Shown here piece after piece: positions 1 to 64,000 of a stretch of DNA of 64,000 nt. The position numbers and the translations under genes are program-made. Positions within the stretch are counted from its first letter, which is position 1. Each line of letters begins with the position of its first letter. The notes beneath the pieces are model-generated. The model saw only the letters and a list, made by a program, of their open reading frames with translations. It was not told where the DNA came from and ran no database searches. This stretch comes from Candidatus Micropelagos thuwalensis. GTDB lineage: Bacteria > Pseudomonadota > Alphaproteobacteria > RS24. The stretch spans positions 62,001 to 126,000 of the forward strand of contig NZ_AWXE01000004.1 in assembly GCF_000469155.1 (NCBI RefSeq), written 5' to 3'.

Positions 1-1
1 T

Positions 2-211
2 TGGTTTGGCGAAGATCAAGGGCGATATGTAATAGTTGGCGCGGATGCGGATAAAATACTCGCGGAAGCAAACGCAAGCGGTCTGGCTCTTAATTATCTT
101 GGAAAAACTGGCGGCTCAGAATTGACAATCGCTGAACGCATACACATATCTGTTAAAGAGTTGCGTGCCATCCATGAAAACTGGTTGCCAGACTATATGA
201 AAACTGTGTAG
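2..211 (+). CDS. purL: phosphoribosylformylglycinamidine synthase subunit PurL, C-terminal end (partial)
   Basis: Reading frame open from the window edge to the TAG at 209-211, giving the last 69 residues. The segment GGSELTIAERIHI followed by a WLPDYM ending matches the extreme C-terminus of PurL, the ATP-dependent FGAM synthase of purine biosynthesis. The assignment is supported by context, since bolA and grxD follow directly, an order common in alphaproteobacteria. The rest of the gene lies upstream of the window. No catalytic motif is visible in this piece, so the call rests on the C-terminal similarity and the neighbours. Confidence 0.85.
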   Translation, partial: WFGEDQGRYVIVGADADKILAEANASGLALNYLGKTGGSELTIAERIHISVKELRAIHENWLPDYMKTV

Positions 212-247
212 TCCTGATAAACTAGAACTTAACATTTGCAGGAGACT

Positions 248-505
248 ATGATGCCGATGACGGCCTCTGACATTGTTGACATGATTAAAGAAGCTATCCC
301 TGATGCTCAGGTGGATATTACTGATTTGCGTGGCGATGGTGATCATTATTCTGCAGTGGTGACATCACAAAGTTTTAAGGGCAAGACCCGCGTCCAACAG
401 CATCGTATGGTTTATGATGCCCTACAAGGTGATATGGGAAGTGGCCTGCATGCATTGGCGCTTCAAACGGCTTTACCCTCTGCACCATCAGAAGATAATT
501 CATAA
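248..505 (+). CDS. BolA family protein
   Basis: About 85 residues, the usual size of a short BolA protein. The fold pattern is visible: an N-terminal helix ([19 protein letters not shown]), a GDGDHY turn, then strands around [17 protein letters not shown]; BolA proteins partner with monothiol glutaredoxins in Fe-S and iron signalling. A TTG further upstream (236) is unlikely to be the start because an AGGAG at 240-244 lies between it and the tandem ATGs at 248 and 251; 251 has slightly better spacing and is an equally valid start. The gene lies 36 nt after purL and 20 nt before its expected partner grxD, so the three are probably cotranscribed. Confidence 0.9.
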
Positions 506-525
506 CTCAGGAAGACGAGACAATC

Positions 526-858
526 ATGTCAGATATTAACGATATCATAACTTCGGAAATAGCAGATAACGATGTTGTCCTTTTCATGAAGGGTACACCT
601 ATATTTCCACAATGCGGGTTTTCCAGCCAAGTTGTGCAGATATTATCTTATCTCGGTGTTTCGTTTAAAGGTGTGAATGTACTGGATAATGATGAATTGC
701 GTGAGGGTATTAAAACCTTCTCTAACTGGCCAACCATCCCTCAACTTTATGTCAAAGGGGAGTTTCTGGGCGGCTGTGATATTATCCGTGAAATGTTTGA
801 AGAAGACGAGTTACGCGAATTCTTCACAGAAAACGGCATAGAGATGATTAATACCTGA
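526..858 (+). CDS. grxD: monothiol glutaredoxin Grx4 family
   Basis: 110 residues with the CGFS active site at about residue 31 ([13 protein letters not shown]), the KGTP motif at 22-25 and the conserved [16 protein letters not shown] segment that binds glutathione. CGFS glutaredoxins bind a bridging [2Fe-2S] cluster and act with BolA in Fe-S cluster delivery; the neighbouring bolA gene fits this. The ATG at 526 has a purine-rich AGGAAGACGAG stretch upstream. A strong terminator follows, so this is probably the last gene of the purL-bolA-grxD unit. Confidence 0.95.
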
Positions 859-883
859 TTTTCCAGCCAGATTTAGTGATTTC

Positions 884-910
884 AAAAGGCACTTAGGTGC
901 CTTTTTTCTT
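884..910 (+). terminator. rho-independent terminator after grxD
   Basis: AAAAGGCAC-TTAG-GTGCCTTTTTT: a GGCAC/GTGCC stem with flanking A and T runs, 25 nt after the grxD stop and ending in a T tract. Confidence 0.9.
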
Positions 911-980
911 GCCCCGTCCCCCCGGTTTGTCTATAAGTCCGGCACACCCCGTAAAAACGGCCTCGCGTGGTGAGGTTTGT

Positions 981-1026
981 GGTTCGCACCCCTGGAGGGA
1001 ACCCGGGACAGGGTATTCGGCCCTGT
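981..1026 (+). promoter_or_regulatory. tandem hairpins in the rplY leader
   Basis: Two consecutive inverted repeats precede rplY. The first pairs GGTT (981) and CCCT with AGGG and AACC (ending 1003). The second is ACAGGG (1008-1013) with CCCTGT (1021-1026), ending just before the AAAGGAG ribosome-binding site at 1031-1037. Structures this close to the SD could control translation of L25, but this is inference; no known leader family was recognised. Confidence 0.4.
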
Positions 1027-1043
1027 ATTTAAAGGAGTTTAAA

Positions 1044-1697
1044 ATGGCAGAAGTTTTTGAAATTAACGCTGAAAAGCGTGAACGTGACGGCAAGGGGCCC
1101 GCACGTGGATTGCGTAACATCGGGAAAATTCCCGCCGTCATTTATGGCGATAAAAAAGACCCTGAAAGCATAACCCTTGAGCAACGTGATATCACGAAGC
1201 TTTATAATTCCGGTCGTCTTATGTCCACATTGATACAAATTGACGTGGATGGAGAAAAGACACGCGCCATTGCGCGTGATGTACAGTTGCATCCGGTTAA
1301 AGACTTCATCCTCCATGCCGATTTTTTACGGCTTGGTAAAGGCGCGAAAATTGCTGTGGAGATTCCCGTGAACTTCCTCAATGAAGATACTTGTCCGGGT
1401 CTTAAGCAAGGTGGCGTTTTGAATGTGGTGCGTTATCAGGTTGAACTGAACTGTCCAGCTTCTGAAATTCCAGAATCTATAGAGCTTGATCTTGCCGAAG
1501 CCAATATCGGTGACTCGCTTCATATTTCCGATGTGAAACTACCTGAAGGTGTTGTACCAACGATTGCCGACCGTGACTTTACCATCGCGACAATCGCTGC
1601 ACCTGCCGGACTGGATGATACCGACGATGAGGTCGAAGAAGGTATTGAAGGTGAAGAAGGTGATGAAGGTGATAGCAACGAGGAAGGCGAAGAGTAG
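1044..1697 (+). CDS. rplY: 50S ribosomal protein L25/general stress protein Ctc
   Basis: 217 residues, the long CTC-type form: an N-terminal L25 domain (about 1-95; the GPARGLRNIGKIPAVIYG loop contacts 5S rRNA), a beta-rich TL5-like C-terminal domain (about 100-185; HADFLRL, IPVNFLNE, DLAEANIGDSLHI), then a very acidic Glu/Asp/Gly tail typical of alphaproteobacterial L25. The ATG at 1044 is chosen over an in-frame upstream start at 897 because AAAGGAG sits 7 nt before it and the N-terminus then matches the family (MAEVFEINAEKRER). Followed by pth after 20 nt, the usual neighbour. Confidence 0.95.
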   Translation: MAEVFEINAEKRERDGKGPARGLRNIGKIPAVIYGDKKDPESITLEQRDITKLYNSGRLMSTLIQIDVDGEKTRAIARDVQLHPVKDFILHADFLRLGKGAKIAVEIPVNFLNEDTCPGLKQGGVLNVVRYQVELNCPASEIPESIELDLAEANIGDSLHISDVKLPEGVVPTIADRDFTIATIAAPAGLDDTDDEVEEGIEGEEGDEGDSNEEGEE

Positions 1698-1717
1698 TCT
1701 CTTTGCTTTGAGCGCAA

Positions 1718-2356
1718 ATGCTTTTGCTCGTTGGCCTAGGTAATCCGGGTTCTAAATATTCAGGTAACCGACATAACATCGGTTTTATGGCTATTGACCG
1801 GATTGCCGAGACACATAACTTTCCCGCTTTTCGTAGCAAATACCAGGGACAGTTATCCGAAGGCCTTCTCGGTGAGACAAAAACACTTTTGCTAAAACCT
1901 GAAACCTATATGAATGAGAGTGGTAAATCCGTGGCTGAGGCTGTCAGGATGATCAAGTTACCGTTGTCAAATATCGTGGTGTTTTACGATGAACTCGACC
2001 TCGTCCCCGGCAAGTTGCGAATGAAAACGGGCGGCGGCCTTGCAGGTCATAACGGTCTGAGATCCCTGAAGGGGCATATAGGGGCAGATTTCAGGCGCGC
2101 CAGACTAGGTATCGGACATCCGGGTCATAAAGACCTTGTCCTTGCACATGTTTTGAAAGATTTTTCAAAAGCAGAGAGGGATTGGTTACCTAATTTTCTG
2201 GATGCGATTGCCAAACATGCGCCTTTATTGGCGGCAAATGACGGGCTGGGCGAAGACGCGACTTATCAAAACCGTGTGCATTTAACTTTTCACAATGATG
2301 AAAGTATCTCAGAAGAGAATAAACAGCCTGAACAAACTGAAAAGGGAACGAATTAA
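1718..2356 (+). CDS. pth: peptidyl-tRNA hydrolase
   Basis: 212 residues. Releases tRNA from peptidyl-tRNAs that drop off the ribosome. Family motifs are visible: LLVGLGNPGSKYSGNRHNIGF at the N-terminus with the catalytic His in RHNIGF (about residue 20), KPETYMNESG (about 62), VFYDELDL (about 88, catalytic Asp) and GGLAGHNGLRS (about 107). A short charged tail extends beyond the domain. The stop codon overlaps the start of ychF by one base (TAATG), implying translational coupling. Confidence 0.97.
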   Translation: MLLLVGLGNPGSKYSGNRHNIGFMAIDRIAETHNFPAFRSKYQGQLSEGLLGETKTLLLKPETYMNESGKSVAEAVRMIKLPLSNIVVFYDELDLVPGKLRMKTGGGLAGHNGLRSLKGHIGADFRRARLGIGHPGHKDLVLAHVLKDFSKAERDWLPNFLDAIAKHAPLLAANDGLGEDATYQNRVHLTFHNDESISEENKQPEQTEKGTN

Positions 2357-3453
2357 TGGGATTTCAATGCGGCATTGTCGGCTTACCGAATGTAGGCAAA
2401 TCAACCCTTTTTAACGCCCTCACCCGCACAGCAGCAGCACAAGCGGCTAACTTCCCATTCTGCACCATTGAACCCAATGTTGGTGAAGTTTCGGTACCAG
2501 ACGCGCGTCTGGACGCCCTAGCAGCTATTGCCGTAAGCAAGGAGATTATTCCTGCCCGTCTAAGTTTTGTAGATATTGCCGGACTGGTGCGCGGGGCATC
2601 TAAGGGGGAAGGCCTCGGCAATCAGTTTCTTGGTAATATCCGCGAAGTTGACGCGATTGCCCATGTTCTGCGTTGTTTTGAAGACTCAAACATCACTCAT
2701 GTTGAGGGAGAAATTGACCCGCTGGCGGATGCCGAAACTGTTGAAACTGAATTAATGCTGGCGGATTTGGAAAGCCTTGAAAAACGTGAAGGCAATTTGA
2801 GAAAAAAAGCGACCACTAAGGACAAAAAAGCCATAGAGGAACTGGAACTCGTTGATTTAGCTCTGGCAGAACTTCGGGAAGGTCGTCCGGCACGTCTAGT
2901 GGATGTTCCTAAGGGGCGCGAAAGAGATTTTAAAAACCTCCAGCTTCTCACCTCAAAGCCCGTTTTATATGTTTGCAATGTTGAAGAAGACAGTGCAGCA
3001 ACCGGCAATTACTTATCGGCTAAAGTTGCAGAAAGAGCTGCCGCAGAGGGGGCGGAAACGGTTGTGATTTCTGCACGAATTGAAGAAGAACTGGCTCAGC
3101 TTGATGAGTCGGAACGGTTGGAATATCTGCAAAGTCTGGGGCTGGAAGAGCCCGGCCTCAATCGCCTGATTGAACAAGGTTATCATCTGCTCGACTTGAT
3201 TACCTATTTCACATGTGGCCCGAAGGAAACCCGCGCTTGGACTGTGAGAAGCGGATCAACTGCCCCTCAAGCGGCAGGGATTATCCATACGGATTTCGAA
3301 CGGGGCTTTATCAGAGCCGAGACCACAGCCTATGAAGATTATGTGGCCTGCAAAGGGGAAAGCGGGGCACGCGAAACAGGCAAGCTCCGACAAGAAGGCA
3401 AAGAATACATCGTCCAAGACGGAGATGTGATGCTGTTCAAATTTAACGTGTAA
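2356..3453 (+). CDS. ychF: redox-regulated ATPase YchF (Obg-like)
   Basis: 365 residues, standard length. P-loop GLPNVGKSTLFNAL at about 9-22, the DIAGLVRGASKGEGLGNQFL switch region, a central coiled-coil domain (residues about 130-200, RKKATTKDKKAIEELE) and the C-terminal TGS domain ending in GDVMLFKFNV. The non-canonical G4 motif (CNVEED in place of NKxD) is the YchF signature for ATP rather than GTP preference. YchF associates with ribosomes. Start ATG overlaps the pth stop. Confidence 0.97.
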   Translation: MGFQCGIVGLPNVGKSTLFNALTRTAAAQAANFPFCTIEPNVGEVSVPDARLDALAAIAVSKEIIPARLSFVDIAGLVRGASKGEGLGNQFLGNIREVDAIAHVLRCFEDSNITHVEGEIDPLADAETVETELMLADLESLEKREGNLRKKATTKDKKAIEELELVDLALAELREGRPARLVDVPKGRERDFKNLQLLTSKPVLYVCNVEEDSAATGNYLSAKVAERAAAEGAETVVISARIEEELAQLDESERLEYLQSLGLEEPGLNRLIEQGYHLLDLITYFTCGPKETRAWTVRSGSTAPQAAGIIHTDFERGFIRAETTAYEDYVACKGESGARETGKLRQEGKEYIVQDGDVMLFKFNV

Positions 3454-3568
3454 AGACTTCCGCCACGCACAACCAAACACAGCCATCTATCAGCCCATTT
3501 ATGCGCGACTTGATATAACGGCGCAAATTGACTAACCTTTTTTTTGCCTATTGTTGAACGCGAAAGGC

Positions 3569-3802
3569 GGGTTTAGCAAACCATCACAAAAGCTGCAATT
3601 TGTATTGCGTATGTGGCTTATCGCTATCCTAATTTGTCGAGGACATGCGTTAAGCCTTTTTTTAAGAATTGCTGGGAAAATCGTTCACCTCTCGCTCTGC
3701 GCCGGGGTGACGGCGGAATATGGTTCTCTTAGGGGAACTCAATACGTCGTAGCCGAACTTTTGTGCGGTTTGCTAACCCCCGGCACCTGCGTATCCGGTG
3801 CC
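3569..3802. ncRNA. candidate structured RNA between ychF and an HTH gene
   Basis: In a 385-nt gene-free gap, GGGTTTAGCAAACC (3569-3582) is complementary to GGTTTGCTAACCC (3767-3779), with one bulged base, across 184 nt. Inside it CACCTC can pair with GGGGTG, and GTTCTC with GGGAAC. A further stem, GGCACC with GGTGCC (3782-3802), follows. A long closing stem with internal hairpins suits a folded RNA of 6S-like size, but I cannot match it to a known family, and no T-run terminator is evident on either strand, so the strand is left open. Confidence 0.35.
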
Positions 3803-3838
3803 GCTTTGCTCAAACAATAAAAACAAAGAGGGGCGCAA

Positions 3839-4174
3839 ATGAACGAGACACAAGCCAATAATATTCGACATAATTTATGGATTTTCCGCCTGCGCCGAAA
3901 AATTCCGCGCCATGTTTTTGCGCGCGATATTATGAGTGTTCAGGCCTATCGTGAAATTGAATATGGGCATGAAGCTATCAGCGCCGATTTGCTGAAGAAA
4001 TTTATCGAGAAATATGACCTTAAGCGCAAACATCTAACCGCCGCGCCCGAATTCGCCAGCCTGCTCGACCATCCAACCCGTAAACTCATTGAATATCAGC
4101 GCGTCGCCATGAGCAGCACCCAGCTCAAGCATCTCATGCACTTTCTGCGGGATTTTCTTCCTCGCGCCTATTAG
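3839..4174 (+). CDS. small helix-turn-helix-like protein
   Basis: 111 residues, basic, no signal peptide. The stretch from about residue 12 to 60 (LWIFRLRRKIPRHVFARDI, then QAYREIEYGHEAISADLLKKF) has the helix spacing of an XRE/Cro-type HTH, but degenerate at the usual consensus positions. The C-terminal half (LLDHPTRKLIEYQRVAMSSTQLKHLMHFLRDFLP) is helical and not recognised. A GAGG precedes the ATG (AAAGAGGGGCGCAAATG). The gene stands alone between ychF and the convergent petC. Function unknown; DNA binding is inferred from the pattern only. Confidence 0.7.
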   Translation: MNETQANNIRHNLWIFRLRRKIPRHVFARDIMSVQAYREIEYGHEAISADLLKKFIEKYDLKRKHLTAAPEFASLLDHPTRKLIEYQRVAMSSTQLKHLMHFLRDFLPRAY

Positions 4175-4187
4175 GAAATAACGGTAA

Positions 4188-4970
4188 TTAGTGTTTATCA
4201 GCCCAAATGCGGCGCATTGAGAAGAACAGCAATCCGGCAAATACGGTGAGATAAATTAACACCATAAAACCAGTTTGCTTACGCTCTTCTAATTCAGGCT
4301 CAGCCGCCCAGTTCAGGAATGTCACAACATCATACGACATCTGCTCAACGGACGCCGCCGTCCCATCTGTATATTCAATCAAATCTTCAAGCAGAGGCGC
4401 AGCCATGGCGATTTTACCGCCAGCCATATACGGGTTGTAATAGAGACCGTCACGCATTTTCATACCTGCTGGCGGATCTTCATAACCTGTCAGAAGAGCA
4501 TAAATATAGTCCGGCCCGCCAGAGCGTGCTTTAGTGATAAGTGATAGGTCGGGTGGATAAGCACCCCCATTCGCAGCACGTGCGGCCTGAACATTTGGGA
4601 AAGGGTTTACAAAGGCGTCCTTTGGCAGTGCCGGACGCTCAAACATGTCACCATAATCATCTGGCCCATCTTCAACCGTGAAACCTGCGGCTATTGCTTT
4701 GACTTCCAACTCGGAAAATTCAGGGCCACCAGGCTGGGAAAGATTGCGAAAACGTAACTGTTCCATGCTGTGACAGGCGGCACACACTTCTGTGTAAACC
4801 TTGTAACCACGGCGCAGTGAGTCTCTGTCATAAGTACCGAACAGGCCGTTAAAGCTCCAGTCAACCGCTTCAGGATGTTTGGCATCTCCGGCGGCTTCCG
4901 CACCGCTTAATGATAAACCGGCAGTTAGCAAGGCAGAGAAAATGAGGGCAGATATTCTGTTCATGTTCAT
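4188..4970 (-). CDS. petC: cytochrome c1 of the bc1 complex
   Basis: 260 residues. Signal peptide at 1-26 (ISALIFSALLTAGLSLSGAEA), covalent haem motif CAACH at about 60, the MRDGLYYNPYMAGG region holding the axial Met of the haem, and a C-terminal membrane anchor (FMVLIYLTVFAGLLFFSM) followed by a basic cytoplasmic end. It carries electrons from the Rieske protein to soluble cytochrome c on the periplasmic side. It is the last gene of petA-petB-petC, 21 nt after petB, and converges on the HTH gene with 13 nt between stops. Confidence 0.96.
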   Translation of the reverse strand: MNMNRISALIFSALLTAGLSLSGAEAAGDAKHPEAVDWSFNGLFGTYDRDSLRRGYKVYTEVCAACHSMEQLRFRNLSQPGGPEFSELEVKAIAAGFTVEDGPDDYGDMFERPALPKDAFVNPFPNVQAARAANGGAYPPDLSLITKARSGGPDYIYALLTGYEDPPAGMKMRDGLYYNPYMAGGKIAMAAPLLEDLIEYTDGTAASVEQMSYDVVTFLNWAAEPELEERKQTGFMVLIYLTVFAGLLFFSMRRIWADKH

Positions 4971-4991
4971 CTCACTTATTCAGTCAGCCGG

Positions 4992-6233
4992 TTATTCAGC
5001 CGGACTTGCAGCCGTCTCCGGCAGGATTGAGGCAGAAATGCTCTCTGGAATTTCCCTGGGTTTTTCCACCAAACCAAGCAGTGGCAAAATAATCAGGAAA
5101 TGTGCGAAATAGTAAATCGTACATATACGCGCCAGCGTGATGTAAACACCTTCCGCCGGCATGGCGCCGAGATAACCGAGCACCAGGCAATTCACAACAA
5201 AAATCAGGAAGAATTGCTTGAACAGTGGACGATAACGCGCTGAACGGATTTTTGATGTATCTAACCAGGGCAGAACGAACAAGATAAATATCGCACCAAC
5301 CATTGCAATGACGCCACCGAGTTTATCTGGTACAGCCCGCAAAATCGCATAAAACGGCAACAGATACCATTCAGGCACAATATGCGCCGGCGTGACCAAC
5401 GGGTTAGCTGGAATATAATTATCAGCATGACCAAGAACATTAGGCGCGAAAAACACAAAATAGCTGAACAAAATCATGAAAACGACCAGCGCAAAACCGT
5501 CTTTCACAGTGTAATAAGGGTGAAAGGGAACCGTGTCTTGTTCGGATTTCACAGAAATGCCAACAGGATTGTTATTTCCGGGTACATGCAAGGCCCAAAT
5601 ATGTAAAATTACAACCCCGAAAATCAGGAATGGAATCAGGTAATGCAAAGAGAAAAAGCGATTTAATGTCGGATTATCAACTGAGAAACCGCCCCACAAC
5701 CATGTTGCAATGCTATCTCCTACAAGCGGTATCGCACCAAATAGGTTTGTAATAACCGTCGCACCCCACAAACTCATTTGCCCCCATGGCAGGACATAGC
5801 CCATAAAGGCTGCAGCCATCATCAAGAGATAGATGATAACACCAAGAATCCATAATACCTCACGCGGAGCTTTATACGAGCCGTAATACATGCCGCGGAA
5901 TATATGAATATAAACGGCAAGGAAGAACATGGATGCACCATTGGCGTGAATATATCGGATTAACCAGCCATGGTTCACATTCCGCATGATGTGCTCAACA
6001 GAATTAAACGCATGGTCAACATGAGGCGTGTAATGCATAGCCAAAATAATGCCTGTGATAATTTGTGTCACCAGGCAGAACGTCAGAATACCGCCAAATG
6101 TCCACCAGTAATTCAGGTTTTTCGGCGTTGGATAGTCAACAAAACTGTCATGCGCCAGCCTTAACAACGGCAGACGTGTATCCATCCATTTTGTAAATCC
6201 GTTATTTGGCTGATAAGTGCTTTCACCACTCAT
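4992..6233 (-). CDS. petB: cytochrome b of the bc1 complex
   Basis: 413 residues, the length expected for a full-length (b6 plus IV) cytochrome b. Haem ligands lie in the two pairs of His on helices B and D ([10 protein letters not shown] region, [18 protein letters not shown] and [21 protein letters not shown]). The Qo-site PEWY motif is present ([19 protein letters not shown], about residue 293). Some nine membrane segments are apparent. It oxidises ubiquinol at Qo and reduces quinone at Qi. Lies 25 nt after petA and 21 nt before petC. Confidence 0.97.
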
Positions 6234-6258
6234 TTAATAATCCTCGATTGTTGGTGCG

Positions 6259-6819
6259 TTAACCGATTTTAATCCGGCTGTCGCTGACAAATTGATAAGG
6301 CGGGATTTCTAGGTTTTTAGGCGCTGGGCCTTTGCGAATACGTCCTGATGTGTCGTAATGCGAGCCGTGGCACGGGCAGAACCAGCCATTGAACTCACCC
6401 GCCTGACCAAGCGGAACACAACCCAAATGGGTACAGACACCGACCATAACCAGCCATTCGGGGTTTTCTGCACGGGTCTTGTCAGCTTCAGGATCCGGCA
6501 AAGCGTCAAGGCTGACATTCTCAGCATCACGAATTTCTTCTTGTGTACGGCGGCGAATAAATACGGGCTTGCCGCGCCATGTAACGGTTAAGCTTTGACC
6601 GACTTCAACCGCATCCAAATCAATTTCTATAGAAGCCAGCGCACGCATGGACGCATCCGGGTTCATTTGGTCGATTAGTGGCCAGGCAACATTCGCCGCC
6701 CCAATCGCTGCGAAAGCACCAGTTGTAAGGTGCAAAAATGCACGGCGGTTGGGCTCACCTTCATGAGATGCTGTTTTTGTTTCAGTTAAACCGTCTCCGG
6801 TCGTATTGGTATCAGACAC
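6259..6819 (-). CDS. petA: ubiquinol-cytochrome c reductase Rieske iron-sulfur subunit
   Basis: About 186 residues. Tat-type N-terminal anchor (NRRAFLHLTTGAFAAIGAANVAWP), then the Rieske domain with both cluster motifs, CTHLGC and CPCHGSHYD (about 132-160), which bind the [2Fe-2S] cluster through two Cys and two His. I place the start at a GTG (6817-6819) preceded five bases earlier by GGAGG; a TTG four codons upstream would put that GGAGG inside the gene. First gene of the petABC operon. Confidence 0.95.
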   Translation of the reverse strand: MSDTNTTGDGLTETKTASHEGEPNRRAFLHLTTGAFAAIGAANVAWPLIDQMNPDASMRALASIEIDLDAVEVGQSLTVTWRGKPVFIRRRTQEEIRDAENVSLDALPDPEADKTRAENPEWLVMVGVCTHLGCVPLGQAGEFNGWFCPCHGSHYDTSGRIRKGPAPKNLEIPPYQFVSDSRIKIG

Positions 6820-6978
6820 GCACGCCTCCAAGCGATTCTACAGGCCATCCCTGCACAATGCGAAATTACGCTTATCACGTCACCGACAAAATGTGTCACC
6901 GTGACGCATCAATTTGTAACCTTTACTTCTCATCATAATATGTTAATTTTACGTTACATTTTAAAAAAGGAAAAAAAT

Positions 6979-7377
6979 ATGGAAACTTTTGAATTTATTT
7001 TGGGGGCACTAGCAATTTCTACTGGGATCATAATTCCAGTTTCAGTATTTTTTTGGTTATATAAAGATGCCAAAAATAAAAGAGAAACTGTTATTGAGAT
7101 TTCAAGAAACATAGAGAACCCCGATCAACTTGAAAAATTGATAAACATTTTCGATGAACGAAAAAAAGACCCTATAGATTATAGAAGAAGCGGTGTGGTG
7201 ACACTATTTGTGGGAATTGGTCTTTTTCTTTTTGGCACGATTTTTATTGGACCAATTCTAAAAGGGGTTGGTGCACTTATAACGGCTATTGGTCTTGGTC
7301 AAATAATTGCCGGTTATTTATATCCTAATACAAGTGAAGAAATTACAAATGCTGTTGAAGATTTCGAAAAGAATTAG
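6979..7377 (+). CDS. DUF6249-like small membrane protein
   Basis: 132 residues. One membrane segment near the N-terminus (FILGALAISTGIIIPVSVFFWLY), a charged middle (about 28-62: KDAKNKRETVIEISRNIENP), then two close membrane segments (VVTLFVGIGLFLFGTIFIGP and GVGALITAIGLGQIIAGYLY) and an acidic tail. The layout resembles DUF6249 proteins, which often sit beside small XRE regulators, as here. ATG at 6979 is preceded by AAAAGGA; an upstream in-frame start at 6901 lacks an RBS. Clearly richer in A/T than petA and hemF on either side, suggesting acquisition as a pair with the next gene. Confidence 0.75.
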   Translation: METFEFILGALAISTGIIIPVSVFFWLYKDAKNKRETVIEISRNIENPDQLEKLINIFDERKKDPIDYRRSGVVTLFVGIGLFLFGTIFIGPILKGVGALITAIGLGQIIAGYLYPNTSEEITNAVEDFEKN

Positions 7378-7379
7378 CC

Positions 7380-7601
7380 TTGGGTAAAAACCATAAAAAT
7401 CTATTAAATAATCTTGAGAAACTTCGAAAAAAAGCGGGCATAACTCAGCAAGAATTGTCTGAAAGAGCCGAAGTTTCAAGAAAAAGTATTAATGCAATCG
7501 AGAATGGAATATATGTACCATCAACTGTACTCGCATTAAAAATTTCCAGAACTCTGGGATGTAACGTAGAAGATTTGTTTAAACTTCCTAACACTAAGTA
7601 A
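7380..7601 (+). CDS. small XRE-family HTH regulator
   Basis: 73 residues, nearly all one HTH_3 domain: NLEKLRKKAGITQQELSERA, the recognition helix SRKSINAIENGIYVPS, then LALKISRTLGCNVEDLF. This is the YgzD/compact-Xre type that often controls its upstream membrane partner. Starts at a TTG (7380-7382), two bases after the stop of the DUF6249-like gene, so the two are translationally coupled. AT-rich like its partner and unlike hemF after it. Confidence 0.85.
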   Translation: MGKNHKNLLNNLEKLRKKAGITQQELSERAEVSRKSINAIENGIYVPSTVLALKISRTLGCNVEDLFKLPNTK

Positions 7602-7632
7602 TTGTAGTGAATGACTTATTGGAAACTATAAA

Positions 7633-8496
7633 GTGACCGGAACGACACAAACCGATTGGACAGACCAAAAACAACGCGCCGCGGCGTGGTTTCGGGAACT
7701 GCGCGACAGATTATGCGCCGCTATGGAAACTCTTGAACCCGACGGAGCGCGTTTTGACCGCACTATCTGGAAACGCGGCGATGGGGCCGAGGACCTTGGC
7801 GGGGGAGAAATGTCTATGTTGCACGGCACAGTTTTTGAAAAGGCCGGCGTACATATTTCCACGGTTTATGGTGAATTTTCTGAACAATTCCGTTCCCAAA
7901 TAGAAGGGGCTGCAGACGACCCGCGATTCTGGGCTTCCGGCATTTCCGTTATCGCTCATCCCCGCAATCCGCATGCACCCACAGCTCATATGAACACACG
8001 CATGGTTGTCACGACCAAAGGCTGGTTTGGCGGCGGCGGAGATTTGACTCCCATGTTAAAAACTCAACGCCATGCCGATCACCCTGACACCCAAGATTTT
8101 CATAAAGCCTATAAATCCGCCTGTGATGCGCATGATGCCGCTTACTACCCTGATTTTAAAGAAAAATGTGACGAATATTTTTTTCTTCCGCACCGCAACG
8201 AAAGCAGAGGAACGGGCGGCATCTTTTACGATCATTTAAATACCGGAGACTGGGATACGGATTTTGCCTTCACCCAAGATGTCGGGCGCGCATTTTTGGA
8301 TGTCTACCCCGATATTATCGCGCGCCGCAAAGACACACCCTATAACGATGAAGAACGCGAGGCACAACTTGTGCAACGTGGACGTTATGTGGAATTTAAC
8401 CTGCTCTATGACCGCGGCACGACTTTCGGGCTCAAAACCGGCGGGAATGTTGACAGTATTCTGTCATCCATGCCGCCTGCAGTTCGCTGGCCTTAA
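7633..8496 (+). CDS. hemF: oxygen-dependent coproporphyrinogen III oxidase
   Basis: 287 residues. Converts coproporphyrinogen III to protoporphyrinogen IX with O2. Family motifs: [10 protein letters not shown] near residue 57, [25 protein letters not shown] (about 97-120), [11 protein letters not shown] (about 131), [11 protein letters not shown] (about 194) and the C-terminal [20 protein letters not shown] signature. Starts at GTG 7633. Complements hemA and hemH about 10 kb downstream, making this an aerobic haem pathway. Confidence 0.96.
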
Positions 8497-8523
8497 AACT
8501 TCATAACTAAAAATTCATCATAT

Positions 8524-9834
8524 TTATAAAATAGTTGCCTGAACCACCGCTTTCAGACGTTCAATGATAGAAAATGTATCTTCCGTAAAATCGCTATCAA
8601 TCCACCAGCGTTCGACTTCTTGAGAAACACGCCCCATTTCCGGCCCTTCCGGTACACCGGCTGTTTTCATCATGTCGCCAGTGAGGGGAAAATCTGGCTT
8701 TTCCCAACTTGTCGCCATCGCAATCAATGCACGCCATTGCACGGCATTATTGATTTTTTCATCTAACGCCCACATCAGAAAACACCGGTCAATAAAGGCC
8801 TCGCGCCCTGAAACATAAAGCGCGCGGCGCATTTCACGTGCGGACATATAACAAACCGGATTGCAGGATGTATCGAGTGCGGCTCCCAAACGCTTTGTAT
8901 GTTTTTTCGAAAGTCGTAATTTTTCCGATAATTGACCACTCACTGCCTTGCTATCAGGACACAGCGCCGCCAGCCGGAGTAAAGTATCCGCCTCAAAAAA
9001 ATATGTTTCTTGAATATTTATCAGATTGGCAAGGCGCATACTCTGAATATCCATGGCAGGCGTAAAAGGAAAAATAAAGGGCAACAACCCCGCACCATCC
9101 ATAAGCTCAAGCGCATGGGATGCGGTAACATGCGACAGAAGTTTGAAAAGTTCCTGCGCCAATCGCTCCCCCGAAAGCGCCGCTAGCCCATCTTTCTGAT
9201 TTGCCGCACGGACACAAGCTGCCAAAGACTTTTCATCTGTCGCATGAGGCTGGAGTTGGGCGGAAAATCTGAAAAAACGTAAAACACGCAAATAATCCTC
9301 CGCAATGCGTGTGTCGGGGTCTCCGATAAATCTGACAACCCCAGCCTCAAGGTCAGCAAGGCCACTTGTGCCGGTTGCTTCTAACGGATCATAAATTTTG
9401 CCGTCACAATCGGCATATAGAGCATTAATCGTAAAGTCCCGCCGCGCCGCATCCGCCTGCCAATCTAAACCAAAGCGAACTTTCGCGTGTCGTCCGTCAG
9501 TTTCGATATCCTCTCGCAGTGTTGTGATTTCATAATTGCGCTCGTTAGCAACAACCGTCACTGTGCCATGCTCAATGCCTGTCGGGATCACCTTAAACCC
9601 GGCAGCCGATAGCTTATCTTGAACGTCTTCGGGGGGATGGGTTGTCGCCATATCAATATCTATATCCCCATCATTAAGGGCAGGCAACCCGCGTAAAGTA
9701 TCGCGCACACAACCGCCAACGACTCTGACGGCATCATTTCCGAGAGTTTGCATAATTTTCTGCGTATCAGGCGCTCGCAACCACGGCGCCTTAGCTAGAT
9801 CTTTTAAGAATTCTGAGACGGAACGCGTCATCAT
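8524..9834 (-). CDS. cca: CCA tRNA nucleotidyltransferase / poly(A) polymerase family
   Basis: 436 residues. Class II nucleotidyltransferase head: VRVVGGCVRDTLRG (about 34-47), the DIDIDMATT catalytic carboxylates (about 57-65) and RRDFTINALYAD (about 131), followed by the RNA-binding helical part with LRVLRFFRFSAQL. Adds or repairs the 3' CCA of tRNAs; a poly(A) polymerase role cannot be excluded by eye. Its ATG overlaps the stop of the DUF6111 gene by 4 nt. Last gene of a four-gene overlapping operon, converging on hemF. Confidence 0.93.
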   Translation of the reverse strand: MMTRSVSEFLKDLAKAPWLRAPDTQKIMQTLGNDAVRVVGGCVRDTLRGLPALNDGDIDIDMATTHPPEDVQDKLSAAGFKVIPTGIEHGTVTVVANERNYEITTLREDIETDGRHAKVRFGLDWQADAARRDFTINALYADCDGKIYDPLEATGTSGLADLEAGVVRFIGDPDTRIAEDYLRVLRFFRFSAQLQPHATDEKSLAACVRAANQKDGLAALSGERLAQELFKLLSHVTASHALELMDGAGLLPFIFPFTPAMDIQSMRLANLINIQETYFFEADTLLRLAALCPDSKAVSGQLSEKLRLSKKHTKRLGAALDTSCNPVCYMSAREMRRALYVSGREAFIDRCFLMWALDEKINNAVQWRALIAMATSWEKPDFPLTGDMMKTAGVPEGPEMGRVSQEVERWWIDSDFTEDTFSIIERLKAVVQATIL

Positions 9835-10145
9835 TCAGGAGTGACCTCTGATGTTTCTGGCTCCTGCTCTTTTGATGAATCAAGAGACTCAAAATGGCCA
9901 GGCACGAGTTCACCATTTTCTACACTTGGCGGTACATACACGCTTTCCGCCGGCGCATCAGATGCAAATCTGAAAAATAACAGTCCGGCAAGCATGCAAA
10001 TAAAACCGGCAAGTGAGGCATAAGCCCAAATTTTCATTTCCGCTTGGTCGGGACGGGTGCCACGAAACCACCACAGCCATAATGCCAACATGATAAAGGG
10101 AAGGCTGAACAGAAATAGATTGAGTAATATAATTCTAATCATCAA
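9831..10145 (-). CDS. DUF6111 family membrane protein
   Basis: 104 residues: two membrane segments (IRIILLNLFLFSLPFIMLALWLWWF and WAYASLAGFICMLAGLLFF) and an acidic, Pro/Glu-rich C-terminal tail. Size, two-helix layout and its place between the CoA pyrophosphatase and cca genes match DUF6111 proteins of alphaproteobacteria; the function is unknown. It overlaps the upstream NUDIX gene by 11 nt and cca by 4 nt. Confidence 0.8.
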   Translation of the reverse strand: MMIRIILLNLFLFSLPFIMLALWLWWFRGTRPDQAEMKIWAYASLAGFICMLAGLLFFRFASDAPAESVYVPPSVENGELVPGHFESLDSSKEQEPETSEVTPE

Positions 10146-10773
10146 ACGCTCTTTCGCTCAAATTTCTCAGAATACCCGCCGTAACGCCCCAAATATGATG
10201 TTGCCCGTGAGACATGGAATAATAGGACCGAAGTTGACCATTCCAAACATCCTGTTTGATATTGTGGTTCTCTCGGTTCATCAAAAAGCTCAAGGGCACT
10301 TCAAAAACATCGGCAACCTCTTCTGTGTTTATTTTTAATTCAAAGCCGGGACGTACATATCCTACCACAGGAAGCACCATAAATCCTGATCCAGTTTCAA
10401 ATGTCTGGAGATAACCTGCAATATCGATATATCCTGACGTGAGACCAATTTCCTCTTCCGTTTCGCGTAACACGGCATCCAAAGGCGACGGGTCAGTGTC
10501 ATCGACCTTTCCGCCCGGAAATGCGACTTGCCCGGAATGTTTTTTCAGGTTTTCAGAACGTCTGGTCAAAATAACTCTCGGAGCTTCTTCATATTCAACC
10601 ACGCCGATTAGCACCGTCGCCAAAGGCAAATCGCGGTTTTTGTGAAGCTCCTTCAAAACTGGATTAAGCTGAAAATCGCCACCTTGACCTCGACAACTGT
10701 ACAACACTTTATCAGAAGGCAACTCAGGCGAAACAGCTTTGGCTATTTTTTGCCTGTAATCAAACTCAACCAT
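10135..10773 (-). CDS. CoA pyrophosphatase (NUDIX hydrolase, NudL type)
   Basis: About 212 residues. Contains the UPF0035/CoA-binding segment LTRRSENLKKHSGQVAFPGG followed by the Nudix box (G...RETEEEIGL, about residues 85-108). Family members split CoA and CoA esters to 3',5'-ADP and phosphopantetheine. The start is set at ATG 10773 (MVEFDYRQKI); the longer frame back to 10836 would run deep into the upstream gene, whereas this start overlaps it by only 8 nt. Confidence 0.9.
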   Translation of the reverse strand: MVEFDYRQKIAKAVSPELPSDKVLYSCRGQGGDFQLNPVLKELHKNRDLPLATVLIGVVEYEEAPRVILTRRSENLKKHSGQVAFPGGKVDDTDPSPLDAVLRETEEEIGLTSGYIDIAGYLQTFETGSGFMVLPVVGYVRPGFELKINTEEVADVFEVPLSFLMNRENHNIKQDVWNGQLRSYYSMSHGQHHIWGVTAGILRNLSERAFDD

Positions 10774-11368
10774 AATCGGGTCCCAATTTATCAACGCGCG
10801 ACATACTAAAAAATGCCCCCTCGCTCCACACACCAAAATAATCTACGCCATTCTCTTGGTTCGTCACCGCAAGATCAACAAGACGATAGAATACGGGGCG
10901 GGCAATTTTAGCGCGTAATTTTCCACGCACATGAACATAGGGGCTGGGTTGATCACCCTCAAACTCAAAGTAAATCGGTAATTTTGATCCGGCAAGGCAG
11001 ACATCGCCGACATTGGTTGTGAAAGTAATTTTTTGAGTTGTTCCCTCGCCTGTCACATCCATTTGCGTGGCAATGAATGGCGCGTCTTCCACAGTAACAA
11101 GAATTTTTTCAACCGGTGTGACAAGGTAATATTGCTCGTCTTCGTCACGTCGCAAAATAGTTGAGAACAACCGGACAAGTTTGTCGCGACCAATAGGTGA
11201 GTCGCCATAAAACCAAGTTCCGTCGCGTTTAATACGCATGCCAATATCCCCGCAATAGGGGGGATCCCAATCCTCAACCGGCGGAAGGCTGGTATGCCCG
11301 GAGGCATGTCCGGCTTTTTCAGCACTTTTAATCACATTCTGAAGCGTGTTCTCAGTCATGGTCACCAT
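10766..11368 (-). CDS. DUF1285 domain-containing protein
   Basis: 200 residues, no signal peptide or membrane segment. WDPPYCGDIGMRIKRDGTWFYGDSPIGRDKLVRLFSTIL (about residues 34-72) and YYLVTPVEKILVTVEDAPF are typical of DUF1285. The biochemical function is not known. First gene of the set DUF1285-NUDIX-DUF6111-cca, all overlapping and so probably one transcript. An alternative ATG three codons in (11359) is possible; neither has a clear SD. Confidence 0.88.
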   Translation of the reverse strand: MVTMTENTLQNVIKSAEKAGHASGHTSLPPVEDWDPPYCGDIGMRIKRDGTWFYGDSPIGRDKLVRLFSTILRRDEDEQYYLVTPVEKILVTVEDAPFIATQMDVTGEGTTQKITFTTNVGDVCLAGSKLPIYFEFEGDQPSPYVHVRGKLRAKIARPVFYRLVDLAVTNQENGVDYFGVWSEGAFFSMSRVDKLGPDYG

Positions 11369-11396
11369 TATATCAGCAATTTAAAAACTTGTTAGC

Positions 11397-11418
11397 GCTA
11401 AGCCCCTGGGCGCTTAGC
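11397..11418 (-). terminator. possible terminator hairpin after the acetyltransferase gene
   Basis: GCTAAG (11397-11402) pairs with CTTAGC (11413-11418), overlapping the acetyltransferase stop. On the minus strand a T run (GTTTTT) follows about ten bases later, farther than usual, so termination is only possible. Confidence 0.4.
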
Positions 11419-11902
11419 TGGCGACTGAAACACTGCCTGATAGATCTGCTGCAATTCCCGACTTTATCTCATAAATCAGCAAGCGGTTTTCATCCACGGG
11501 ACCTGGGCATTTCAAACCTGACGGGGCTATCACGAAACCTGACTGACCGTAATAAGACAAATCACCGACAAGCAAAACCAACCCATGTCCAAGCTTTTCA
11601 GCAACGCCAAGCGTGGTCGCTATTAGGCCACGCCCGACCCCCTTGCCCTGCCATTCAGAATTAACAACCAGCGGCCCAAGAAGTAGCGCAGGTGTCGCAC
11701 CAATTTGAATTGGCCAATAGGCAATCCCACCAATCATTTCCTCACCCGAAATAGCGCAAAAATTCAATTCAGGAATTTGCTGATTGGTCTCACGCAATCT
11801 CTCAGCCATACGCACCACCCGACCCGGCCCTAAAATTCTAGATGTTAGGGATAATTTTTCATTTTCCAATTCAGATGGAGTTTGTTTAATTTCGAAAGCC
11901 AT
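11414..11902 (-). CDS. GNAT family N-acetyltransferase
   Basis: 162 residues. The GNAT acetyl-CoA-binding segment is clear: LLGPLVVNSEWQGKGVGRGLI (about 86-106, with the Q/RxxGxG/A pyrophosphate loop), then LGHGLVLLVGDLSYYGQSGF. This is the YhbS-like subgroup; the substrate cannot be told from the sequence. Nine nt downstream of the antiporter gene, so possibly cotranscribed with it. Confidence 0.88.
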   Translation of the reverse strand: MAFEIKQTPSELENEKLSLTSRILGPGRVVRMAERLRETNQQIPELNFCAISGEEMIGGIAYWPIQIGATPALLLGPLVVNSEWQGKGVGRGLIATTLGVAEKLGHGLVLLVGDLSYYGQSGFVIAPSGLKCPGPVDENRLLIYEIKSGIAADLSGSVSVAS

Positions 11903-11911
11903 GAACGCGCC

Positions 11912-12850
11912 TTAAGCACCAAAAAGAAATCCAATATAGATTATATATGTTGCGAGAAATAATCCCCCAAAAACCCGACTTATGCCTTGCTGACAACTGA
12001 GAAGGAAAACTGTCAAACCGGAAACCCCAAGAAGCATCCAAATATCTATTAATAAGAAGTCAGGTGCAATCGCGATAGGATGCACCAATCCGGTAACACC
12101 TAAAATCAAAAGAATATTATAAATATTGCTCCCCACAATATTACCTACCGCCAGCGCTGCATGACCGCGCAATGCGGCAAGTATTGAAATTGCAAGTTCT
12201 GGCAGTGACGTTCCAATCGCGACGACCGTCAACCCGATAACGCCCTCTGAAACACCGAATTCCGTGGCAAGAATCACAGCACCTTTGACCAATAAATCCG
12301 CACCCCAGACAACTGCAATCGTCCCCAGCGCAAGTATAACGAGACAAACAAAGACACTTGCACCCGCCAGCGGGTTTTCAGAAACCTCTTGAGTGGCATC
12401 CTCATCACTACCCAGCCGATAAAGATAAACCGTGTAAAGCCCAATTACCCCAACCATGCCCACTGCAACCAAGCGGGTAATATCGCCGTAGAAAGCAACA
12501 AAACAGAAGCCCAATGTGACCAGCAACATAAATATGCCATCACGATTCAACTCTTTACCCTCTACAATAATTGGCTGAATCAAAGCCGAGATGCCAAGAA
12601 CCAGCAACATGTTAGAAATATTACTGCCAATAATATTACCTACGGCAATATCTGGCTGACCTTGAAATGCTGCTTGAATAGACACGGTTAATTCAGGCGC
12701 CGACGTCCCAAAAGCAATAACCGTAAGACCTATAATGAGTGGTGGGACTTTGAGCCTGTCTGCCAGCGATACAGCACCAGAAACGAGTCCCTCGCCACCC
12801 CCGCCGAGAAGAACAAATCCACCAAGCACCAATAATATCGCTTCAAACAT
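11912..12850 (-). CDS. calcium/sodium antiporter (CaCA family, YrbG-like)
   Basis: 312 residues with about ten membrane segments in two inverted halves. Both alpha repeats are visible: IGLTVIAFGTSAPELTVSI with NIIGSNISNMLLVLG in the first half, and IGLTVVAIGTSLPELAISI with NIVGSNIYNILLILG in the second; the Glu of each TSxPEL motif binds the cation. The acidic linker (GSDEDATQEVSEN) between the halves is short. Inner membrane. Divergent from the diiron protein gene across a 185-nt gap. Confidence 0.92.
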   Translation of the reverse strand: MFEAILLVLGGFVLLGGGGEGLVSGAVSLADRLKVPPLIIGLTVIAFGTSAPELTVSIQAAFQGQPDIAVGNIIGSNISNMLLVLGISALIQPIIVEGKELNRDGIFMLLVTLGFCFVAFYGDITRLVAVGMVGVIGLYTVYLYRLGSDEDATQEVSENPLAGASVFVCLVILALGTIAVVWGADLLVKGAVILATEFGVSEGVIGLTVVAIGTSLPELAISILAALRGHAALAVGNIVGSNIYNILLILGVTGLVHPIAIAPDFLLIDIWMLLGVSGLTVFLLSCQQGISRVFGGLFLATYIIYIGFLFGA

Positions 12851-12952
12851 TGCCGATTGCGCCTGCTTCTAAAATTATCTTTCCAATGCGTATGCACCCT
12901 ACATGCTATCGTTTTAAAGACCAATCACTATTGAAAAACAACCTTGAATTGC

Positions 12953-12978
12953 AAAAAATGACGCAGGCGTCATTTTTT
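12953..12978 (+). promoter_or_regulatory. long perfect hairpin upstream of the diiron protein gene
   Basis: AAAAAATGACG-CAGG-CGTCATTTTTT: an 11-bp perfect inverted repeat with a 4-nt loop, ending about 58 nt before the start codon at 13036. Its T run makes it look like a terminator in either direction, but it lies in a divergent promoter region, so it may be an operator or attenuator. Confidence 0.55.
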
Positions 12979-13035
12979 AACTTGCGCTTATCACGAATTA
13001 GGCGTTATCCTCAAAAGAAAATTCAGGAGCATGAT

Positions 13036-14172
13036 ATGGAAAATCATAATCTCGAAGAAACGGAAATTACCGCCGACCTTGTTTATCAATCTGTAGACCC
13101 GTCTGACTTCAACGCTATGCTTGAAGTGGATCGTTATAATGACCGGACGACAGCTTTCGATAAAATCATTTCAGCAACGCATAATCATTTTTGGGATCCT
13201 ATGGACACCAAATATATTGATTTTTCAGTGCCTTTCGATGTTGAGAATGAATATATGATAAACCCGGATCAGGATGTTGATCTTAGGGTCATTGGCGATT
13301 TACTGAACGAAAAAGATAAAATCAGATTGGTGAATATGAATGTTCACTGGTCGCTTTCCTCAATTCTCCACGGCGAACAAGGCGCTTTGAATCTGTCTTC
13401 AAGCCTCTGTCATATCCTGAAAGACCCAGGCGCGCAGGAATATGCCGCGAATCAAACACGCGAAGAAGCTAGGCATGTCGCCGGTTTCTCAAGATATATT
13501 CACGCCCGCTGGGGACAGCCTATGGTTGTCGGCCCCGCACTCGGTAACTTATTGAATGAACTTGTAAATTCCAAAGTTGTCTGGAAAAAACTCGTTGGCA
13601 TGCAAATGCTTGTTGAAGGACTTGCCATGGGGGCTTTCGCCACCTTCTATCGTCAGGGTAATGACCCGCTTTTAACAAAGCTCATGCAACTTGTCATGAC
13701 GGATGAGGCATTCCACCATAAATTTGGTAAAATTTGGGCTGATAGAACCATCCCTAATATTTCACCGGAAGAAAGAGACAAAATAGAAGACTGGTCGTGG
13801 GAGGTTTTCCATGTCCTTCTCTATAATCTTTCCAGCCCAGAGCAGAAAAAGCCCACATATGAAGCGCTAGGTCTCGACTGGAAAATGGTTCAGGAAAGGT
13901 TTATTGACGCTTTGACCAATGATGAAATCAGACGGCGCATGTCAGATAATGACAATATTTTCCGTGTGCTTGTCAAAACGCTTTTCAATGCCGGTATCAT
14001 CACGGATCGCACAGCCTCTAAATATGCACCTTTTGTGGATTTATCTGAACTGGAAGCCGAAGGCACGTCCATGGTCGGAGATGAAATAGCCGAAGAAGGC
14101 ATCAAATATCTTATGGCTATTAACGGAGATGACGGACCCGTCTTCAACTTTAGCCAAACAGCTGCAGAGTAA
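13036..14172 (+). CDS. ferritin-like diiron protein of unknown function
   Basis: 378 residues. Four-helix diiron ligand pattern: Glu114 (HGEQGA), Glu144 and His147 (EEARH), Glu194 (VEGLAMG), Glu224 and His227 (DEAFHH), i.e. E...ExxH...E...ExxH as in ferritin-like and AurF-type oxygenases. No signal peptide. The start at 13036 has AGGAG six bases upstream; the frame is open back to 12850 but that extension has no RBS. The family is recognised only at superfamily level, and the substrate is unknown. It stands alone, with a gap before the acyl-CoA dehydrogenases. Confidence 0.8.
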   Translation: MENHNLEETEITADLVYQSVDPSDFNAMLEVDRYNDRTTAFDKIISATHNHFWDPMDTKYIDFSVPFDVENEYMINPDQDVDLRVIGDLLNEKDKIRLVNMNVHWSLSSILHGEQGALNLSSSLCHILKDPGAQEYAANQTREEARHVAGFSRYIHARWGQPMVVGPALGNLLNELVNSKVVWKKLVGMQMLVEGLAMGAFATFYRQGNDPLLTKLMQLVMTDEAFHHKFGKIWADRTIPNISPEERDKIEDWSWEVFHVLLYNLSSPEQKKPTYEALGLDWKMVQERFIDALTNDEIRRRMSDNDNIFRVLVKTLFNAGIITDRTASKYAPFVDLSELEAEGTSMVGDEIAEEGIKYLMAINGDDGPVFNFSQTAAE

Positions 14173-14315
14173 GACGGATATCCTCCGAGCCTTTTTGACG
14201 CAGGTTTTTTATAATTTTAAATGATAGGCTACATGCTTGTCATATATGCACGTTGTCTGCCATTATTTTGGACATTATACGATGGCGTGTAAAGCTAAGT
14301 ACGGGAGGTAAATTT

Positions 14316-15530
14316 ATGAGTAACCTTGAAAAATTCAGAGATGAAACTAGAGCTTGGCTTGAAGAAAATTGTCCTGCCTCTATGCGCACACCTATGCCTG
14401 ATTTTGCTAGTGGAGGGGATGAACAACCTTGGGGCGGTCGTAACGCTTCTTATCCCAATCCAGACACTAAGGTTTGGATGGATAGAATGGCCGAAAAAGG
14501 ATGGACAGCACCAACATGGCCTGTTGAATATGGCGGTGGTGGCCTAACCAAAGAGGAAAATAAAATCCTCCAACAAGAGCTAAGGCGCATTGATGCTCGT
14601 CCATGTTTGCTGAGTTTTGGTATCTGGATGCTTGGTCCTGCTTTATTAGAATTTGCTTCAGAGGAACAGAAACAAAAATACCTTCCGCCCATCGTGCGCG
14701 GCGAAATCCGTTGGTGTCAGGGGTATTCTGAGCCGGGTTCGGGTTCAGATCTTGCTGGCCTTCAAACAAAGGCAGAAGATATGGGCGATCATTATCTCGT
14801 TAATGGTCAAAAAGTATGGACGAGTTACGCTAATAAAGCCGATTGGATTTTTTGCCTCGTGCGAACTGATACTAGCGTCAAACATGATGGCATTTCATTT
14901 TTATTGATTGATATGGAAACTGAAGGTGTTGAAGCCAGACCAATTAAACTCATCTCCGGCAGTTCACCATTCTGTGAGACCTTCTTGACAGATGTTAAAG
15001 TACCAAAAGAAAACTTAGTCGGGGAGTTGAATAAGGGATGGACTATCGCCAAGCGTCTGCTGGAGCACGAAAGAGCTATGATTTCAGAAATGAATATGGG
15101 CGCTGGCGAGGCCTCACTTGGCGGCATGGAGGAACTGGCAAAAGAAGTCTTTGGCGAGTTAGACGGCATGATTGCCCACCCGACCCTCCGCGACACGGTT
15201 ACTAGACACAAAATGGATGAAGAGGCATTCGGCCTAACCCTCCGCCGTACAGGTGAATTGGCTAAAGCTGGTCATGGTATTGGGGCTGAAGCCTCTATTT
15301 TTAAGTATTACGGCTCAGAGATGAATAAGCGTCGTTTTGAAATACTACTTGAGCTTCTCGGAACCGATGCACTTACCACTGAAGGCGAAGGTCATAATCA
15401 AGACGTGATGAGCATTTCGCCACAATGGCTGCGTTCAAAAGGGAACTCTATTGAGGGCGGCACGACAGAAGTACAGCTTAACATTATCGCCAAGCGGGTG
15501 CTTGATCTTCCTGAAGGGGGTCAGGCCTAA
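14316..15530 (+). CDS. acyl-CoA dehydrogenase (large FadE-like subunit)
   Basis: 404 residues. N-terminal helical domain, the flavin-contact segment WCQGYSEPGSGSDLAGLQTKA (about 131-151), VWTSYANKADW beta domain, and a C-terminal helical domain with GTDALTTEGEGHN and the FAD-binding SIEGGTTEVQLNIIAKRVL. Start at ATG 14316 with GGGAGGTAAATT upstream. Overlaps the next acyl-CoA dehydrogenase by one base. Such paired genes often form heterotetramers acting on steroid or cyclic acyl-CoAs (FadE pairs); that is an inference here, suggested also by the steroid-like cluster at 42-51 kb. Confidence 0.92.
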   Translation: MSNLEKFRDETRAWLEENCPASMRTPMPDFASGGDEQPWGGRNASYPNPDTKVWMDRMAEKGWTAPTWPVEYGGGGLTKEENKILQQELRRIDARPCLLSFGIWMLGPALLEFASEEQKQKYLPPIVRGEIRWCQGYSEPGSGSDLAGLQTKAEDMGDHYLVNGQKVWTSYANKADWIFCLVRTDTSVKHDGISFLLIDMETEGVEARPIKLISGSSPFCETFLTDVKVPKENLVGELNKGWTIAKRLLEHERAMISEMNMGAGEASLGGMEELAKEVFGELDGMIAHPTLRDTVTRHKMDEEAFGLTLRRTGELAKAGHGIGAEASIFKYYGSEMNKRRFEILLELLGTDALTTEGEGHNQDVMSISPQWLRSKGNSIEGGTTEVQLNIIAKRVLDLPEGGQA

Positions 15531-16699
15531 TGACAACCGCGAACACCGAACAACCCAAAACAGACTTCATCCTTAGTGAAGAACAAACAATGTTGCGCGA
15601 CACAGCAAAACAGTTTTTCTCCGAGCAAGTGCCAATTAGTAATCTGCGTAAACTTCGCGATGAGGAGAGCGTAGACGGCATTGACCGCGAGGTCTGGAAA
15701 CAAGCAGCAGAGTTAGGTTTGGCGGGTATTCTTATTCCCGAAGCCTATGGTGGAACGGATTTTGGCGTCACTGGTATGGGTCTGGTAATGGAGGAAGCTG
15801 GGCGAACTCTTGCATCTACCCCACTTTTTTCCAGTTCGATTTTATCAACACTTATTCTGCTTGAAGCAGCTTCAGAAAATCAGAAACAAGCCATTCTTCC
15901 AGCTATTGCTGCAGGTGAAATGATTGTCGCGGTAGCCCTTGAAGAGTCAGGCCATCATAACCCTGCAGCTGTTTCGATGAGTGCCGAGAAAAAAGACGGT
16001 GGTTTTGTTCTCAACGGGCGCAAAACCTTTGTGCTCGATGGTCATATTGCTAATAAATTGATTATCGTGGCACGCAGTAGTGGTCAAAAAGGCGATATAA
16101 ATGGCCTCTCCCTTTGTCTGGTCGATGCCGACGCAGAGGGCTTGAAAGTTTCACGCTCCAAAATGGTCGACTCCAGAAATAGTTCTGAAGTCACCTGTGA
16201 AAACCTTACTGTCTCTGACGATATGGTTATTGGCACGATTGATGATGGTGCCGCACCTCTTGAGCGCGCGCTGGATCAAGCCCGCATACTGTTGTCTGCT
16301 GAAATCTTGGGTGGCGTCAATGAAGTTTTTGAACGCACGCTTGAATATCTCAAAGAACGCAAACAATTTGGTGTGCCGATTGGGAGTTTTCAGGCTCTAC
16401 GCCATCGCGCATCAGCCATGTTTAGTGAAATCGAAATTTGCAAAGCGGTTGTAACTTTTGCACTTTCCCAAAGTGATAAAAAAAGCAATCAGATTGCCCG
16501 TCTGGCAAGCTTAACAAAAGCGCGCCTCGGAGAAGCGTCAACTTTAGTAACGAATGAAGGTCTGCAAATGCATGGTGGGATTGGCATGACGGATGATGTT
16601 GATATCGGCCTATTTATGAAAAGAGCGCGCGTTCAGTTACAGCTTTTAGGAGACCCGCGCTTTCACCGTGAGCGGTATGCCCGCCTCAATGGTTACTAG
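15530..16699 (+). CDS. acyl-CoA dehydrogenase (second subunit)
   Basis: 389 residues. N-terminal domain with EEQTMLRDTAKQFFSEQVP, middle beta domain (GGFVLNGRKTFVLDGHIANKL), and a C-terminal domain with RKQFGVPIGSFQALRHRASAM and the LQMHGGIGMTDDVDIGLFMKRARV segment. Overlaps the preceding dehydrogenase by one base (TAATG), so the two are coupled and probably form one enzyme. A terminator follows. Confidence 0.92.
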   Translation: MTTANTEQPKTDFILSEEQTMLRDTAKQFFSEQVPISNLRKLRDEESVDGIDREVWKQAAELGLAGILIPEAYGGTDFGVTGMGLVMEEAGRTLASTPLFSSSILSTLILLEAASENQKQAILPAIAAGEMIVAVALEESGHHNPAAVSMSAEKKDGGFVLNGRKTFVLDGHIANKLIIVARSSGQKGDINGLSLCLVDADAEGLKVSRSKMVDSRNSSEVTCENLTVSDDMVIGTIDDGAAPLERALDQARILLSAEILGGVNEVFERTLEYLKERKQFGVPIGSFQALRHRASAMFSEIEICKAVVTFALSQSDKKSNQIARLASLTKARLGEASTLVTNEGLQMHGGIGMTDDVDIGLFMKRARVQLQLLGDPRFHRERYARLNGY

Positions 16700-16781
16700 A
16701 CTTTGACTTGTATATCCAGTTATTGAGGTAGACTTTCCAAAAGCCCACCAAACCTATAAATCCATATATCCTGTACAGATA

Positions 16782-16799
16782 GGGCAATTTGCCCCTTTT
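16782..16799 (+). terminator. terminator after the acyl-CoA dehydrogenase pair
   Basis: GGGC-AATTT-GCCC stem followed by CTTTT, 82 nt after the stop of the second dehydrogenase. Short stem, so moderate strength. Confidence 0.6.
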
Positions 16800-16856
16800 G
16801 TGTCGTTGATGTCAGTGGTATAAAGCAATTTCAAATACAAATATCGGGGTAAATTT

Positions 16857-17081
16857 ATGTCTGATGAGAATGAAGAACGTGAACGCATAACTGTTTTAGC
16901 CAAGGATTTCACCCCTGCTGCTATGGAATTCCACAGAAGCCACATGGCTGAAAAAGGCTATCGTATGGAAGGCAGTATTGTTCAAAGGCGTTTTCAGATG
17001 CTTGAGGGCCTGCAAGAGCCTCATGATCTTTTCGAGGGAGAGCCCTTTTACGCCGTGACATTTGTGCGCGATAGAGACTAA
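16857..17081 (+). CDS. small conserved-looking protein, function unknown
   Basis: 74 residues, acidic with basic patches, no signal peptide or membrane segment. The pattern is an N-terminal strand (ERITVLAKDF), a helix (AAMEFHRSHMAEKGY) and two strands (YRMEGSIVQRRFQML, FYAVTFVRDRD), similar in outline to DUF4177-like small alpha/beta proteins, but I do not recognise the family. GGGGTAAATTT precedes the ATG. Lies alone between a terminator and hemA. Confidence 0.65.
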   Translation: MSDENEERERITVLAKDFTPAAMEFHRSHMAEKGYRMEGSIVQRRFQMLEGLQEPHDLFEGEPFYAVTFVRDRD

Positions 17082-17189
17082 CCCAGAAACCCAAACTGCG
17101 GCATAAAGACTGTTATCGATATCTTACTTGCCCGTCACAGTTACAGCATTTACTTTAACAAAAAAATTTAACGTAAAAGTTTTGGTATA

Positions 17190-18425
17190 ATGAACTACGA
17201 CAGATATTTTAATAGAGCCTTAGAAGCACTTCACGAAGAAGGGCGATATAGGATTTTTACAGACCTCGCCCGTCAAGTTGGACGTTTTCCTAAGGCTCTG
17301 GATTATTCTCATAATCCGCCTCGTGAAATAACCGTCTGGTGTTCAAATGACTATCTTGGCATGGGCCAAAATCAGCATGTTACCACAGCCATGAAACATG
17401 CCATTGAAACCTTGGGTGCAGGTGCAGGCGGCACACGCAATATCTCTGGCACACATCACCTCATCATCGAACTTGAGACAGAACTTGCCGACCTCCACAA
17501 TAAAGAAGGCGCACTTGTTTTCACATCTGGCTATGTATCCAATGAAGCTACTATTTCAACGCTTGGCCGTGTCCTTCCGGACTGCCTGATACTTTCTGAT
17601 GAACTAAACCACGCATCCATGATTGCCGGTGTGAAGAACTCCGGCGCGACCAAGCGCATCTGGCGCCACAATGATTTGGAACATCTTGAGCAGTTGCTGA
17701 AAGAGGCTGGTGAGTTACGTCCAAAACTTATTGCCTTTGAAAGCGTCTATTCCATGGATGGCGATATTGCCCCAATCAAGGAAATCTGTGACCTTGCAGA
17801 GCGTTATAACGCCCTCACTTATCTAGATGAGGTTCATGCTGTTGGTATGTATGGCAAACGGGGCGGCGGCATTGCCGACCAGTTAGAGCTAATGGAGCGG
17901 GTCGATATTATCGAAGGTACGCTTGCGAAAGCTTTTGGTATTATGGGTGGATATGTAACCGCGAGTTCCACTATAATTGACACAATACGCTCCTATGCCC
18001 CAGGCTTTATCTTCACCACCTCATTGCCTCCAGCCATTGCCGCCGGGGCAACCGCGAGTATTCGTCACCTCAAAACAGCCAATGATTTGAGAGAAAAACA
18101 TCAGGAACAAGTCGCTAAGCTTAAAGCCAAACTTACAGAAGCGAAATTGCCGATTTTACCAACGGAAACCCATATTGTGCCACTTATGGTTTGCGACCCC
18201 GTACTATGTAAAGCCGCTTCTGATCGTCTTATGGAAAAGCATGGTATTTACATTCAGCCAATCAATTACCCGACGGTTACTAGAGGCACTGAACGCCTAA
18301 GGATTACTCCGTCGCCTCTGCATGATGACGCTATGATTGACGAGTTGGTAAATGCAGTAACCGAAGTCTGGGAAGCGTTGGATATTGCGTCTTTGACCAA
18401 GGGGCGTCTGGCTGAAGCTATTTGA
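17190..18425 (+). CDS. hemA: 5-aminolevulinate synthase
   Basis: 411 residues. Condenses glycine and succinyl-CoA (Shemin pathway, characteristic of alphaproteobacteria). The N-terminus ([23 protein letters not shown]) aligns with family starts; [41 protein letters not shown] and [12 protein letters not shown] are present; the PLP lysine is in [13 protein letters not shown] (about residue 248). There is no clear SD before the ATG. HemH starts 4 nt after its stop, so the two are one transcription unit. Confidence 0.97.
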
Positions 18426-18429
18426 GTAA

Positions 18430-19451
18430 ATGTTACCTGATACGCATCCTGATGTCGCCTATGGAAAAACCGGACTATTGCTGGTCAATCTCGGTACACC
18501 CGACAGCCCCGACACAAAAGGACTGCGCCCTTATCTCAAGCAATTTCTCAGCGATAAGCGTGTTATTGAAGCCCCGTCTATCATCTGGCAGCCAATTTTA
18601 CGTGGCATAATTTTAAACACGCGCCCGCGTAAATCTGCACGCGCATATGCAAAAATCTGGGACTCCGAAACACATGAAAGCCCCTTAAGACGATATACAC
18701 GCGAACAAGCCGAAGGCATCAGCAAGCTGTATAAAAAAGAAAAATCGATGTGCAGGTTACCTGGGCAATGCGTTATGGAAATCCATCAATTGCCGAAGGC
18801 CTTGAGAGCCTCCGCGCTGACGGTTGCACTCAAATTTCTGTGATATCGCTTTATCCGCAATATAGCGCCAGCACGACTGCCAGCGTGAATGACGAGGTTT
18901 TCCGTTGTCTGCTTAAGATGCGCTGGCAACCCGCTTTACGAACTGCCGGCCCTTGGCATGACCACCCGTCCTATATTGATGCTTTGACGAAATCGGTCAA
19001 AAAGCACATCTCGAAGTTAGATTGGAAACCTGATTATCTTATCGCTTCCTTTCACGGCCTTCCCGTTGCCTATTTTGAGAAAGGTGATCCCTATCATTGC
19101 CATTGCGCCAAAACCGCCCGTCTATTGCGTGAAAAACTCGGCATGAGTGAGGATAATTTCAAGCTGACATTCCAATCGCGATTTGGCCCTTCAAAATGGC
19201 TTGAACCTTATACCGAAACGACCCTTCGTGAACTTGGTGAAGCAGGTTATAAAAATATTGCCGTTATTACGCCAGGATTTATCTCTGACTGTGTTGAAAC
19301 ACTCGAAGAAATTGCTATTGAGGCACGCGAAACTTTTATTGAGGCGGGTGGTGAAAACTTTACAACCGTCCCATGTCTCAATAGTTCACCAGAAAGTGTT
19401 AAACTTTTAGCTCAATTAGCACATGCTGAACTTGCGGGATGGATTGCCTAA
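18430..19451 (+). pseudogene. hemH: ferrochelatase, interrupted by a 1-nt deletion in a poly-A run
   Basis: Two frames together encode a complete ferrochelatase. The first (from 18430) has [21 protein letters not shown] and the [15 protein letters not shown] segment; the second picks up at [19 protein letters not shown] and runs through [36 protein letters not shown] (catalytic His), LTFQSRFGPSKWLEPYT and TPGFISDCVETLEEI to the stop at 19451. The break is at the A5 run 18740-18744: adding one A restores [15 protein letters not shown] and makes the length 1023 nt, 340 residues. HemH inserts Fe into protoporphyrin IX, and the organism encodes bc1 cytochromes, so a sequencing indel is more likely than true loss. 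Confidence 0.9.
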
Positions 19452-19502
19452 TTAAATTTACCCGACTTGTATTTCCTCATTGTTCACGGTAATGGAATAA
19501 AT

Positions 19503-19838
19503 ATGAAAGATTATTGGTACCCGCTGCTTACATTACCCGTTACCCAGAAAGAAATTTTGCTTCTTATACTGGCTGTATTACTCATGGGCCTATTTCGAAG
19601 ACCAAGTAATCCGTTATTAGCGGCTTTAATAGCAGTTTCCTTCACCTTGATAGCCAAATCGATTTTATTTAATTTGAGACCTGACGGGGATCTTCAAACC
19701 CTTGATATGCTGTCTTTTTTGCTTTCCGTCTCACTTGGAGAAATACTTTCACGCTATCTTGTGTTGTTACTCGGCGTTATTATTTTTCGTAGGCTCGTTA
19801 AGCAATTCCTCCCTCGCAAATTTTTTTCAAGAAATTAA
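19503..19838 (+). CDS. small membrane protein, unknown
   Basis: 111 residues with three to four hydrophobic segments (EILLLILAVLLMGLF, NPLLAALIAVSFTLIAKSILF, MLSFLLSVSLG, YLVLLLGVIIFRRLV) and a basic C-terminus. No family recognised. The ATG at 19503 is preferred to the in-frame start at 19467, which would be only 16 nt after hemH and lacks an RBS. Might be cotranscribed with hemA-hemH. Confidence 0.65.
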   Translation: MKDYWYPLLTLPVTQKEILLLILAVLLMGLFRRPSNPLLAALIAVSFTLIAKSILFNLRPDGDLQTLDMLSFLLSVSLGEILSRYLVLLLGVIIFRRLVKQFLPRKFFSRN

Positions 19839-19954
19839 TTGGACTTTTACTATAGGTGATCTAACTCTATTGTGGGTGCGCCTAACTAAAAGCGGCTTGA
19901 TGGCATCCTTCCGCTCTTTAAGCACTCCCAAATATTGGGGGCACGGAGAATACA

Positions 19955-20182
19955 ATGAATACTGGTATCGTTAAATGGTTCAACACCGTCAAGGGTTATG
20001 GCTTTATCACACCCGATGATGGGACACCTGATGCTTTTGTGCATATTACTGCAGTACAAGAATCTGGATTACGTCTGATTGTTGAGGGCCAAAGATTAAA
20101 ATACCAAATGATCGAGAGTAAAAACGGCAAACTTGCCGCAGGAAATCTCGAACTTGTCGGGGAAGAACAAGAGGCTGTTTAG
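19955..20182 (+). CDS. cold-shock domain protein
   Basis: 75 residues, one OB-fold CSD: TGIVKWFNTVKGYGFITPDDG with RNP1 (KGYGFI) and RNP2 (DAFVHI), the nucleic-acid-binding aromatic motifs. Some consensus positions differ (FNTVKG for FNxxKG, ESGLRLIVEGQRLKYQMIE). CACGGAGAATACA precedes the ATG, with GGAG about six bases upstream. Monocistronic. Confidence 0.95.
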   Translation: MNTGIVKWFNTVKGYGFITPDDGTPDAFVHITAVQESGLRLIVEGQRLKYQMIESKNGKLAAGNLELVGEEQEAV

Positions 20183-20205
20183 TTTAGAGCTAAACCTGTT
20201 TATTT
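20177..20205 (+). terminator. weak terminator after the cold-shock gene
   Basis: GTTTAG (20177-20182) can pair with CTAAAC (20190-20195), followed by a T-rich tract (CTGTTTATTTTG). The stem is weak and overlaps the stop codon. Confidence 0.4.
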
Positions 20206-20251
20206 TGTCTCTATAATAAATATGATACAATCTCATTAAATATGAGGTTGT

Positions 20252-20608
20252 GTCATTTCCCTTTATCCTACAGAAGAACAGGTCAACGCCTTAAAGGCAG
20301 GTAACAGCAACGATAAAGTTGTAATGCTAAATCTGCTTTTATTTAAAAACCAAGCATCCTATGCAGAATACGGAAAGCGTGTAGAGGCCATCTTGCCTGA
20401 TTATGATGGGCAAATTTTGTTTAGAGGCGCTGTACGAAGCGTATTCATCGGTGAAAATGTTCCAAAATTCTAGGCAGTCCTACTTGTTGAATATGCCAAT
20501 CATACCAAATTTCTTATAATGACAAGTTCAGACGCATATTTAAGCTTTCACCATTTTCGGGAAGAAGGTCTCGAAAGCCAATGGCTCTTATCCCTCTCCC
20601 CTTTCTAA
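20252..20608 (+). pseudogene. DUF1330-family gene with in-frame stop and lost start
   Basis: A frame with one internal stop encodes a recognisable DUF1330 protein: VVMLNLLLFKNQASYAEYGKR, an ILFRGAVRSVFIGEN strand, then TAG at 20471-20473 and on to VLLVEYANHTKFLIM, AYLSFHHFREEGLE and a stop at 20606-20608. The length (118 codons plus stop) suits the family. The frame also lacks a start: upstream is a TGA with no ATG/GTG/TTG before the conserved part. Two separate lesions, neither in a homopolymer, point to genuine decay. Confidence 0.8.
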
Positions 20609-20645
20609 TCACACCACGCTTCATAGATATAAACTTATAGACATT

Positions 20646-20903
20646 ATGAAAAAAATTGAGATTTACACGACGAATACATGCCCCTTCTGTTTTGCAGCAA
20701 AAGACCTTTTGACCAAGAAAAACTTAGCCTTTACTGAAGTGGATTTATCCGGCGATGCCCCTGGCCGTGCAGCACTTAAAGACCGGCTAAATGGGCTAAC
20801 CTCAGTGCCTCAAATTTTCATCGGCGAGGCACATATTGGTGGTTGTGATGACCTTTATGCGCTTGAAAATACAGGCGAATTGGACACACTCCTCTCTGAG
20901 TGA
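20646..20903 (+). CDS. grxC: dithiol glutaredoxin 3
   Basis: 85 residues. Active site CPFC at about 12-15, the cis-Pro segment TSVPQIFIGEAHIGGCDD that binds glutathione, standard Grx3 length. Reduces disulfides and mixed disulfides with glutathione. Stands alone, converging on rodA with 10 nt between stops. Confidence 0.96.
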   Translation: MKKIEIYTTNTCPFCFAAKDLLTKKNLAFTEVDLSGDAPGRAALKDRLNGLTSVPQIFIGEAHIGGCDDLYALENTGELDTLLSE

Positions 20904-20913
20904 ATTTGCTACA

Positions 20914-22038
20914 TTATTTGACAGATAATTCCGTATATCTGTTGACCTGAACATTTAATAGCAGTCCCATACCAAACATCACAGTCATCATGGATGTCCC
21001 GCCATAAGACATTAGCGGCAACGGCACGCCCACAACCGGAAGCAACCCTATAACCATCGCAACATTCACAAACAAATAGATAAAAAACGAAACACTAATA
21101 CTCATTGCCAAGATACGGGCAAAAGCACTACGAGCTTGAGTGGCGATAAGATAACCCATCAGCAAGATTATCAAATACATCACCAACAAAATTAAGGCTC
21201 CGTAAAGCCCCATTTCTTCTGCATACATCGTGAAGATAAAATCCGTATGCTTTTCCGGCAGAAAATTTAGATTACTTTGCGTGCCCTGCATGAAACCTTT
21301 GCCGGTTAGTCCACCTGAGCCGATGGCAATTTTGGACTGAAGAATGTGATACCCGGAACCGAGCGGATCTGTATTGGGGTCAAGAAACGTCAAAACCCGT
21401 TTCTTCTGATAATCCAGCAACATATTCCATGTTATCCAGCCTGCTGGTATGAGGGCTAATCCACCGGCGAAAAAATAACGCCAACTTAAACCAGCAAGGA
21501 AAAGAACACTCACCCCGGTCAAAGAAAAGAGAACAGATGTGCCAAGATCAGGTTGTTTGAAAATAAGAAATGCAGGAACAATAATCATCAAAAGCGGCAA
21601 TGCCAGCCATTGTGGGCGGGATATATGTTCAAATGGTAGATTATGATAATAACGCGCCAGTGCCAGCATCAGGCCCACACGCATAGGCTCGGATGGTTGA
21701 ATCGTCACCAATCCCAAATCCAGCCATCTTTTTGCACCCATCATCTGGTCACCCAAAAATTCAACCGATAACAGAGCGAGTAAACCAATCACATAAACAA
21801 AATAGGCTATGCGAAACCAAAACTTAATATCAAGAATCGCTACGGTAATCATAAAGGCCAGCCCAACAATCAGACGGATCAAATGACGGATTGACCAAGG
21901 CTCAAAGCCATCTGCAACCGAATATAACATCATCACCCCAATCAAGCTGATAGAGGTAATAAGAGCCACAAGGAGCCAATTTAACGATGCCAAACGCCCT
22001 TGAAACGAATTAAGCCGCGGAGAAAGAAACTGACTCAT
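20914..22038 (-). CDS. rodA: rod-shape peptidoglycan glycosyltransferase RodA
   Basis: 374 residues, SEDS family with about ten membrane segments. Conserved KQPDLGTSVLF (about 163-173, includes the catalytic Asp region), GSGGLTGKGFMQGTQSNLNFLPEKHTDFIF, and the C-terminal GVPLPLMSYGGTSMM. Polymerises lipid II for the elongasome together with PBP2, whose gene precedes it and overlaps by 4 nt. Last gene of mreB-mreC-mreD-mrdA-rodA. Confidence 0.96.
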   Translation of the reverse strand: MSQFLSPRLNSFQGRLASLNWLLVALITSISLIGVMMLYSVADGFEPWSIRHLIRLIVGLAFMITVAILDIKFWFRIAYFVYVIGLLALLSVEFLGDQMMGAKRWLDLGLVTIQPSEPMRVGLMLALARYYHNLPFEHISRPQWLALPLLMIIVPAFLIFKQPDLGTSVLFSLTGVSVLFLAGLSWRYFFAGGLALIPAGWITWNMLLDYQKKRVLTFLDPNTDPLGSGYHILQSKIAIGSGGLTGKGFMQGTQSNLNFLPEKHTDFIFTMYAEEMGLYGALILLVMYLIILLMGYLIATQARSAFARILAMSISVSFFIYLFVNVAMVIGLLPVVGVPLPLMSYGGTSMMTVMFGMGLLLNVQVNRYTELSVK

Positions 22039-23954
22039 GCTGTACCCGCCGTATTTTTTTTCGTCTTATTGAACTTAGCGCCGCTCGCGGTTTTGATTTT
22101 GAGCGGCTGGCGATCACGTTCCAGAGCCATTTTTAAGAGTTTCTGTGCGATTGGAGCCGCAACTTTTGACCCACTCCCACCATGCTCAACAACTACGGCG
22201 ACAGAATATTTTGGATTTTTAACAGGCGCAAAACCTATAAAGAGAGCATGGTCACGCAAATGCCAATCAAGCTCCTCATTTGGAATAATGCCCGACTCGC
22301 GCTCATCCTTACTAATTCGGCGTACTTGAACCGTACCCGTTTTACCTGCAGATGCAACACCACTGAGATTAAAACGAGATCCGAAAGCCGTACCATCCGG
22401 ATCATTCACAACACTCGTCATGGCTTTATGCATTAATTTGAGATGCGCCGGATCAACTTGAATGTCATTATTTTCGGCCCCATTGGCATCAACTGAAACA
22501 AGGTCATCATTGGTATTAGAAGCATTTTGAGGATTCATCAAAAGCTGAGGCGTGACGGCCTTACCACCATTGGCGAGGCGCGCAGTCATAACCGCAAGCT
22601 GAATTGGCGTAACCAGCATATAACCCTGCCCGATACCAGCAATAAGAGTTTCACCTGTTTGCCATGCAGCATCCAGATTGGCGCGCTTCCAGTCTCGGCC
22701 AGGAATAAGACCTTTTTTCTCCCCAAATGCCCCAGGAATAGACGGCCTACCCAGCCCAAACTTCTTGGCAACCCTTTCAATCGGATCAATGCCGAGGCGT
22801 CGCGCTAATTCATAGAAATAAACATCACAGGAATTTGTGATGGCATCATGCATGTTCATAGGACCATGCCCTTCATGCTCCCAACAATGGAACGTATCGC
22901 CGCCAAGCTCATATTGACCTTCACAGACAATCTTTTCTTCTGGGGTAATAACTTTCTCTTCCAACCCAGCTATAGCGATAAGCATCTTGACCGTCGAACC
23001 GGGCGCATACTGGCCCGCAATCGCCTTATTGATAAGAGGTTTTCGCTGATCATCCAGCAAGCCATCCCATTCTTTTTGGCTGAGACCTACTGTAAATTGA
23101 TTAGGGTTGAATGTCGGCGCAGAAGCAATAGTCAAAACTTCACCGCTATTCACATCCATCATAACAACAGAACCGCTTTGCTCACCCAGTAAGCTAATAG
23201 CTTCGTTTTGCAGAGCGCTATCCATAGACATCGTCAAATCTGCGCCTTGGATTCCTGGGTTGCGCGCCAGTTCCCGGATGACACGACCAACATTATTAAC
23301 CTCAACACGACGACTGCCTGCCGAACCACGAAGCTTGTCATCAAATTGTTTTTCAACACCACTTTTACCGATCCGGAAGCCGGGCACTTTAAGCAGTGGA
23401 TCATCTCTCCGCAGATCACGCCCATCAGGTCGCCCAACATAGCCGACCATATGTGAAAAAATATCGTCTTGAGGATAATACCGAAGTTTACCAACTTGTG
23501 GCTCCACGCCGGGCAGGTGAGGCAGATTTAGGTTAATAGCAGCGAATTGCTCCCATTCGAGATTCTCAGCTACTGTAAATGGAACGAACCCTCGGCTTCT
23601 AGGAATATCCCTTAATAAACGCTTGCGGCGCGACGGTGAAATAGGCACCAACTTCTCAAGGACCCGCAAAGTTTCAATCGGGTCTTTGGTTTGCTCGGGA
23701 ATCATGACCACTTGAAAATTGGGACGGTTGGTTGCAATTTCTTGACCGTAGCGATCAAGAATTCTGCCGCGCAAGGGCGCGATAAGACCAATATTGACAC
23801 GGTTATTTTCTGCCAGAATGCCATATTGGTCCGCCTGAGTTACCTGCAAATATTGCAAACGAGCTGCCAACAGACCAAATAGGCCAAGTTGACCTACTCC
23901 CAAAATCATGGCGCGGCGGGAAAATATCTGAGTATCTGGTTCGTAAGAATACAT
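22035..23954 (-). CDS. mrdA: penicillin-binding protein 2 (elongasome transpeptidase)
   Basis: 639 residues. One membrane anchor near residues 14-32, a PBP dimerisation domain starting near 60 (LRGRILDRYGQEIATNRPNF), then the transpeptidase domain: SxxK at Ser320-Lys323 (APGSTVKM), SxN-type motif in TNSCDVYFYE (about 367), and KTG in AGKTGTVQVRR (about 565). Cross-links peptidoglycan in cell elongation. Overlaps rodA by 4 nt; 5 nt after mreD. Confidence 0.97.
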   Translation of the reverse strand: MYSYEPDTQIFSRRAMILGVGQLGLFGLLAARLQYLQVTQADQYGILAENNRVNIGLIAPLRGRILDRYGQEIATNRPNFQVVMIPEQTKDPIETLRVLEKLVPISPSRRKRLLRDIPRSRGFVPFTVAENLEWEQFAAINLNLPHLPGVEPQVGKLRYYPQDDIFSHMVGYVGRPDGRDLRRDDPLLKVPGFRIGKSGVEKQFDDKLRGSAGSRRVEVNNVGRVIRELARNPGIQGADLTMSMDSALQNEAISLLGEQSGSVVMMDVNSGEVLTIASAPTFNPNQFTVGLSQKEWDGLLDDQRKPLINKAIAGQYAPGSTVKMLIAIAGLEEKVITPEEKIVCEGQYELGGDTFHCWEHEGHGPMNMHDAITNSCDVYFYELARRLGIDPIERVAKKFGLGRPSIPGAFGEKKGLIPGRDWKRANLDAAWQTGETLIAGIGQGYMLVTPIQLAVMTARLANGGKAVTPQLLMNPQNASNTNDDLVSVDANGAENNDIQVDPAHLKLMHKAMTSVVNDPDGTAFGSRFNLSGVASAGKTGTVQVRRISKDERESGIIPNEELDWHLRDHALFIGFAPVKNPKYSVAVVVEHGGSGSKVAAPIAQKLLKMALERDRQPLKIKTASGAKFNKTKKNTAGTA

Positions 23955-23959
23955 GCCGC

Positions 23960-24511
23960 CTATCCCCTCAAACCTGACGGAAATACGAGATTATCGATTA
24001 TTTCAAACAGTCGATAAAAAGGAATAAAGCAAATTATTGTTGCTAAACAGGGCACGATAATCGTTTTTACCGCTGGGAAAGAACCGTGAGAATACCATGC
24101 CAAAAAGAAAACGATGAAATATAAGAAAATCATAACCAAGGAAAAAAATGCCAATTTAGCTGTCAGCCCGCTATTTAACAAAGTGGTTCGCTGAGCAATG
24201 ACAAAATAATGCAAACCCAAATAGATAAGAAAGCCTACACCAATAGGTGAGATCAATAATAAGTCAGCAAATAGCCCAATAAAAAAAAGCGAATATATTG
24301 AAAGTCGCTCTGGGTCACTCAAACTCCAGTAAAATATAGCTATGGAAATGATTGATGGATGGGGAATGACACTAAAAATTTGAATTAATGGCACTTTTGA
24401 AAACAGAATAACAAAAACTGCGATGGCTAAGGTGAATAAAGTCAAAGCAAAACGATTACCCTCCGAGGAGCGTGCAATTATCTGACGATAATTTTTTTCT
24501 CTAAAACTCAT
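23960..24511 (-). CDS. mreD: rod shape-determining protein MreD
   Basis: About 183 residues, five to six membrane segments, poorly conserved as usual for MreD; LLLISPIGVGFLIYLGLHYFV and the position between mreC and mrdA support the call. I favour ATG 24511 (MSFREKN), with AAGTGG a few bases upstream, over the GTG at 24520. Inner-membrane link of the MreBCD elongasome. Confidence 0.88.
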   Translation of the reverse strand: MSFREKNYRQIIARSSEGNRFALTLFTLAIAVFVILFSKVPLIQIFSVIPHPSIISIAIFYWSLSDPERLSIYSLFFIGLFADLLLISPIGVGFLIYLGLHYFVIAQRTTLLNSGLTAKLAFFSLVMIFLYFIVFFLAWYSHGSFPAVKTIIVPCLATIICFIPFYRLFEIIDNLVFPSGLRG

Positions 24512-24528
24512 TTCTACCACTTAACCAG

Positions 24529-25446
24529 TTATGGACTTTCGATTTTATTATTGGTCTGTTGCCCCTCGCTGTTTTGAGGCGCTATTTTAAGAGCTTCAGG
24601 GAGTTGCGTTTCCTCTTCAGGAGCTTCAACAAATTTATAGTCCAGAACACGCACATAATTCATATTCGAGATTTTCTCTCTCAGCTTCACACGGGCTTGT
24701 CCCTGACGATTGACGTCTACGGTCCCAATTATCAGCCCCGGAGATATGCGCCCCCCGTAACCAGAGGTTACGACACGCGCTCCTTTTTCAGGAACTTCTT
24801 TGTCATCATAAAAATTGAGAATGGGTTCATTAGTATTATCCCCAGTCAAAATTGCCTGCAAGCCTGAAGGCTCAATTTGAACAGGAATACGGCTGTTTAG
24901 ATCGGTAAGCAAAAGCACACGACTGGATGAATTGCCAACCGAAACAACTTGCCCAATAAACCCTGAAGCCCCAAAGACTGCCTGACCAACCCGAATTCCA
25001 TCATCTTCCCCTGAATTAATCAAAACTGTTCTAACAAATGGACCACCTAAATCTGCAACAACTCTGGAAGTTTTGAAATTATATTGACCATCAATTTTGA
25101 CATTTAATAGTTTCTCATATCGCACTATTTTTGCCTCAAGGCGTAACGCGCGATCCTCCCAGGCAAGAAGTTCATTTAACTGAGCTTTAAGTTTGGCGTT
25201 TTCATTTATAAGATCTGTGTAATCCGTCAGAGCGCTACTGGTACGGCGTAAGGCTACGACAGGACGCCCCATAAACTCTGTGATAGGTGCAATCAGATCA
25301 TAGGTAACTTGGCGTATCGACGTTAAAAGCCTTGGACCGCTTTCAGTAATGTAAATCAGCAAAAGGGCCAATATAACAAGAAACAAGACGGACCCGCGAC
25401 CGGATATTCCCCCCTTACGTCCTATGCCTTTATTATCTAATGACAT
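24529..25446 (-). CDS. mreC: rod shape-determining protein MreC
   Basis: 305 residues: cytoplasmic N-terminus, one membrane segment (VLFLVILALLLIYI, about 20-33), a coiled coil (NENAKLKAQLNELLAWEDRALRLEAKI, about 78-104) and the beta-barrel domain with NSGEDDGIRVGQAVFGASGFIGQVV. The tail is Pro/Gln/Asn-rich. Periplasmic scaffold contacting PBP2. Follows mreB by 15 nt. Confidence 0.95.
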   Translation of the reverse strand: MSLDNKGIGRKGGISGRGSVLFLVILALLLIYITESGPRLLTSIRQVTYDLIAPITEFMGRPVVALRRTSSALTDYTDLINENAKLKAQLNELLAWEDRALRLEAKIVRYEKLLNVKIDGQYNFKTSRVVADLGGPFVRTVLINSGEDDGIRVGQAVFGASGFIGQVVSVGNSSSRVLLLTDLNSRIPVQIEPSGLQAILTGDNTNEPILNFYDDKEVPEKGARVVTSGYGGRISPGLIIGTVDVNRQGQARVKLREKISNMNYVRVLDYKFVEAPEEETQLPEALKIAPQNSEGQQTNNKIESP

Positions 25447-25461
25447 AAGCCTTCTCGAAAC

Positions 25462-26505
<1,044 letters not shown>

Positions 26506-26572
26506 TTATATCCAGTTTTACTTATTTGAATTAAACCCTTAGCGTCAGCTTAACATAGTGTCCAGCATTGCC

Positions 26573-28165
26573 TCAAATTTGTAACGCAGCGATATCATCC
26601 GGCGCCTGACGCAACCTTTTGACACTCAGCTTGTTCAACGCACTTACATAGGCTTTTGCAGAAGCGACAAGCGTATCGGTATCAATACCGCGACCTGTAA
26701 CCGTTTTACCGTCCTCTTCAAGACGCACGCTCACCTCTGCCTGCGCATCCGTCCCCTGCGTAACCGCATGCACCTGATAAAGATGCAAGCGAGCCTTTGC
26801 CGGAATCAACTCTTTAATCGCATTAAAGGTCGCATCAACCGGACCATCGCCAGTGCTTTCAGCACGCTGTATCTCACCATCAATTTCAAGTTCGAGCTCC
26901 GCTTTTTGCGGCCCTTTAGTGCCGGCAACAACCTGCAAGGACATCACTTTGATGCGGTCATTACTATGCGCGACCTCATCGTCAATAAGCGCAACAATAT
27001 CATCATCAAAAACATGCTTCTTACGGTCTGCCAAATCCTTAAACCGCTGGAAGGCATCCTGAATCTGATTATCCGAAAGACTATACCCCAAAGCCGTGAT
27101 TTTTTCGCGGAAGGCATGGCGACCCGAATGTTTACCCATAACCAACGAAGATTTGTTGATACCCACCGTCTCTGGCAACATTATCTCATAGGTTTGATTG
27201 TTTTTCAGCATGCCATCCTGATGGATACCGCTTTCATGTGCAAAGGCATTTTTACCGACAATAGCTTTATTATATTGCACGGGGAAAGCTGTGACATTGG
27301 AAACCAGCTTTGAAGCTCTTGCGAGATGCGTTGTCTCAATCTGAGTCCATTGTGGCATTAAATCCGAACGTACATTCAAGGCCATGACAATTTCTTCCAG
27401 TGCTGCATTACCAGCACGTTCACCCAGCCCGTTAATCGTGCATTCAACCTGTCGGACACCAGCCTGAATACCAGCGAGCGAATTAGCGACCGCAAGACCC
27501 AAATCATTATGGCAATGCGTGGACAAGACCACCTGATCGATATTCGGCACGCGGTCTTTCAGCATGGTAATAATCTCGATATATTCCTGCGGCAGGGTGT
27601 AGCCAACAGTATCGGGAATATTGATAGTGGTCGCTCCAGCTTTAATCGCCACCTCTACACATTGACAAAGAAAATCTCTATCTGTACGGGTCGCATCCTC
27701 AGCTGACCATTCAACGTCATCTGTGTAACCACGCGCATGGTCAACACTGAAGGCCACGGCCTCAAGAACGGCCTCAGGTTCCATTTGCAATTTATGCTTC
27801 ATGTGAACTGGGGATGTCGAAATAAAGGTATGGATCCGCATATTTTCAGCGGGTTTCAATGCTTCTGCCGCGCGGTCAATATCTTTCGCACCAGCGCGGG
27901 AAAGACCGCAAACCGTCGCTTTTTTAACTAATTTTGAAACTTCTTGAACTGCTTCAAAATCACCATTTGAAGCAATCGGAAAACCAGCCTCAATAACATC
28001 GACACTCATTGCGTCTAATGTTTCAGCAATCTGAAGTTTTTCTTCCAGCGACATGGATGCGCCTGGGGACTGCTCGCCATCTCTCAGGGTTGTATCAAAT
28101 ATCAACACGCGGTCGGAACTGTCGCGTATCTCTTGAGTATTTTCTTCACTAATATTTCGTGTCAT
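26573..28165 (-). CDS. leuA: 2-isopropylmalate synthase
   Basis: 530 residues. First committed step of leucine biosynthesis (2-oxoisovalerate plus acetyl-CoA). HMGL-like TIM barrel with DTTLRDGEQSPGASM (about 24-38), metal ligands in HCHNDLGLAVANSLAG (about 217) and ECTINGLGERAGNAALEE; C-terminal LeuA dimer/regulatory domain from about residue 400 (VMSLQVVAGTKGPQKAELELE) that gives leucine feedback. Preceded by a probable attenuator (leader peptide and hairpin). Same strand as ilvBNC, 1.4 kb downstream of ilvC, with a LysR gene between. Confidence 0.97.
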   Translation of the reverse strand: MTRNISEENTQEIRDSSDRVLIFDTTLRDGEQSPGASMSLEEKLQIAETLDAMSVDVIEAGFPIASNGDFEAVQEVSKLVKKATVCGLSRAGAKDIDRAAEALKPAENMRIHTFISTSPVHMKHKLQMEPEAVLEAVAFSVDHARGYTDDVEWSAEDATRTDRDFLCQCVEVAIKAGATTINIPDTVGYTLPQEYIEIITMLKDRVPNIDQVVLSTHCHNDLGLAVANSLAGIQAGVRQVECTINGLGERAGNAALEEIVMALNVRSDLMPQWTQIETTHLARASKLVSNVTAFPVQYNKAIVGKNAFAHESGIHQDGMLKNNQTYEIMLPETVGINKSSLVMGKHSGRHAFREKITALGYSLSDNQIQDAFQRFKDLADRKKHVFDDDIVALIDDEVAHSNDRIKVMSLQVVAGTKGPQKAELELEIDGEIQRAESTGDGPVDATFNAIKELIPAKARLHLYQVHAVTQGTDAQAEVSVRLEEDGKTVTGRGIDTDTLVASAKAYVSALNKLSVKRLRQAPDDIAALQI

Positions 28166-28224
28166 CGTTTTAATCCTTCAATTTAGCCCTAAGCCGGGCC
28201 AGGTAATCATAATTTCCAAAATGA

Positions 28225-28263
28225 CCCCTGAGCGTCCGGCATTGCCTGCCTTGACCTCAGGGG
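28225..28263 (-). promoter_or_regulatory. leuA leader hairpin, probable attenuator
   Basis: CCCCTGAG and CTCAGGGG form a perfect 8-bp stem around a 23-nt loop that itself holds GGCA/TGCC pairing potential. The leader ORF stop (TGA at 28259-28257) falls in the 5' arm. The transcript then reads TCATTTT, a weak U tract, 60 nt before leuA. The arrangement suits transcription attenuation by ribosome stalling; this is inferred from the layout. Confidence 0.55.
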
Positions 28264-28397
28264 CTGATTAGGAGATGACCTGCTGAAATTGATAGTAATG
28301 ACGTTCTCAAACAAATAAAGGATAGCGCAAAGCCTTTGGTAGGCACATGGGCAATACCGTTGAAATGCGCAGATATATTTGTATTTATGAACATCAT
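28257..28397 (-). CDS. putative leuA leader peptide
   Basis: 46-codon ORF from tandem ATGs (28397) ending in TGA inside the leuA hairpin. Its last 17 residues hold five leucines with mixed codons (TTG, TTA, CTA, CTC, CTA), finishing LLSISAGHLLISP. Leucine runs directly before a hairpin upstream of leuA are the signature of attenuation leaders. The true start could be nearer (an in-frame GTG or TTG), and no strong SD is seen. Confidence 0.45.
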   Translation of the reverse strand: MMFINTNISAHFNGIAHVPTKGFALSFICLRTSLLSISAGHLLISP

Positions 28398-28484
28398 AAA
28401 AAACCAATTCAGATAAACTGACCAAAATATTGTTTATACATGGAAAATAAGGATTGCAAGCAACTTTATTTACTCCCAAGTTTT

Positions 28485-29420
28485 TTATGAACCCGTATTC
28501 CCAGAAAGTACCGGTCGCAAAGACCTAACCCGTGAAATGATAAAATCCATGACCGTTCGGACATGAGGAAACTGAGCCAAATCACGCCGCGCCAACAACC
28601 AGAGTTCCAAAGATCCAACCATCTCGGGGCCCGCAACTTTCTGCAATTCTGGTTCAGCATCCGCCATGATGCAGGGCAAGGCTGAAAACCCCATATTTTC
28701 TTTGACCATTTGCAGTCTGGCTCTGTCCCCTGCGGCGCGCGTCACGAGTTTCATAGATTTCTCAACACGGGATAAAAACCAAACAGGGCCAGTTGGCATG
28801 GCATCTTCATCAAAACCGATGAGTGGTTCATCTGCTAACTTCTCTGGACTCGTAATTTCAACACCATCATTAAACGATGCAGCGCGATCTTGGTGTGCAT
28901 AAAGGCCAAAAGCTAAATCCCCGAGTTTGCGAACCAACATATCTCCTTGCGTTGGTCGCGCCATACGGATAGCCAAGTCAACATCCCTCAACACTGGATT
29001 CTGAACAGAAATACCTTGAAGCTGGGATATTTCACCTAATAAGTTTAACTCAATATCTGGATATTTATCGGCAAATTCACACATCCCGCCCGCCAATACG
29101 GTGCCTGTGATAGTCTCAGGCGCACTGACCTTTACTCGTCCCTTAGCACCGGCATGGGCCGCCTGAAAATCACGCTGAAGGCTAGATAGTCGCTGATCTA
29201 CGGGCAGTAACAACTCCTGCAAAACCAGACCTTCTTTTGTCAGGTGATAACCAGAGCGCGTACGGTCAAAAAGGCGCGCTGACAGTGCATCTTCAAGGCT
29301 TGCAATGCGGCGCAATACCGTCGTTGTATTGACGGTTAAGTCGCGCGCGGCAGCCGATAGCGTACCATTGGAGGCCACAGAAAGAAAAAACCTTAAATCA
29401 TCCCAATCAAGTCTTCGCAT
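28485..29420 (-). CDS. LysR family transcriptional regulator
   Basis: 311 residues. N-terminal winged HTH (LDWDDLRFFLSVASNGTLSAAARDL, TVLRRIASLEDALSARLFDR, about 3-62), then a periplasmic-binding-like effector domain (from about 92, GRVKVSAPETITGTVLAGGM). Target unknown; it lies between ilvC and leuA on the same strand, so a role in branched-chain amino acid control is possible but unproven, and LysR regulators more often sit divergent to their targets. Confidence 0.9.
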   Translation of the reverse strand: MRRLDWDDLRFFLSVASNGTLSAAARDLTVNTTTVLRRIASLEDALSARLFDRTRSGYHLTKEGLVLQELLLPVDQRLSSLQRDFQAAHAGAKGRVKVSAPETITGTVLAGGMCEFADKYPDIELNLLGEISQLQGISVQNPVLRDVDLAIRMARPTQGDMLVRKLGDLAFGLYAHQDRAASFNDGVEITSPEKLADEPLIGFDEDAMPTGPVWFLSRVEKSMKLVTRAAGDRARLQMVKENMGFSALPCIMADAEPELQKVAGPEMVGSLELWLLARRDLAQFPHVRTVMDFIISRVRSLRPVLSGNTGS

Positions 29421-29484
29421 AATTGCAAGATAACAAGTTTATTTATGCAAAACTACAATTATGCAATGCAATATTTGCGCAAAC

Positions 29485-29512
29485 AAAAAAGGCCGCAAAA
29501 TTGCTGCCTTTT
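29485..29512 (-). terminator. terminator after ilvC
   Basis: On the minus strand AAAAGGCAGCAA-TTTT-GCGGCCTTTTTT: an AAGGC/GCCTT outer stem with an inner GC pairing and a T6 tail, about 50 nt after the ilvC stop. Confidence 0.8.
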
Positions 29513-29563
29513 CCGAAAATAGTGTAAATCAGGCCTAAAATAGCCTGATTTTGGCGAAATAAC

Positions 29564-30574
29564 TTAGTTTTTGGTTTGATCAACCAATTTATTAGACGAA
29601 ATCCATGGCATTTTTTCACGCAAATTAGCGCCAACTTCTTCAATTGGGTGTGCTGCCATATCCTCACGGAACTTCTTGATTTCTTCCTGACCACCCTGCA
29701 TCCAACGATTGGTGAACTTGCCTGACTGAATATCCTCCAAAATAAGCTTCATTTCAGCTTTGGTGTCAGACGTCACAACACGCGGGCCGGAAACATATTC
29801 ACCAAACTCAGCCGTGTTTGAAATAGAGTAATTCATATTAGCGATGCCACCTTCATAAATCAGGTCAACAATGAGCTTGACCTCGTGGAGACATTCAAAA
29901 TAAGCCATTTCAGGCGGATAACCTGCCTCAACAAGCGTTTCATAACCGGCTTTAATCAGTTCGACGACACCACCGCAGAGAACCGCTTGCTCACCAAAGA
30001 GATCCGTTTCGCACTCATCTCTGAAATTGGTTTCAATAATTCCTGAGCGACCACCACCCAGCCCACAGGCATAAGACATAGCAATATCACGCGCTGTACC
30101 AGAAGCATCCTGTTGCACAGCGACCAGACATGGTACGCCGCCACCCCGCAGATACTCGCCACGCACCGTGTGACCCGGACCTTTTGGCGCAACCATGAGA
30201 ACATCAAGATCAGCACGCGGCTCAATCAGGTTAAAGTGAATGGACAGTCCATGAGCAAACATTAAAGCCGCACCCTCACGGATATTGTTGGCGATATGCG
30301 TATTATAAATATCTTTTTGCAGTTCATCTGGAGTCAGAATCATGACGATATCAGCCCAGGCTGCTGCGTCAGCGATTGATTTCACCTCAATACCCTCGGC
30401 CTGTGCTTTAGCAACGGAAGACGAATCAGGCCGTAATCCAACACAAATCTCAGCAACACCACTATCCCGCAAGTTTAGTGTATGTGCATGGCCCTGAGAG
30501 CCATAACCGATAACGGCAATCTTTTTGGATTTAATAAGGTCTGTGTCCGCATCGCGGTCATATAGCATATCCAT
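29564..30574 (-). CDS. ilvC: ketol-acid reductoisomerase
   Basis: 336 residues, class I length. Rossmann motif [17 protein letters not shown] (about 23-39), conserved [10 protein letters not shown] (about 130), and the C-terminal knotted domain with [12 protein letters not shown] (metal-binding Asp and Glu) and [11 protein letters not shown]. Second step of valine and isoleucine synthesis. Follows ilvN by 82 nt. Confidence 0.98.
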
Positions 30575-30656
30575 TTTTGTCTCCTCGTCTGGTCTTTATA
30601 TTTTCAGTAGATTTATAGGTAATTATCTGAATTTGAAAGCTAATGATGTAAAGCTT

Positions 30657-31169
30657 TTACATTGCTTCCGGCCCACGAGCAATCGCCGCAATGCCAGTTC
30701 TTGAAACTTCTTTTAGACCCAAAGGACGCATGAGATGAACAAATGCATCAATTTTAGATTTTGCGCCAGTCAGTTCAAACACAAATGATTCATGCGTGGT
30801 ATCTACAACGCGCGCCCTGAAGCTTTCAGACACGCGCAGGGCCTCAACCCTTTTTTCTCCGATACCCGCAACTTTAACAAGCGCCATTTCTCGCTCTATT
30901 GCTTCAGCCTCAACGGTTAAATCCGTGACGCGGCTGACCGGCACAATGCGACTTAGCTGAGCTTTAATTTGTTCAATCACCATAGGCGAACCACTGGTCA
31001 CAATTGTGATGCGCGACATGTGCGCTTCGCCGTCAACTTCGGCAACGGTCAGGCTTTCAATATTATAGCCGCGTCCTGAGAACAAGCCGATGACTCGCGC
31101 CAACACCCCGGCAGCATTTTCCACCAAAACTGAAAGCGTGTGCGCTTCAATAGATTGATCATTCATCAT
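30657..31169 (-). CDS. ilvN: acetolactate synthase small (regulatory) subunit
   Basis: 170 residues. N-terminal ACT domain (HTLSVLVENAAGVLARVIGLFSGRGYNIESL, about 10-40, the valine-binding region) and the ALS_ss_C domain (ELTGAKSKIDAFVHLMRPLGLKEVSRTG). Confers valine feedback on IlvB. Its start overlaps the large-subunit stop by 4 nt. Often also named ilvH. Confidence 0.96.
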   Translation of the reverse strand: MMNDQSIEAHTLSVLVENAAGVLARVIGLFSGRGYNIESLTVAEVDGEAHMSRITIVTSGSPMVIEQIKAQLSRIVPVSRVTDLTVEAEAIEREMALVKVAGIGEKRVEALRVSESFRARVVDTTHESFVFELTGAKSKIDAFVHLMRPLGLKEVSRTGIAAIARGPEAM

Positions 31170-32932
31170 ACGAGTGCCTTGCCCTCTTCGGAAACCTCAA
31201 CATCTGCTGGCTCTCCGGCGAGTATCATTTCATTATGCGCTTTACCTGACGGGATCATCGGGAAGCAATTTTCATCTTTAGAAACAACACAATCAAAAAT
31301 AACTGGACCCGGCGTATTAATCATTTGCGTAATCGCCTCATCCAGCTCACCGGGGTTGGTCGCCCGTATCCCAGTCGCACCATACGCTTCAGCAAGCTTT
31401 ACAAAATCGGGCAACGCCGCGGAATAGCTGTGCGAATAACGTCCGCCATGCAACAACTCCTGCCACTGACGCACCATGCCCATATATTCATTATTCAAAA
31501 TAAATATTTTAACCGGCAAATTATATTGAACCGCAGTCGACATTTCCTGCATATTCATAAGGACGGAGGCCTCGCCAGCAATATCGATAACCAACGCTTC
31601 TGGATGTGCAATTTGAGTCCCAATGGCTGCTGGCAAGCCATAGCCCATTGTTCCCAGCCCCCCCGAAGTCATCCAGCGGTTAGGCTCTTCAAAATGGAAA
31701 TGCTGGGCCGCCCACATTTGATGCTGCCCCACTTCCGTAGAAATATAAACATCTTTGCCTTTGGAAAGCTCATAGAGCCTCTGAACGGCATATTGCGGCT
31801 TGATGATGGTGTCACTTTTTTCAAAGCCGAGAGAGTTAACCTTTCGCCAGCCGTCAATTTCTTGCCACCAATCTGCAATCGCTTTTTTATCTGGGGAACA
31901 GGCCGTTTCCTTCCAGATACGGATCATATCTTCCAAAACATGGGCGACATCACCGACAATCGGTACATCAACGTGAACGGTTTTATTGATGGATGACGGG
32001 TCGATATCGACATGAATTTTTTTCGAATTTGGTGAAAATGCATCAAGCCGACCCGTAATCCGGTCATCAAAGCGTGCACCAATATTAATCATGACATCAC
32101 AATCATGCATCGCCATATTCGCTTCATAAGTGCCATGCATGCCGAGCATGCCGAGCCATTGGTCGTCACTGGCAGGAAACGCTCCCAGCCCCATAAGCGT
32201 TGAAGTAATTGGATAGCCCGTGAGACCAACAAACTCTCGCAATAATTTACTAGCCACTGGGCCGGCATTGATCACACCGCCACCGGTGTAAAAAACTGGC
32301 TTTTTAGCAGAAGCAATTAGTTCTGCGGCTTCACGAATACCATTCAAATCGCCTTTTTTGGGCGGTTGATAGCTGACCTTGGAGACTTTCTCGGGTGACA
32401 TATAAGCCCCGGGCGCAAATTGGATGTCTTTCGGAATATCAATCACAACAGGGCCAGGCCGACCGGAAGTTGCGATATAAAATGCCTCATGCATGATTTC
32501 CGCAAGTTCATCAACTGATTTAACGAGGTAATTATGTTTTGTGCATGGACGTGTGATACCCACAGTATCACACTCCTGAAACGCATCTGAACCGATAAGG
32601 TGTGTTGGCACTTGTCCGGTAATACAAACCAGTGGAATTGAGTCCATGAGTGCATCGGTTAAACCAGTAACCGCATTTGTCGCGCCCGGGCCAGATGTTA
32701 CCAATAAAACACCACATTTTCCCGCAGAGCGTGCATAGCCTTCGGCAGCATGAGCCGCTCCTTGCTCATGACGAACAAGAATGTGATGCAACCAGTCCTG
32801 CTTGAAAATTTCATCATATATCGGCAGAACAGCACCACCAGGATACCCAAAAATATGCTCTACACCCTGATCTTTTAGGGCTTTGATAACAATTTCTGCA
32901 CCAGTCATCTGATCAGTCTTTTGATCACTCAT
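31166..32932 (-). CDS. ilvB: acetolactate synthase large (catalytic) subunit
   Basis: About 588 residues. ThDP enzyme: N-terminal domain with GYPGGAVLPIYDEI and the catalytic Glu in RHEQGAAHAAEGYAR (about 56), middle domain with GMHGTYEANMAMHDCD, C-terminal ThDP domain (GGLGTMGYGLPAAIG, then DIAGEASVLMNMQE, in which Glu-Ala replaces the usual Gly-Asp-like variant positions). Start taken at 32932 (MSDQKTD), preceded by GGTAAGAG; ATG 32944 is also possible. Also annotated ilvI in some genomes. Confidence 0.96.
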   Translation of the reverse strand: MSDQKTDQMTGAEIVIKALKDQGVEHIFGYPGGAVLPIYDEIFKQDWLHHILVRHEQGAAHAAEGYARSAGKCGVLLVTSGPGATNAVTGLTDALMDSIPLVCITGQVPTHLIGSDAFQECDTVGITRPCTKHNYLVKSVDELAEIMHEAFYIATSGRPGPVVIDIPKDIQFAPGAYMSPEKVSKVSYQPPKKGDLNGIREAAELIASAKKPVFYTGGGVINAGPVASKLLREFVGLTGYPITSTLMGLGAFPASDDQWLGMLGMHGTYEANMAMHDCDVMINIGARFDDRITGRLDAFSPNSKKIHVDIDPSSINKTVHVDVPIVGDVAHVLEDMIRIWKETACSPDKKAIADWWQEIDGWRKVNSLGFEKSDTIIKPQYAVQRLYELSKGKDVYISTEVGQHQMWAAQHFHFEEPNRWMTSGGLGTMGYGLPAAIGTQIAHPEALVIDIAGEASVLMNMQEMSTAVQYNLPVKIFILNNEYMGMVRQWQELLHGGRYSHSYSAALPDFVKLAEAYGATGIRATNPGELDEAITQMINTPGPVIFDCVVSKDENCFPMIPSGKAHNEMILAGEPADVEVSEEGKALV

Positions 32933-32991
32933 TCTCTTACCCATCTTTCAGCTTTAAGTCTGGTAATTTCTGGGGGAAACTATGCAAGATT

Positions 32992-33996
32992 TTAGTCTAG
33001 GTCAAGCATTTTTATAATATTCGATAAGAAAATTGATGTATTATTGTAATATTCTTGCTCATAAACACTATTCCACGAAATCATCTGATTCCTAAACCAC
33101 GTCATTTGCCTTTTGGCATACCGCCGGGTTGCTTGTTGCGCCGCAGATTGAGCTTCCTCATGGCTTATCTCATTATTCCCAAGCGCGAGCAACTCTTTTA
33201 GTCCTAGAGCTTTCATTGCGGGCTGTGTGTCCGAAAGCCCCAAATCTGCCATTTTAGAAGCCTCTTCCAACGCCCCCCCAGCTATCATGGCCTCAAATCG
33301 TCTGTCACATCTGGCATAAAGCCATTCGCGAGACGGCATGAGTAAAATCTTCAACATTGAAGCTTTAATCGGCGGGGTAACGGGGTCACTTTGCCAATCC
33401 GATAGGCTTCTGCCGGTCGCTTCATAGACTTCTAAAGCTCTTAAAACACGCTGGGGGTCAGTAGCCTCAAGGCGCTGATAAGCCTGCGGGTCAATTTCCT
33501 TCAGGGCAGCATGACAAGCTTGCGTCCCCTCTGCCTCATGCCGCGCACGTATAGCCTTTCGAATATCATCAGGAATATCAGGAATATCAGCAATTCCCTC
33601 AGTCAGACATTTGAAATATAGCCCCGTACCGCCAACTAAAATTGGTATCTGCCCAACTTCTTTCACATTGGCAATAGCCGCCTGCGCCTCAGATAACCAA
33701 CGCCCAACATTATATTCATCTCTGGCTGAGACATGCCCATATAATTCATGAGGACATTGTTCTACTTCTTCCCTTGTTGGTCGGGCAGTCAGCACTTGCA
33801 TCTCTTGGTAGACCTGCATTGAGTCGGCATTAATGATACAGGCTTGCCTGCCCGTACGCGCAATCTCAGAACAAATAGCAAGTGCAAGAGAAGACTTGCC
33901 GCTGGCGGTTGCACCTGCAATAAGAATAATCTCGGCGCGGTTTTGATCCGCATGAGCCGATAATACATCTGGTGACGAAGTGACGGACAGATTCAT
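32992..33996 (-). CDS. miaA: tRNA dimethylallyltransferase
   Basis: About 334 residues. P-loop GATASGKSSLALA (about 28-40), NADSMQVYQEMQVLTARPT, the HELYGHVSARDEYNVGRW motif, and ILVGGTGLYFKCL; C-terminal RRYAKRQMTWFRNQ. Prenylates A37 of tRNAs reading UNN codons. The ATG at 33996 overlaps, on the other strand, the ATG of serB at 33995 (CATG), so the two genes diverge with no space between starts. A TTG at 34002 is a less likely start. Confidence 0.95.
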   Translation of the reverse strand: MNLSVTSSPDVLSAHADQNRAEIILIAGATASGKSSLALAICSEIARTGRQACIINADSMQVYQEMQVLTARPTREEVEQCPHELYGHVSARDEYNVGRWLSEAQAAIANVKEVGQIPILVGGTGLYFKCLTEGIADIPDIPDDIRKAIRARHEAEGTQACHAALKEIDPQAYQRLEATDPQRVLRALEVYEATGRSLSDWQSDPVTPPIKASMLKILLMPSREWLYARCDRRFEAMIAGGALEEASKMADLGLSDTQPAMKALGLKELLALGNNEISHEEAQSAAQQATRRYAKRQMTWFRNQMISWNSVYEQEYYNNTSIFLSNIIKMLDLD

Positions 33997-34903
33997 GAAC
34001 AAGAAACCCTATTATCTGGTTTTAACATGTAACCCAGCATCCCCCGTTTTAACAAATGAATTGGTGGCGCGCATCTCACTTCATCTGGGAGAGCAAGAGG
34101 AAACAGTGACCTGTCTAAATGAGGGGGTTGCTTATGAGATACCTCTCAACATCTCCACCTCAGAGTTCGAAAATAAAATTACCGCTTTAAGAGAAAACTT
34201 TTCTGACCTGCCTGTCGATTTCAACTTGGTATCATCTGAGGGGCGCAGAAAAAAACTCCTTATCGCCGATATGGAAAGCACGATTATCGAACAGGAGTGC
34301 CTCGACGAGTTGGCAGACAGGCTTAATCTCCGTAATAAAATCTCTGACATTACAAGTCGTGCTATGCGGGGTGAGATAGACTTCGAGCCTGCCTTGAGAG
34401 AACGTGTCTCCCTGCTCGCTGGTCTTCCGGCAACGAGTTTACAGGACGTCCATGATGATTTGACTCTCATGCCCGGGGCGGCAACACTTCTGGCAACGCT
34501 GAAGCAGAATAATGTTTTTTGTGGACTGGTCTCGGGCGGGTTTTCGTTTTTTGCAGATAAGATCGCAGCTCAGTTAAATTTTGATGCCTGCCATTGCAAT
34601 CAGCTTGAGATAGAAGCGGATCACTTAACCGGCAAGGTTATCGATCCTATTCTCGGCAGAGAAGCCAAGGCAGCACGTTTGCAAAGCTGGTGTGATGAAA
34701 AAAATCTGCCCGCCGCTGAAACCCTTGCCGTCGGGGACGGGTCAAATGACCTTGATATGCTCAAACTTTCGGGTATGGGTGTCGCTTTCCGAGCAAAGCC
34801 ACTGGTGGCAGATGCCGCCGATTTCAGCATTGTTCATGGCGACCTGACAGCCCTGCTTTATCTCCAGGGCTATCAGGCTGAAGAAATCCAGTTTAAATCT
34901 TAA
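33995..34903 (+). CDS. serB: phosphoserine phosphatase
   Basis: 302 residues. ACT-like N-terminal part, then the HAD phosphatase core: DMESTIIEQECLDELAD (nucleophile Asp, about residue 92), SGGFSFFADKIA (motif II Ser), and AVGDGSNDLDMLKLSGMGVAF (motifs III-IV). Last step of serine synthesis. ATG 33995 gives MNKKPYYLVL; a GTG at 33980 with GGTGA upstream is also plausible and would lengthen it by five residues. Converges on degP with an 11-nt overlap of the 3' ends. Confidence 0.95.
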   Translation: MNKKPYYLVLTCNPASPVLTNELVARISLHLGEQEETVTCLNEGVAYEIPLNISTSEFENKITALRENFSDLPVDFNLVSSEGRRKKLLIADMESTIIEQECLDELADRLNLRNKISDITSRAMRGEIDFEPALRERVSLLAGLPATSLQDVHDDLTLMPGAATLLATLKQNNVFCGLVSGGFSFFADKIAAQLNFDACHCNQLEIEADHLTGKVIDPILGREAKAARLQSWCDEKNLPAAETLAVGDGSNDLDMLKLSGMGVAFRAKPLVADAADFSIVHGDLTALLYLQGYQAEEIQFKS

Positions 34904-36335
34904 TGGCGACAAACCGCAAACCTTGCGGAGTGTGCATCAACACCAGAATCGACTTTTTACCTGCTTTTTTGGCTTTATTGACCAAATCCTCAACATCCTG
35001 GGGCTTGGCGACACTCGTTTGATCCACCTCAACAATAATATCGCCAGACTTTACACCGCTTTCTGATGCTGAGCTATCCGCATCAACTTGAGCAATCAAC
35101 ACACCTTCCTTGTCATCATCCAGACCAGCACGCGCGCGTGTCTTAGCATCAAGCGTTTCTAGCGTTAGCCCAAGAAGTTTTAATCCCGGTTGATTGGTTT
35201 GCTTTTTCGGATTGGCTGGTTGAGTCTCGGCAAGTTGATTACTTTCTTCAAGTCGCCCTACCTTTACCTTAAGTGTCACAACCTTTCCACGTCTTTGAAC
35301 TTTAACCTGCACAGCCTTATCAATCGGTGTTTCTGCCACAATACGCGGTAAGTCCCTCATTTCGGCGACTTCTTTACCGTCAAATGACAGAATAACATCG
35401 CCCTGCTTCATACCTGCCTCATCAGCTGGGCCGCCGGGAATAATTTCTGAAACAAGCGCGCCTTTTGGCTTTGAAAGGCCAAGGCTTTCCGCAAGGTCTT
35501 CTGTAATGCGCTGAATACGCACACCAAGCCAGCCACGCCGTGTTTCACCATATTCACGTAATTGCGTAATTACGATTTGCGCCATATCTGCAGGAATGGA
35601 AAAGCCAATACCAACTGACCCGCCCGTGGGTGAAATAATCGCCGTGTTGACGCCAATAACCTCACCATCCAGATTAAAAAGCGGGCCACCTGAATTACCT
35701 TTATTGATTGCAGCGTCAGTCTGAATATAGCTGTCATAGGGGCCGGAATTGATGTCTCTATTAATCGCTGAAATAACACCAACAGAAAGCGACCCACCGA
35801 GGCCGAAAGGATTGCCAATGGCAATAACCCAGTCTCCCACACGAGCTTTGGTGTTATCACCAAATTTTACAAAGGGCAGCTTTTTGTCTGTAATGACTTT
35901 TAACACCGCCAGATCAGTCTTCGGATCGCGCCCGAGCAACTCAGCTTTGAATTTCTCACCATTTGAAAAATTAACAATAATCTCCTCGGCATTTTCAACC
36001 ACATGATTATTAGTGATAACAATGCCTGACGGATCAATAACAAAGCCAGACCCAAGAGAAGAGACACGACGTTTTTTCGACGGCTCTTTTTCATCACGTT
36101 CCATAAATTCTTCAAAAAAATCCTCGAAAGGGGACATTTGTATCCCAGGAGGGTTTTGAACCGTCGTGCTAATGGAGATATTCACCACTGCAGGCATTAA
36201 ATCTTCGACAATATCGGCGAAACTTTGCGGCATATTTTGCGCGGCAGCGACATGGGCGAAGGCGACAATCGCCAACAGACCAAAACCGAACAAACGAACC
36301 ATATTTTTAAAGCGGGAAGATATATTTCGTCTCAT
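34893..36335 (-). CDS. degP: Do-family periplasmic serine protease DegP/HtrA
   Basis: 480 residues. Signal peptide (about 12-32, LFGFGLLAIVAFAHVAAAQ), trypsin-like domain with the triad His in ITNNHVVENAE (about 113), Asp in TDLAVLKV (about 143) and Ser in INKGNSGGPLF (about 219), then two PDZ domains (from about 270 and 380). The Q-linker between PDZ domains is Lys/Pro-rich. Periplasmic quality control. Follows DUF2065 and the hflKC genes, the standard alphaproteobacterial order. Confidence 0.96.
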   Translation of the reverse strand: MRRNISSRFKNMVRLFGFGLLAIVAFAHVAAAQNMPQSFADIVEDLMPAVVNISISTTVQNPPGIQMSPFEDFFEEFMERDEKEPSKKRRVSSLGSGFVIDPSGIVITNNHVVENAEEIIVNFSNGEKFKAELLGRDPKTDLAVLKVITDKKLPFVKFGDNTKARVGDWVIAIGNPFGLGGSLSVGVISAINRDINSGPYDSYIQTDAAINKGNSGGPLFNLDGEVIGVNTAIISPTGGSVGIGFSIPADMAQIVITQLREYGETRRGWLGVRIQRITEDLAESLGLSKPKGALVSEIIPGGPADEAGMKQGDVILSFDGKEVAEMRDLPRIVAETPIDKAVQVKVQRRGKVVTLKVKVGRLEESNQLAETQPANPKKQTNQPGLKLLGLTLETLDAKTRARAGLDDDKEGVLIAQVDADSSASESGVKSGDIIVEVDQTSVAKPQDVEDLVNKAKKAGKKSILVLMHTPQGLRFVAIKI

Positions 36336-36338
36336 AAG

Positions 36339-36527
36339 TTACCTCATACCAGAGAGCCAAACTAAAACAACGCCCAATGTCATCGCCCCAAGTCCAAAAT
36401 ATCTAAGTTTTTCTGTTTCAATGTCTTTTAATTGCATAAGGAGATTTTTAAAAGCCGAAGGAAACAGGGCATATATGGCTCCCTCAAAAGCCAGAATGAT
36501 ACCCAGAATGAATATAATTATTTTCAT
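36339..36527 (-). CDS. DUF2065 family small membrane protein
   Basis: 62 residues, two membrane segments (IIIFILGIILAFEGAIYALFP and YFGLGAMTLGVVLVWLSG) around an amphipathic loop. Size and location between hflC and degP match DUF2065 (YjeT-like). Function unknown. Start overlaps the hflC stop by 4 nt; stop is 3 nt before degP. Confidence 0.9.
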   Translation of the reverse strand: MKIIIFILGIILAFEGAIYALFPSAFKNLLMQLKDIETEKLRYFGLGAMTLGVVLVWLSGMR

Positions 36528-37552
36528 TTCTCATCTTTTACAGCTTCACTATCGGTATTCTCCAGTCCAATATTTGTCACAAGATCATAGCAAAGAGCCT
36601 CTTGTAGTGACTTTTTAGACTTCACGATAGAGGCAACATCAACACGGCTCTTTTTAACAGTGCTGTTAGCTACCCGTTTATTAAAAACCGTATCCGGTGC
36701 ATTTAAATATTTGAAGAATGCACTGTCGGGGGAAAGAACAAGTGTCGTGCCTTCATCTTCTAGTGCGGTTTCATATGATTGCATAGACCTGTAAAAAGCG
36801 AAAAAATCAGGGTCTTGACCATAGGCCGCAGCAAAAATTCTATTTCGGCAGCTATCACCTTGACCACGAATAATCTCGGAATCACGTTGCGCTTTTGCCG
36901 TTAGAACTGTGACATCTTTATCTGCCTGCGCGCGAATGCCTCTTGATACTTCCTGACCTTTGGCGCGGAATTCGGCAGCTTCTTGCTCCCTTTCCGTCTG
37001 CATCCGTCGGTAAATCGCCTGACTATTGGCTTCAGGCAAGTCAGCACGACGAATACGAACATCAACAATTTCAATGCCAAAATCATTTGCCTGCTCATTA
37101 ACCAGTTCACGGATCTTCGACATCAATTCATCCCGTCTTGTGCGGACAATATCCTCAAACGGAGCCTCACCAACAACAGAACGCATGGAGGAGGACACAA
37201 TCGCCGCCAACCGCGAATTCGCCCGACGGCTGTCACGTAAAGAAGTGAAAAACTGGAGCGGATCTTTAATTCTGTAACGCGTAAAAGCATCCACAACGAG
37301 ACGTTTTTGGTCTGCGGCAATAAGCTCTTCAGTCGGGCTATCGAGGTCCAAAATGCGCTTATCAATATAAATAATGTTTTGCACAAACGGCATTTTAAAA
37401 TTAAGCCCGGGCTTATCAATCACCCGTCTTGGATCACCAAATTGCAGAACAAGTGCCTGTTGGGTCTGGTGAACAGTGAAAAGGGTTGCCGACGCCAGAA
37501 ATCCGAGCACGGCGATAATGATAAGAGCAATAACAAGTTTTGGCTGAGACAT
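36524..37552 (-). CDS. hflC: FtsH protease modulator HflC
   Basis: 342 residues. N-terminal membrane anchor (VIALIIIAVLGFLASATLF), SPFH/band-7 domain (QALVLQFGDPRRVIDKPGLNFKMPF) and the helical stalk rich in charged residues (QTEREQEAAEFRAKGQEV). A rather long C-terminal tail (NTVFNKRVANSTVKKSRVDVAS) extends past the usual family end. Forms the HflKC cage around FtsH. Overlaps hflK by one base. Confidence 0.95.
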   Translation of the reverse strand: MSQPKLVIALIIIAVLGFLASATLFTVHQTQQALVLQFGDPRRVIDKPGLNFKMPFVQNIIYIDKRILDLDSPTEELIAADQKRLVVDAFTRYRIKDPLQFFTSLRDSRRANSRLAAIVSSSMRSVVGEAPFEDIVRTRRDELMSKIRELVNEQANDFGIEIVDVRIRRADLPEANSQAIYRRMQTEREQEAAEFRAKGQEVSRGIRAQADKDVTVLTAKAQRDSEIIRGQGDSCRNRIFAAAYGQDPDFFAFYRSMQSYETALEDEGTTLVLSPDSAFFKYLNAPDTVFNKRVANSTVKKSRVDVASIVKSKKSLQEALCYDLVTNIGLENTDSEAVKDEK

Positions 37553-38646
37553 TACTGATCTCCCTTATTGGTTTTACTGTTTAGGCGATCAAGCGGGAGA
37601 TAGGGGATGACCCCTCCACCGGCCTCGGACTGGTCAATTATGATCTTGTTTGATCTCTGCATCACTTTTTCAACTGTCTCGAGGAAAATACGCTGACGGG
37701 TTACATCACTCGCCTGCTTATATTCGTTATAGACAGCGGCAAATCTACTCGCTTGGCCTTCAGCCTCGGCCACAGCTTGCTCTCTATAGGCCTCAGCTTC
37801 ACGTCGGATACGGAAAGCTTCACCCTGCGCCTCTGGTACGACACGATTAGCATAGGCTTGCGCCTCGTTTCTGGCGCGCTCCTGGTCGGCGCGGGCGGCC
37901 TGAACATCGCGGAAGGCATCAATCACCGCGGCGGGCGGGTCAACTTTTTGCATCTTAACCTGTGTAATGGTGATTCCAGCCCCATACTCATCCAAAATAG
38001 ATTGCATTAAATCACGAACCATATCCTCAGTGTTTTGACGTTGCTCGGTAAGAATGGGCTGAATGTTATTCTGCCCAACAATCTCACGCATCGTACTTTC
38101 AGCAACGGATTTAACAGTGCCTTCCGGATTTTGAATGTTAAAAAGGAAGTCAGATGCAGAATTAATCAACCAAAAAACTGAAAAATCGACATCGACAATG
38201 TTTTCGTCACCGGTCAGCATTAAGCTTTCCTCCGGCACATCGCGAGAAGCTACTCGTCCACCAACAAAACTGTCAGAAGGGCCACGCATACCAATATCCA
38301 CACGGTTTACAATGGTCACTTTTGGGGTAATCACTGTCTCAACGGGCCATGGAATATGATAATTCAAACCCGGGCTGGTCTGCGCCTGAAACTTCCCAAA
38401 TCGGAGAACAACACCTTGTTCGTCGGCTTGAACACGGTAAAACCCACTGAGCCCCCACAACACCAAAAGGCCAACAAGCAGCAGAACAATGCCACTGCCA
38501 CTGCCACCACCGGGAATGTATTTTTTGATGTTTTCCTGAAGCTGATTTAACCAAGCGTCAATATCTGGCCCTTGTTGTCGGGGATTATTGCCCCAAGGGT
38601 TATTATTGCCGCCATTCGGTCCACCGCTTTGATTGTCCCAAGGCAT
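37552..38646 (-). CDS. hflK: FtsH protease modulator HflK
   Basis: 364 residues. Gly/Asn/Gln-rich N-terminus (PWDNQSGGPNGGNNNPWG, typical of HflK), membrane segment (GIVLLLVGLLVLWGLSGFY, about 53-71), SPFH domain (EQGVVLRFGKFQAQTSPGLNYHIPWP) and coiled-coil stalk (ARADQERARNEAQAYANRVV). First gene of hflK-hflC-DUF2065-degP; divergent from mrp over 187 nt. Confidence 0.96.
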   Translation of the reverse strand: MPWDNQSGGPNGGNNNPWGNNPRQQGPDIDAWLNQLQENIKKYIPGGGSGSGIVLLLVGLLVLWGLSGFYRVQADEQGVVLRFGKFQAQTSPGLNYHIPWPVETVITPKVTIVNRVDIGMRGPSDSFVGGRVASRDVPEESLMLTGDENIVDVDFSVFWLINSASDFLFNIQNPEGTVKSVAESTMREIVGQNNIQPILTEQRQNTEDMVRDLMQSILDEYGAGITITQVKMQKVDPPAAVIDAFRDVQAARADQERARNEAQAYANRVVPEAQGEAFRIRREAEAYREQAVAEAEGQASRFAAVYNEYKQASDVTRQRIFLETVEKVMQRSNKIIIDQSEAGGGVIPYLPLDRLNSKTNKGDQ

Positions 38647-38833
38647 ATTTTACTCCTTCAAATTAAAACCTTGCATAAAGGTCTGATATAGGGGGGCGTC
38701 CTAAGTTGCAAAAGTTATTGCTGGCTGGTCCGTACCACTCTATATCGGTAAAATACAATGTGGCACTTAAAGTAAATTATTCAAGGAAATGTTCCTAATT
38801 GTTTTGCCCAATAACCAATTATTTGGATGAATT

Positions 38834-39940
38834 ATGTCCATCATAGATGAAAAAACTATAATTGAAGCTCTTTCAAGCCTAAAGCACCCACAAACAGGTC
38901 AAGATATTGTATCCGGCGATATCGTGCAGGGCATCACGATTCGCGACGGAAATGTGGGTTTCTTGCTCGCCGTTCACCCGGATATTGCCGAGGCTTTTGA
39001 AAGTGTGCGTTTAGCCTGTGAGGAACGAGTTCGTGCCCTACCGGGCGTATTATCAGCAACCGTGGTTTTAACGGCGCATCAATCAGCACCGTCAATGTCA
39101 TCATCTAGCAGTTCATCAAAAGGCAAGCCGCCGCCAGACGAGACAATTCCAGATGTTTTCAACAGGATTAAATCTGTGATAGCCGTGGCAAGCGGTAAAG
39201 GTGGAGTTGGCAAATCCACCGTCGCGGTAAATCTAGCAGCAGCACTCGCTCAGCTGCCAATGGAAGATGGGAAACTGCCCAAAATTGGACTTCTTGACGC
39301 CGATATTTATGGCCCTTCCCTACCAAAATTACTAAATGTTATCGATAAACCTGAGGTTGATGAGACCAAAAAAATATGCCCTGTCGAGCGTTTTGGCATG
39401 CAAACTATGTCTATCGGCTATATGGTGCAGGAAGCCCAAGCAATGGTTTGGCGCGGCCCTATGGTGCAAGGTGCCCTACTGCAGATGCTTAATGATGTCG
39501 CCTGGCCGGAACTTGATATTCTAGTGCTGGATTTACCGCCCGGCACCGGAGATATACAACTCACAATAGCCCAAAAAATTCCAGTAACCGCAGCTATCGT
39601 GGTGACGACACCACAAAATCTCGCCTTGGCAGATGTACGCAGGTCTATAAATATGTTCGAAAAAACCAAAACGCCTATCCTAGGGATTCTGGAAAATATG
39701 GCGTGGATGTCAGGGCCGAATGGCGAACGTCTGCATCCATTTGGTACCGGGGGTGGTGAACGCATTGCTGCAGAAACACTCATTCCGTATTTAGGTGGCC
39801 TGGTACTGGACCCGGCTTTGCAAGAAGCCGCCGATGCCGGTTATCCTGTAAACATTTTGGCTCCTGATAGTATTGCAACAAAGATTTTTACAAATTTTGC
39901 ACAAACTGTTAGAGACGAATTAAATAATTTATCCAAATGA
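38834..39940 (+). CDS. Mrp/ApbC family Fe-S cluster carrier ATPase
   Basis: 368 residues. N-terminal MIP18/DUF59 domain (about 1-90), a Ser-rich linker, then the P-loop domain: VASGKGGVGKSTVAVNLAA (deviant Walker A, about 117-135), DADIYGPSLPKLL, DLPPGTGDIQLTIAQ. The C-terminal CxxC of many Mrp proteins is not evident in NMAWMSGPNGERLHPFG, where the usual Cys residues are replaced, so cluster binding may differ. Symbol varies (mrp, apbC). Confidence 0.92.
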   Translation: MSIIDEKTIIEALSSLKHPQTGQDIVSGDIVQGITIRDGNVGFLLAVHPDIAEAFESVRLACEERVRALPGVLSATVVLTAHQSAPSMSSSSSSSKGKPPPDETIPDVFNRIKSVIAVASGKGGVGKSTVAVNLAAALAQLPMEDGKLPKIGLLDADIYGPSLPKLLNVIDKPEVDETKKICPVERFGMQTMSIGYMVQEAQAMVWRGPMVQGALLQMLNDVAWPELDILVLDLPPGTGDIQLTIAQKIPVTAAIVVTTPQNLALADVRRSINMFEKTKTPILGILENMAWMSGPNGERLHPFGTGGGERIAAETLIPYLGGLVLDPALQEAADAGYPVNILAPDSIATKIFTNFAQTVRDELNNLSK

Positions 39941-40176
39941 GCATTATAATTCATATTTAGCTAAAATATTTAGTCTGGAATTTTTCAGTCAATTGCTTAG
40001 CTTAAAATATATTTTTCTTGACAAATTACTTATCGGAATTCCTGAGAGATAAATTTTTTATTCAAATTCAGGTAAATAATTTTAAATAAAGTAAATCTTC
40101 AACACTTAAATTTATTGGCTTATTTTAGTTACATTTATAATCTCCAATAATGTCCTTTAAATTTTTAAAAATAACA
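39941..40176. other. AT-rich gap between mrp and proteorhodopsin terminator
   Basis: 236 nt of strongly A/T-rich sequence with stops in all frames. No ORF, RNA or clear hairpin seen; base composition matches the AT-rich proteorhodopsin neighbourhood rather than mrp. Confidence 0.6.
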
Positions 40177-40207
40177 AAAAAGGGGGCGCACAAGGACACC
40201 CCCTTAA
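40177..40207 (-). terminator. rho-independent terminator of the proteorhodopsin gene
   Basis: On the minus strand AAGGGGG-N12-CCCCCTTTTTTG: a 7-bp G/C-rich stem and a T6 tail, 20 nt after the proteorhodopsin stop. One of the strongest terminators in the window. Confidence 0.92.
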
Positions 40208-40226
40208 ATGTGTAATATAATAAATT

Positions 40227-40979
40227 CTATGATTGTGAGTTAGCTGCTGACCAAATCATCAATCCGAATGCAATTTTATTAACAAAATCTGCTACGTTGT
40301 AGATACCGTTCAAGGAAGCTGCATCCACAGAGCCCATCATGTATCCAAGTACGTAACCCAAAGGATAAATTGCCCAACCTACAAGTACAATAAGTCTCAT
40401 AGTATTAAAGGCGGATTGAACAGCTGCAGGAGCATTTTCGGCAGATTTTGCAGCTTCACCAGAGAAGATGTAATACAGGATGTATACCCAACCTGCCATA
40501 CCAATAACAAAACCAACTACAGGAGAAAGTACTCCTGTTTCGCCGAAGTAACCACCAAGAAGCATTATTAGGGTACCAATAAGAAGATGCCAGAATACTC
40601 TTCCTGCAACGACACCAACAGCAGCCAAGATCAAGTAAAACTCAACCATTTGTAGTGGCACTGTAAGAATCCAGTCAACATAACGGTAAACTGTTGGGCT
40701 ATCGCCAGAAGCAACCCAAATATCTCTCATGTAGAAATAGTGAACGGCAGCAATCAGTGTAACTAATGCAGCAACTGTCAAGGAAGTAGACCACTTACCC
40801 CCGATGCGCATTGCTTCCCAAAGAAAGAAGACAGTAGCAGCAACCATTGCAATTGAGATAACCCAGAAAGAAATACCAACAAGGTCACCTGGGTTTAGTG
40901 TTGCCGCTTGAGACATGCTTGGCAACATAATAAAAGACAGAAAAGCCATGAGGCTTATCTTGTTAAAGAATTTAGACAT
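40227..40979 (-). CDS. proteorhodopsin, blue-tuned
   Basis: 250 residues, signal peptide (about 1-25, ending SQAA) and seven membrane helices. Proton-pump residues are all present: His80 (AAVHYFYMRDIW), acceptor Asp102 and Thr106 (RYVDWILTVP), donor Glu113 (QMVEFYLIL) and the retinal Schiff-base Lys235 (ADFVNKIAFGLMIW). Residue 110, equal to position 105 of the reference proteins, is Gln, which gives blue-light absorption. The strong SD AGGAGGG precedes the ATG. No carotenoid or retinal synthesis gene is next to it. Own promoter and terminator, so monocistronic. Confidence 0.97.
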   Translation of the reverse strand: MSKFFNKISLMAFLSFIMLPSMSQAATLNPGDLVGISFWVISIAMVAATVFFLWEAMRIGGKWSTSLTVAALVTLIAAVHYFYMRDIWVASGDSPTVYRYVDWILTVPLQMVEFYLILAAVGVVAGRVFWHLLIGTLIMLLGGYFGETGVLSPVVGFVIGMAGWVYILYYIFSGEAAKSAENAPAAVQSAFNTMRLIVLVGWAIYPLGYVLGYMMGSVDAASLNGIYNVADFVNKIAFGLMIWSAANSQS

Positions 40980-41024
40980 TATTCCCTCCTAGGTAATTCG
41001 TCGATATAAAACCTAAATAAATGC

Positions 41025-41037
41025 GACAATTTGTCAA
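41025..41037 (-). promoter_or_regulatory. palindrome and -35-like element upstream of proteorhodopsin
   Basis: TTGACA on the minus strand (41037-41032) overlaps the short palindrome GACAA-T-TTGTC (41025-41035). It lies about 50 nt before the proteorhodopsin start; downstream TTTTATAT could hold the -10 but spacing is longer than ideal. A candidate operator or promoter only. Confidence 0.4.
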
Positions 41038-41190
41038 TTAAATTAGAAAAATAAATATATAAATTTTTTAAAGATAATTATTGATATTTAAAAAACATAA
41101 AAAAACATATAGTTACATAGTGTTTTTTTTAAAATTAAATCTTTTTTAAAATTAGCCGTTTATTAAGGATACATAGATTTGGAAAATTAA

Positions 41191-41559
41191 ATGCGACTCG
41201 GTCCCCAAACATTGAAGATGCTTGAAGACATCCCAAGAAAGGTTATCCAACGCGGTGACATAGTTGTTGCTAATGGTGATGATTGCGATATCGCTCATTT
41301 TTTAATTTCTGGTTCGGCAAAATGTCGACGTAGCCGGGATATATATGAAACCCATGATCTGCTCTCTCCACTGGAGTTTCTTGCCTATGAAACCTATCGC
41401 AGCCGAGTTGTTGCTATAACCGAATGCCGGATTATCTCGTGTTCCAAGCCCATGTTCAGAAGCCTACTTGACGCCGAGAACAATCTGACTTGGCCGTTAT
41501 CCCGGCAAATTGCCTCAGATATTGTTCTTCGCCGGAGTCATACGCATGAATATTGTTGA
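41191..41559 (+). CDS. cyclic-nucleotide-binding-fold protein without HTH (first of two)
   Basis: 122 residues with the beta-roll pattern of a Crp-type sensor domain: VIQRGDIVVANGDDCDIAHFLISGSAKCRRS near 18-48, then DLLSPLEFLAYETYRSRVVAITECRIISCSKPMFRSLL. The phosphate-binding cassette is not conserved (PLEFLAYETYRSRVVA in place of GExAL...RxA), and no DNA-binding domain follows. Divergent from proteorhodopsin; overlaps the next gene by 14 nt. Role unknown. Confidence 0.65.
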   Translation: MRLGPQTLKMLEDIPRKVIQRGDIVVANGDDCDIAHFLISGSAKCRRSRDIYETHDLLSPLEFLAYETYRSRVVAITECRIISCSKPMFRSLLDAENNLTWPLSRQIASDIVLRRSHTHEYC

Positions 41560-41902
41560 GTTTACCAGCCTCAGTAATAAGCCCATAAGGATGATAGAGG
41601 GTGAGATTATCTTTCAGGCGGGTGATCCAGCGCTCAACATCTGTTTTGTTGAAAAAGGCCGTGTGGATATCATCACGCGTGACGGCAATACTCGCTTACG
41701 TACTTATGACGCTGGTAGCCTGTTTGGTATTCCGGAAGTTTTGAGCGGCAAAAACTGGCCCGCAATGGCTATTTTTCGTGGGTTCGGAAGTGTTCGCTTA
41801 TTCCCCGGTAAGGTTTTACTGGAAAAAATAGACACGCTACCGGTTGATCATAAAAATTTAATCGCTTCATTGTCTTCAAAAGCGGCTGATAAAACACGGT
41901 AG
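41546..41902 (+). CDS. cyclic-nucleotide-binding-fold protein without HTH (second of two)
   Basis: About 118 residues. Typical sensor-domain opening (PIRMIEGEIIFQAGDPALNICFVEKGRVDII), then GSLFGIPEVLSGKNWPAMAIF where the usual Arg of the nucleotide phosphate pocket is missing (Pro-Ala instead), so cAMP or cGMP binding is doubtful. No HTH. Start set at ATG 41546 with CCGGAG upstream; the frame is open further but would sit inside the first gene. Probably a coupled pair of related proteins. Confidence 0.7.
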   Translation: MNIVEFTSLSNKPIRMIEGEIIFQAGDPALNICFVEKGRVDIITRDGNTRLRTYDAGSLFGIPEVLSGKNWPAMAIFRGFGSVRLFPGKVLLEKIDTLPVDHKNLIASLSSKAADKTR

Positions 41903-41948
41903 GCTTATTAACTGTCAGGGTTATTATAAAAGCATCTAAATCTGAGGC

Positions 41949-42104
41949 TTAATTTTTTTTCTGTTTTTTTATGTACTTCTTGATGAACTGACGAATTTCT
42001 CTTGAGGCTGTGGTGTCATTACCCTCACAGAGTTTAATAAATAATTTTTTGTCTTCCTTATTAATTTTTACCAATAAGGTTGAGTCCTTTGGCTTATCAG
42101 ACAT
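41949..42104 (-). CDS. ribbon-helix-helix-like small regulator
   Basis: 51 residues, too short for routine ORF calling. MSDKPKDSTLLVKINKEDKK: an N-terminal strand (TLLVKIN) then helices (KEDKKLFIKLC, ASREIRQFIKKYIKKQ) joined by EGNDTT, the layout of MetJ/Arc (CopG) repressors, with a Lys-rich tail. Divergent from the secreted protein gene; the intergenic region holds two palindromes. Autoregulation and control of the neighbour are inferences. Confidence 0.65.
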   Translation of the reverse strand: MSDKPKDSTLLVKINKEDKKLFIKLCEGNDTTASREIRQFIKKYIKKQKKN

Positions 42105-42126
42105 TAAAAAAAAATCCTCAAAAAAA

Positions 42127-42168
42127 TTGACATAAATACGAATATATGTACATATAATGTATATACAT
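42127..42168 (+). promoter_or_regulatory. two adjacent palindromes in the RHH/secreted-protein intergenic region
   Basis: TATATGTACATATA (42143-42156) and ATGTATATACAT (42157-42168) are both perfect palindromes with centres 13 bp apart. A TTGACA (42127-42132) lies just before them, and TATAAT (42153-42158) overlaps them, although their 20-nt spacing is longer than optimal. The overlap suits an operator that blocks the promoter. Confidence 0.6.
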
Positions 42169-42186
42169 CATATATAGGAGGTAAAT

Positions 42187-42507
42187 ATGAGAAATATATT
42201 TTTGTTAATACTCTTACTTACAGCAACTCCAGTTATTGCCAGCGGAACACTCACAACAGGCAAGATTGATAAATGGGGACATACTCAAGACTCACTCGTT
42301 TTAATCATGAACAGTGGTAAACAAGTCCTAATAACTCCCGAAAAATGTTCAATACAAGACTTTTATAGAACTGTTACAGAACATGAAAAGGTTGACCTGA
42401 AAATAAACGCAACAGTCATCGAAAAAAATACCCCCTTCACGATTGTTAGTAAAGGCTCAAATGGCAATGAGAAACTTCATTGTTCTATCAAGGAAATTTC
42501 ATATTAA
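42187..42507 (+). CDS. small secreted protein, unknown
   Basis: 106 residues. Signal peptide (about 1-18, FLLILLLTATPVIASG) and a mature part of about 88 residues with two Cys (TPEKCSI, KLHCSIKE) that may form a disulfide, mostly beta by pattern. Excellent SD (AGGAGGTAAAT). No family recognised. Divergent from the RHH-like gene and followed by a strong bidirectional terminator. Confidence 0.75.
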   Translation: MRNIFLLILLLTATPVIASGTLTTGKIDKWGHTQDSLVLIMNSGKQVLITPEKCSIQDFYRTVTEHEKVDLKINATVIEKNTPFTIVSKGSNGNEKLHCSIKEISY

Positions 42508-42550
42508 TTTATGGGTTTAAGGGAGGAAACCTTATCCTAAAGGAGTTTAT

Positions 42551-42578
42551 AACGGCACCATCTTCATATGGTGCCGTT
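42551..42578. terminator. bidirectional terminator
   Basis: AACGGCACCAT-CTTCAT-ATGGTGCCGTT: an 11-bp perfect stem between the secreted-protein gene (+) and the CoA-transferase gene (-), serving both convergent transcripts. The T tract is modest on the plus side (ATATTTTG). Confidence 0.8.
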
Positions 42579-42593
42579 ATATTTTGACTGTTG

Positions 42594-43385
42594 CTAATCC
42601 CTAATAGCGGGTGGGTTATCTTTCAAAACTGACGCACGCACATTATTCGGGTCAAGTGTCTCAAGTAAAGCCATATGCGCTTCGGATGGGGCTGGTGTCA
42701 GCGGCAAGGTGTCAGAAGCCTTGCTCAATTCAAAGCCAGTGTTTTCTTGAACCTGCTCAAAACTCACGCCAGGATGAAGCGACACAACACGAATGCCCTT
42801 TTCAGGGCCGTTAAAATCCATCACACATAGGTCCGAAACAATGATACGCAAATCCAGCCCCTTGGGTGGCTTACCGTTCATATAACGGTCTGGGTTGTAT
42901 CCGGCCATACAGACAAAATCGACCTCATTTGCCACTAAACTTCGGGTACTATGATTGGGAATGAAAAAGCTATTGGGATGACAAATAGAATTACCAGGAA
43001 AGCCCCTTGCGCCCAGCATGGCGACTTTCGGCGCGGCGCGATCACCTATTGTGGAGATATTTGCTTGTCCAAATCTATCAAGCTGAACCGGGCTGACCAT
43101 AGAATGTCTGCGCCCGCCCCAAAGAGTTGAAAATACTCTGTCATAATTGGCATAGCCTTCATATACGGGTTCGGCATGGCGTTTACCCGGTGGCACGGGT
43201 GCATCTGCATAATAGGTTTCCCCATCGGTGAGTTGCAAAAGCGGATTAAAACTAACTTTCGCAAGGCTCGCACCAAGTCGAGGCAAAGGGCCAATGCCTG
43301 TAGCCATTAATTCCCCATCATCACGCCATGCCTCAGCACATGCATTGATAATCAACTCTGCCAGTGAACAATTATAATCAGTCAT
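42594..43385 (-). CDS. CoA-transferase beta subunit (IpdB-like)
   Basis: 263 residues, family I CoA-transferase fold: AELIINACAEAWRDDGELMATGIGPLPRLGA, SPVQLDRFGQANIST, GARGFPGNSICHPNSFFIPNH and GIRVVSLHPGVSFEQVQENTGFEL. The pattern matches the beta subunit of IpdAB-type enzymes that open a late steroid ring intermediate. It follows the alpha subunit by 21 nt and is last in the minus-strand catabolic operon. The precise substrate is not established. Confidence 0.82.
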   Translation of the reverse strand: MTDYNCSLAELIINACAEAWRDDGELMATGIGPLPRLGASLAKVSFNPLLQLTDGETYYADAPVPPGKRHAEPVYEGYANYDRVFSTLWGGRRHSMVSPVQLDRFGQANISTIGDRAAPKVAMLGARGFPGNSICHPNSFFIPNHSTRSLVANEVDFVCMAGYNPDRYMNGKPPKGLDLRIIVSDLCVMDFNGPEKGIRVVSLHPGVSFEQVQENTGFELSKASDTLPLTPAPSEAHMALLETLDPNNVRASVLKDNPPAIRD

Positions 43386-43406
43386 TATGTTCTCCTTTTT
43401 GGCGAC

Positions 43407-44306
43407 CTAATAAACCGGCTTGGCGATAGCACCGATTGCATCAGCCCCGCCAACAGCGTTAACATAGTCTGCCTGAGTGCCTGATAAATAAGTTGCTTGA
43501 TACGCCTCCCAAGCTTCAGGCGTTGCCGCACTTTCGACATAACTTTTGATATGTTTCAAGTCGAGATGATAATCCGGCGCAGCACTTGTGGGATGCGCCC
43601 CACAAGGTGTTTCGGCAACAGCAGTAATTCTGGCGCGCTCTAAAAGTGCAAAACGAGCATTCGCCTCCATATCCAACTCTGGCGTCGCAACAATTTTTTC
43701 AACACTTGCGTAAGTATGAGGCGCGGCACGCGAAAACAGCTCATCGAAAAAAGGGTCAGGGGACATTGTCAGAATATTCCCTTTAACGTCTGACCGATGT
43801 GCATGTATCAATGCCGCATCAAGATTTATCGCCGGCATGGCGACAAACGTTTCACCATCCTCATAAGGGCTATCGATAAATTCAAAACCCGGCTGATTAA
43901 TAATATCAGTACCGATACCGATACGGGTCGGCAAAAAAGGTAAATCCATCGCCGCGGCACGCAACCCCCAATGCAGCATACCCTCATCCAGTTCCCAGAC
44001 TTCAATCTGACCCGACTGACGGGCAGCCCGAAAATGCGGGTCTAGCGGGTACTGGTCGAGACTGACAAAAGCAAAAATCAGTTTTTTAACTTTACCTGCA
44101 GCGCATAATAACCCGACATCTGGCCCACCATATGAAACCAGTGTCAGATCTTTCAGGTCGGATTTAAGGATTTCGCGAACCAGCGCCATTGGCTTCCTGC
44201 GGGTCGCCCAGCCACCAATTCCAATCGTCATTCCATCTTCCAATCGGCTGATTATATCGGATGGTGTTTCTACTTTACTGAAATCATCGCTTGATTTTGT
44301 GGTCAC
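43407..44306 (-). CDS. CoA-transferase alpha subunit (IpdA-like)
   Basis: 299 residues. IISRLEDGMTIGIGGWATRRKPMALVREIL at about 18-47 and LTLVSYGGPDVGLLCAAGKV are typical of the IpdA-like alpha subunit; GIGTDIINQPGFEFIDSPYEDGETFVAMPAINLDAALIHAHRSD follows. With the beta gene it forms a two-subunit CoA-transferase/hydrolase. In actinobacteria the equivalents open the steroid C ring as CoA ester; here that is inferred from family and neighbours. Confidence 0.83.
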   Translation of the reverse strand: MTTKSSDDFSKVETPSDIISRLEDGMTIGIGGWATRRKPMALVREILKSDLKDLTLVSYGGPDVGLLCAAGKVKKLIFAFVSLDQYPLDPHFRAARQSGQIEVWELDEGMLHWGLRAAAMDLPFLPTRIGIGTDIINQPGFEFIDSPYEDGETFVAMPAINLDAALIHAHRSDVKGNILTMSPDPFFDELFSRAAPHTYASVEKIVATPELDMEANARFALLERARITAVAETPCGAHPTSAAPDYHLDLKHIKSYVESAATPEAWEAYQATYLSGTQADYVNAVGGADAIGAIAKPVY

Positions 44307-44387
44307 CGGATGCTCCCCTTAGTTTATTGTTTAACAGTCACATTACAATCAATCAGATTGCCGTTTTATTCTCGTCCTAAGCTTTCG

Positions 44388-45182
44388 TCAAATTTGTTTC
44401 ACACTCTTCACTGCTTGTTGCGCCCTTTGTGTCACGGACTGACCGCCAAGAATGGCGTCCTCCCGCGGAATTTCAACACTCATCTGACAATGCGACGGCA
44501 ATGCAGCCATAAATCCGGCAACATCAAAATCTCCTTCACCTATAAGGCAACGTTGCGCCGATGCTTCAACCTCACGCGATAGATGAGGTTCAAGAGGCGC
44601 GTCACAAATCTGGGCATAGAGAATAGCGGCATCAGGCGCAGCTCTTAAATCCTCCAGCGTCGATCCTGAGCGCATGAGATGAAGCAAATCAACATTCACG
44701 CCGACCTCATAGGGTCTATCTGCAAGGCTGACCAGCGTCAGAGCGTCAGCCAATGACATGATTTGTGAGCCAGGGAAAAACTCGACAACGACTTTCAGCC
44801 CGTGTTGCTGAGCCATTTCAGTAAAAATGAGAAAATTATCCTCACGACGCGCATCATCCCGATCATAAATCAGCGCATTGACAAACTCAGCTTCGAGAAA
44901 GGCGGCACATTCTAGTCCTGCCTGAAAACTTTTAATTTCTGTACGTCCAGCTAATGTGAAGGGATAGGCCACATCGAGACTAATAGATGCTGTCTGCATC
45001 ATAGCTTTAAGATCACGTTGTTCGGTAGGACTCTCAATTAAATTAAACAAAGGCATGCGCGGCAGCACCTCAAGCGACTGCATAAAAAGACAAAATCCTT
45101 CACAATGTGAAGCCTCCGCCGCCCGCACCAAATTAATGGGGGTCGTATCCATTACGGTAAGATGGTCAAGCGCCAATTTCAT
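44388..45182 (-). CDS. sugar phosphate isomerase/epimerase-type TIM barrel protein
   Basis: 264 residues. AP-endonuclease-2-like TIM barrel, recognisable from LKVVVEFFPGSQIMSLADALTLV (Glu metal ligand), VGVNVDLLHLMRSGSTLEDL and YAQICDAPLEPHLSREVE, ending LIGEGDFDVAGFMAAL. Members include hydroxypyruvate isomerases and inosose dehydratases; which reaction this performs is unknown. It lies 81 nt upstream of the CoA-transferase alpha gene and 38 nt downstream of the KstD-like gene. Confidence 0.8.
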   Translation of the reverse strand: MKLALDHLTVMDTTPINLVRAAEASHCEGFCLFMQSLEVLPRMPLFNLIESPTEQRDLKAMMQTASISLDVAYPFTLAGRTEIKSFQAGLECAAFLEAEFVNALIYDRDDARREDNFLIFTEMAQQHGLKVVVEFFPGSQIMSLADALTLVSLADRPYEVGVNVDLLHLMRSGSTLEDLRAAPDAAILYAQICDAPLEPHLSREVEASAQRCLIGEGDFDVAGFMAALPSHCQMSVEIPREDAILGGQSVTQRAQQAVKSVKQI

Positions 45183-45220
45183 GAGAACAAAGGCGAGCGA
45201 TATATGTTTTTCTGCTTAAC

Positions 45221-46912
45221 TTAGTCATTTGCACCAGACATATGCCGGGCAGCTATGTACCCGAATGTCAAAGCAGGACCAATTGTCACCCCTGCGCCTG
45301 GATAGCTCTCTCCCATTGAAGATGCCGCATTGTTCCCAATGGCATACAAGCCTTCAATCGGCTTGCCATTTTTCTTAATGACTTGCGCCTTGTCATTGGT
45401 CAAAAGACCGCCATTAGTACCGATATCACCCGGATAGATCGGCATGGCGTAATAGGGCCCTTTCGAGAGCGGACGCAAATTCGGATTAGGTTGGTTTCGC
45501 GGGTCACCATACATACGGTCATAAGCAGCTTCACCTCTATTGAAATCAGGATCCACACCTTTTTCTGCATTTTCATTAAAACGCGCCAGCGTGCCAGCCA
45601 AAGCAGACGGGTCTATATCGATTTTTTGCGCCAAAGCTTCAATCGTTCTGGCTTTTTTTAAAATCGTTCTGATGCCCTTTTTATGAAACCAGTCCGGTAC
45701 AATCGGATAAAGCGGTCCCATCGGAAATGTCTGACGATATTTACGGTCAAAAATCATCCAGCTTGGCGAACCATCACCATGCTCTTTATGCCGGCGCGCC
45801 ATAACCTGCCCAGTAACATGATAAGAAGCGGCTTCATTGAGATAACGTTCACCCTTTTGGTTGACCATGATGCAGCCGGGTAAAGCACGTTCTATCGTTG
45901 ATAATCTGCCTCTGTCTTCACCAGGCACATAAAACACAGGCGCAGCCCATGTTGACTGCATATTCATCGTATCGGCGTCAATCGCCATGCCAGCCCGAAT
46001 GCTATCTCCCGTATTAGAGGTAACACCACCCGAATGAGCAGCATTTGGATAAAGTGGAAGGTTCTCTTCCCGCATCTGAGCGTTTTTCTCAAAACCCCCA
46101 GCCGCCAGAACAACACCTTTACGCGCTTTAACCCGAATATCCTGACCTTTGTGGTTCACAACTGCACCTTCTACCTTGCCATCCGCCTCAATGAGTTCAA
46201 CCAGTGGCGACTCGAGCCAAAGCGGTACGTTTTTTTCTTTCAGTGCCATGCGCAAACCACCCGCCAGAGCATTACCCAATGTCAAACGGCGGTCTTTGCG
46301 TGATGTCAAACGGAAAGGCAAGTCCAGCCAGTAACGCGCAAGACTTTTAGCCAAACCGATAAACCAACCAGGCTGGCGATAGAGAATGGCGTTGGTCTCA
46401 TCAAAATGCCAGTTAAGGTAACCGAACAAGCTGGCAGCCGGGCTGGCAAAACGAAGCGTTCTCACATCTTTGCCTAAATCGCGCCCATTTAAAGGTAGGG
46501 GCATGTGGGTTCTAAAACCCTCCGGTGACCCGCCCGGATTTTCAGCATGATAGTCTGGATATGGAAATGCTAAATATTCTACTGGGGTATTTTCTACAAG
46601 CCATTTCAGCATCGGCGCCGCTTGATCGATATAGGCGCGGATGTTTTCATCCGGCACATTATCTGCAGACAAGCCACGGATATATTTAAAAGCATCATCA
46701 AGATTATCATCAAAACCCGCCTGCTTAGCAATATGACTTCCGGGAATCCAAATACCAGCGCCTGATGTAGCAGAACTCCCCCCCCAGAGTGGTGCTTTTT
46801 CTATAATTAACACATCATTTCGGTTACTGGCGGCAACAAGAGCATTCAACATACCCCCCGCGCCCGAACCGACAACCAATACATCTACTTCTTTGTCCCA
46901 TCCCTCAGCCAT
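45221..46912 (-). CDS. FAD-dependent 3-ketosteroid 1-dehydrogenase-like oxidoreductase
   Basis: 563 residues. N-terminal FAD-binding motif VDVLVVGSGAGGMLNALVA (about 9-27), SSATSGAGIWIPGSHI, a central domain with NPGGSPEGFRTHMPLP, and the C-terminal GPYYAMPIYPGDIGTNGGLLTND followed by the flavin segment GLYAIGNNAASSMGESYPGAGVTIGPALTFGYIAARH. This is the KstD family, which desaturates ring A of steroids, but related enzymes act on other cyclic ketones. First gene of the operon, divergent from the epimerase across 192 nt. Confidence 0.85.
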   Translation of the reverse strand: MAEGWDKEVDVLVVGSGAGGMLNALVAASNRNDVLIIEKAPLWGGSSATSGAGIWIPGSHIAKQAGFDDNLDDAFKYIRGLSADNVPDENIRAYIDQAAPMLKWLVENTPVEYLAFPYPDYHAENPGGSPEGFRTHMPLPLNGRDLGKDVRTLRFASPAASLFGYLNWHFDETNAILYRQPGWFIGLAKSLARYWLDLPFRLTSRKDRRLTLGNALAGGLRMALKEKNVPLWLESPLVELIEADGKVEGAVVNHKGQDIRVKARKGVVLAAGGFEKNAQMREENLPLYPNAAHSGGVTSNTGDSIRAGMAIDADTMNMQSTWAAPVFYVPGEDRGRLSTIERALPGCIMVNQKGERYLNEAASYHVTGQVMARRHKEHGDGSPSWMIFDRKYRQTFPMGPLYPIVPDWFHKKGIRTILKKARTIEALAQKIDIDPSALAGTLARFNENAEKGVDPDFNRGEAAYDRMYGDPRNQPNPNLRPLSKGPYYAMPIYPGDIGTNGGLLTNDKAQVIKKNGKPIEGLYAIGNNAASSMGESYPGAGVTIGPALTFGYIAARHMSGAND

Positions 46913-47104
46913 TGGTCAGCATTCCCTCCATTACCATTCCAAATCGGAACGATATTTTACCATCATCAAAAACGATTAAGATTAAAGCCTGAACGCTAGA
47001 AAATAGCAACGTGACAAGTTGAGCCTATTTAGTTTAGCTTATCTTAGAAACCTAAAAATTAACAAACATGTGTATTTTTAGGGGCTTTGATTGAGGTAGT
47101 AAAT

Positions 47105-48163
47105 ATGCGTTTAGAAATTGATACAAGCGCACCTGTGCTTGTAACTGGGGCAACAGGATTTTTAGCTGGCTGGGTAGTGAAACAACTTGTCGATGCAGGG
47201 GCAACGGTTCATGCGACAGTTCGAAACCCAGAGGATGACTCAAAATGTGGTCATCTCAAAACTTTATCTAATACCAGCAAAGGCAAAATCGAATTATTCA
47301 AAGCTGATTTGCTGGACGATGGCAGCTATGCAGAGGCTATGAAAAACTGTCGCGTTGTTATTCATACCGCCTCGCCATTTATCACCAACTATAATGATGC
47401 ACAAAAAGATCTCATAGAACCGGCGGTTCGCGGCACAAAAAATGTGCTCAATACGGCCTGTTCTACATCGAGTGTTGAACGGGTTGTGCTCACAAGTTCC
47501 TGCGCTGCTATCTGTGGCGATACGATTGACTGTCAGGATGCACCCGGTGGGATATTGACTGAAGATATTTGGAACACAACTTCATCCGCTTCACACCAGG
47601 CCTATTCTTTCTCCAAGGTTAGCGCCGAAAAGGCAGCTTGGGAGATCGCTGAAGCGCAAGACAAATGGCGTTTAGTTGTTATTAATCCCGGCTTCATTAT
47701 CGGCCCTTCACTTTCTGGCAAATCAACTTCGGCGACCCATGACCTGATTGGCGGCATGGGAGATGGTCGGATGAAATCCGGTGTGCCTGCCATTCAGATC
47801 GGTACAGTTGATGTACGCGACGTTGCAGACGCACATATTCGCGGCGCTTTCCTCGACCATGCCAATGGCAGACATATTATTTTCAAAGACATTGTTTCAT
47901 TTCTCGACCTCGCTTTAATGCTGTCGGACAAATTTGACTCGAGTTACAGCCTGCCCAAAAAAGAATTACCAAAATGGCTTGTATGGCTCATTGGCCCATT
48001 GGTGGACAAAACATTCTCACGCAGAATGATTTCCAGAAATTTTGGTCATCAATGGCGCGCTGACAATTCAAAATCCATCACTGCACTTGGTATGAGCTAC
48101 ACATCGCTCCAAAGCTCCATGGAAGAAATGTTCCAGCAAATGATAGATCAAAAACAATTTTAA
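47105..48163 (+). CDS. NAD(P)-dependent epimerase/reductase (extended SDR, DFR-like)
   Basis: 352 residues. Rossmann motif VTGATGFLAGWVVKQLVDAG (about 16-35), catalytic Tyr-Lys in YSFSKVSAEKA (about 163-173), and INPGFIIGPSLS, characteristic of dihydroflavonol-4-reductase-like SDRs. Start at ATG 47105 with GAGGTAG upstream. Heads a plus-strand trio with an MFS transporter (4 nt later) and a GMC oxidoreductase, opposite the KstD-like operon. Confidence 0.88.
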   Translation: MRLEIDTSAPVLVTGATGFLAGWVVKQLVDAGATVHATVRNPEDDSKCGHLKTLSNTSKGKIELFKADLLDDGSYAEAMKNCRVVIHTASPFITNYNDAQKDLIEPAVRGTKNVLNTACSTSSVERVVLTSSCAAICGDTIDCQDAPGGILTEDIWNTTSSASHQAYSFSKVSAEKAAWEIAEAQDKWRLVVINPGFIIGPSLSGKSTSATHDLIGGMGDGRMKSGVPAIQIGTVDVRDVADAHIRGAFLDHANGRHIIFKDIVSFLDLALMLSDKFDSSYSLPKKELPKWLVWLIGPLVDKTFSRRMISRNFGHQWRADNSKSITALGMSYTSLQSSMEEMFQQMIDQKQF

Positions 48164-48167
48164 ACTC

Positions 48168-49502
48168 ATGAACAGCCCAAGTCCTCATAACCCGCCCTAC
48201 CCATCCAGACGATATGCCTGGTTTGTTGTTTTTCTTCTCATCATCGCATCTCTTGTGGCCTTCATGGATCGCCAGATTGTCGCCATCGTTGTTGGCCCCA
48301 TGCAACGCGACCTTGGCGTCGGAGACACTCAAATTGGTTGGCTATACGGTATCCATGCTTTGTTTTATGCTTTTGCCGCCATTCCAATTGCCAGCCTCGC
48401 AGATACGAGAAGCCGTAAACATATTATTGCAATTGGGGTATTTTTCTGGTCGCTCATGACGGTCATTTGCGGATTGACCAAAAATTATACGCAAATATTT
48501 CTTGCACGCATTGGTGTAGGGGTTGGTGAGGCAACTCTGACACCGTCAACAACATCACTTATTGGCGATTATTTCCCTCGTGAAGATGTACCGCTTGCAA
48601 TGAGCATTTTTCAGGCTGGGCCGATCATCGGTACTGGGATTGCCTTTATCGTTGGCGGCTTTGTGCTTCAATTAGTTGAGGGTGCCTCCCCTCTGGTTTT
48701 GCCAATAATTGGCGAACTTGCGCCCTGGCAACAGACATTCCTCTATCTCGGCGTGCCGGGGATTTTGCTGGCTTTTGTGATGCTGCTTATTCGCGAACCC
48801 GTACGCCGCCCCTCAGAAAGTAAAATCGAAGGAGCGACAAATACCGAGGAACTGATTGCATTTTATAGAGACAATTCAAAAACTATTATTTTCCATCATA
48901 TCGGCAATCTTTCACTTTTAATGACGGGCTTTGCTTTTGTATTCTGGAGCATAACTTTTTTCGTTCGTGTGCACGACATGGATGCTTCCCATGCCTCACA
49001 AATATTTGGGTGGATTTACATTTTCTTCGGCCCACTTGGCCCATTACTCATTGCCTATTTTGCAAAACATCAAAGCAAAAAAGGTCATTATGACGCCAAT
49101 ATGACGGCGGGCATGCTGGGTGGCATCATCACTATCCCAACTATTCTGCTTATTCAAATTGCCCCATCACCCCTTTGGGCATTTATATTTTACGCCCCTG
49201 CCCTTGCTGCCGTGAATTCACCCTTTGGCATTGCTGCAGGAGCTTTACCGGTAATTACACCACCACATCTGAGAGCCCGTGTAACTGCGGTATATATGCT
49301 TACAGGTGCTATTGGGATGATGTTTGGTCCACCGCTAGCAGGGGCATTTAATGAATTTATTTTCCCAGGCGCGGACGGAGTGCGCTATTCAATGATCACT
49401 ATGACCTGTTTCTTCGGATTACTTGGGGTTTTATTTTTGCATTTGGGGCGCAAACATTACGCCCTTTCCATGAAAAATGCTGAAGGCAGGGATGGAGCTT
49501 AG
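48168..49502 (+). CDS. MFS transporter
   Basis: 444 residues, twelve membrane segments. MFS signature between TM2 and TM3 in SLADTRSRKHIIAIG (about 82-96), and GVGVGEATLTPSTTSLIGDYFPREDVPLAMSIFQAG. Related to the spinster/organic-anion group that often flanks steroid or aromatic catabolic genes; probably imports the substrate of this cluster (inferred). Starts 4 nt after the SDR stop; its 3' end overlaps the GMC gene. Confidence 0.9.
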   Translation: MNSPSPHNPPYPSRRYAWFVVFLLIIASLVAFMDRQIVAIVVGPMQRDLGVGDTQIGWLYGIHALFYAFAAIPIASLADTRSRKHIIAIGVFFWSLMTVICGLTKNYTQIFLARIGVGVGEATLTPSTTSLIGDYFPREDVPLAMSIFQAGPIIGTGIAFIVGGFVLQLVEGASPLVLPIIGELAPWQQTFLYLGVPGILLAFVMLLIREPVRRPSESKIEGATNTEELIAFYRDNSKTIIFHHIGNLSLLMTGFAFVFWSITFFVRVHDMDASHASQIFGWIYIFFGPLGPLLIAYFAKHQSKKGHYDANMTAGMLGGIITIPTILLIQIAPSPLWAFIFYAPALAAVNSPFGIAAGALPVITPPHLRARVTAVYMLTGAIGMMFGPPLAGAFNEFIFPGADGVRYSMITMTCFFGLLGVLFLHLGRKHYALSMKNAEGRDGA

Positions 49503-51123
49503 AGACGTGGCATCCATATTAGATTTTGACTACGTCATTATCGGAGCCGGTACGGCAGGTTGTCTATTGGCTAATCGCTTATCACAAAACCCCGATAACA
49601 AAGTTTTGGTTCTTGAGGCGGGTAGTAAAGATAAATATTTGCGCACAAAAATCCCTGTCGGCTATCTCTTCTCCATGGGTAATCCCAAAACTGACTGGTG
49701 TTACACGACCGAAAAAGAAGAAGGTCTGAATGGCAGAAGTCTCAACTATCCGCGGGGTCGCGTTCTTGGTGGCAGTTCTGCCATTAACGGTATGATCTAT
49801 ATGCGTGGTCAGGCCAAAAATTACGACCATTGGAAAAGCGAAGGCAATATTGGCTGGGGGTGGGATGATGTCCTCCCTTACTTCAAAAAATCTGAATACT
49901 ACTTTAAAGGAGCTGATGACTTTCATGGAGAGGGCGGCGCTTGGCGGGTTGAAAAGCAAAGACTTTCTTGGGAAGTCCTGGACTCTTTTGCAAAGGCGTG
50001 TGCACAGTCAGGTATTCCGCCAACCGAGGATTTTAATCGCGGCACAAATTTTGGTGTCGGATATTTTGAGGTGAACCAACGCAAAGGTGTTCGTGTCAGC
50101 GCCGACTCGGCTTTTTTGAGGCCTATACGGCATCGCAAAAACCTCACCATTATCACCAATGCCAATGTCGAAAAAATCACTTTTGACGGTAAAAAAGCGA
50201 CAGGGGTCATTTTTCGTGAAAATAAAAAATCTGGTCATTCCCCGCTTCACGCAAAAGCACACCGAGAGGTAATTTTATCCGCCGGTTCCATCAATACACC
50301 GAAGCTTCTACAGATCTCAGGCATCGGCCCTCCAGACCTACTTAAGAGTTTTGGGATAGATATTGTGCATCCCCTTCAGGGCGTCGGACAAAACCTTCAA
50401 GATCATTTGCAAATCCGTACCGTATTTAAACTCAAAAATGCCAAAACGCTCAACGACACTTATAAAAGCTTGTTCGGTAAAATCGGCATGGGGTTAGAAT
50501 ATCTTTTCAATCGCTCTGGGCCGATATCCATGGCGCCCAGCCAGCTTGGTGTGTTTGCTAAATCAGACCCAAGTCTCGATGATCCGAATTTACAATATCA
50601 CATTCAGCCTTTGTCATTAGATGCGTTTGGAGAACCACTTCACACATTCAGCGCAATTACGGCCTCAGTTTGTAATCTGCAACCAGACAGCCGTGGCACG
50701 GTGACCATCAGGTCACCTCATGCGGATGATAACCCCGTTATTAAACCGAATTATTTGTCCAGCCCGACTGATAAAGATATTGCCGCCAAGTCAATTACTC
50801 TGACACGCAATATTTTTGCAACCGAAGCTATGCGCAAATATGAGCCCACAGAATTTTTACCGGGCGCTGAACATCAATCGCCTAAGGCTCTTTCAGAACA
50901 AGCCGGTAACATCAGCACCAGCATTTTTCACCCCGTTGGGACGGCGAAAATGGGAACCGGTCAAGACGGTGTTGTCGATCGCGAGTTGAATGTTTACGGA
51001 ATTCAGAATCTTCGCGTGGTAGATGCGTCCATCATGCCAAAGATCACCTCTGGAAATACAAATTCTCCGACTTTGATGATTGCCGAAAAGGCAGCCGATA
51101 TGATTTTGCAAAATAGACGGTAA
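49492..51123 (+). CDS. GMC family oxidoreductase (choline dehydrogenase-like)
   Basis: About 543 residues. FAD-binding DYVIIGAGTAGCLLANRLSQ, GMC signature RGRVLGGSSAINGMIYMRGQ (about 86-105), second signature SAGSINTPKLLQISGIGP (about 258), and the C-terminal catalytic His in STSIFHPVGTAKMG with NTNSPTLMIAEKAADMI. Oxidises an alcohol, substrate unknown. Start uncertain: ATG 49477, ATG 49492 or GTG 49507 are all possible, overlapping the MFS end by up to 26 nt. Confidence 0.9.
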   Translation: MELRDVASILDFDYVIIGAGTAGCLLANRLSQNPDNKVLVLEAGSKDKYLRTKIPVGYLFSMGNPKTDWCYTTEKEEGLNGRSLNYPRGRVLGGSSAINGMIYMRGQAKNYDHWKSEGNIGWGWDDVLPYFKKSEYYFKGADDFHGEGGAWRVEKQRLSWEVLDSFAKACAQSGIPPTEDFNRGTNFGVGYFEVNQRKGVRVSADSAFLRPIRHRKNLTIITNANVEKITFDGKKATGVIFRENKKSGHSPLHAKAHREVILSAGSINTPKLLQISGIGPPDLLKSFGIDIVHPLQGVGQNLQDHLQIRTVFKLKNAKTLNDTYKSLFGKIGMGLEYLFNRSGPISMAPSQLGVFAKSDPSLDDPNLQYHIQPLSLDAFGEPLHTFSAITASVCNLQPDSRGTVTIRSPHADDNPVIKPNYLSSPTDKDIAAKSITLTRNIFATEAMRKYEPTEFLPGAEHQSPKALSEQAGNISTSIFHPVGTAKMGTGQDGVVDRELNVYGIQNLRVVDASIMPKITSGNTNSPTLMIAEKAADMILQNRR

Positions 51124-51312
51124 AAATCAGTTTTTTTAGACATATTTTAGGCGCAACCTTTGACTTACGACGGGTCTTAAGGTTTATTAGGTTGAACCCC
51201 ATTCGGTGAGTCCTGACTGTAAAATTCTGTCTCTAAAAACATTAATCAATGATGCAACAGACGACATGGTTTGAGATAAACCGAAAAAAGAAGTCGTTTT
51301 TAAGGAAATGAT

Positions 51313-54099
51313 ATGAGCTTGCCTCTCAATAATGCTGCTTCATTACGCAAGCAACTTATGCAGTATTGGCCGATGCGCGAACATGACCCGCACGCCAATG
51401 CCGCGAAATTACTCGCCTATCGACTATCTGATGAATTAGCGGCGGGAGATTTAACCCTTCCTCATCTGGAACGCATATTAGCCGATTTATGCAAATCTGC
51501 AGCCCGTGAGCGCGGCACAAGATTAGCTCAGCGCGCCGGGCTGGATGATATTGACAATTGGCGACGACAGTTCAAAAAAATCTTGGCAGAAAAAGCCAAA
51601 TCCGGCTTTACAAATTTCCGAAAATGGGTTGAGAGCGACGCCATCGGTCTGGTAGCAACCGCGCATCCGACCTTTGCCATGACTGATGTTATGACCGCCC
51701 ATGTGCTTGGCGCGGCAACAGGCAAACCTTCGAGGAAAAAACTCTCTGCAAATGCCATTATTCGTAACGAACCGCCAAGCCTAAGCGATGAGCATGCTGA
51801 GGCACAAAAATGCATCAAGACCATGCATCAGGTTGTCGATATTGCCAATGAGATGATATTTGCTCAAGCCTCAAAAAGTTTTCCTAAACAATGGACACAG
51901 TTAACACCCCAGCTTGTCACAGTTGCCAGCTGGGTCGGCTATGATTTGGATGGACGTCGCGATATTCAATGGAGCGACACCATTCGCCTTAAACTCGGAG
52001 AGAAAGCCACCAAGCTCCAAGATTATTGTGACATGGCGAAAGCCATTACAGAAGGCACAACCAGCCCCCCGAAAGGTCTCGTCGATTTTATCGTCGCGGC
52101 TGGAAACGCCATTGAAATTGCCCGTGAGGAACAATTTGCATTTGCGCAAGATTTAAATATTCCCGAAAATCTGATGGCGGCAGCAGAATTGCTCACCACA
52201 TCACGTGCTGGTCGTTGGGTAGATATCTCGCCCGGACTGGCTTATCTCAATGCTGCCATCCGTCAGACAAAAGACCGCAAAACAAAGCAAGCTTGTTTGG
52301 TTCTTCGTGCGCATATGAAACGATGTGGTATGGGAACAGCTCGACTGCATTTACGTGTCAACGCACAACAAGTGTTAACCGCCATTGGCGCGCATGTGCC
52401 GATTACCGGAGATGACCGCCTCAACTCTCGCACCTTTTTGCGGCGTGTCAGCAAATTTACAGATAAGGTGAAGCCGATCAAATCCGACTTTGCCATGCTG
52501 GATGCTCAAGACAGCACCGTGAACCGCCAGCTTCTCCTCGCCGCGCAAATTCTCAAATCTATTGATCGCGATATGCCAATACGCTTTTTGATTGCCGAAT
52601 GTGATCAAGCAAGCATTGTGCTGAGTGCTTTGGCGTTGGCGCGATATTATGGTGTTGACGACCAACTCGATATTTCACCCCTTTTTGAAACGCCACATGC
52701 CTTACGTAATGGTGGACGCGTGGTCGAGCAGATGCTCGAACAACCTGCCTATCGCAACCATGTGAAAAAACGTGGCGTAATTGCCGTACAAACCGGCTTC
52801 TCCGATGCCGGGCGTTTTATGGGACAAATTGCTGCCGTGCTGGCTGTCGAACGGTTACAATCTCATCTCGCCACGGCTATTTCCAAAAGCGGCCTGACAG
52901 ATATGCGCGCACTCATATTTAACACACATGGCGAGTCTAACGGACGCGGAAGTCACCCCGGCACACTTACACAGCGTATGGATTACATAATGAGCCCGTG
53001 GGTGTTTGAGCGTTTCCGCAGTCATAAAATCGCGCTGACCCATGAGTTCAGCTTTCAGGGCGGAGACGGGTTTTTGTGGTTCGGGGATAATCTTCTTGGC
53101 GAAGCCTCGTTGATGCAATTACTTTGCGCCCGTTTCAAGCCAACTGAAGACGCGACGAAGGATGAGTTTTATAACGATACTGATTTCGTGTGGGACTTTT
53201 ACAATGAGGTTATCAACCAGCAGGACAGCCTCTATCATGATGATGATTATCGTTATATCTTGTCGGGCTTTGCGCGTAACTTTCTTATCCCGTCAGGGTC
53301 GCGCCCTGAAATTCGTCAGGCCAGTGGACCACTTGCACAATCAACTTTCACCCCAAGGCGTATTCGCGCCATACCGCATAATGCGATTTTGCAGCAATTG
53401 GGGATACCGACCAATGTGATTTTCGGCATTGGACGCGCCGGTCGTATTGATCCTAACCGTTTTAATATGATTTTCCGTAACGCGCCACGAGGACGCACCA
53501 TTATGGATATGGTATTAGGGAGTTGGCAAAACACACAATTGCAGGTGCTTGCCGCCTATGGTGATTTTCAGGATCCCAATTTCTGGATTTCACGCGCCAT
53601 TGCGCAAGGAAAGAAATCGACACGTTGGCGATATCGTCTCGTCGCGCATCAGCTTTACCAGCGCAACGCTAATCCGAGATTACGGCAATTACTATATCGC
53701 CTGCGTGCCGACGGGGATTTACTATCTGGTATCATGGAAACTGACGATAAAGATATTAGCATCAATCTATCGCATGACGCCGATCGCGCCACTCAAAATC
53801 AAATTTTATTTCATGGCATTAGGCTAGCAGTTTTAATGCATGCTCAGCTCGTTTGCACCGCATTGCCAATTAACGCCCCTCCAGGCGCAACGCGTGCAGA
53901 AATCATGGAGCGTATTTGTAATTTTGATTTGTCCAATGTAATAGCTACGTTGAACGCAACTTATCCGGCACGTGATGAAACTGACTGCAAAAACACTCAG
54001 GATACAACAAGAGAAATCGTACAGACATTGACAGCATGTCATCGCCTCATTCATATAACGAGCCAAGGCCTTTCCCAGTCATTTAACGCTTATGGTTAA
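51313..54099 (+). CDS. phosphoenolpyruvate carboxylase homologue, divergent active site
   Basis: 928 residues, PEPC length and fold pattern. The family His motif appears as TAHPTF (His118) instead of TAHPTE. The glycine/lysine loop SDSxKD is replaced by TGFSDAGRFMG, the arginine loop FHGRGGxxGRGG by NTHGESNGRGSHPGT, and the conserved C-terminal NTG by AYG; RAIP is kept but the following SWTQxR region lacks its Arg (ILQQLGIPTNVIFG). PEPC activity is therefore doubtful. It stands alone, preceded by AAGGAAATG-type SD, with purT convergent after it. Confidence 0.8.
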   Translation: MSLPLNNAASLRKQLMQYWPMREHDPHANAAKLLAYRLSDELAAGDLTLPHLERILADLCKSAARERGTRLAQRAGLDDIDNWRRQFKKILAEKAKSGFTNFRKWVESDAIGLVATAHPTFAMTDVMTAHVLGAATGKPSRKKLSANAIIRNEPPSLSDEHAEAQKCIKTMHQVVDIANEMIFAQASKSFPKQWTQLTPQLVTVASWVGYDLDGRRDIQWSDTIRLKLGEKATKLQDYCDMAKAITEGTTSPPKGLVDFIVAAGNAIEIAREEQFAFAQDLNIPENLMAAAELLTTSRAGRWVDISPGLAYLNAAIRQTKDRKTKQACLVLRAHMKRCGMGTARLHLRVNAQQVLTAIGAHVPITGDDRLNSRTFLRRVSKFTDKVKPIKSDFAMLDAQDSTVNRQLLLAAQILKSIDRDMPIRFLIAECDQASIVLSALALARYYGVDDQLDISPLFETPHALRNGGRVVEQMLEQPAYRNHVKKRGVIAVQTGFSDAGRFMGQIAAVLAVERLQSHLATAISKSGLTDMRALIFNTHGESNGRGSHPGTLTQRMDYIMSPWVFERFRSHKIALTHEFSFQGGDGFLWFGDNLLGEASLMQLLCARFKPTEDATKDEFYNDTDFVWDFYNEVINQQDSLYHDDDYRYILSGFARNFLIPSGSRPEIRQASGPLAQSTFTPRRIRAIPHNAILQQLGIPTNVIFGIGRAGRIDPNRFNMIFRNAPRGRTIMDMVLGSWQNTQLQVLAAYGDFQDPNFWISRAIAQGKKSTRWRYRLVAHQLYQRNANPRLRQLLYRLRADGDLLSGIMETDDKDISINLSHDADRATQNQILFHGIRLAVLMHAQLVCTALPINAPPGATRAEIMERICNFDLSNVIATLNATYPARDETDCKNTQDTTREIVQTLTACHRLIHITSQGLSQSFNAYG

Positions 54100-54135
54100 T
54101 TTAATTAATCGTTATTTTTTAGAAGCTCGTGTTAA

Positions 54136-55269
54136 TTAATATTTCAGTGATATTTTTTTGCGTGCGAGTTTAGCTGTTTCCACATCAGGAGCAAATATAA
54201 TGCCCAACCTTCGATTAGGATAAGAGTCTGGCTTCCCAAATAACATTGCTTCAACACCAATAATTTTTTCAATCTCAGCTACTCCATGAACTGAATAATT
54301 GTCACTTACTTGACTAGCGTTAATGGTGTGGCACGCGCCATTTCGTAAAATTTTAACTGAAACTATCGGTAAATGCAGAATTGCTCGAGCATGCAAATCA
54401 AATTCAGATAAGTCCTGTGTGTAAAGCGTTAATAAGCCTGTATCATGAGGACGCGGACTAAGTTCTGAGAATATTACCTCGTCACCGCGAATAAAAAACT
54501 CGACACCAAAAAGACCATATCCACCTAAGTCATCAGTGATATGTTTTGCAATAACTTGCGCCTCTTTCTCAAGCGAACCCATTTCAAATGTACCTTGTTC
54601 ACTAATTTTGAAATCTCCATCTACTTGTTGATGTTTAATTACTGGACAATAAACAGTTTCGTGGTCTTTTTGGCGGATGGTTAGAAGCGTAATTTCATAA
54701 TCAAAATCAATAAATTCCTCGATAATTACTTTGGGACGATTACCTCGCATATTATCTACTGCATATTGCCAGGCCGCCTTGGCCGCCGAAGGATCACTTG
54801 CAGGAATTGTGGATTGTCCTTTGCCTGAGGAGCTCATCACTGGCTTGACAACAACCTTACACTCCATAGCATCATATATATTCAACATATCATTTAGGTT
54901 ATCGGCATAACCGTACTTCGCAGTATTTAGACCTATTTCGGTGGCGCGATCACGAATACGATCGCGGTTCATTGTTAAATCAACTGCACGACCAGATGGC
55001 ACTACAATTCGATCAGCTTCAATATCAAGAAGCACTTGGGTGTTAATGGCTTCAATTTCAGGAACTATTAAATCTGGATCAACGGAGTTAATATGAGAAC
55101 GCAACAATTCCTCATCTAACATATCGAAGATTAAAGCCTCATCAGCTAACTGCATAGCTGGCGCATTTTCATATTTATCACAGGCAACTACTTTACAACC
55201 AAGCCGCTTCAAACTAATCGTGAGCTCTCTCCCCAGCTCGCCCGAACCGAGCAACATGATCTTTCTCAT
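54136..55269 (-). CDS. purT: formate-dependent phosphoribosylglycinamide formyltransferase
   Basis: 377 residues, ATP-grasp. Rossmann start KIMLLGSGELGRELTISLKRLG, VVKPVMSSSGKGQST (ATP-binding, about 142-156), YGLFGVEFFIRGDEVIFSELSPRPHDTG (metal site, about 253-280), RRLGIIFAPDVETAK. Third step of purine synthesis using formate and ATP in place of formyl-THF. First of the AT-rich block of minus-strand genes; 2 nt after the hydrolase gene stop. Confidence 0.95.
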   Translation of the reverse strand: MRKIMLLGSGELGRELTISLKRLGCKVVACDKYENAPAMQLADEALIFDMLDEELLRSHINSVDPDLIVPEIEAINTQVLLDIEADRIVVPSGRAVDLTMNRDRIRDRATEIGLNTAKYGYADNLNDMLNIYDAMECKVVVKPVMSSSGKGQSTIPASDPSAAKAAWQYAVDNMRGNRPKVIIEEFIDFDYEITLLTIRQKDHETVYCPVIKHQQVDGDFKISEQGTFEMGSLEKEAQVIAKHITDDLGGYGLFGVEFFIRGDEVIFSELSPRPHDTGLLTLYTQDLSEFDLHARAILHLPIVSVKILRNGACHTINASQVSDNYSVHGVAEIEKIIGVEAMLFGKPDSYPNRRLGIIFAPDVETAKLARKKISLKY

Positions 55270-55271
55270 AC

Positions 55272-56270
55272 CTAAATCTTCCCTAAATTTTCTTTAATAT
55301 CCCTGACAAAATTTACTAAGGAAGCATTTACTTCAGCAGATTTTTCTAACTGCACTAAGTGACCAGCTTTTGAAACCATTTCAACAGCTCGAAGATTAGG
55401 AAATTGTTTGCGTAACAAACTTATTGGATCCTCACCATGAAAACCTTTTAAATCAACATCATTTTCACTGCCTAAGAAATATGCTGGAACATTACTTTTA
55501 GTGTTTTCAAAAGGCTTTCTCTGCTTCCACTTTAAGTCCATAGAACGATACCAGTTTAGCCCACCTGTAAAACCTGACCTGCGATAAGAGTCTATAAAAA
55601 CTTGTAATTCTGTTTCATCTAACCAAGACCATGGCAATGAAGGAGCATCATTCAAAGCGTCAATATAATGAGTCTCTTTCGGAAATTGGAAAGTATCAAA
55701 GTAATTTCCTTCACCACTAAGCGCCCAAAAAACTTTTGGGAAAAATTCATCTACTCGTTCAAGTAAATCTTTGTCTGCACGCCCAATTGTCTCACAAAAG
55801 TAATTAATATGAAGAAAATGATCAGCTCCCATTTCTTGATATTCTTCAAGAGGAGGTTTAGAGGGGTTGTGCGGTGCGGCTGGATTTTCAAGGCCAATAA
55901 CTGCAACAACTCTTTCAGGGAAACGTAATGCCAAATCATATATCGCAAAAGCACCGAAATCTAGACCCACAAAAACTGCTTTTTCAATTTCTAAGTGATC
56001 TAGAAGTCCAATTAAATCTTTGCAAATAGTATTTACATCGTAAGCATCTATTGCATTAGGAGCGCTCGTTTCACCCATTCCACGCATGTCTGGAGCGATA
56101 ACCTTGCATCCTGCATTAGACAGTGCAGGTATTTGCCTGTGCCAACTAAACCAAGTATGAGGAAATCCGTGACATAAAATTACTGGTAAGAAACCTTTCC
56201 TCGGTAAATCGTCCTCAACAAAGTGCATATGCACTCCATTAATATCTACGTAGCTGTGATTGAAAATCAT
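55272..56270 (-). CDS. alpha/beta hydrolase, epoxide hydrolase/dehalogenase type
   Basis: 332 residues. Oxyanion motif HGFPHTWFSWHRQ (about 34-46), nucleophile elbow VGLDFGAFAIYDLA with Asp rather than Ser (about residue 103), and the general-base His in KAGHLVQLEKSAEVN near the C-terminus. An Asp nucleophile points to epoxide hydrolases and haloalkane/haloacetate dehalogenases. Substrate unknown. Stop is 2 nt before purT. Confidence 0.88.
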   Translation of the reverse strand: MIFNHSYVDINGVHMHFVEDDLPRKGFLPVILCHGFPHTWFSWHRQIPALSNAGCKVIAPDMRGMGETSAPNAIDAYDVNTICKDLIGLLDHLEIEKAVFVGLDFGAFAIYDLALRFPERVVAVIGLENPAAPHNPSKPPLEEYQEMGADHFLHINYFCETIGRADKDLLERVDEFFPKVFWALSGEGNYFDTFQFPKETHYIDALNDAPSLPWSWLDETELQVFIDSYRRSGFTGGLNWYRSMDLKWKQRKPFENTKSNVPAYFLGSENDVDLKGFHGEDPISLLRKQFPNLRAVEMVSKAGHLVQLEKSAEVNASLVNFVRDIKENLGKI

Positions 56271-56302
56271 TTAAACATCTCAACCGAATGTTTTAGTACT
56301 TA

Positions 56303-56776
56303 TCATGCTTCATAAGGCAAAGATGAATGATGAAGAACAATCTTTAACCTACCATTGTCATCTTTTCGGTAACCCCAACTTTTGTCTACTTTAACTTCAT
56401 CACCATTATTATTTACTAGTGTCACCCAACCTATCCACATTGCTACATTTTCTTCAATGAAAATTGCTGATGTATCCGAGTCAACTTTTCTCCAATACTT
56501 AATTCCAAAACCTGTATCATTCGGAAAATTTGGATTTTCACCAATAAAGTATGAAAGTGCACCTTCTTTACTTGGTCGAAATGTTTTACTTCCCCCACTC
56601 AATGTGGGTTTAAAAAGAATGGGTCCAAACTCAAACCCATATAAATTATCGAGAAATTCGTTAGCTACTACTCTGGCTTTATCAATACCTGAGTTTTCAT
56701 AAGCCTCGGAGATTTTTAATATTCCTAATCCCCAATCATGGCGTGCCTGATCAAGGGTGTCTTCATTAATTGTCAT
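56303..56776 (-). CDS. NTF2-like/SnoaL-type protein
   Basis: About 157 residues, no signal peptide. An N-terminal helix (DTLDQARHDWGLGILKISEAYE) then a curved-sheet pattern with GALSYFIGENPNF, AIFIEENVAMWIGWVTLVN and the ending LKIVLHHSSLPYEA, resembling CaMKII-association/NTF2-like proteins. Start at ATG 56776 (MTINED) rather than the GTG nine bases before. Function unknown; 32 nt upstream of the hydrolase, possibly one transcript with it and purT. Confidence 0.7.
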   Translation of the reverse strand: MTINEDTLDQARHDWGLGILKISEAYENSGIDKARVVANEFLDNLYGFEFGPILFKPTLSGGSKTFRPSKEGALSYFIGENPNFPNDTGFGIKYWRKVDSDTSAIFIEENVAMWIGWVTLVNNNGDEVKVDKSWGYRKDDNGRLKIVLHHSSLPYEA

Positions 56777-56901
56777 TTTAAGCACTCTATTTTTGAATTA
56801 ATTATTTTATAAGTATATATGAAATTCTATTTTTTTTAATTTTATCAGATATTCAGACTGAAAAAATAAACAACTTAATATATCAATTTAAATACTAAAT
56901 T

Positions 56902-56930
56902 TGGGCGAGATAGGTGAACTACCTCGCCCA
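56902..56930 (-). terminator. terminator hairpin after the TonB receptor
   Basis: GGGCGAG and CTCGCCC pair, extended inside by AGGT/ACCT, starting 17 nt after the receptor stop. On the minus strand AAATTTAGTATTT follows rather than a pure T run, so strength is moderate. Confidence 0.65.
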
Positions 56931-56946
56931 TATTATTGAATGAGAT

Positions 56947-59094
56947 TTAGAAACTAAAACCTAAAGAAAGTCTGATATCTCTACCTGACTCTGGCACTAG
57001 ATCTTTAATTGCACTGGTGTGCCGTCTTATTTCTTCATCCGTCGCGTTACGAATTAAAGCTGACACTTTTAACCCATTAATTGATGAAGGAGTCCACTCA
57101 GCACCAAAATCAACTTGAGTGAAGCTATCAGTTGGCAATTCATTTAGACCAATATCGTCTTGTTTTGAATTATGAGTAAAATCAACTTTATAGAGTACCT
57201 CACCAACTTTGCTAGACAAACCAAGCATCAGTTTTTCGGGAGGTATTCGTGGAAGATTGCTGCCATTATCTAGCTCTCCTTCAATCAAACTATATCTTAG
57301 AGAAGTAGATAATTTATACTCAGAGAAATTAACCGAAGTATCATAAGAAAATTCCAAACCAGAGATTTCTGCATCTTGCTGAAGAAAATCGAATTCATCT
57401 TCTGATCCAGCTCTTCTTTGAAGATAAATAAAATCTTCATAATCATTTTCAAAAATGGCGAGTCTTAAACTTGAGTCTCCCCATTTTTTTCGTAGATATA
57501 TTTCGGTACTAAAACTTTTCTCTTTATTTAAGTCTTCATCACCAAACTCATCTCGTTGAGCTGCAACATGTTTTCCACCTGCGAACAATTCAACCTGAGA
57601 AGGTGCTCTTTCTGAATGAGATAAAGAACCACCAAACAAAAGTCCACCATTGAATTTTTTGGCCAAACCAACAGATAAGTTGGTTAAATTATGATCAATG
57701 GTTCCATGGCTCTCATGGTCTTCGTCTCCGTGATCACCTTCATCATCGTCATCATCGTCATGCTCCTCTCTAAATGCTTCTTGTTCAATAGAGTCATATC
57801 TGCCAGCGAGTTCAATTAACCAGCTTTCATTTTCAAGCTGAGAGAGGAAAAATAGGCCAATTTCAGATCTGTCACTTTCAGGCAAATACTGCCCATGACC
57901 ATGACCATCTCCATCTCCATCTCCATCGCCCTCATCGTGGGACTCAGATATAACTTTTAGGTCCATATCTCTATAATTAGAACCAAAGGTTGTCTGCCAG
58001 TTACCAAGATTTGCTGAGGCCTCTAAACGAAAGTTACTTTCGTCTTGTTCATATTGAATGCCAGTCTCAGCACCTTCCATTTCTTCTTGCTCGAATGAAG
58101 AATGAGATAAATCAGCACGTATAGAATTGAATAAATTTCCAGACAAATCATGACTTAATCGAGCCTGGAAAGTCCGATGTTCTGAGTCAATTTGAACTGA
58201 CTCTTCTTCACCATGCTCCTCACCATCATGATCATCTCCATCATGATCATCTCCATCATGATCATCTCCATCATGATCATCTCCATCGTGGTCTTCACCA
58301 TGACCGTGGGAATGACCAGGCACTCCATAGGTTTTATCATCAGCAGCAATCAAAAATGAAAGAGTGGTTCTATCATTTCCAAAATTACCTCCAAATGAAA
58401 TACCTTGATTTTCCCCAAAAGTATTTTCAGCATCTTGAGATCTATCAGCTGGTATTTCCTCACCTTCTGATTGAAGCTGAGCCACACTTTCAGCATGAGT
58501 AGGAATTCTCATGTTATCAGCATCTTCATAATATGCTGAAAATGCAAAATTACCCATTCTAGTAAACAACGAGGCTGAATTTTCATCAGCCGAGTCACCG
58601 TATCCTAATGTCAGTGAGGTTTCATTTTCACCAGATGCCATAAGTTTGTTAAAACTATTAACCACACCTGACGATGAGTAAGGACCATAACGAAGAGAAG
58701 CAGGTCCTTTCAACACTTCAATTCTTTCAAGATTATGTATTGGAACGCCGTTAGAGTGATCATCACCAGTGTAAGCTATATCACCTGTGGACATTCCATT
58801 ATTTAGAACACCAATTCTGAAACCACCAAGGCCACGAATGATTGGCTGCCCAACTGAGGGACCATAACCTGAACTATCTAAGCCAGGCAATTTTGCTAAT
58901 AATGAACCTAAGGATAAATCTGAAGACGAACTAATTTCATCTTGGTCCAAAATATCTACTGTTGAAATTACTTTATCAATCGATTTTTTATAAGGGTTGC
59001 TATATACAACAACCTCATCAATTTCCTGTGCTGACAAACTTGTTCCAAACACAAAAGTTACGAGCAGCGCTACTGCCCATTTAAAAGCTTTCAT
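56947..59094 (-). CDS. TonB-dependent receptor with His/Asp-rich loops, probable metal uptake
   Basis: About 715 residues. Signal peptide (ending SLSAQE), TonB box-like EVVVYSNPY, plug domain (SLLAKLPGLDSSGYGPSVG, IRGLGGFRIGVLNNG, PIHNLERIEVLKGPASLRYG) and a 22-strand-type barrel ending in SLGFSF. Three metal-loving loops are striking: about 261-295 (HSHGHGE then repeated DDHDG), about 386-401 (GDGDGDGDGHGHG) and about 444-468. ZnuD-type zinc receptors have comparable loops, so zinc or another divalent metal is inferred. Start at ATG 59094 with AGGAGA upstream. Preceded by a small Cys/His protein gene. Confidence 0.9.
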   Translation of the reverse strand: MKAFKWAVALLVTFVFGTSLSAQEIDEVVVYSNPYKKSIDKVISTVDILDQDEISSSSDLSLGSLLAKLPGLDSSGYGPSVGQPIIRGLGGFRIGVLNNGMSTGDIAYTGDDHSNGVPIHNLERIEVLKGPASLRYGPYSSSGVVNSFNKLMASGENETSLTLGYGDSADENSASLFTRMGNFAFSAYYEDADNMRIPTHAESVAQLQSEGEEIPADRSQDAENTFGENQGISFGGNFGNDRTTLSFLIAADDKTYGVPGHSHGHGEDHDGDDHDGDDHDGDDHDGDDHDGEEHGEEESVQIDSEHRTFQARLSHDLSGNLFNSIRADLSHSSFEQEEMEGAETGIQYEQDESNFRLEASANLGNWQTTFGSNYRDMDLKVISESHDEGDGDGDGDGHGHGQYLPESDRSEIGLFFLSQLENESWLIELAGRYDSIEQEAFREEHDDDDDDEGDHGDEDHESHGTIDHNLTNLSVGLAKKFNGGLLFGGSLSHSERAPSQVELFAGGKHVAAQRDEFGDEDLNKEKSFSTEIYLRKKWGDSSLRLAIFENDYEDFIYLQRRAGSEDEFDFLQQDAEISGLEFSYDTSVNFSEYKLSTSLRYSLIEGELDNGSNLPRIPPEKLMLGLSSKVGEVLYKVDFTHNSKQDDIGLNELPTDSFTQVDFGAEWTPSSINGLKVSALIRNATDEEIRRHTSAIKDLVPESGRDIRLSLGFSF
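58225..58284 (-). repeat. 15-bp tandem repeat in the receptor gene
   Basis: Four perfect copies of ATCATGATCATCTCC (read on the plus strand), with a degenerate copy on the right. On the coding strand they spell repeated Asp-Asp-His-Asp-Gly in an outer loop of the TonB receptor. Copy number could vary by slippage. Confidence 0.9.
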
Positions 59095-59126
59095 AAAATT
59101 TCTCCTTAAAAAATATTTTTTTTTAT

Positions 59127-59399
59127 TCAAAGGAGAATTGGGGGACCTCTTGGGAGATAAGTTGGAAAGCTATAAGTTAGAAAAAATTGTTGAGTAAGTT
59201 GATAAAATTCATCAAAAAAATCAGATGAAGTCGTTTCATTGCTAGTATTTATATTTTTAATTAAATCACAATGAATACAAGTAACTTCATATTCATCAGC
59301 TTCAAAATGACCATGAAATTCATGCTCATGAATATGCAATCCCCCAATCAAAAGGGATATTATTGATAGTATTTTTAATGAGTTATAAATTATAGACAT
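59127..59399 (-). CDS. small membrane-anchored His/Cys protein next to the TonB receptor
   Basis: 90 residues. One N-terminal hydrophobic segment (LKILSIISLLIGGL), directly followed by a His cluster (HIHEHEFHGHFEADEY, about 22-37) and a CIHC motif (about 41-44), then a loop and a C-terminal RGPP motif. DUF2946-like proteins found beside metal receptors share the Cys pair and the RGPP ending; that match is by eye. Its stop is 32 nt before the receptor start, so the two form an operon. Probable role in metal handling. Confidence 0.7.
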   Translation of the reverse strand: MSIIYNSLKILSIISLLIGGLHIHEHEFHGHFEADEYEVTCIHCDLIKNINTSNETTSSDFFDEFYQLTQQFFLTYSFPTYLPRGPPILL

Positions 59400-59472
59400 C
59401 TTACGAACATTGAACAGATAAGATGAATTCTGTCAATATGGTTCTTTATACTTAACTGCCAAAAAAATTATC

Positions 59473-60515
59473 CTAACTATGAGTGGATTGGCTTGAGCTG
59501 AAACCCTCAGAAAAATAACCCTTTAGGCGTTGTTTAGGATTAGAAATAAAGTTGCCACGATTTTCTTCATCATCTCCTTTTGAGCAAGCTTTAATTAAAA
59601 CATCAATGTATCCAGTAGCTGTCTCCATTCTATTAACATAATCATTCTCTCTAAGAGCGTTATGAGTTTGCTTCAACTTCCAGCAAGGAACATACATAAA
59701 TAAGTGATGTTCAACATGATAATTTACCCAGTAGGGAGCTAAAAAAATTCGCACTAACCAATTAGCTCTAGTCGAACGTGCATTACGAAACGGGTCATTG
59801 TCATCAGGCACTAGCGCATGTTCAGCAATACTGCGGATTCTTATAATCGCCATGTTGTAAGTAAAAAAAGGTATAAGCCAAAGTGTAAGATAAAAGCTCC
59901 AATGAAATATTAAGTAGCAAAAAATAAAAATTATAATATTCGCTATAATCTCATATCCTAGTTTTTGCCAGAAATGGTATATTCTATTAATTGGTGATAA
60001 ATCTTTGCCTCCAATTGCATCTAAAAATTGAGCTTTTCGCTGGTGAAAGGCCGTTTGACCGGTAAGGTCACGAAACATTTTTCTCATAAAACTTTTACGC
60101 GTTATAGGAAATGGCTTCGAGAGAACAAGATCAGGATCTTCTTCTTGTTGAGTGTTTCTGTGATGTTTTAAATGATACCGACGATATATTTCAGTTCGAG
60201 CAAATAAAGGATAAGCAACAAAAAAAGTTACTTAAAATATCATTAAAATCATGATTACGGGATAGAGCATTATGAGCTGCATCGTGCATTATTACTGCAA
60301 GACCTAACTGACGAGCGCCAATTAGCATCACGGCAAGCACATAAGTCAGAGGATTAGGAAAAAAGAAAAAAAGACATCATAGCCAATACAATTATAGACC
60401 ATGCATGTATGACTAATAATGAGGAAACAAATTCAGAGCGTTCACGAAGATAACATAAAATTTTACGATCCAGTAAATCAGACGTTTTTAATTTTATTAT
60501 TGATGTTTGCGCCAT
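59473..60515 (-). pseudogene. fatty acid desaturase family gene with two homopolymer frameshifts
   Basis: All three His boxes of a membrane desaturase are found in successive frames: HDAAHN, HLKHHRN and, in the intact 3' part, YHVEHHLF. The start is ATG 60515 (MAQTSIIK). Shifts fall in the A7/A6 runs (plus strand) at 60359-60372 and 60220-60226; removing one base from each gives 1041 nt, exactly 346 codons plus stop. Both are +1 changes in homopolymers, so sequencing error is a real alternative to decay. Divides the AT-rich block from the region after it. Confidence 0.82.
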
Positions 60516-60830
60516 ACTAATTCCTATTTAATATTCATAATATAAATCTTTATTTTTTTTAAAAATATCTCTAGTGAGCATTATAAAAATCTAAAGTATT
60601 GGGGATTAAATATTACAAATTAAATATCCAAGTACATATATTTTATCCAATACCTCTTTATTACATTAGCATTTTCAGATTATTACAACAGTCCATTATT
60701 CAGAGGCTGCCATTGCGGCTACTGAACTGAAATTTAATGATATCGCATGAACGAGATAACCAAACAATCTGGCTTGCTAAACGCTTAACAAATTTCTCCC
60801 CCCTCCTCTTGTCAGCGAAGATCAAACATG
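60516..60830. other. gene-free stretch between the two desaturase genes
   Basis: About 315 nt with no supported ORF on either strand. The half next to 60516 is AT-rich. On the minus strand an AGGAGGGGGG run (near 60800-60812) looks like a ribosome-binding site, but no reasonable start or coding frame follows it. Confidence 0.6.
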
Positions 60831-60853
60831 TTATGGCATATATTATGTCAATA
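60831..60853 (+). promoter_or_regulatory. operator motif, copy 1 (upstream of desaturase)
   Basis: 23-bp block containing TGGCA-N7-TGTCA (60834-60850) and flanking TTA and ATA. 21 of 23 bases equal copy 2 at 62716-62738. The arms are near-inverted (TGnCA...TGnCA), as in sites for dimeric repressors. Lies 75 nt before the desaturase start. Confidence 0.7.
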
Positions 60854-60928
60854 CAATAACTTGATACTTCGAACATTGGCTATCGGAAGAGTGCAAGTAA
60901 AGCTTATTTGAAAAATTTACCCTTTGCT

Positions 60929-61825
60929 ATGAACCAAAACACCTCTAAAGCAGCTCAGGCAGATGTCCCTGAGGATTTTAAAACACTCATGAAACGGCCA
61001 CGGATTGCCTGGCCAACCTTCATGCTGCTTTTTTCCGCTTATGCGGTTTTTGGTCTTTCATCTATTGCCTATATTGAAGGGGTGTTGCCTTTGTCCTGGA
61101 GTATCTTGTTCAATGCACTCGCTTCCTATATGGCATTCACCATGGCCCATGAAGCCTCGCACAGCTCTGTGTGTATAAACCAGAGCGTGAACGACTGGGC
61201 AGGTCGTGCAGCGATGTTACTCCTCGAACCGGGACCTTTTTTTGTGCTGTTCCGCTTCATCCACATGCAACATCACCGGTTTACCAATGACCCCGAAAAG
61301 GACCCTGATGCATGGTGTGGAACAGGGCCTGGCTGGCTTCTGCCTATCCGCTGGCTGACCGTCGATTTCGTTTACTTCAGATATTATCTGAAAGGGGAAA
61401 CCTTCCGCAAGAGACCAGAGAAGGAGAAAGCAGAATTTATCTTCTCAGTGCTATTCGCTGTGGCCGTTGTGACGACAGTTATCGCGGTGGGGTGGCTGGA
61501 ATATTACCTATTACTGTTCTTCATTCCAACACGCGTTGCTAAACTGGTGATTGTCTTGGCGTTCGATTTTCTGCCCCACTTCCCCCATGATGTAACGGCC
61601 AAAGACAACCGCTATCGGGCTACTTCAAATCGGGTTGGACTGGAATGGTTGATGACGCCCTTGTTCATCTCGCAAAACTATCATCTGGTGCATCATCTGT
61701 ATCCAGCTGTCCCTTTCTATCGCTTACTTAAAATATGGAATGCAAGAAGGGCCTTTCACACTTCCAAAGATCCTGCAACTGTAAACACATTGGCTCTAAA
61801 GCCCAATGGCGCAAAGCCAAATTGA
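60929..61825 (+). CDS. fatty acid desaturase / carotenoid hydroxylase-type membrane enzyme
   Basis: 298 residues, four membrane segments. Histidine boxes HEASH (about 80), HMQHHRFTND (about 116-125) and HLVHHLYP (about 260) bind the diiron centre. Resembles beta-carotene hydroxylase and fatty-acid desaturase families; the substrate is open. ATG 60929 is preferred to the TTG at 60908. Has a different base composition from the broken desaturase upstream and shares an operator motif with the SDR/sulfatase promoter. Confidence 0.85.
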   Translation: MNQNTSKAAQADVPEDFKTLMKRPRIAWPTFMLLFSAYAVFGLSSIAYIEGVLPLSWSILFNALASYMAFTMAHEASHSSVCINQSVNDWAGRAAMLLLEPGPFFVLFRFIHMQHHRFTNDPEKDPDAWCGTGPGWLLPIRWLTVDFVYFRYYLKGETFRKRPEKEKAEFIFSVLFAVAVVTTVIAVGWLEYYLLLFFIPTRVAKLVIVLAFDFLPHFPHDVTAKDNRYRATSNRVGLEWLMTPLFISQNYHLVHHLYPAVPFYRLLKIWNARRAFHTSKDPATVNTLALKPNGAKPN

Positions 61826-61905
61826 CCATTTTCTAACAAGCTGAGTCCAATCGAAATTCGAGCACTTTTGGATCAATTTCATCAGACATTTCAGTCTTCC
61901 AGCAC

Positions 61906-62667
61906 CTAAATGGTCAGACCACCATCAACGACGATACACTCTCCCGTCGTATAGCTGGCGGCATCAGACGCGAGATACAGCACAGTGCCTGCCATCTGGT
62001 CGGGTTCGGCGTGAGTGCCAAGCGCTACCTGGCTGATAGCCTTCTTATATATCTCTTCATCTTCAAAAAGCGCACCGGCAAATTTTGTTTTGGTGAGGCC
62101 TGGCAGCAGGGCATTGACCCGTACACCAAAATGCCCGCACTCCTTGGCGAAGGATTTGGTCATGGAAACCACCGCAGCCTTGGATATTGAATAAATTCCT
62201 TGGAACATACCAGGCTGTAGCGCATTAACCGATGCCGTGTTGATAATGGATCCCCCACCCTGATCCCGCATCATCTTGCCAGCTTCAACTGACATATAGA
62301 AATATCCGCGCAAGTTAACTTCAACCGTCTTGTCAAAGGCCCAGTCCGGCGTATCGAGGATATGGCCAAAGTAGGGATTGGCGGCAGCATTGTTGACGAG
62401 AATATCAATACGACCATGCGTTTCCCTGACATGGTCAAATATCTCTTTGATGAGAGCCATATCGCCGACATTGCATCCAAAAGCTCTGGCCGAACCACCG
62501 TCAGCCACAATAGACTCTACGACTGTATCGCAGTCTTCAACCTTGCGGCTGGAAACAATGACATGGGCACCCGCACCGGCCAGGGTTTTCGCGATGCTTT
62601 CACCAATACCCCGGCTAGCCCCGGTTACCAAGGCAATTTTTTCACTCAAATCAAACAAATTTTTCAT
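61906..62667 (-). CDS. short-chain dehydrogenase/reductase
   Basis: 253 residues, classical SDR: cofactor motif VTGASRGIGESIAKTL (about 15-30), NNAAANPYFG (about 91), catalytic Ser-Tyr-Lys in ASVNALQPGMFQGIYSISKAAVV (about 145-167), and a C-terminal CIVVDGGLTI. Glucose/cyclic alcohol-type dehydrogenase; substrate unknown. Divergent from the sulfatase over 99 nt which hold operator copy 2. Confidence 0.92.
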   Translation of the reverse strand: MKNLFDLSEKIALVTGASRGIGESIAKTLAGAGAHVIVSSRKVEDCDTVVESIVADGGSARAFGCNVGDMALIKEIFDHVRETHGRIDILVNNAAANPYFGHILDTPDWAFDKTVEVNLRGYFYMSVEAGKMMRDQGGGSIINTASVNALQPGMFQGIYSISKAAVVSMTKSFAKECGHFGVRVNALLPGLTKTKFAGALFEDEEIYKKAISQVALGTHAEPDQMAGTVLYLASDAASYTTGECIVVDGGLTI

Positions 62668-62715
62668 TGTACACTTCCTACTAGCCCGTCAATATCTATG
62701 GACAGAGTTTTAATA

Positions 62716-62738
62716 TTATGGCACAAATTATGTCAATA
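62716..62738 (+). promoter_or_regulatory. operator motif, copy 2 (SDR/sulfatase divergent promoter)
   Basis: 23 bp with TGGCA-N7-TGTCA at 62719-62735, 21 of 23 positions matching copy 1 at 60831-60853. Lies in the 99-nt gap between the SDR (-) and sulfatase (+) starts, where one bound repressor could control both. TTGACA on the minus strand (62736-62731) overlaps its right arm. Confidence 0.7.
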
Positions 62739-62766
62739 TATCAAGGATGGGATGGTAGGTGCATAA

Positions 62767-64000
62767 ATGAGGAAGGTTTTTTATGGCATTCTGATAGCTT
62801 TAATAATCAGCGGAGGTCTGGCTTGGGCCAACCGAGTCGAGCTGATGCTCTATATGGTCAAGAAAAAGTCTCAAGCCGAATACACCGTTGCGCCTAACCG
62901 GAAGATTGCCTGGAAACAGGGCCCAGCCACCCCTTCTGACAGTAATAGACCAAACATTGTGATGATCGTTTTGGACGACGTTGGCTACAATGATATCTCG
63001 GCATTCGGCGGCGGCATCGCAGGCGGACGTATCCAAACCCCGAATATCGACCGATTTATATCCGAGGGCGTCGTTTTCACCAACAGTTATGCCGGAAATG
63101 CTACTTGCTCGCCGTCTCGCGGCATGATCATGACTGGCCGCTACCAGACAACAACCGGTTATGAGTTCACTCCATTTCCTGGCGGTATGGGGGCACTTAT
63201 CACAATCGGCAACTCCATGAATAATGGCTTACCTAAAACCCTGCCCGGTCTTGAGAATAATATGGACTTTAATGATCAAGGCCTCCCGGGTGAAGAGGTT
63301 ACGTTGGCAGAAATTTTAAAAGATGAAGGTTATCATACCGTCCACATTGGCAAGTGGCATATGGGGCGAACAAACGGCATGGCGCCTAACGACCAGGGTT
63401 TTGACGAAAGCCTGCTGATGCACAGTGGCATGTATCTCCCCGAGGATCATCCGGATGTGGTCAATGCCAAGATCGAGTTTGATCCGATAGACAAATTCCT
63501 TTGGGCCAGGATGAGATACTCAGCCAGTTTCAATGATGCCAGCAACGATGATACGTTTGAGCCAGGCGGATATCTAACCGACTACTGGACAAATGAAAGC
63601 GTGAAGGTAATTGAAGCCAACAGGAATCGCCCTTTCTTTCTTTACCTGGCGCACTGGGGCACCCATACCCCGCTTCAGGCCACGCGCACGGATTACGAGG
63701 CCGTTGGTGATCTGGGCTCGCACACATTGCAGGTCTATGCAGCCATGATGCGGGCTATTGACCGCAGCGTTGGTCGGGTTTTGCAGGCGCTGGAAGATAC
63801 TGGTCAGACAGAAAACACCATTGTCGTTCTGACCAGCGACAATGGCGGCGTGGGCTATATCGGGCTTAATGATTTGAACGCCCCCTACAGAGGCTGGAAA
63901 CTGACCTTTTTTGAAGGCGGCCTGAAGGTCCCTGGGTTTATCAGGTGGCCAGCGGGACTGCCGGAAGGCGTGCAAATAGATGTACCAATGAGCCATATCG
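62767..64000 (+). CDS. sulfatase (arylsulfatase family), 3' part outside the window
   Basis: About 411 codons visible, running off the right edge. An N-terminal signal/anchor (FYGILIALIISGGLAW), then the type I sulfatase core: metal ligands in RPNIVMIVLDDVGYND (Asp70, Asp71), the formylglycine motif CSPSR at Cys114 (NATCSPSRGMIMTGRY), HIGKWHMGR, and HWGTHTPLQ with LTSDNGG further on. Cleaves a sulfate ester; needs a formylglycine-generating enzyme elsewhere. Divergent from the SDR. Confidence 0.93.
   Translation, partial: MRKVFYGILIALIISGGLAWANRVELMLYMVKKKSQAEYTVAPNRKIAWKQGPATPSDSNRPNIVMIVLDDVGYNDISAFGGGIAGGRIQTPNIDRFISEGVVFTNSYAGNATCSPSRGMIMTGRYQTTTGYEFTPFPGGMGALITIGNSMNNGLPKTLPGLENNMDFNDQGLPGEEVTLAEILKDEGYHTVHIGKWHMGRTNGMAPNDQGFDESLLMHSGMYLPEDHPDVVNAKIEFDPIDKFLWARMRYSASFNDASNDDTFEPGGYLTDYWTNESVKVIEANRNRPFFLYLAHWGTHTPLQATRTDYEAVGDLGSHTLQVYAAMMRAIDRSVGRVLQALEDTGQTENTIVVLTSDNGGVGYIGLNDLNAPYRGWKLTFFEGGLKVPGFIRWPAGLPEGVQIDVPMSHI

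Follow-up and report, generated by a model that had tools for sequence, protein, structure and literature searches.

The locus and the question it raises

The question posed by this locus is what a short open reading frame of 90 codons does immediately ahead of a gene for a TonB-dependent receptor. In a preliminary description of the window, that is, the whole 64,000-nt stretch of Candidatus Micropelagos thuwalensis DNA analysed here (from a genome of 1.96 Mb, 99% complete), the two genes were taken to be a metal-uptake pair. The answer which emerges below is that the upstream open reading frame (uORF) is very probably a cis-acting, metal-sensing arrest peptide that controls the translation of a ZnuD-type receptor. 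The principal elements are as follows.

59127..59399, minus strand: small uORF, 90 aa, with a hydrophobic N-terminal export/anchor segment, a His cluster, CIHC and a C-terminal RGPP-ILL (ORF list, codon-position bias)
56947..59094, minus strand: ZnuD-type TonB-dependent receptor, 715 aa (ORF, profile, PDB sequence, fold)
56902..56930, minus strand: intrinsic-terminator-like hairpin with a 12 bp stem (5 such sites in the region against 1.4 expected)

For the receptor, a start at ATG 59094, with the Shine–Dalgarno (SD) sequence AAGGAG, is likelier than one at TTG 59130, and the two genes are separated by 32 nt. The export segment of the uORF was assigned by eye. The terminator-like hairpin at 56902..56930 probably ends a two-gene unit of uORF and receptor; a promoter scan of the region (8 sites against 10.3 expected) is uninformative.

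The flanking genes deserve brief comment in their own right. Upstream, a fatty-acid desaturase gene (59473-60550, minus strand) is broken, in that its 204-aa ORF begins at position 111 of the PF00487 profile and its 5' part stops in a different frame near a T-rich run, such that it may be either a pseudogene or an assembly error. On the 3' side of the receptor, the gene at 56303-56785 (minus strand) matches the metal-independent carbonic anhydrase NF047901 with 174.7 bits, against a cut-off of 350, and is without a Pfam match. In the PS1-clade isolate MED-G50, the nearest named relative in the comparison, the receptor is 94% identical whereas the uORF protein is 33-35% identical and the flanking genes are 74-84% identical in their DNA; the local gene order also differs. 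Taken together, these contrasts suggest that the receptor has been exchanged between lineages, with a boundary near its start.

The receptor

The preliminary description likened the receptor to ZnuD, the zinc receptor, and profile competition, ligand and fold tests all agree with it. Both the plug and the TonB-dependent barrel families of Pfam are matched, and in the NCBIfam ranking the ZnuD model stands first at 193 bits, followed by heme (121), siderophore (111), B12 (79) and copper (50) receptor models. The score does not reach the curated cut-off of the ZnuD model NF038289 (950 bits), and the protein is thus best described, as far as its sequence goes, as a ZnuD-type homologue and not as ZnuD in the strict curated sense. 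A sequence search of the PDB returns ZnuD (4rdr) as the best match with an E value of 5.7e-20, with OprC (4e-9), PhuR (2e-8) and BtuB (6e-8) further down, and the AlphaFold model (pLDDT 74) has ZnuD as its best PDB folds, with TMt values of 0.74-0.84. A siderophore or B12 receptor, which the preliminary description had named as the placement that would speak against it, is rejected on the ranking, on the PDB hits and on a comparison with six more TonB receptors encoded in the genome, for which siderophore models come first and the ZnuD model gives at most 36 bits.

In ZnuD of Neisseria meningitidis, the high-affinity zinc site is formed by Asp-99, His-100, Glu-340 and His-499 (PMC4557270; PDB 4rdr/4rdt/4rvw). 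With the numbering of the 4rdr construct offset by 14, these ligands are placed on D112, H113, E338 and H509, which are invariant across 22 receptors. Their positions, and those of the three His/Asp-rich loops, are:

58756..58761, minus strand: D112-H113, equivalents of ZnuD Asp-99/His-100, candidate zinc ligands (alignment to ZnuD)
58081..58083, minus strand: E338, equivalent of ZnuD Glu-340 (alignment to ZnuD)
57568..57570, minus strand: H509 in GGKHVA, equivalent of ZnuD His-499 (alignment to ZnuD)
58204..58311, minus strand: first His/Asp loop, residues 262-297, five DHDG units, at ZnuD extracellular loop 3 (alignment, AlphaFold model)
57895..57942, minus strand: second His/Asp loop, residues 385-400, GDGDGDGHGHG (sequence, AlphaFold model)
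57712..57765, minus strand: third His/Asp loop, residues 444-461 (sequence, AlphaFold model)

All three of the His/Asp runs noted at the outset are present, the receptor carrying a EEHDDDDDDEGDHGDEDHESHG run besides the DHDG units and GDGDGDGHGHG. They fall in three low-confidence, disordered loops of the AlphaFold model, and the first of them, at GVPGHSHGHGEDHDG..., aligns with YGLPAHSHEYD of the zinc-capturing loop 3 of ZnuD; on these grounds the runs exceed chance. From strand parity they lie on the same side of the barrel as the ligand loops, from which we infer that they face the cell exterior. The five DHDG units are encoded by tandem copies of a 15-bp unit (58212-58287, 95% matches), and their number is not conserved, there being five here and three in the 94%-identical MED-G50 receptor. 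Such a difference between close relatives leads us to read them as plain repeat expansion within a loop that would already bind metal, and the repeat-expanded loops, part of a combination that had at first appeared unusual, are ordinary for ZnuD-type receptors.

In short, the receptor resembles ZnuD of N. meningitidis in having it as best match by profile, sequence and fold, in its D, H, E and H ligands and in a His/Asp-rich loop 3; it differs in an identity of only ~19% in the structural alignment, in two extra Asp/His loops, in its uORF and in the lack of a Zur box. Profile, solved structures, fold and ligands thus support a ZnuD-type assignment, with transport itself a prediction.

Known metal-sensing upstream open reading frames and a probable further case

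Two metal-responsive uORFs provide the natural comparison. CruR (Bp2923, DUF2946), the uORF of the TonB receptor BfrG in Bordetella pertussis, senses copper through a CXXC motif and requires its RAPP motif for expression of the downstream receptor; it was reported as the first transition-metal-responsive uORF, its authors stating that there was no known riboswitch for copper or zinc (PMC9426467). Arrest by CruR was later shown in vitro, as given in the text of PMC12992588, which also reports that RAPP-type motifs arrest ribosomes, RGPP being the strongest in several contexts. In Rhodobacter capsulatus, the uORF CutF encodes an exported product that senses copper, and its action is coupled to a stem-loop covering the SD of the following gene (PMC9973294).

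The M. thuwalensis uORF has the corresponding parts, all on the minus strand, and the small protein is exactly as the preliminary description had it in length, in its HIHEHEFHGH, CIHC and RGPP motifs and in its distance from the receptor:

59307..59336, minus strand: HIHEHEFHGH at residues 22-31, a His cluster that may bind metal (sequence)
59268..59279, minus strand: CIHC, residues 41-44, the first Cys 42 residues before RGPP (sequence, relatives)
59139..59150, minus strand: codons of RGPP (residues 84-87), the putative arrest motif, which ends three residues short of the C-terminus (R, P and P invariant in alignment A1)
59130..59137, minus strand: anti-SD TTCTCCTT within the last three uORF codons (pairing tests)
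59100..59107, minus strand: receptor SD AAGGAGAA, paired in a predicted hairpin spanning 59100-59137 (RNAfold MFE -10.3 kcal/mol, covariation)

As in a CruR-type operon, the uORF is the first gene before a TonB receptor, putatively exported and with a Cys metal motif; a RAPP-type motif likewise stands at the C-terminus near the stop, with a constrained Cys-to-motif spacing. The intergenic region, long in CruR-type operons, is here not long (32 nt). Indeed, RGPP three residues from the stop of a small, putatively exported protein just upstream is what a RAPP-like arrest peptide would be expected to show. The differences from CruR are that Pfam DUF2946 is not matched, that the motif is RGPP, that the second Cys is 39 residues from the motif against 45 in CruR (41-45 in relatives of other orders), that the receptor is ZnuD-type and not of the BfrG/OprC type found behind CruR, and that most relatives of the uORF are without CXXC. 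More generally, the Pfam and NCBIfam search with the 90-aa protein matched no family; the DUF2946 profile (PF11162) did not match it and gave four relatives weak scores (best E 0.078), and no DUF2946 homologue was found elsewhere in the M. thuwalensis genome.

Co-occurrence and conservation

The co-occurrence of the small protein with receptors of this kind, on which the earlier pairing depended, is borne out. A small ORF with Cys/His and an R-x-P-P ending lies 5' of all 20 PS1-family ZnuD-type receptors that have upstream sequence, 28-39 nt from the receptor start codon (in G014 the contig begins within the uORF and only its end is visible), as against none of the 16 other TonB receptors of the M. 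thuwalensis genome. The window holds no second ORF of this type besides the 90-aa uORF, and none was present at the six plasmid homologues checked (22-31% identity). The uORFs were found by means of RxPP, so that the invariance of this motif is in part a product of the search, which does not apply to the contrast of 20/20 with 0/16.

In the uORF alignment A1 the mean column identity is 28% and the only invariant columns are C, R, P and P. Across the family the sequences diverge to ~20% identity, with R-x-P-P and the Cys persisting. The motif takes the form R-[AGE]-P-P in PS1 uORFs, two to five residues ahead of the stop, and the Cys precedes it by 44 residues in nearly all PS1 loci, by 43 in two and by 42 in M. 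thuwalensis and MED-G50; outside PS1 the spacing is 44-49 residues. His residues 5' of the motif recur in relatives without fixed position, apart from one which, in most of them, precedes the motif by 49 residues. CXXC is rare, most relatives having H-x4-C with a single Cys. Substitutions among close relatives are biased to third codon positions (for example, 13/9/33 at positions 1/2/3), which indicates that the uORF is translated under selection.

The preliminary description left the small protein as either an acceptor or a regulator. As a periplasmic or membrane metal chaperone or acceptor, it would act in trans with the receptor, and the export segment, the His cluster, the CxxC and the linkage to a metal-receptor gene would all be in keeping with this. 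Against that reading, the uORF is 33-35% identical beside a 94%-identical receptor, the number of ligands varies and CXXC occurs in few relatives; moreover, CruR is undetected by proteomics (PMC9426467) and secreted CutF is rapidly degraded (PMC9973294). It also leaves unexplained an invariant RxPP three residues from the stop and, as shown below, codons that pair with the next gene's SD. We consider it most improbable. In other words, the acceptor half of the claim is not supported, the sequence being poorly conserved, and the regulator half is favoured, since the persisting stalling motif, the Cys spacing and the pairing of codons with the SD point to a translational regulator acting in cis.

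One locus (L150, genome G681) has two different RAPP-ending small ORFs in tandem before a single ZnuD-type receptor, ~65 and 443 nt upstream of its estimated start, each with His and Cys. In a Flavobacteriaceae MAG, a distant ZnuD-like receptor follows a similar small ORF (L003 2033-2371; His, Cys and C-terminal LRGPPQINLI), a pair that would reach into Bacteroidota and suggests that the uORF–receptor arrangement extends beyond Pseudomonadota.

Predicted sequestration of the receptor SD

The receptor SD AAGGAGAA has its complement in the final uORF codons ATTCTCCTT (ATT CTC CTT), and at most PS1 loci RNAfold predicts that the SD pairs with the end of the uORF, stop codon included. When arms are swapped between the 20 loci the pairing weakens (permutation p <= 5e-5, in a thinned set too). 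Synonymous recoding of the tail, again over all 20, takes the mean pairing from -10.6 to -5.3 kcal/mol (z -9, with 0/1000 sets equal to the real one). Covariation was assessed on alignment A2, the 14 of 20 loci with alignable tails: 84% of cells pair, two-sided (compensatory) changes are found in 10 of 12 pairs and 0/500 shuffles do as well, whereas sliding the registers by 1-3 columns reduces pairing to 44-57%. RNAalifold recovers the same helix unprompted. The pairing of the uORF tail with the SD appears in consequence to be under selection.

The geometry is that expected of an arrest peptide, with a predicted SD-hiding stem-loop within reach of a stalled ribosome. With the third motif codon in its P site, a ribosome would extend about nine nt past the motif and thereby cover exactly the anti-SD. 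When this footprint is blocked, the SD is predicted to become more accessible: the value rises from 0.21 to 0.61 at the present locus, and most relatives go from close to zero to 0.3-0.7. Three PS1 genomes (G013, G014, G002) have a weak hairpin or none, and footprint blocking has little or no effect in them; in a fourth (G009) the hairpin is weak by the recoding test (0.16). Another alphaproteobacterial family provides two genomes in which the RAPP codons themselves pair with the SD. Elsewhere in Pseudomonadota, at loci where the gap measures 39-101 nt (L158, L188 and L193, for example), the tails pair with the SD region, with a mean of -7.2 against -4.6 kcal/mol when recoded.

Two simpler uses of the same elements must be weighed here. 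The first is plain translational coupling, in which any ribosome translating the uORF opens the hairpin, with neither arrest nor sensing. The 32 nt gap and the placing of the anti-SD inside the last codons would suit it, and transient opening by a non-stalled ribosome has been inferred for uDF_RQH; the persistent RxPP and the fixed 42-44 residue spacing to the Cys are left unexplained, however, and we regard coupling of this kind as very unlikely. The second is Rho-dependent attenuation, as proposed for CruR, with the hairpin secondary. CruR is the closest characterised relative and acts through Rho, but its gap is 162 nt and not 32 nt, and at the present locus it is the pairing with the SD that is under selection; this reading is, in our judgement, distinctly unlikely. 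The uORF thus differs from CruR in that a 32-nt gap and an SD hairpin stand in place of a 162-nt gap and Rho termination.

Zur, zinc and copper

In Caulobacter, zinc receptors are regulated by Zur through TGTTATnnnATAACA-like boxes (PMC4176598). A search for such a box upstream of 59399, as proposed in the preliminary description, came back empty: the best site matches 9/12 positions (p ~0.5). Nor was a Zur gene found in the M. thuwalensis genome, its two FUR-family genes being Fur and Irr by sequence and context. In a set of 80 ZnuD-type loci, Zur-like boxes with at least 11/12 matches occur at 18 of 41 loci without a uORF and at 1 of 39 with one (Fisher 9e-6, or 0.003 leaving out PS1, values which ignore relatedness). 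Among 26 genomes scanned, a Zur-like third FUR member is present in six uORF-less genomes, with a candidate match in a seventh (G089); of the uORF-bearing genomes scanned, only G016 combines a uORF with a Zur-like gene. Pseudomonadota ZnuD-type genes thus tend to carry, as judged from their sequences, either a uORF or a Zur box and seldom both, and the uORF switch appears to stand in for Zur, the usual zinc repressor.

The likeliest metal to be sensed is zinc, in view of the receptor ligands, of the His and single Cys that would serve as sensor in most relatives, and of the way in which uORFs alternate with Zur boxes. What speaks against zinc is that the genome is without a detectable ZnuA and that this particular uORF carries CXXC, the copper-sensing motif of CruR. 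The same leader peptide could therefore be a true CruR that senses copper, its receptor importing copper or several metals, and CruR/DUF2946 uORFs do precede OprC-type copper receptors. A single ABC-3 (ZnuB-like) permease is encoded in the genome, at C1:621000-622800 (L040 7812-9831); it is accompanied by a ZnuC-like ATPase with a terminal His tail and preceded by a PCu(A)C-like gene (assigned by eye), and a search of the genome for ZnuA (PF01297) found none. On the other side, the receptor has the complete set of four ZnuD zinc ligands and scores 193 bits with the ZnuD model and 50 with the copper-receptor model, H-x4-C with its one Cys takes the place of CXXC in most relatives, and the same receptors in other lineages carry Zur-like boxes. 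Copper sensing is, on balance, unlikely.

Proposed mechanism

For the cis-acting arrest peptide, the following sequence of events is envisaged. A nascent uORF chain with its export segment and His/Cys metal ligands would be made, and the ribosome would stall on reaching RGPP, a step proposed by motif homology. At the stall, the ligand Cys would be ~45 residues from the peptidyl-transferase centre, which is to say at or just past the tunnel exit, and the leading edge of the ribosome would cover the last uORF codons with the anti-SD TTCTCCTT. The hairpin over the receptor SD could not then form and receptor would be made, this being the low-metal state. Ample metal would bind the His/Cys ligands and relieve the arrest; once the ribosome has left, the hairpin would close and receptor synthesis drop. 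This direction of response, with arrest and receptor on in low metal and off by metal binding at the tunnel exit, is the likeliest, by analogy with CruR and from economy for an importer. What computation provides directly is the synteny, the arrest motif and its spacing from the Cys, the covarying SD hairpin, the ZnuD-type site and the lack of a Zur gene or box. It should be borne in mind that a ribosome which simply read the uORF through to the stop codon would open the hairpin transiently too.

CutF is the nearest precedent in architecture, being also exported, with a metal motif, a proline-rich C-terminus and a stem-loop which hides the next gene's SD; it differs in that the copper oxidase cutO is switched on when copper is present, whereas here arrest in metal scarcity would turn an importer on, and in that RGPP is a defined arrest motif. 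SecM, ApdA/ApdP and uDF (PMC10987492, and the text of PMC12992588) share with the uORF an arrest motif near the C-terminus, an export signal and an SD stem-loop opened by the stall, but the characterised members monitor protein localisation, unlike the metal sensing proposed here.

Wider meaning

A 2025 survey, PMC12992588, lists RAPP/RGPP uORFs before TonB receptors as a class and, its source data aside, makes no mention of zinc, ZnuD or RNA hairpins; our literature search found no zinc or ZnuD case of such a uORF. The present locus is most likely a ZnuD-type receptor gene controlled by a uORF of this kind, one that encodes an arrest peptide sensitive to metal and whose tail forms a covarying hairpin with the SD. 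A broader proposition, to which we attach as much belief as doubt, is that R-x-P-P uORFs ahead of ZnuD-type receptors form a widespread class, sensing zinc while they are being translated and using an anti-SD in their last codons to replace Zur at outer-membrane zinc-uptake genes in Pseudomonadota and possibly beyond.

The model joins two known designs, the CruR-like relief of arrest by metal and the SecM/CutF-like SD hairpin, and makes predictions at the level of single base pairs. Should zinc be the metal to which the uORF responds, the peptide would act as a co-translational sensor of it, and this would explain how zinc uptake at the outer membrane is controlled in bacteria without Zur.
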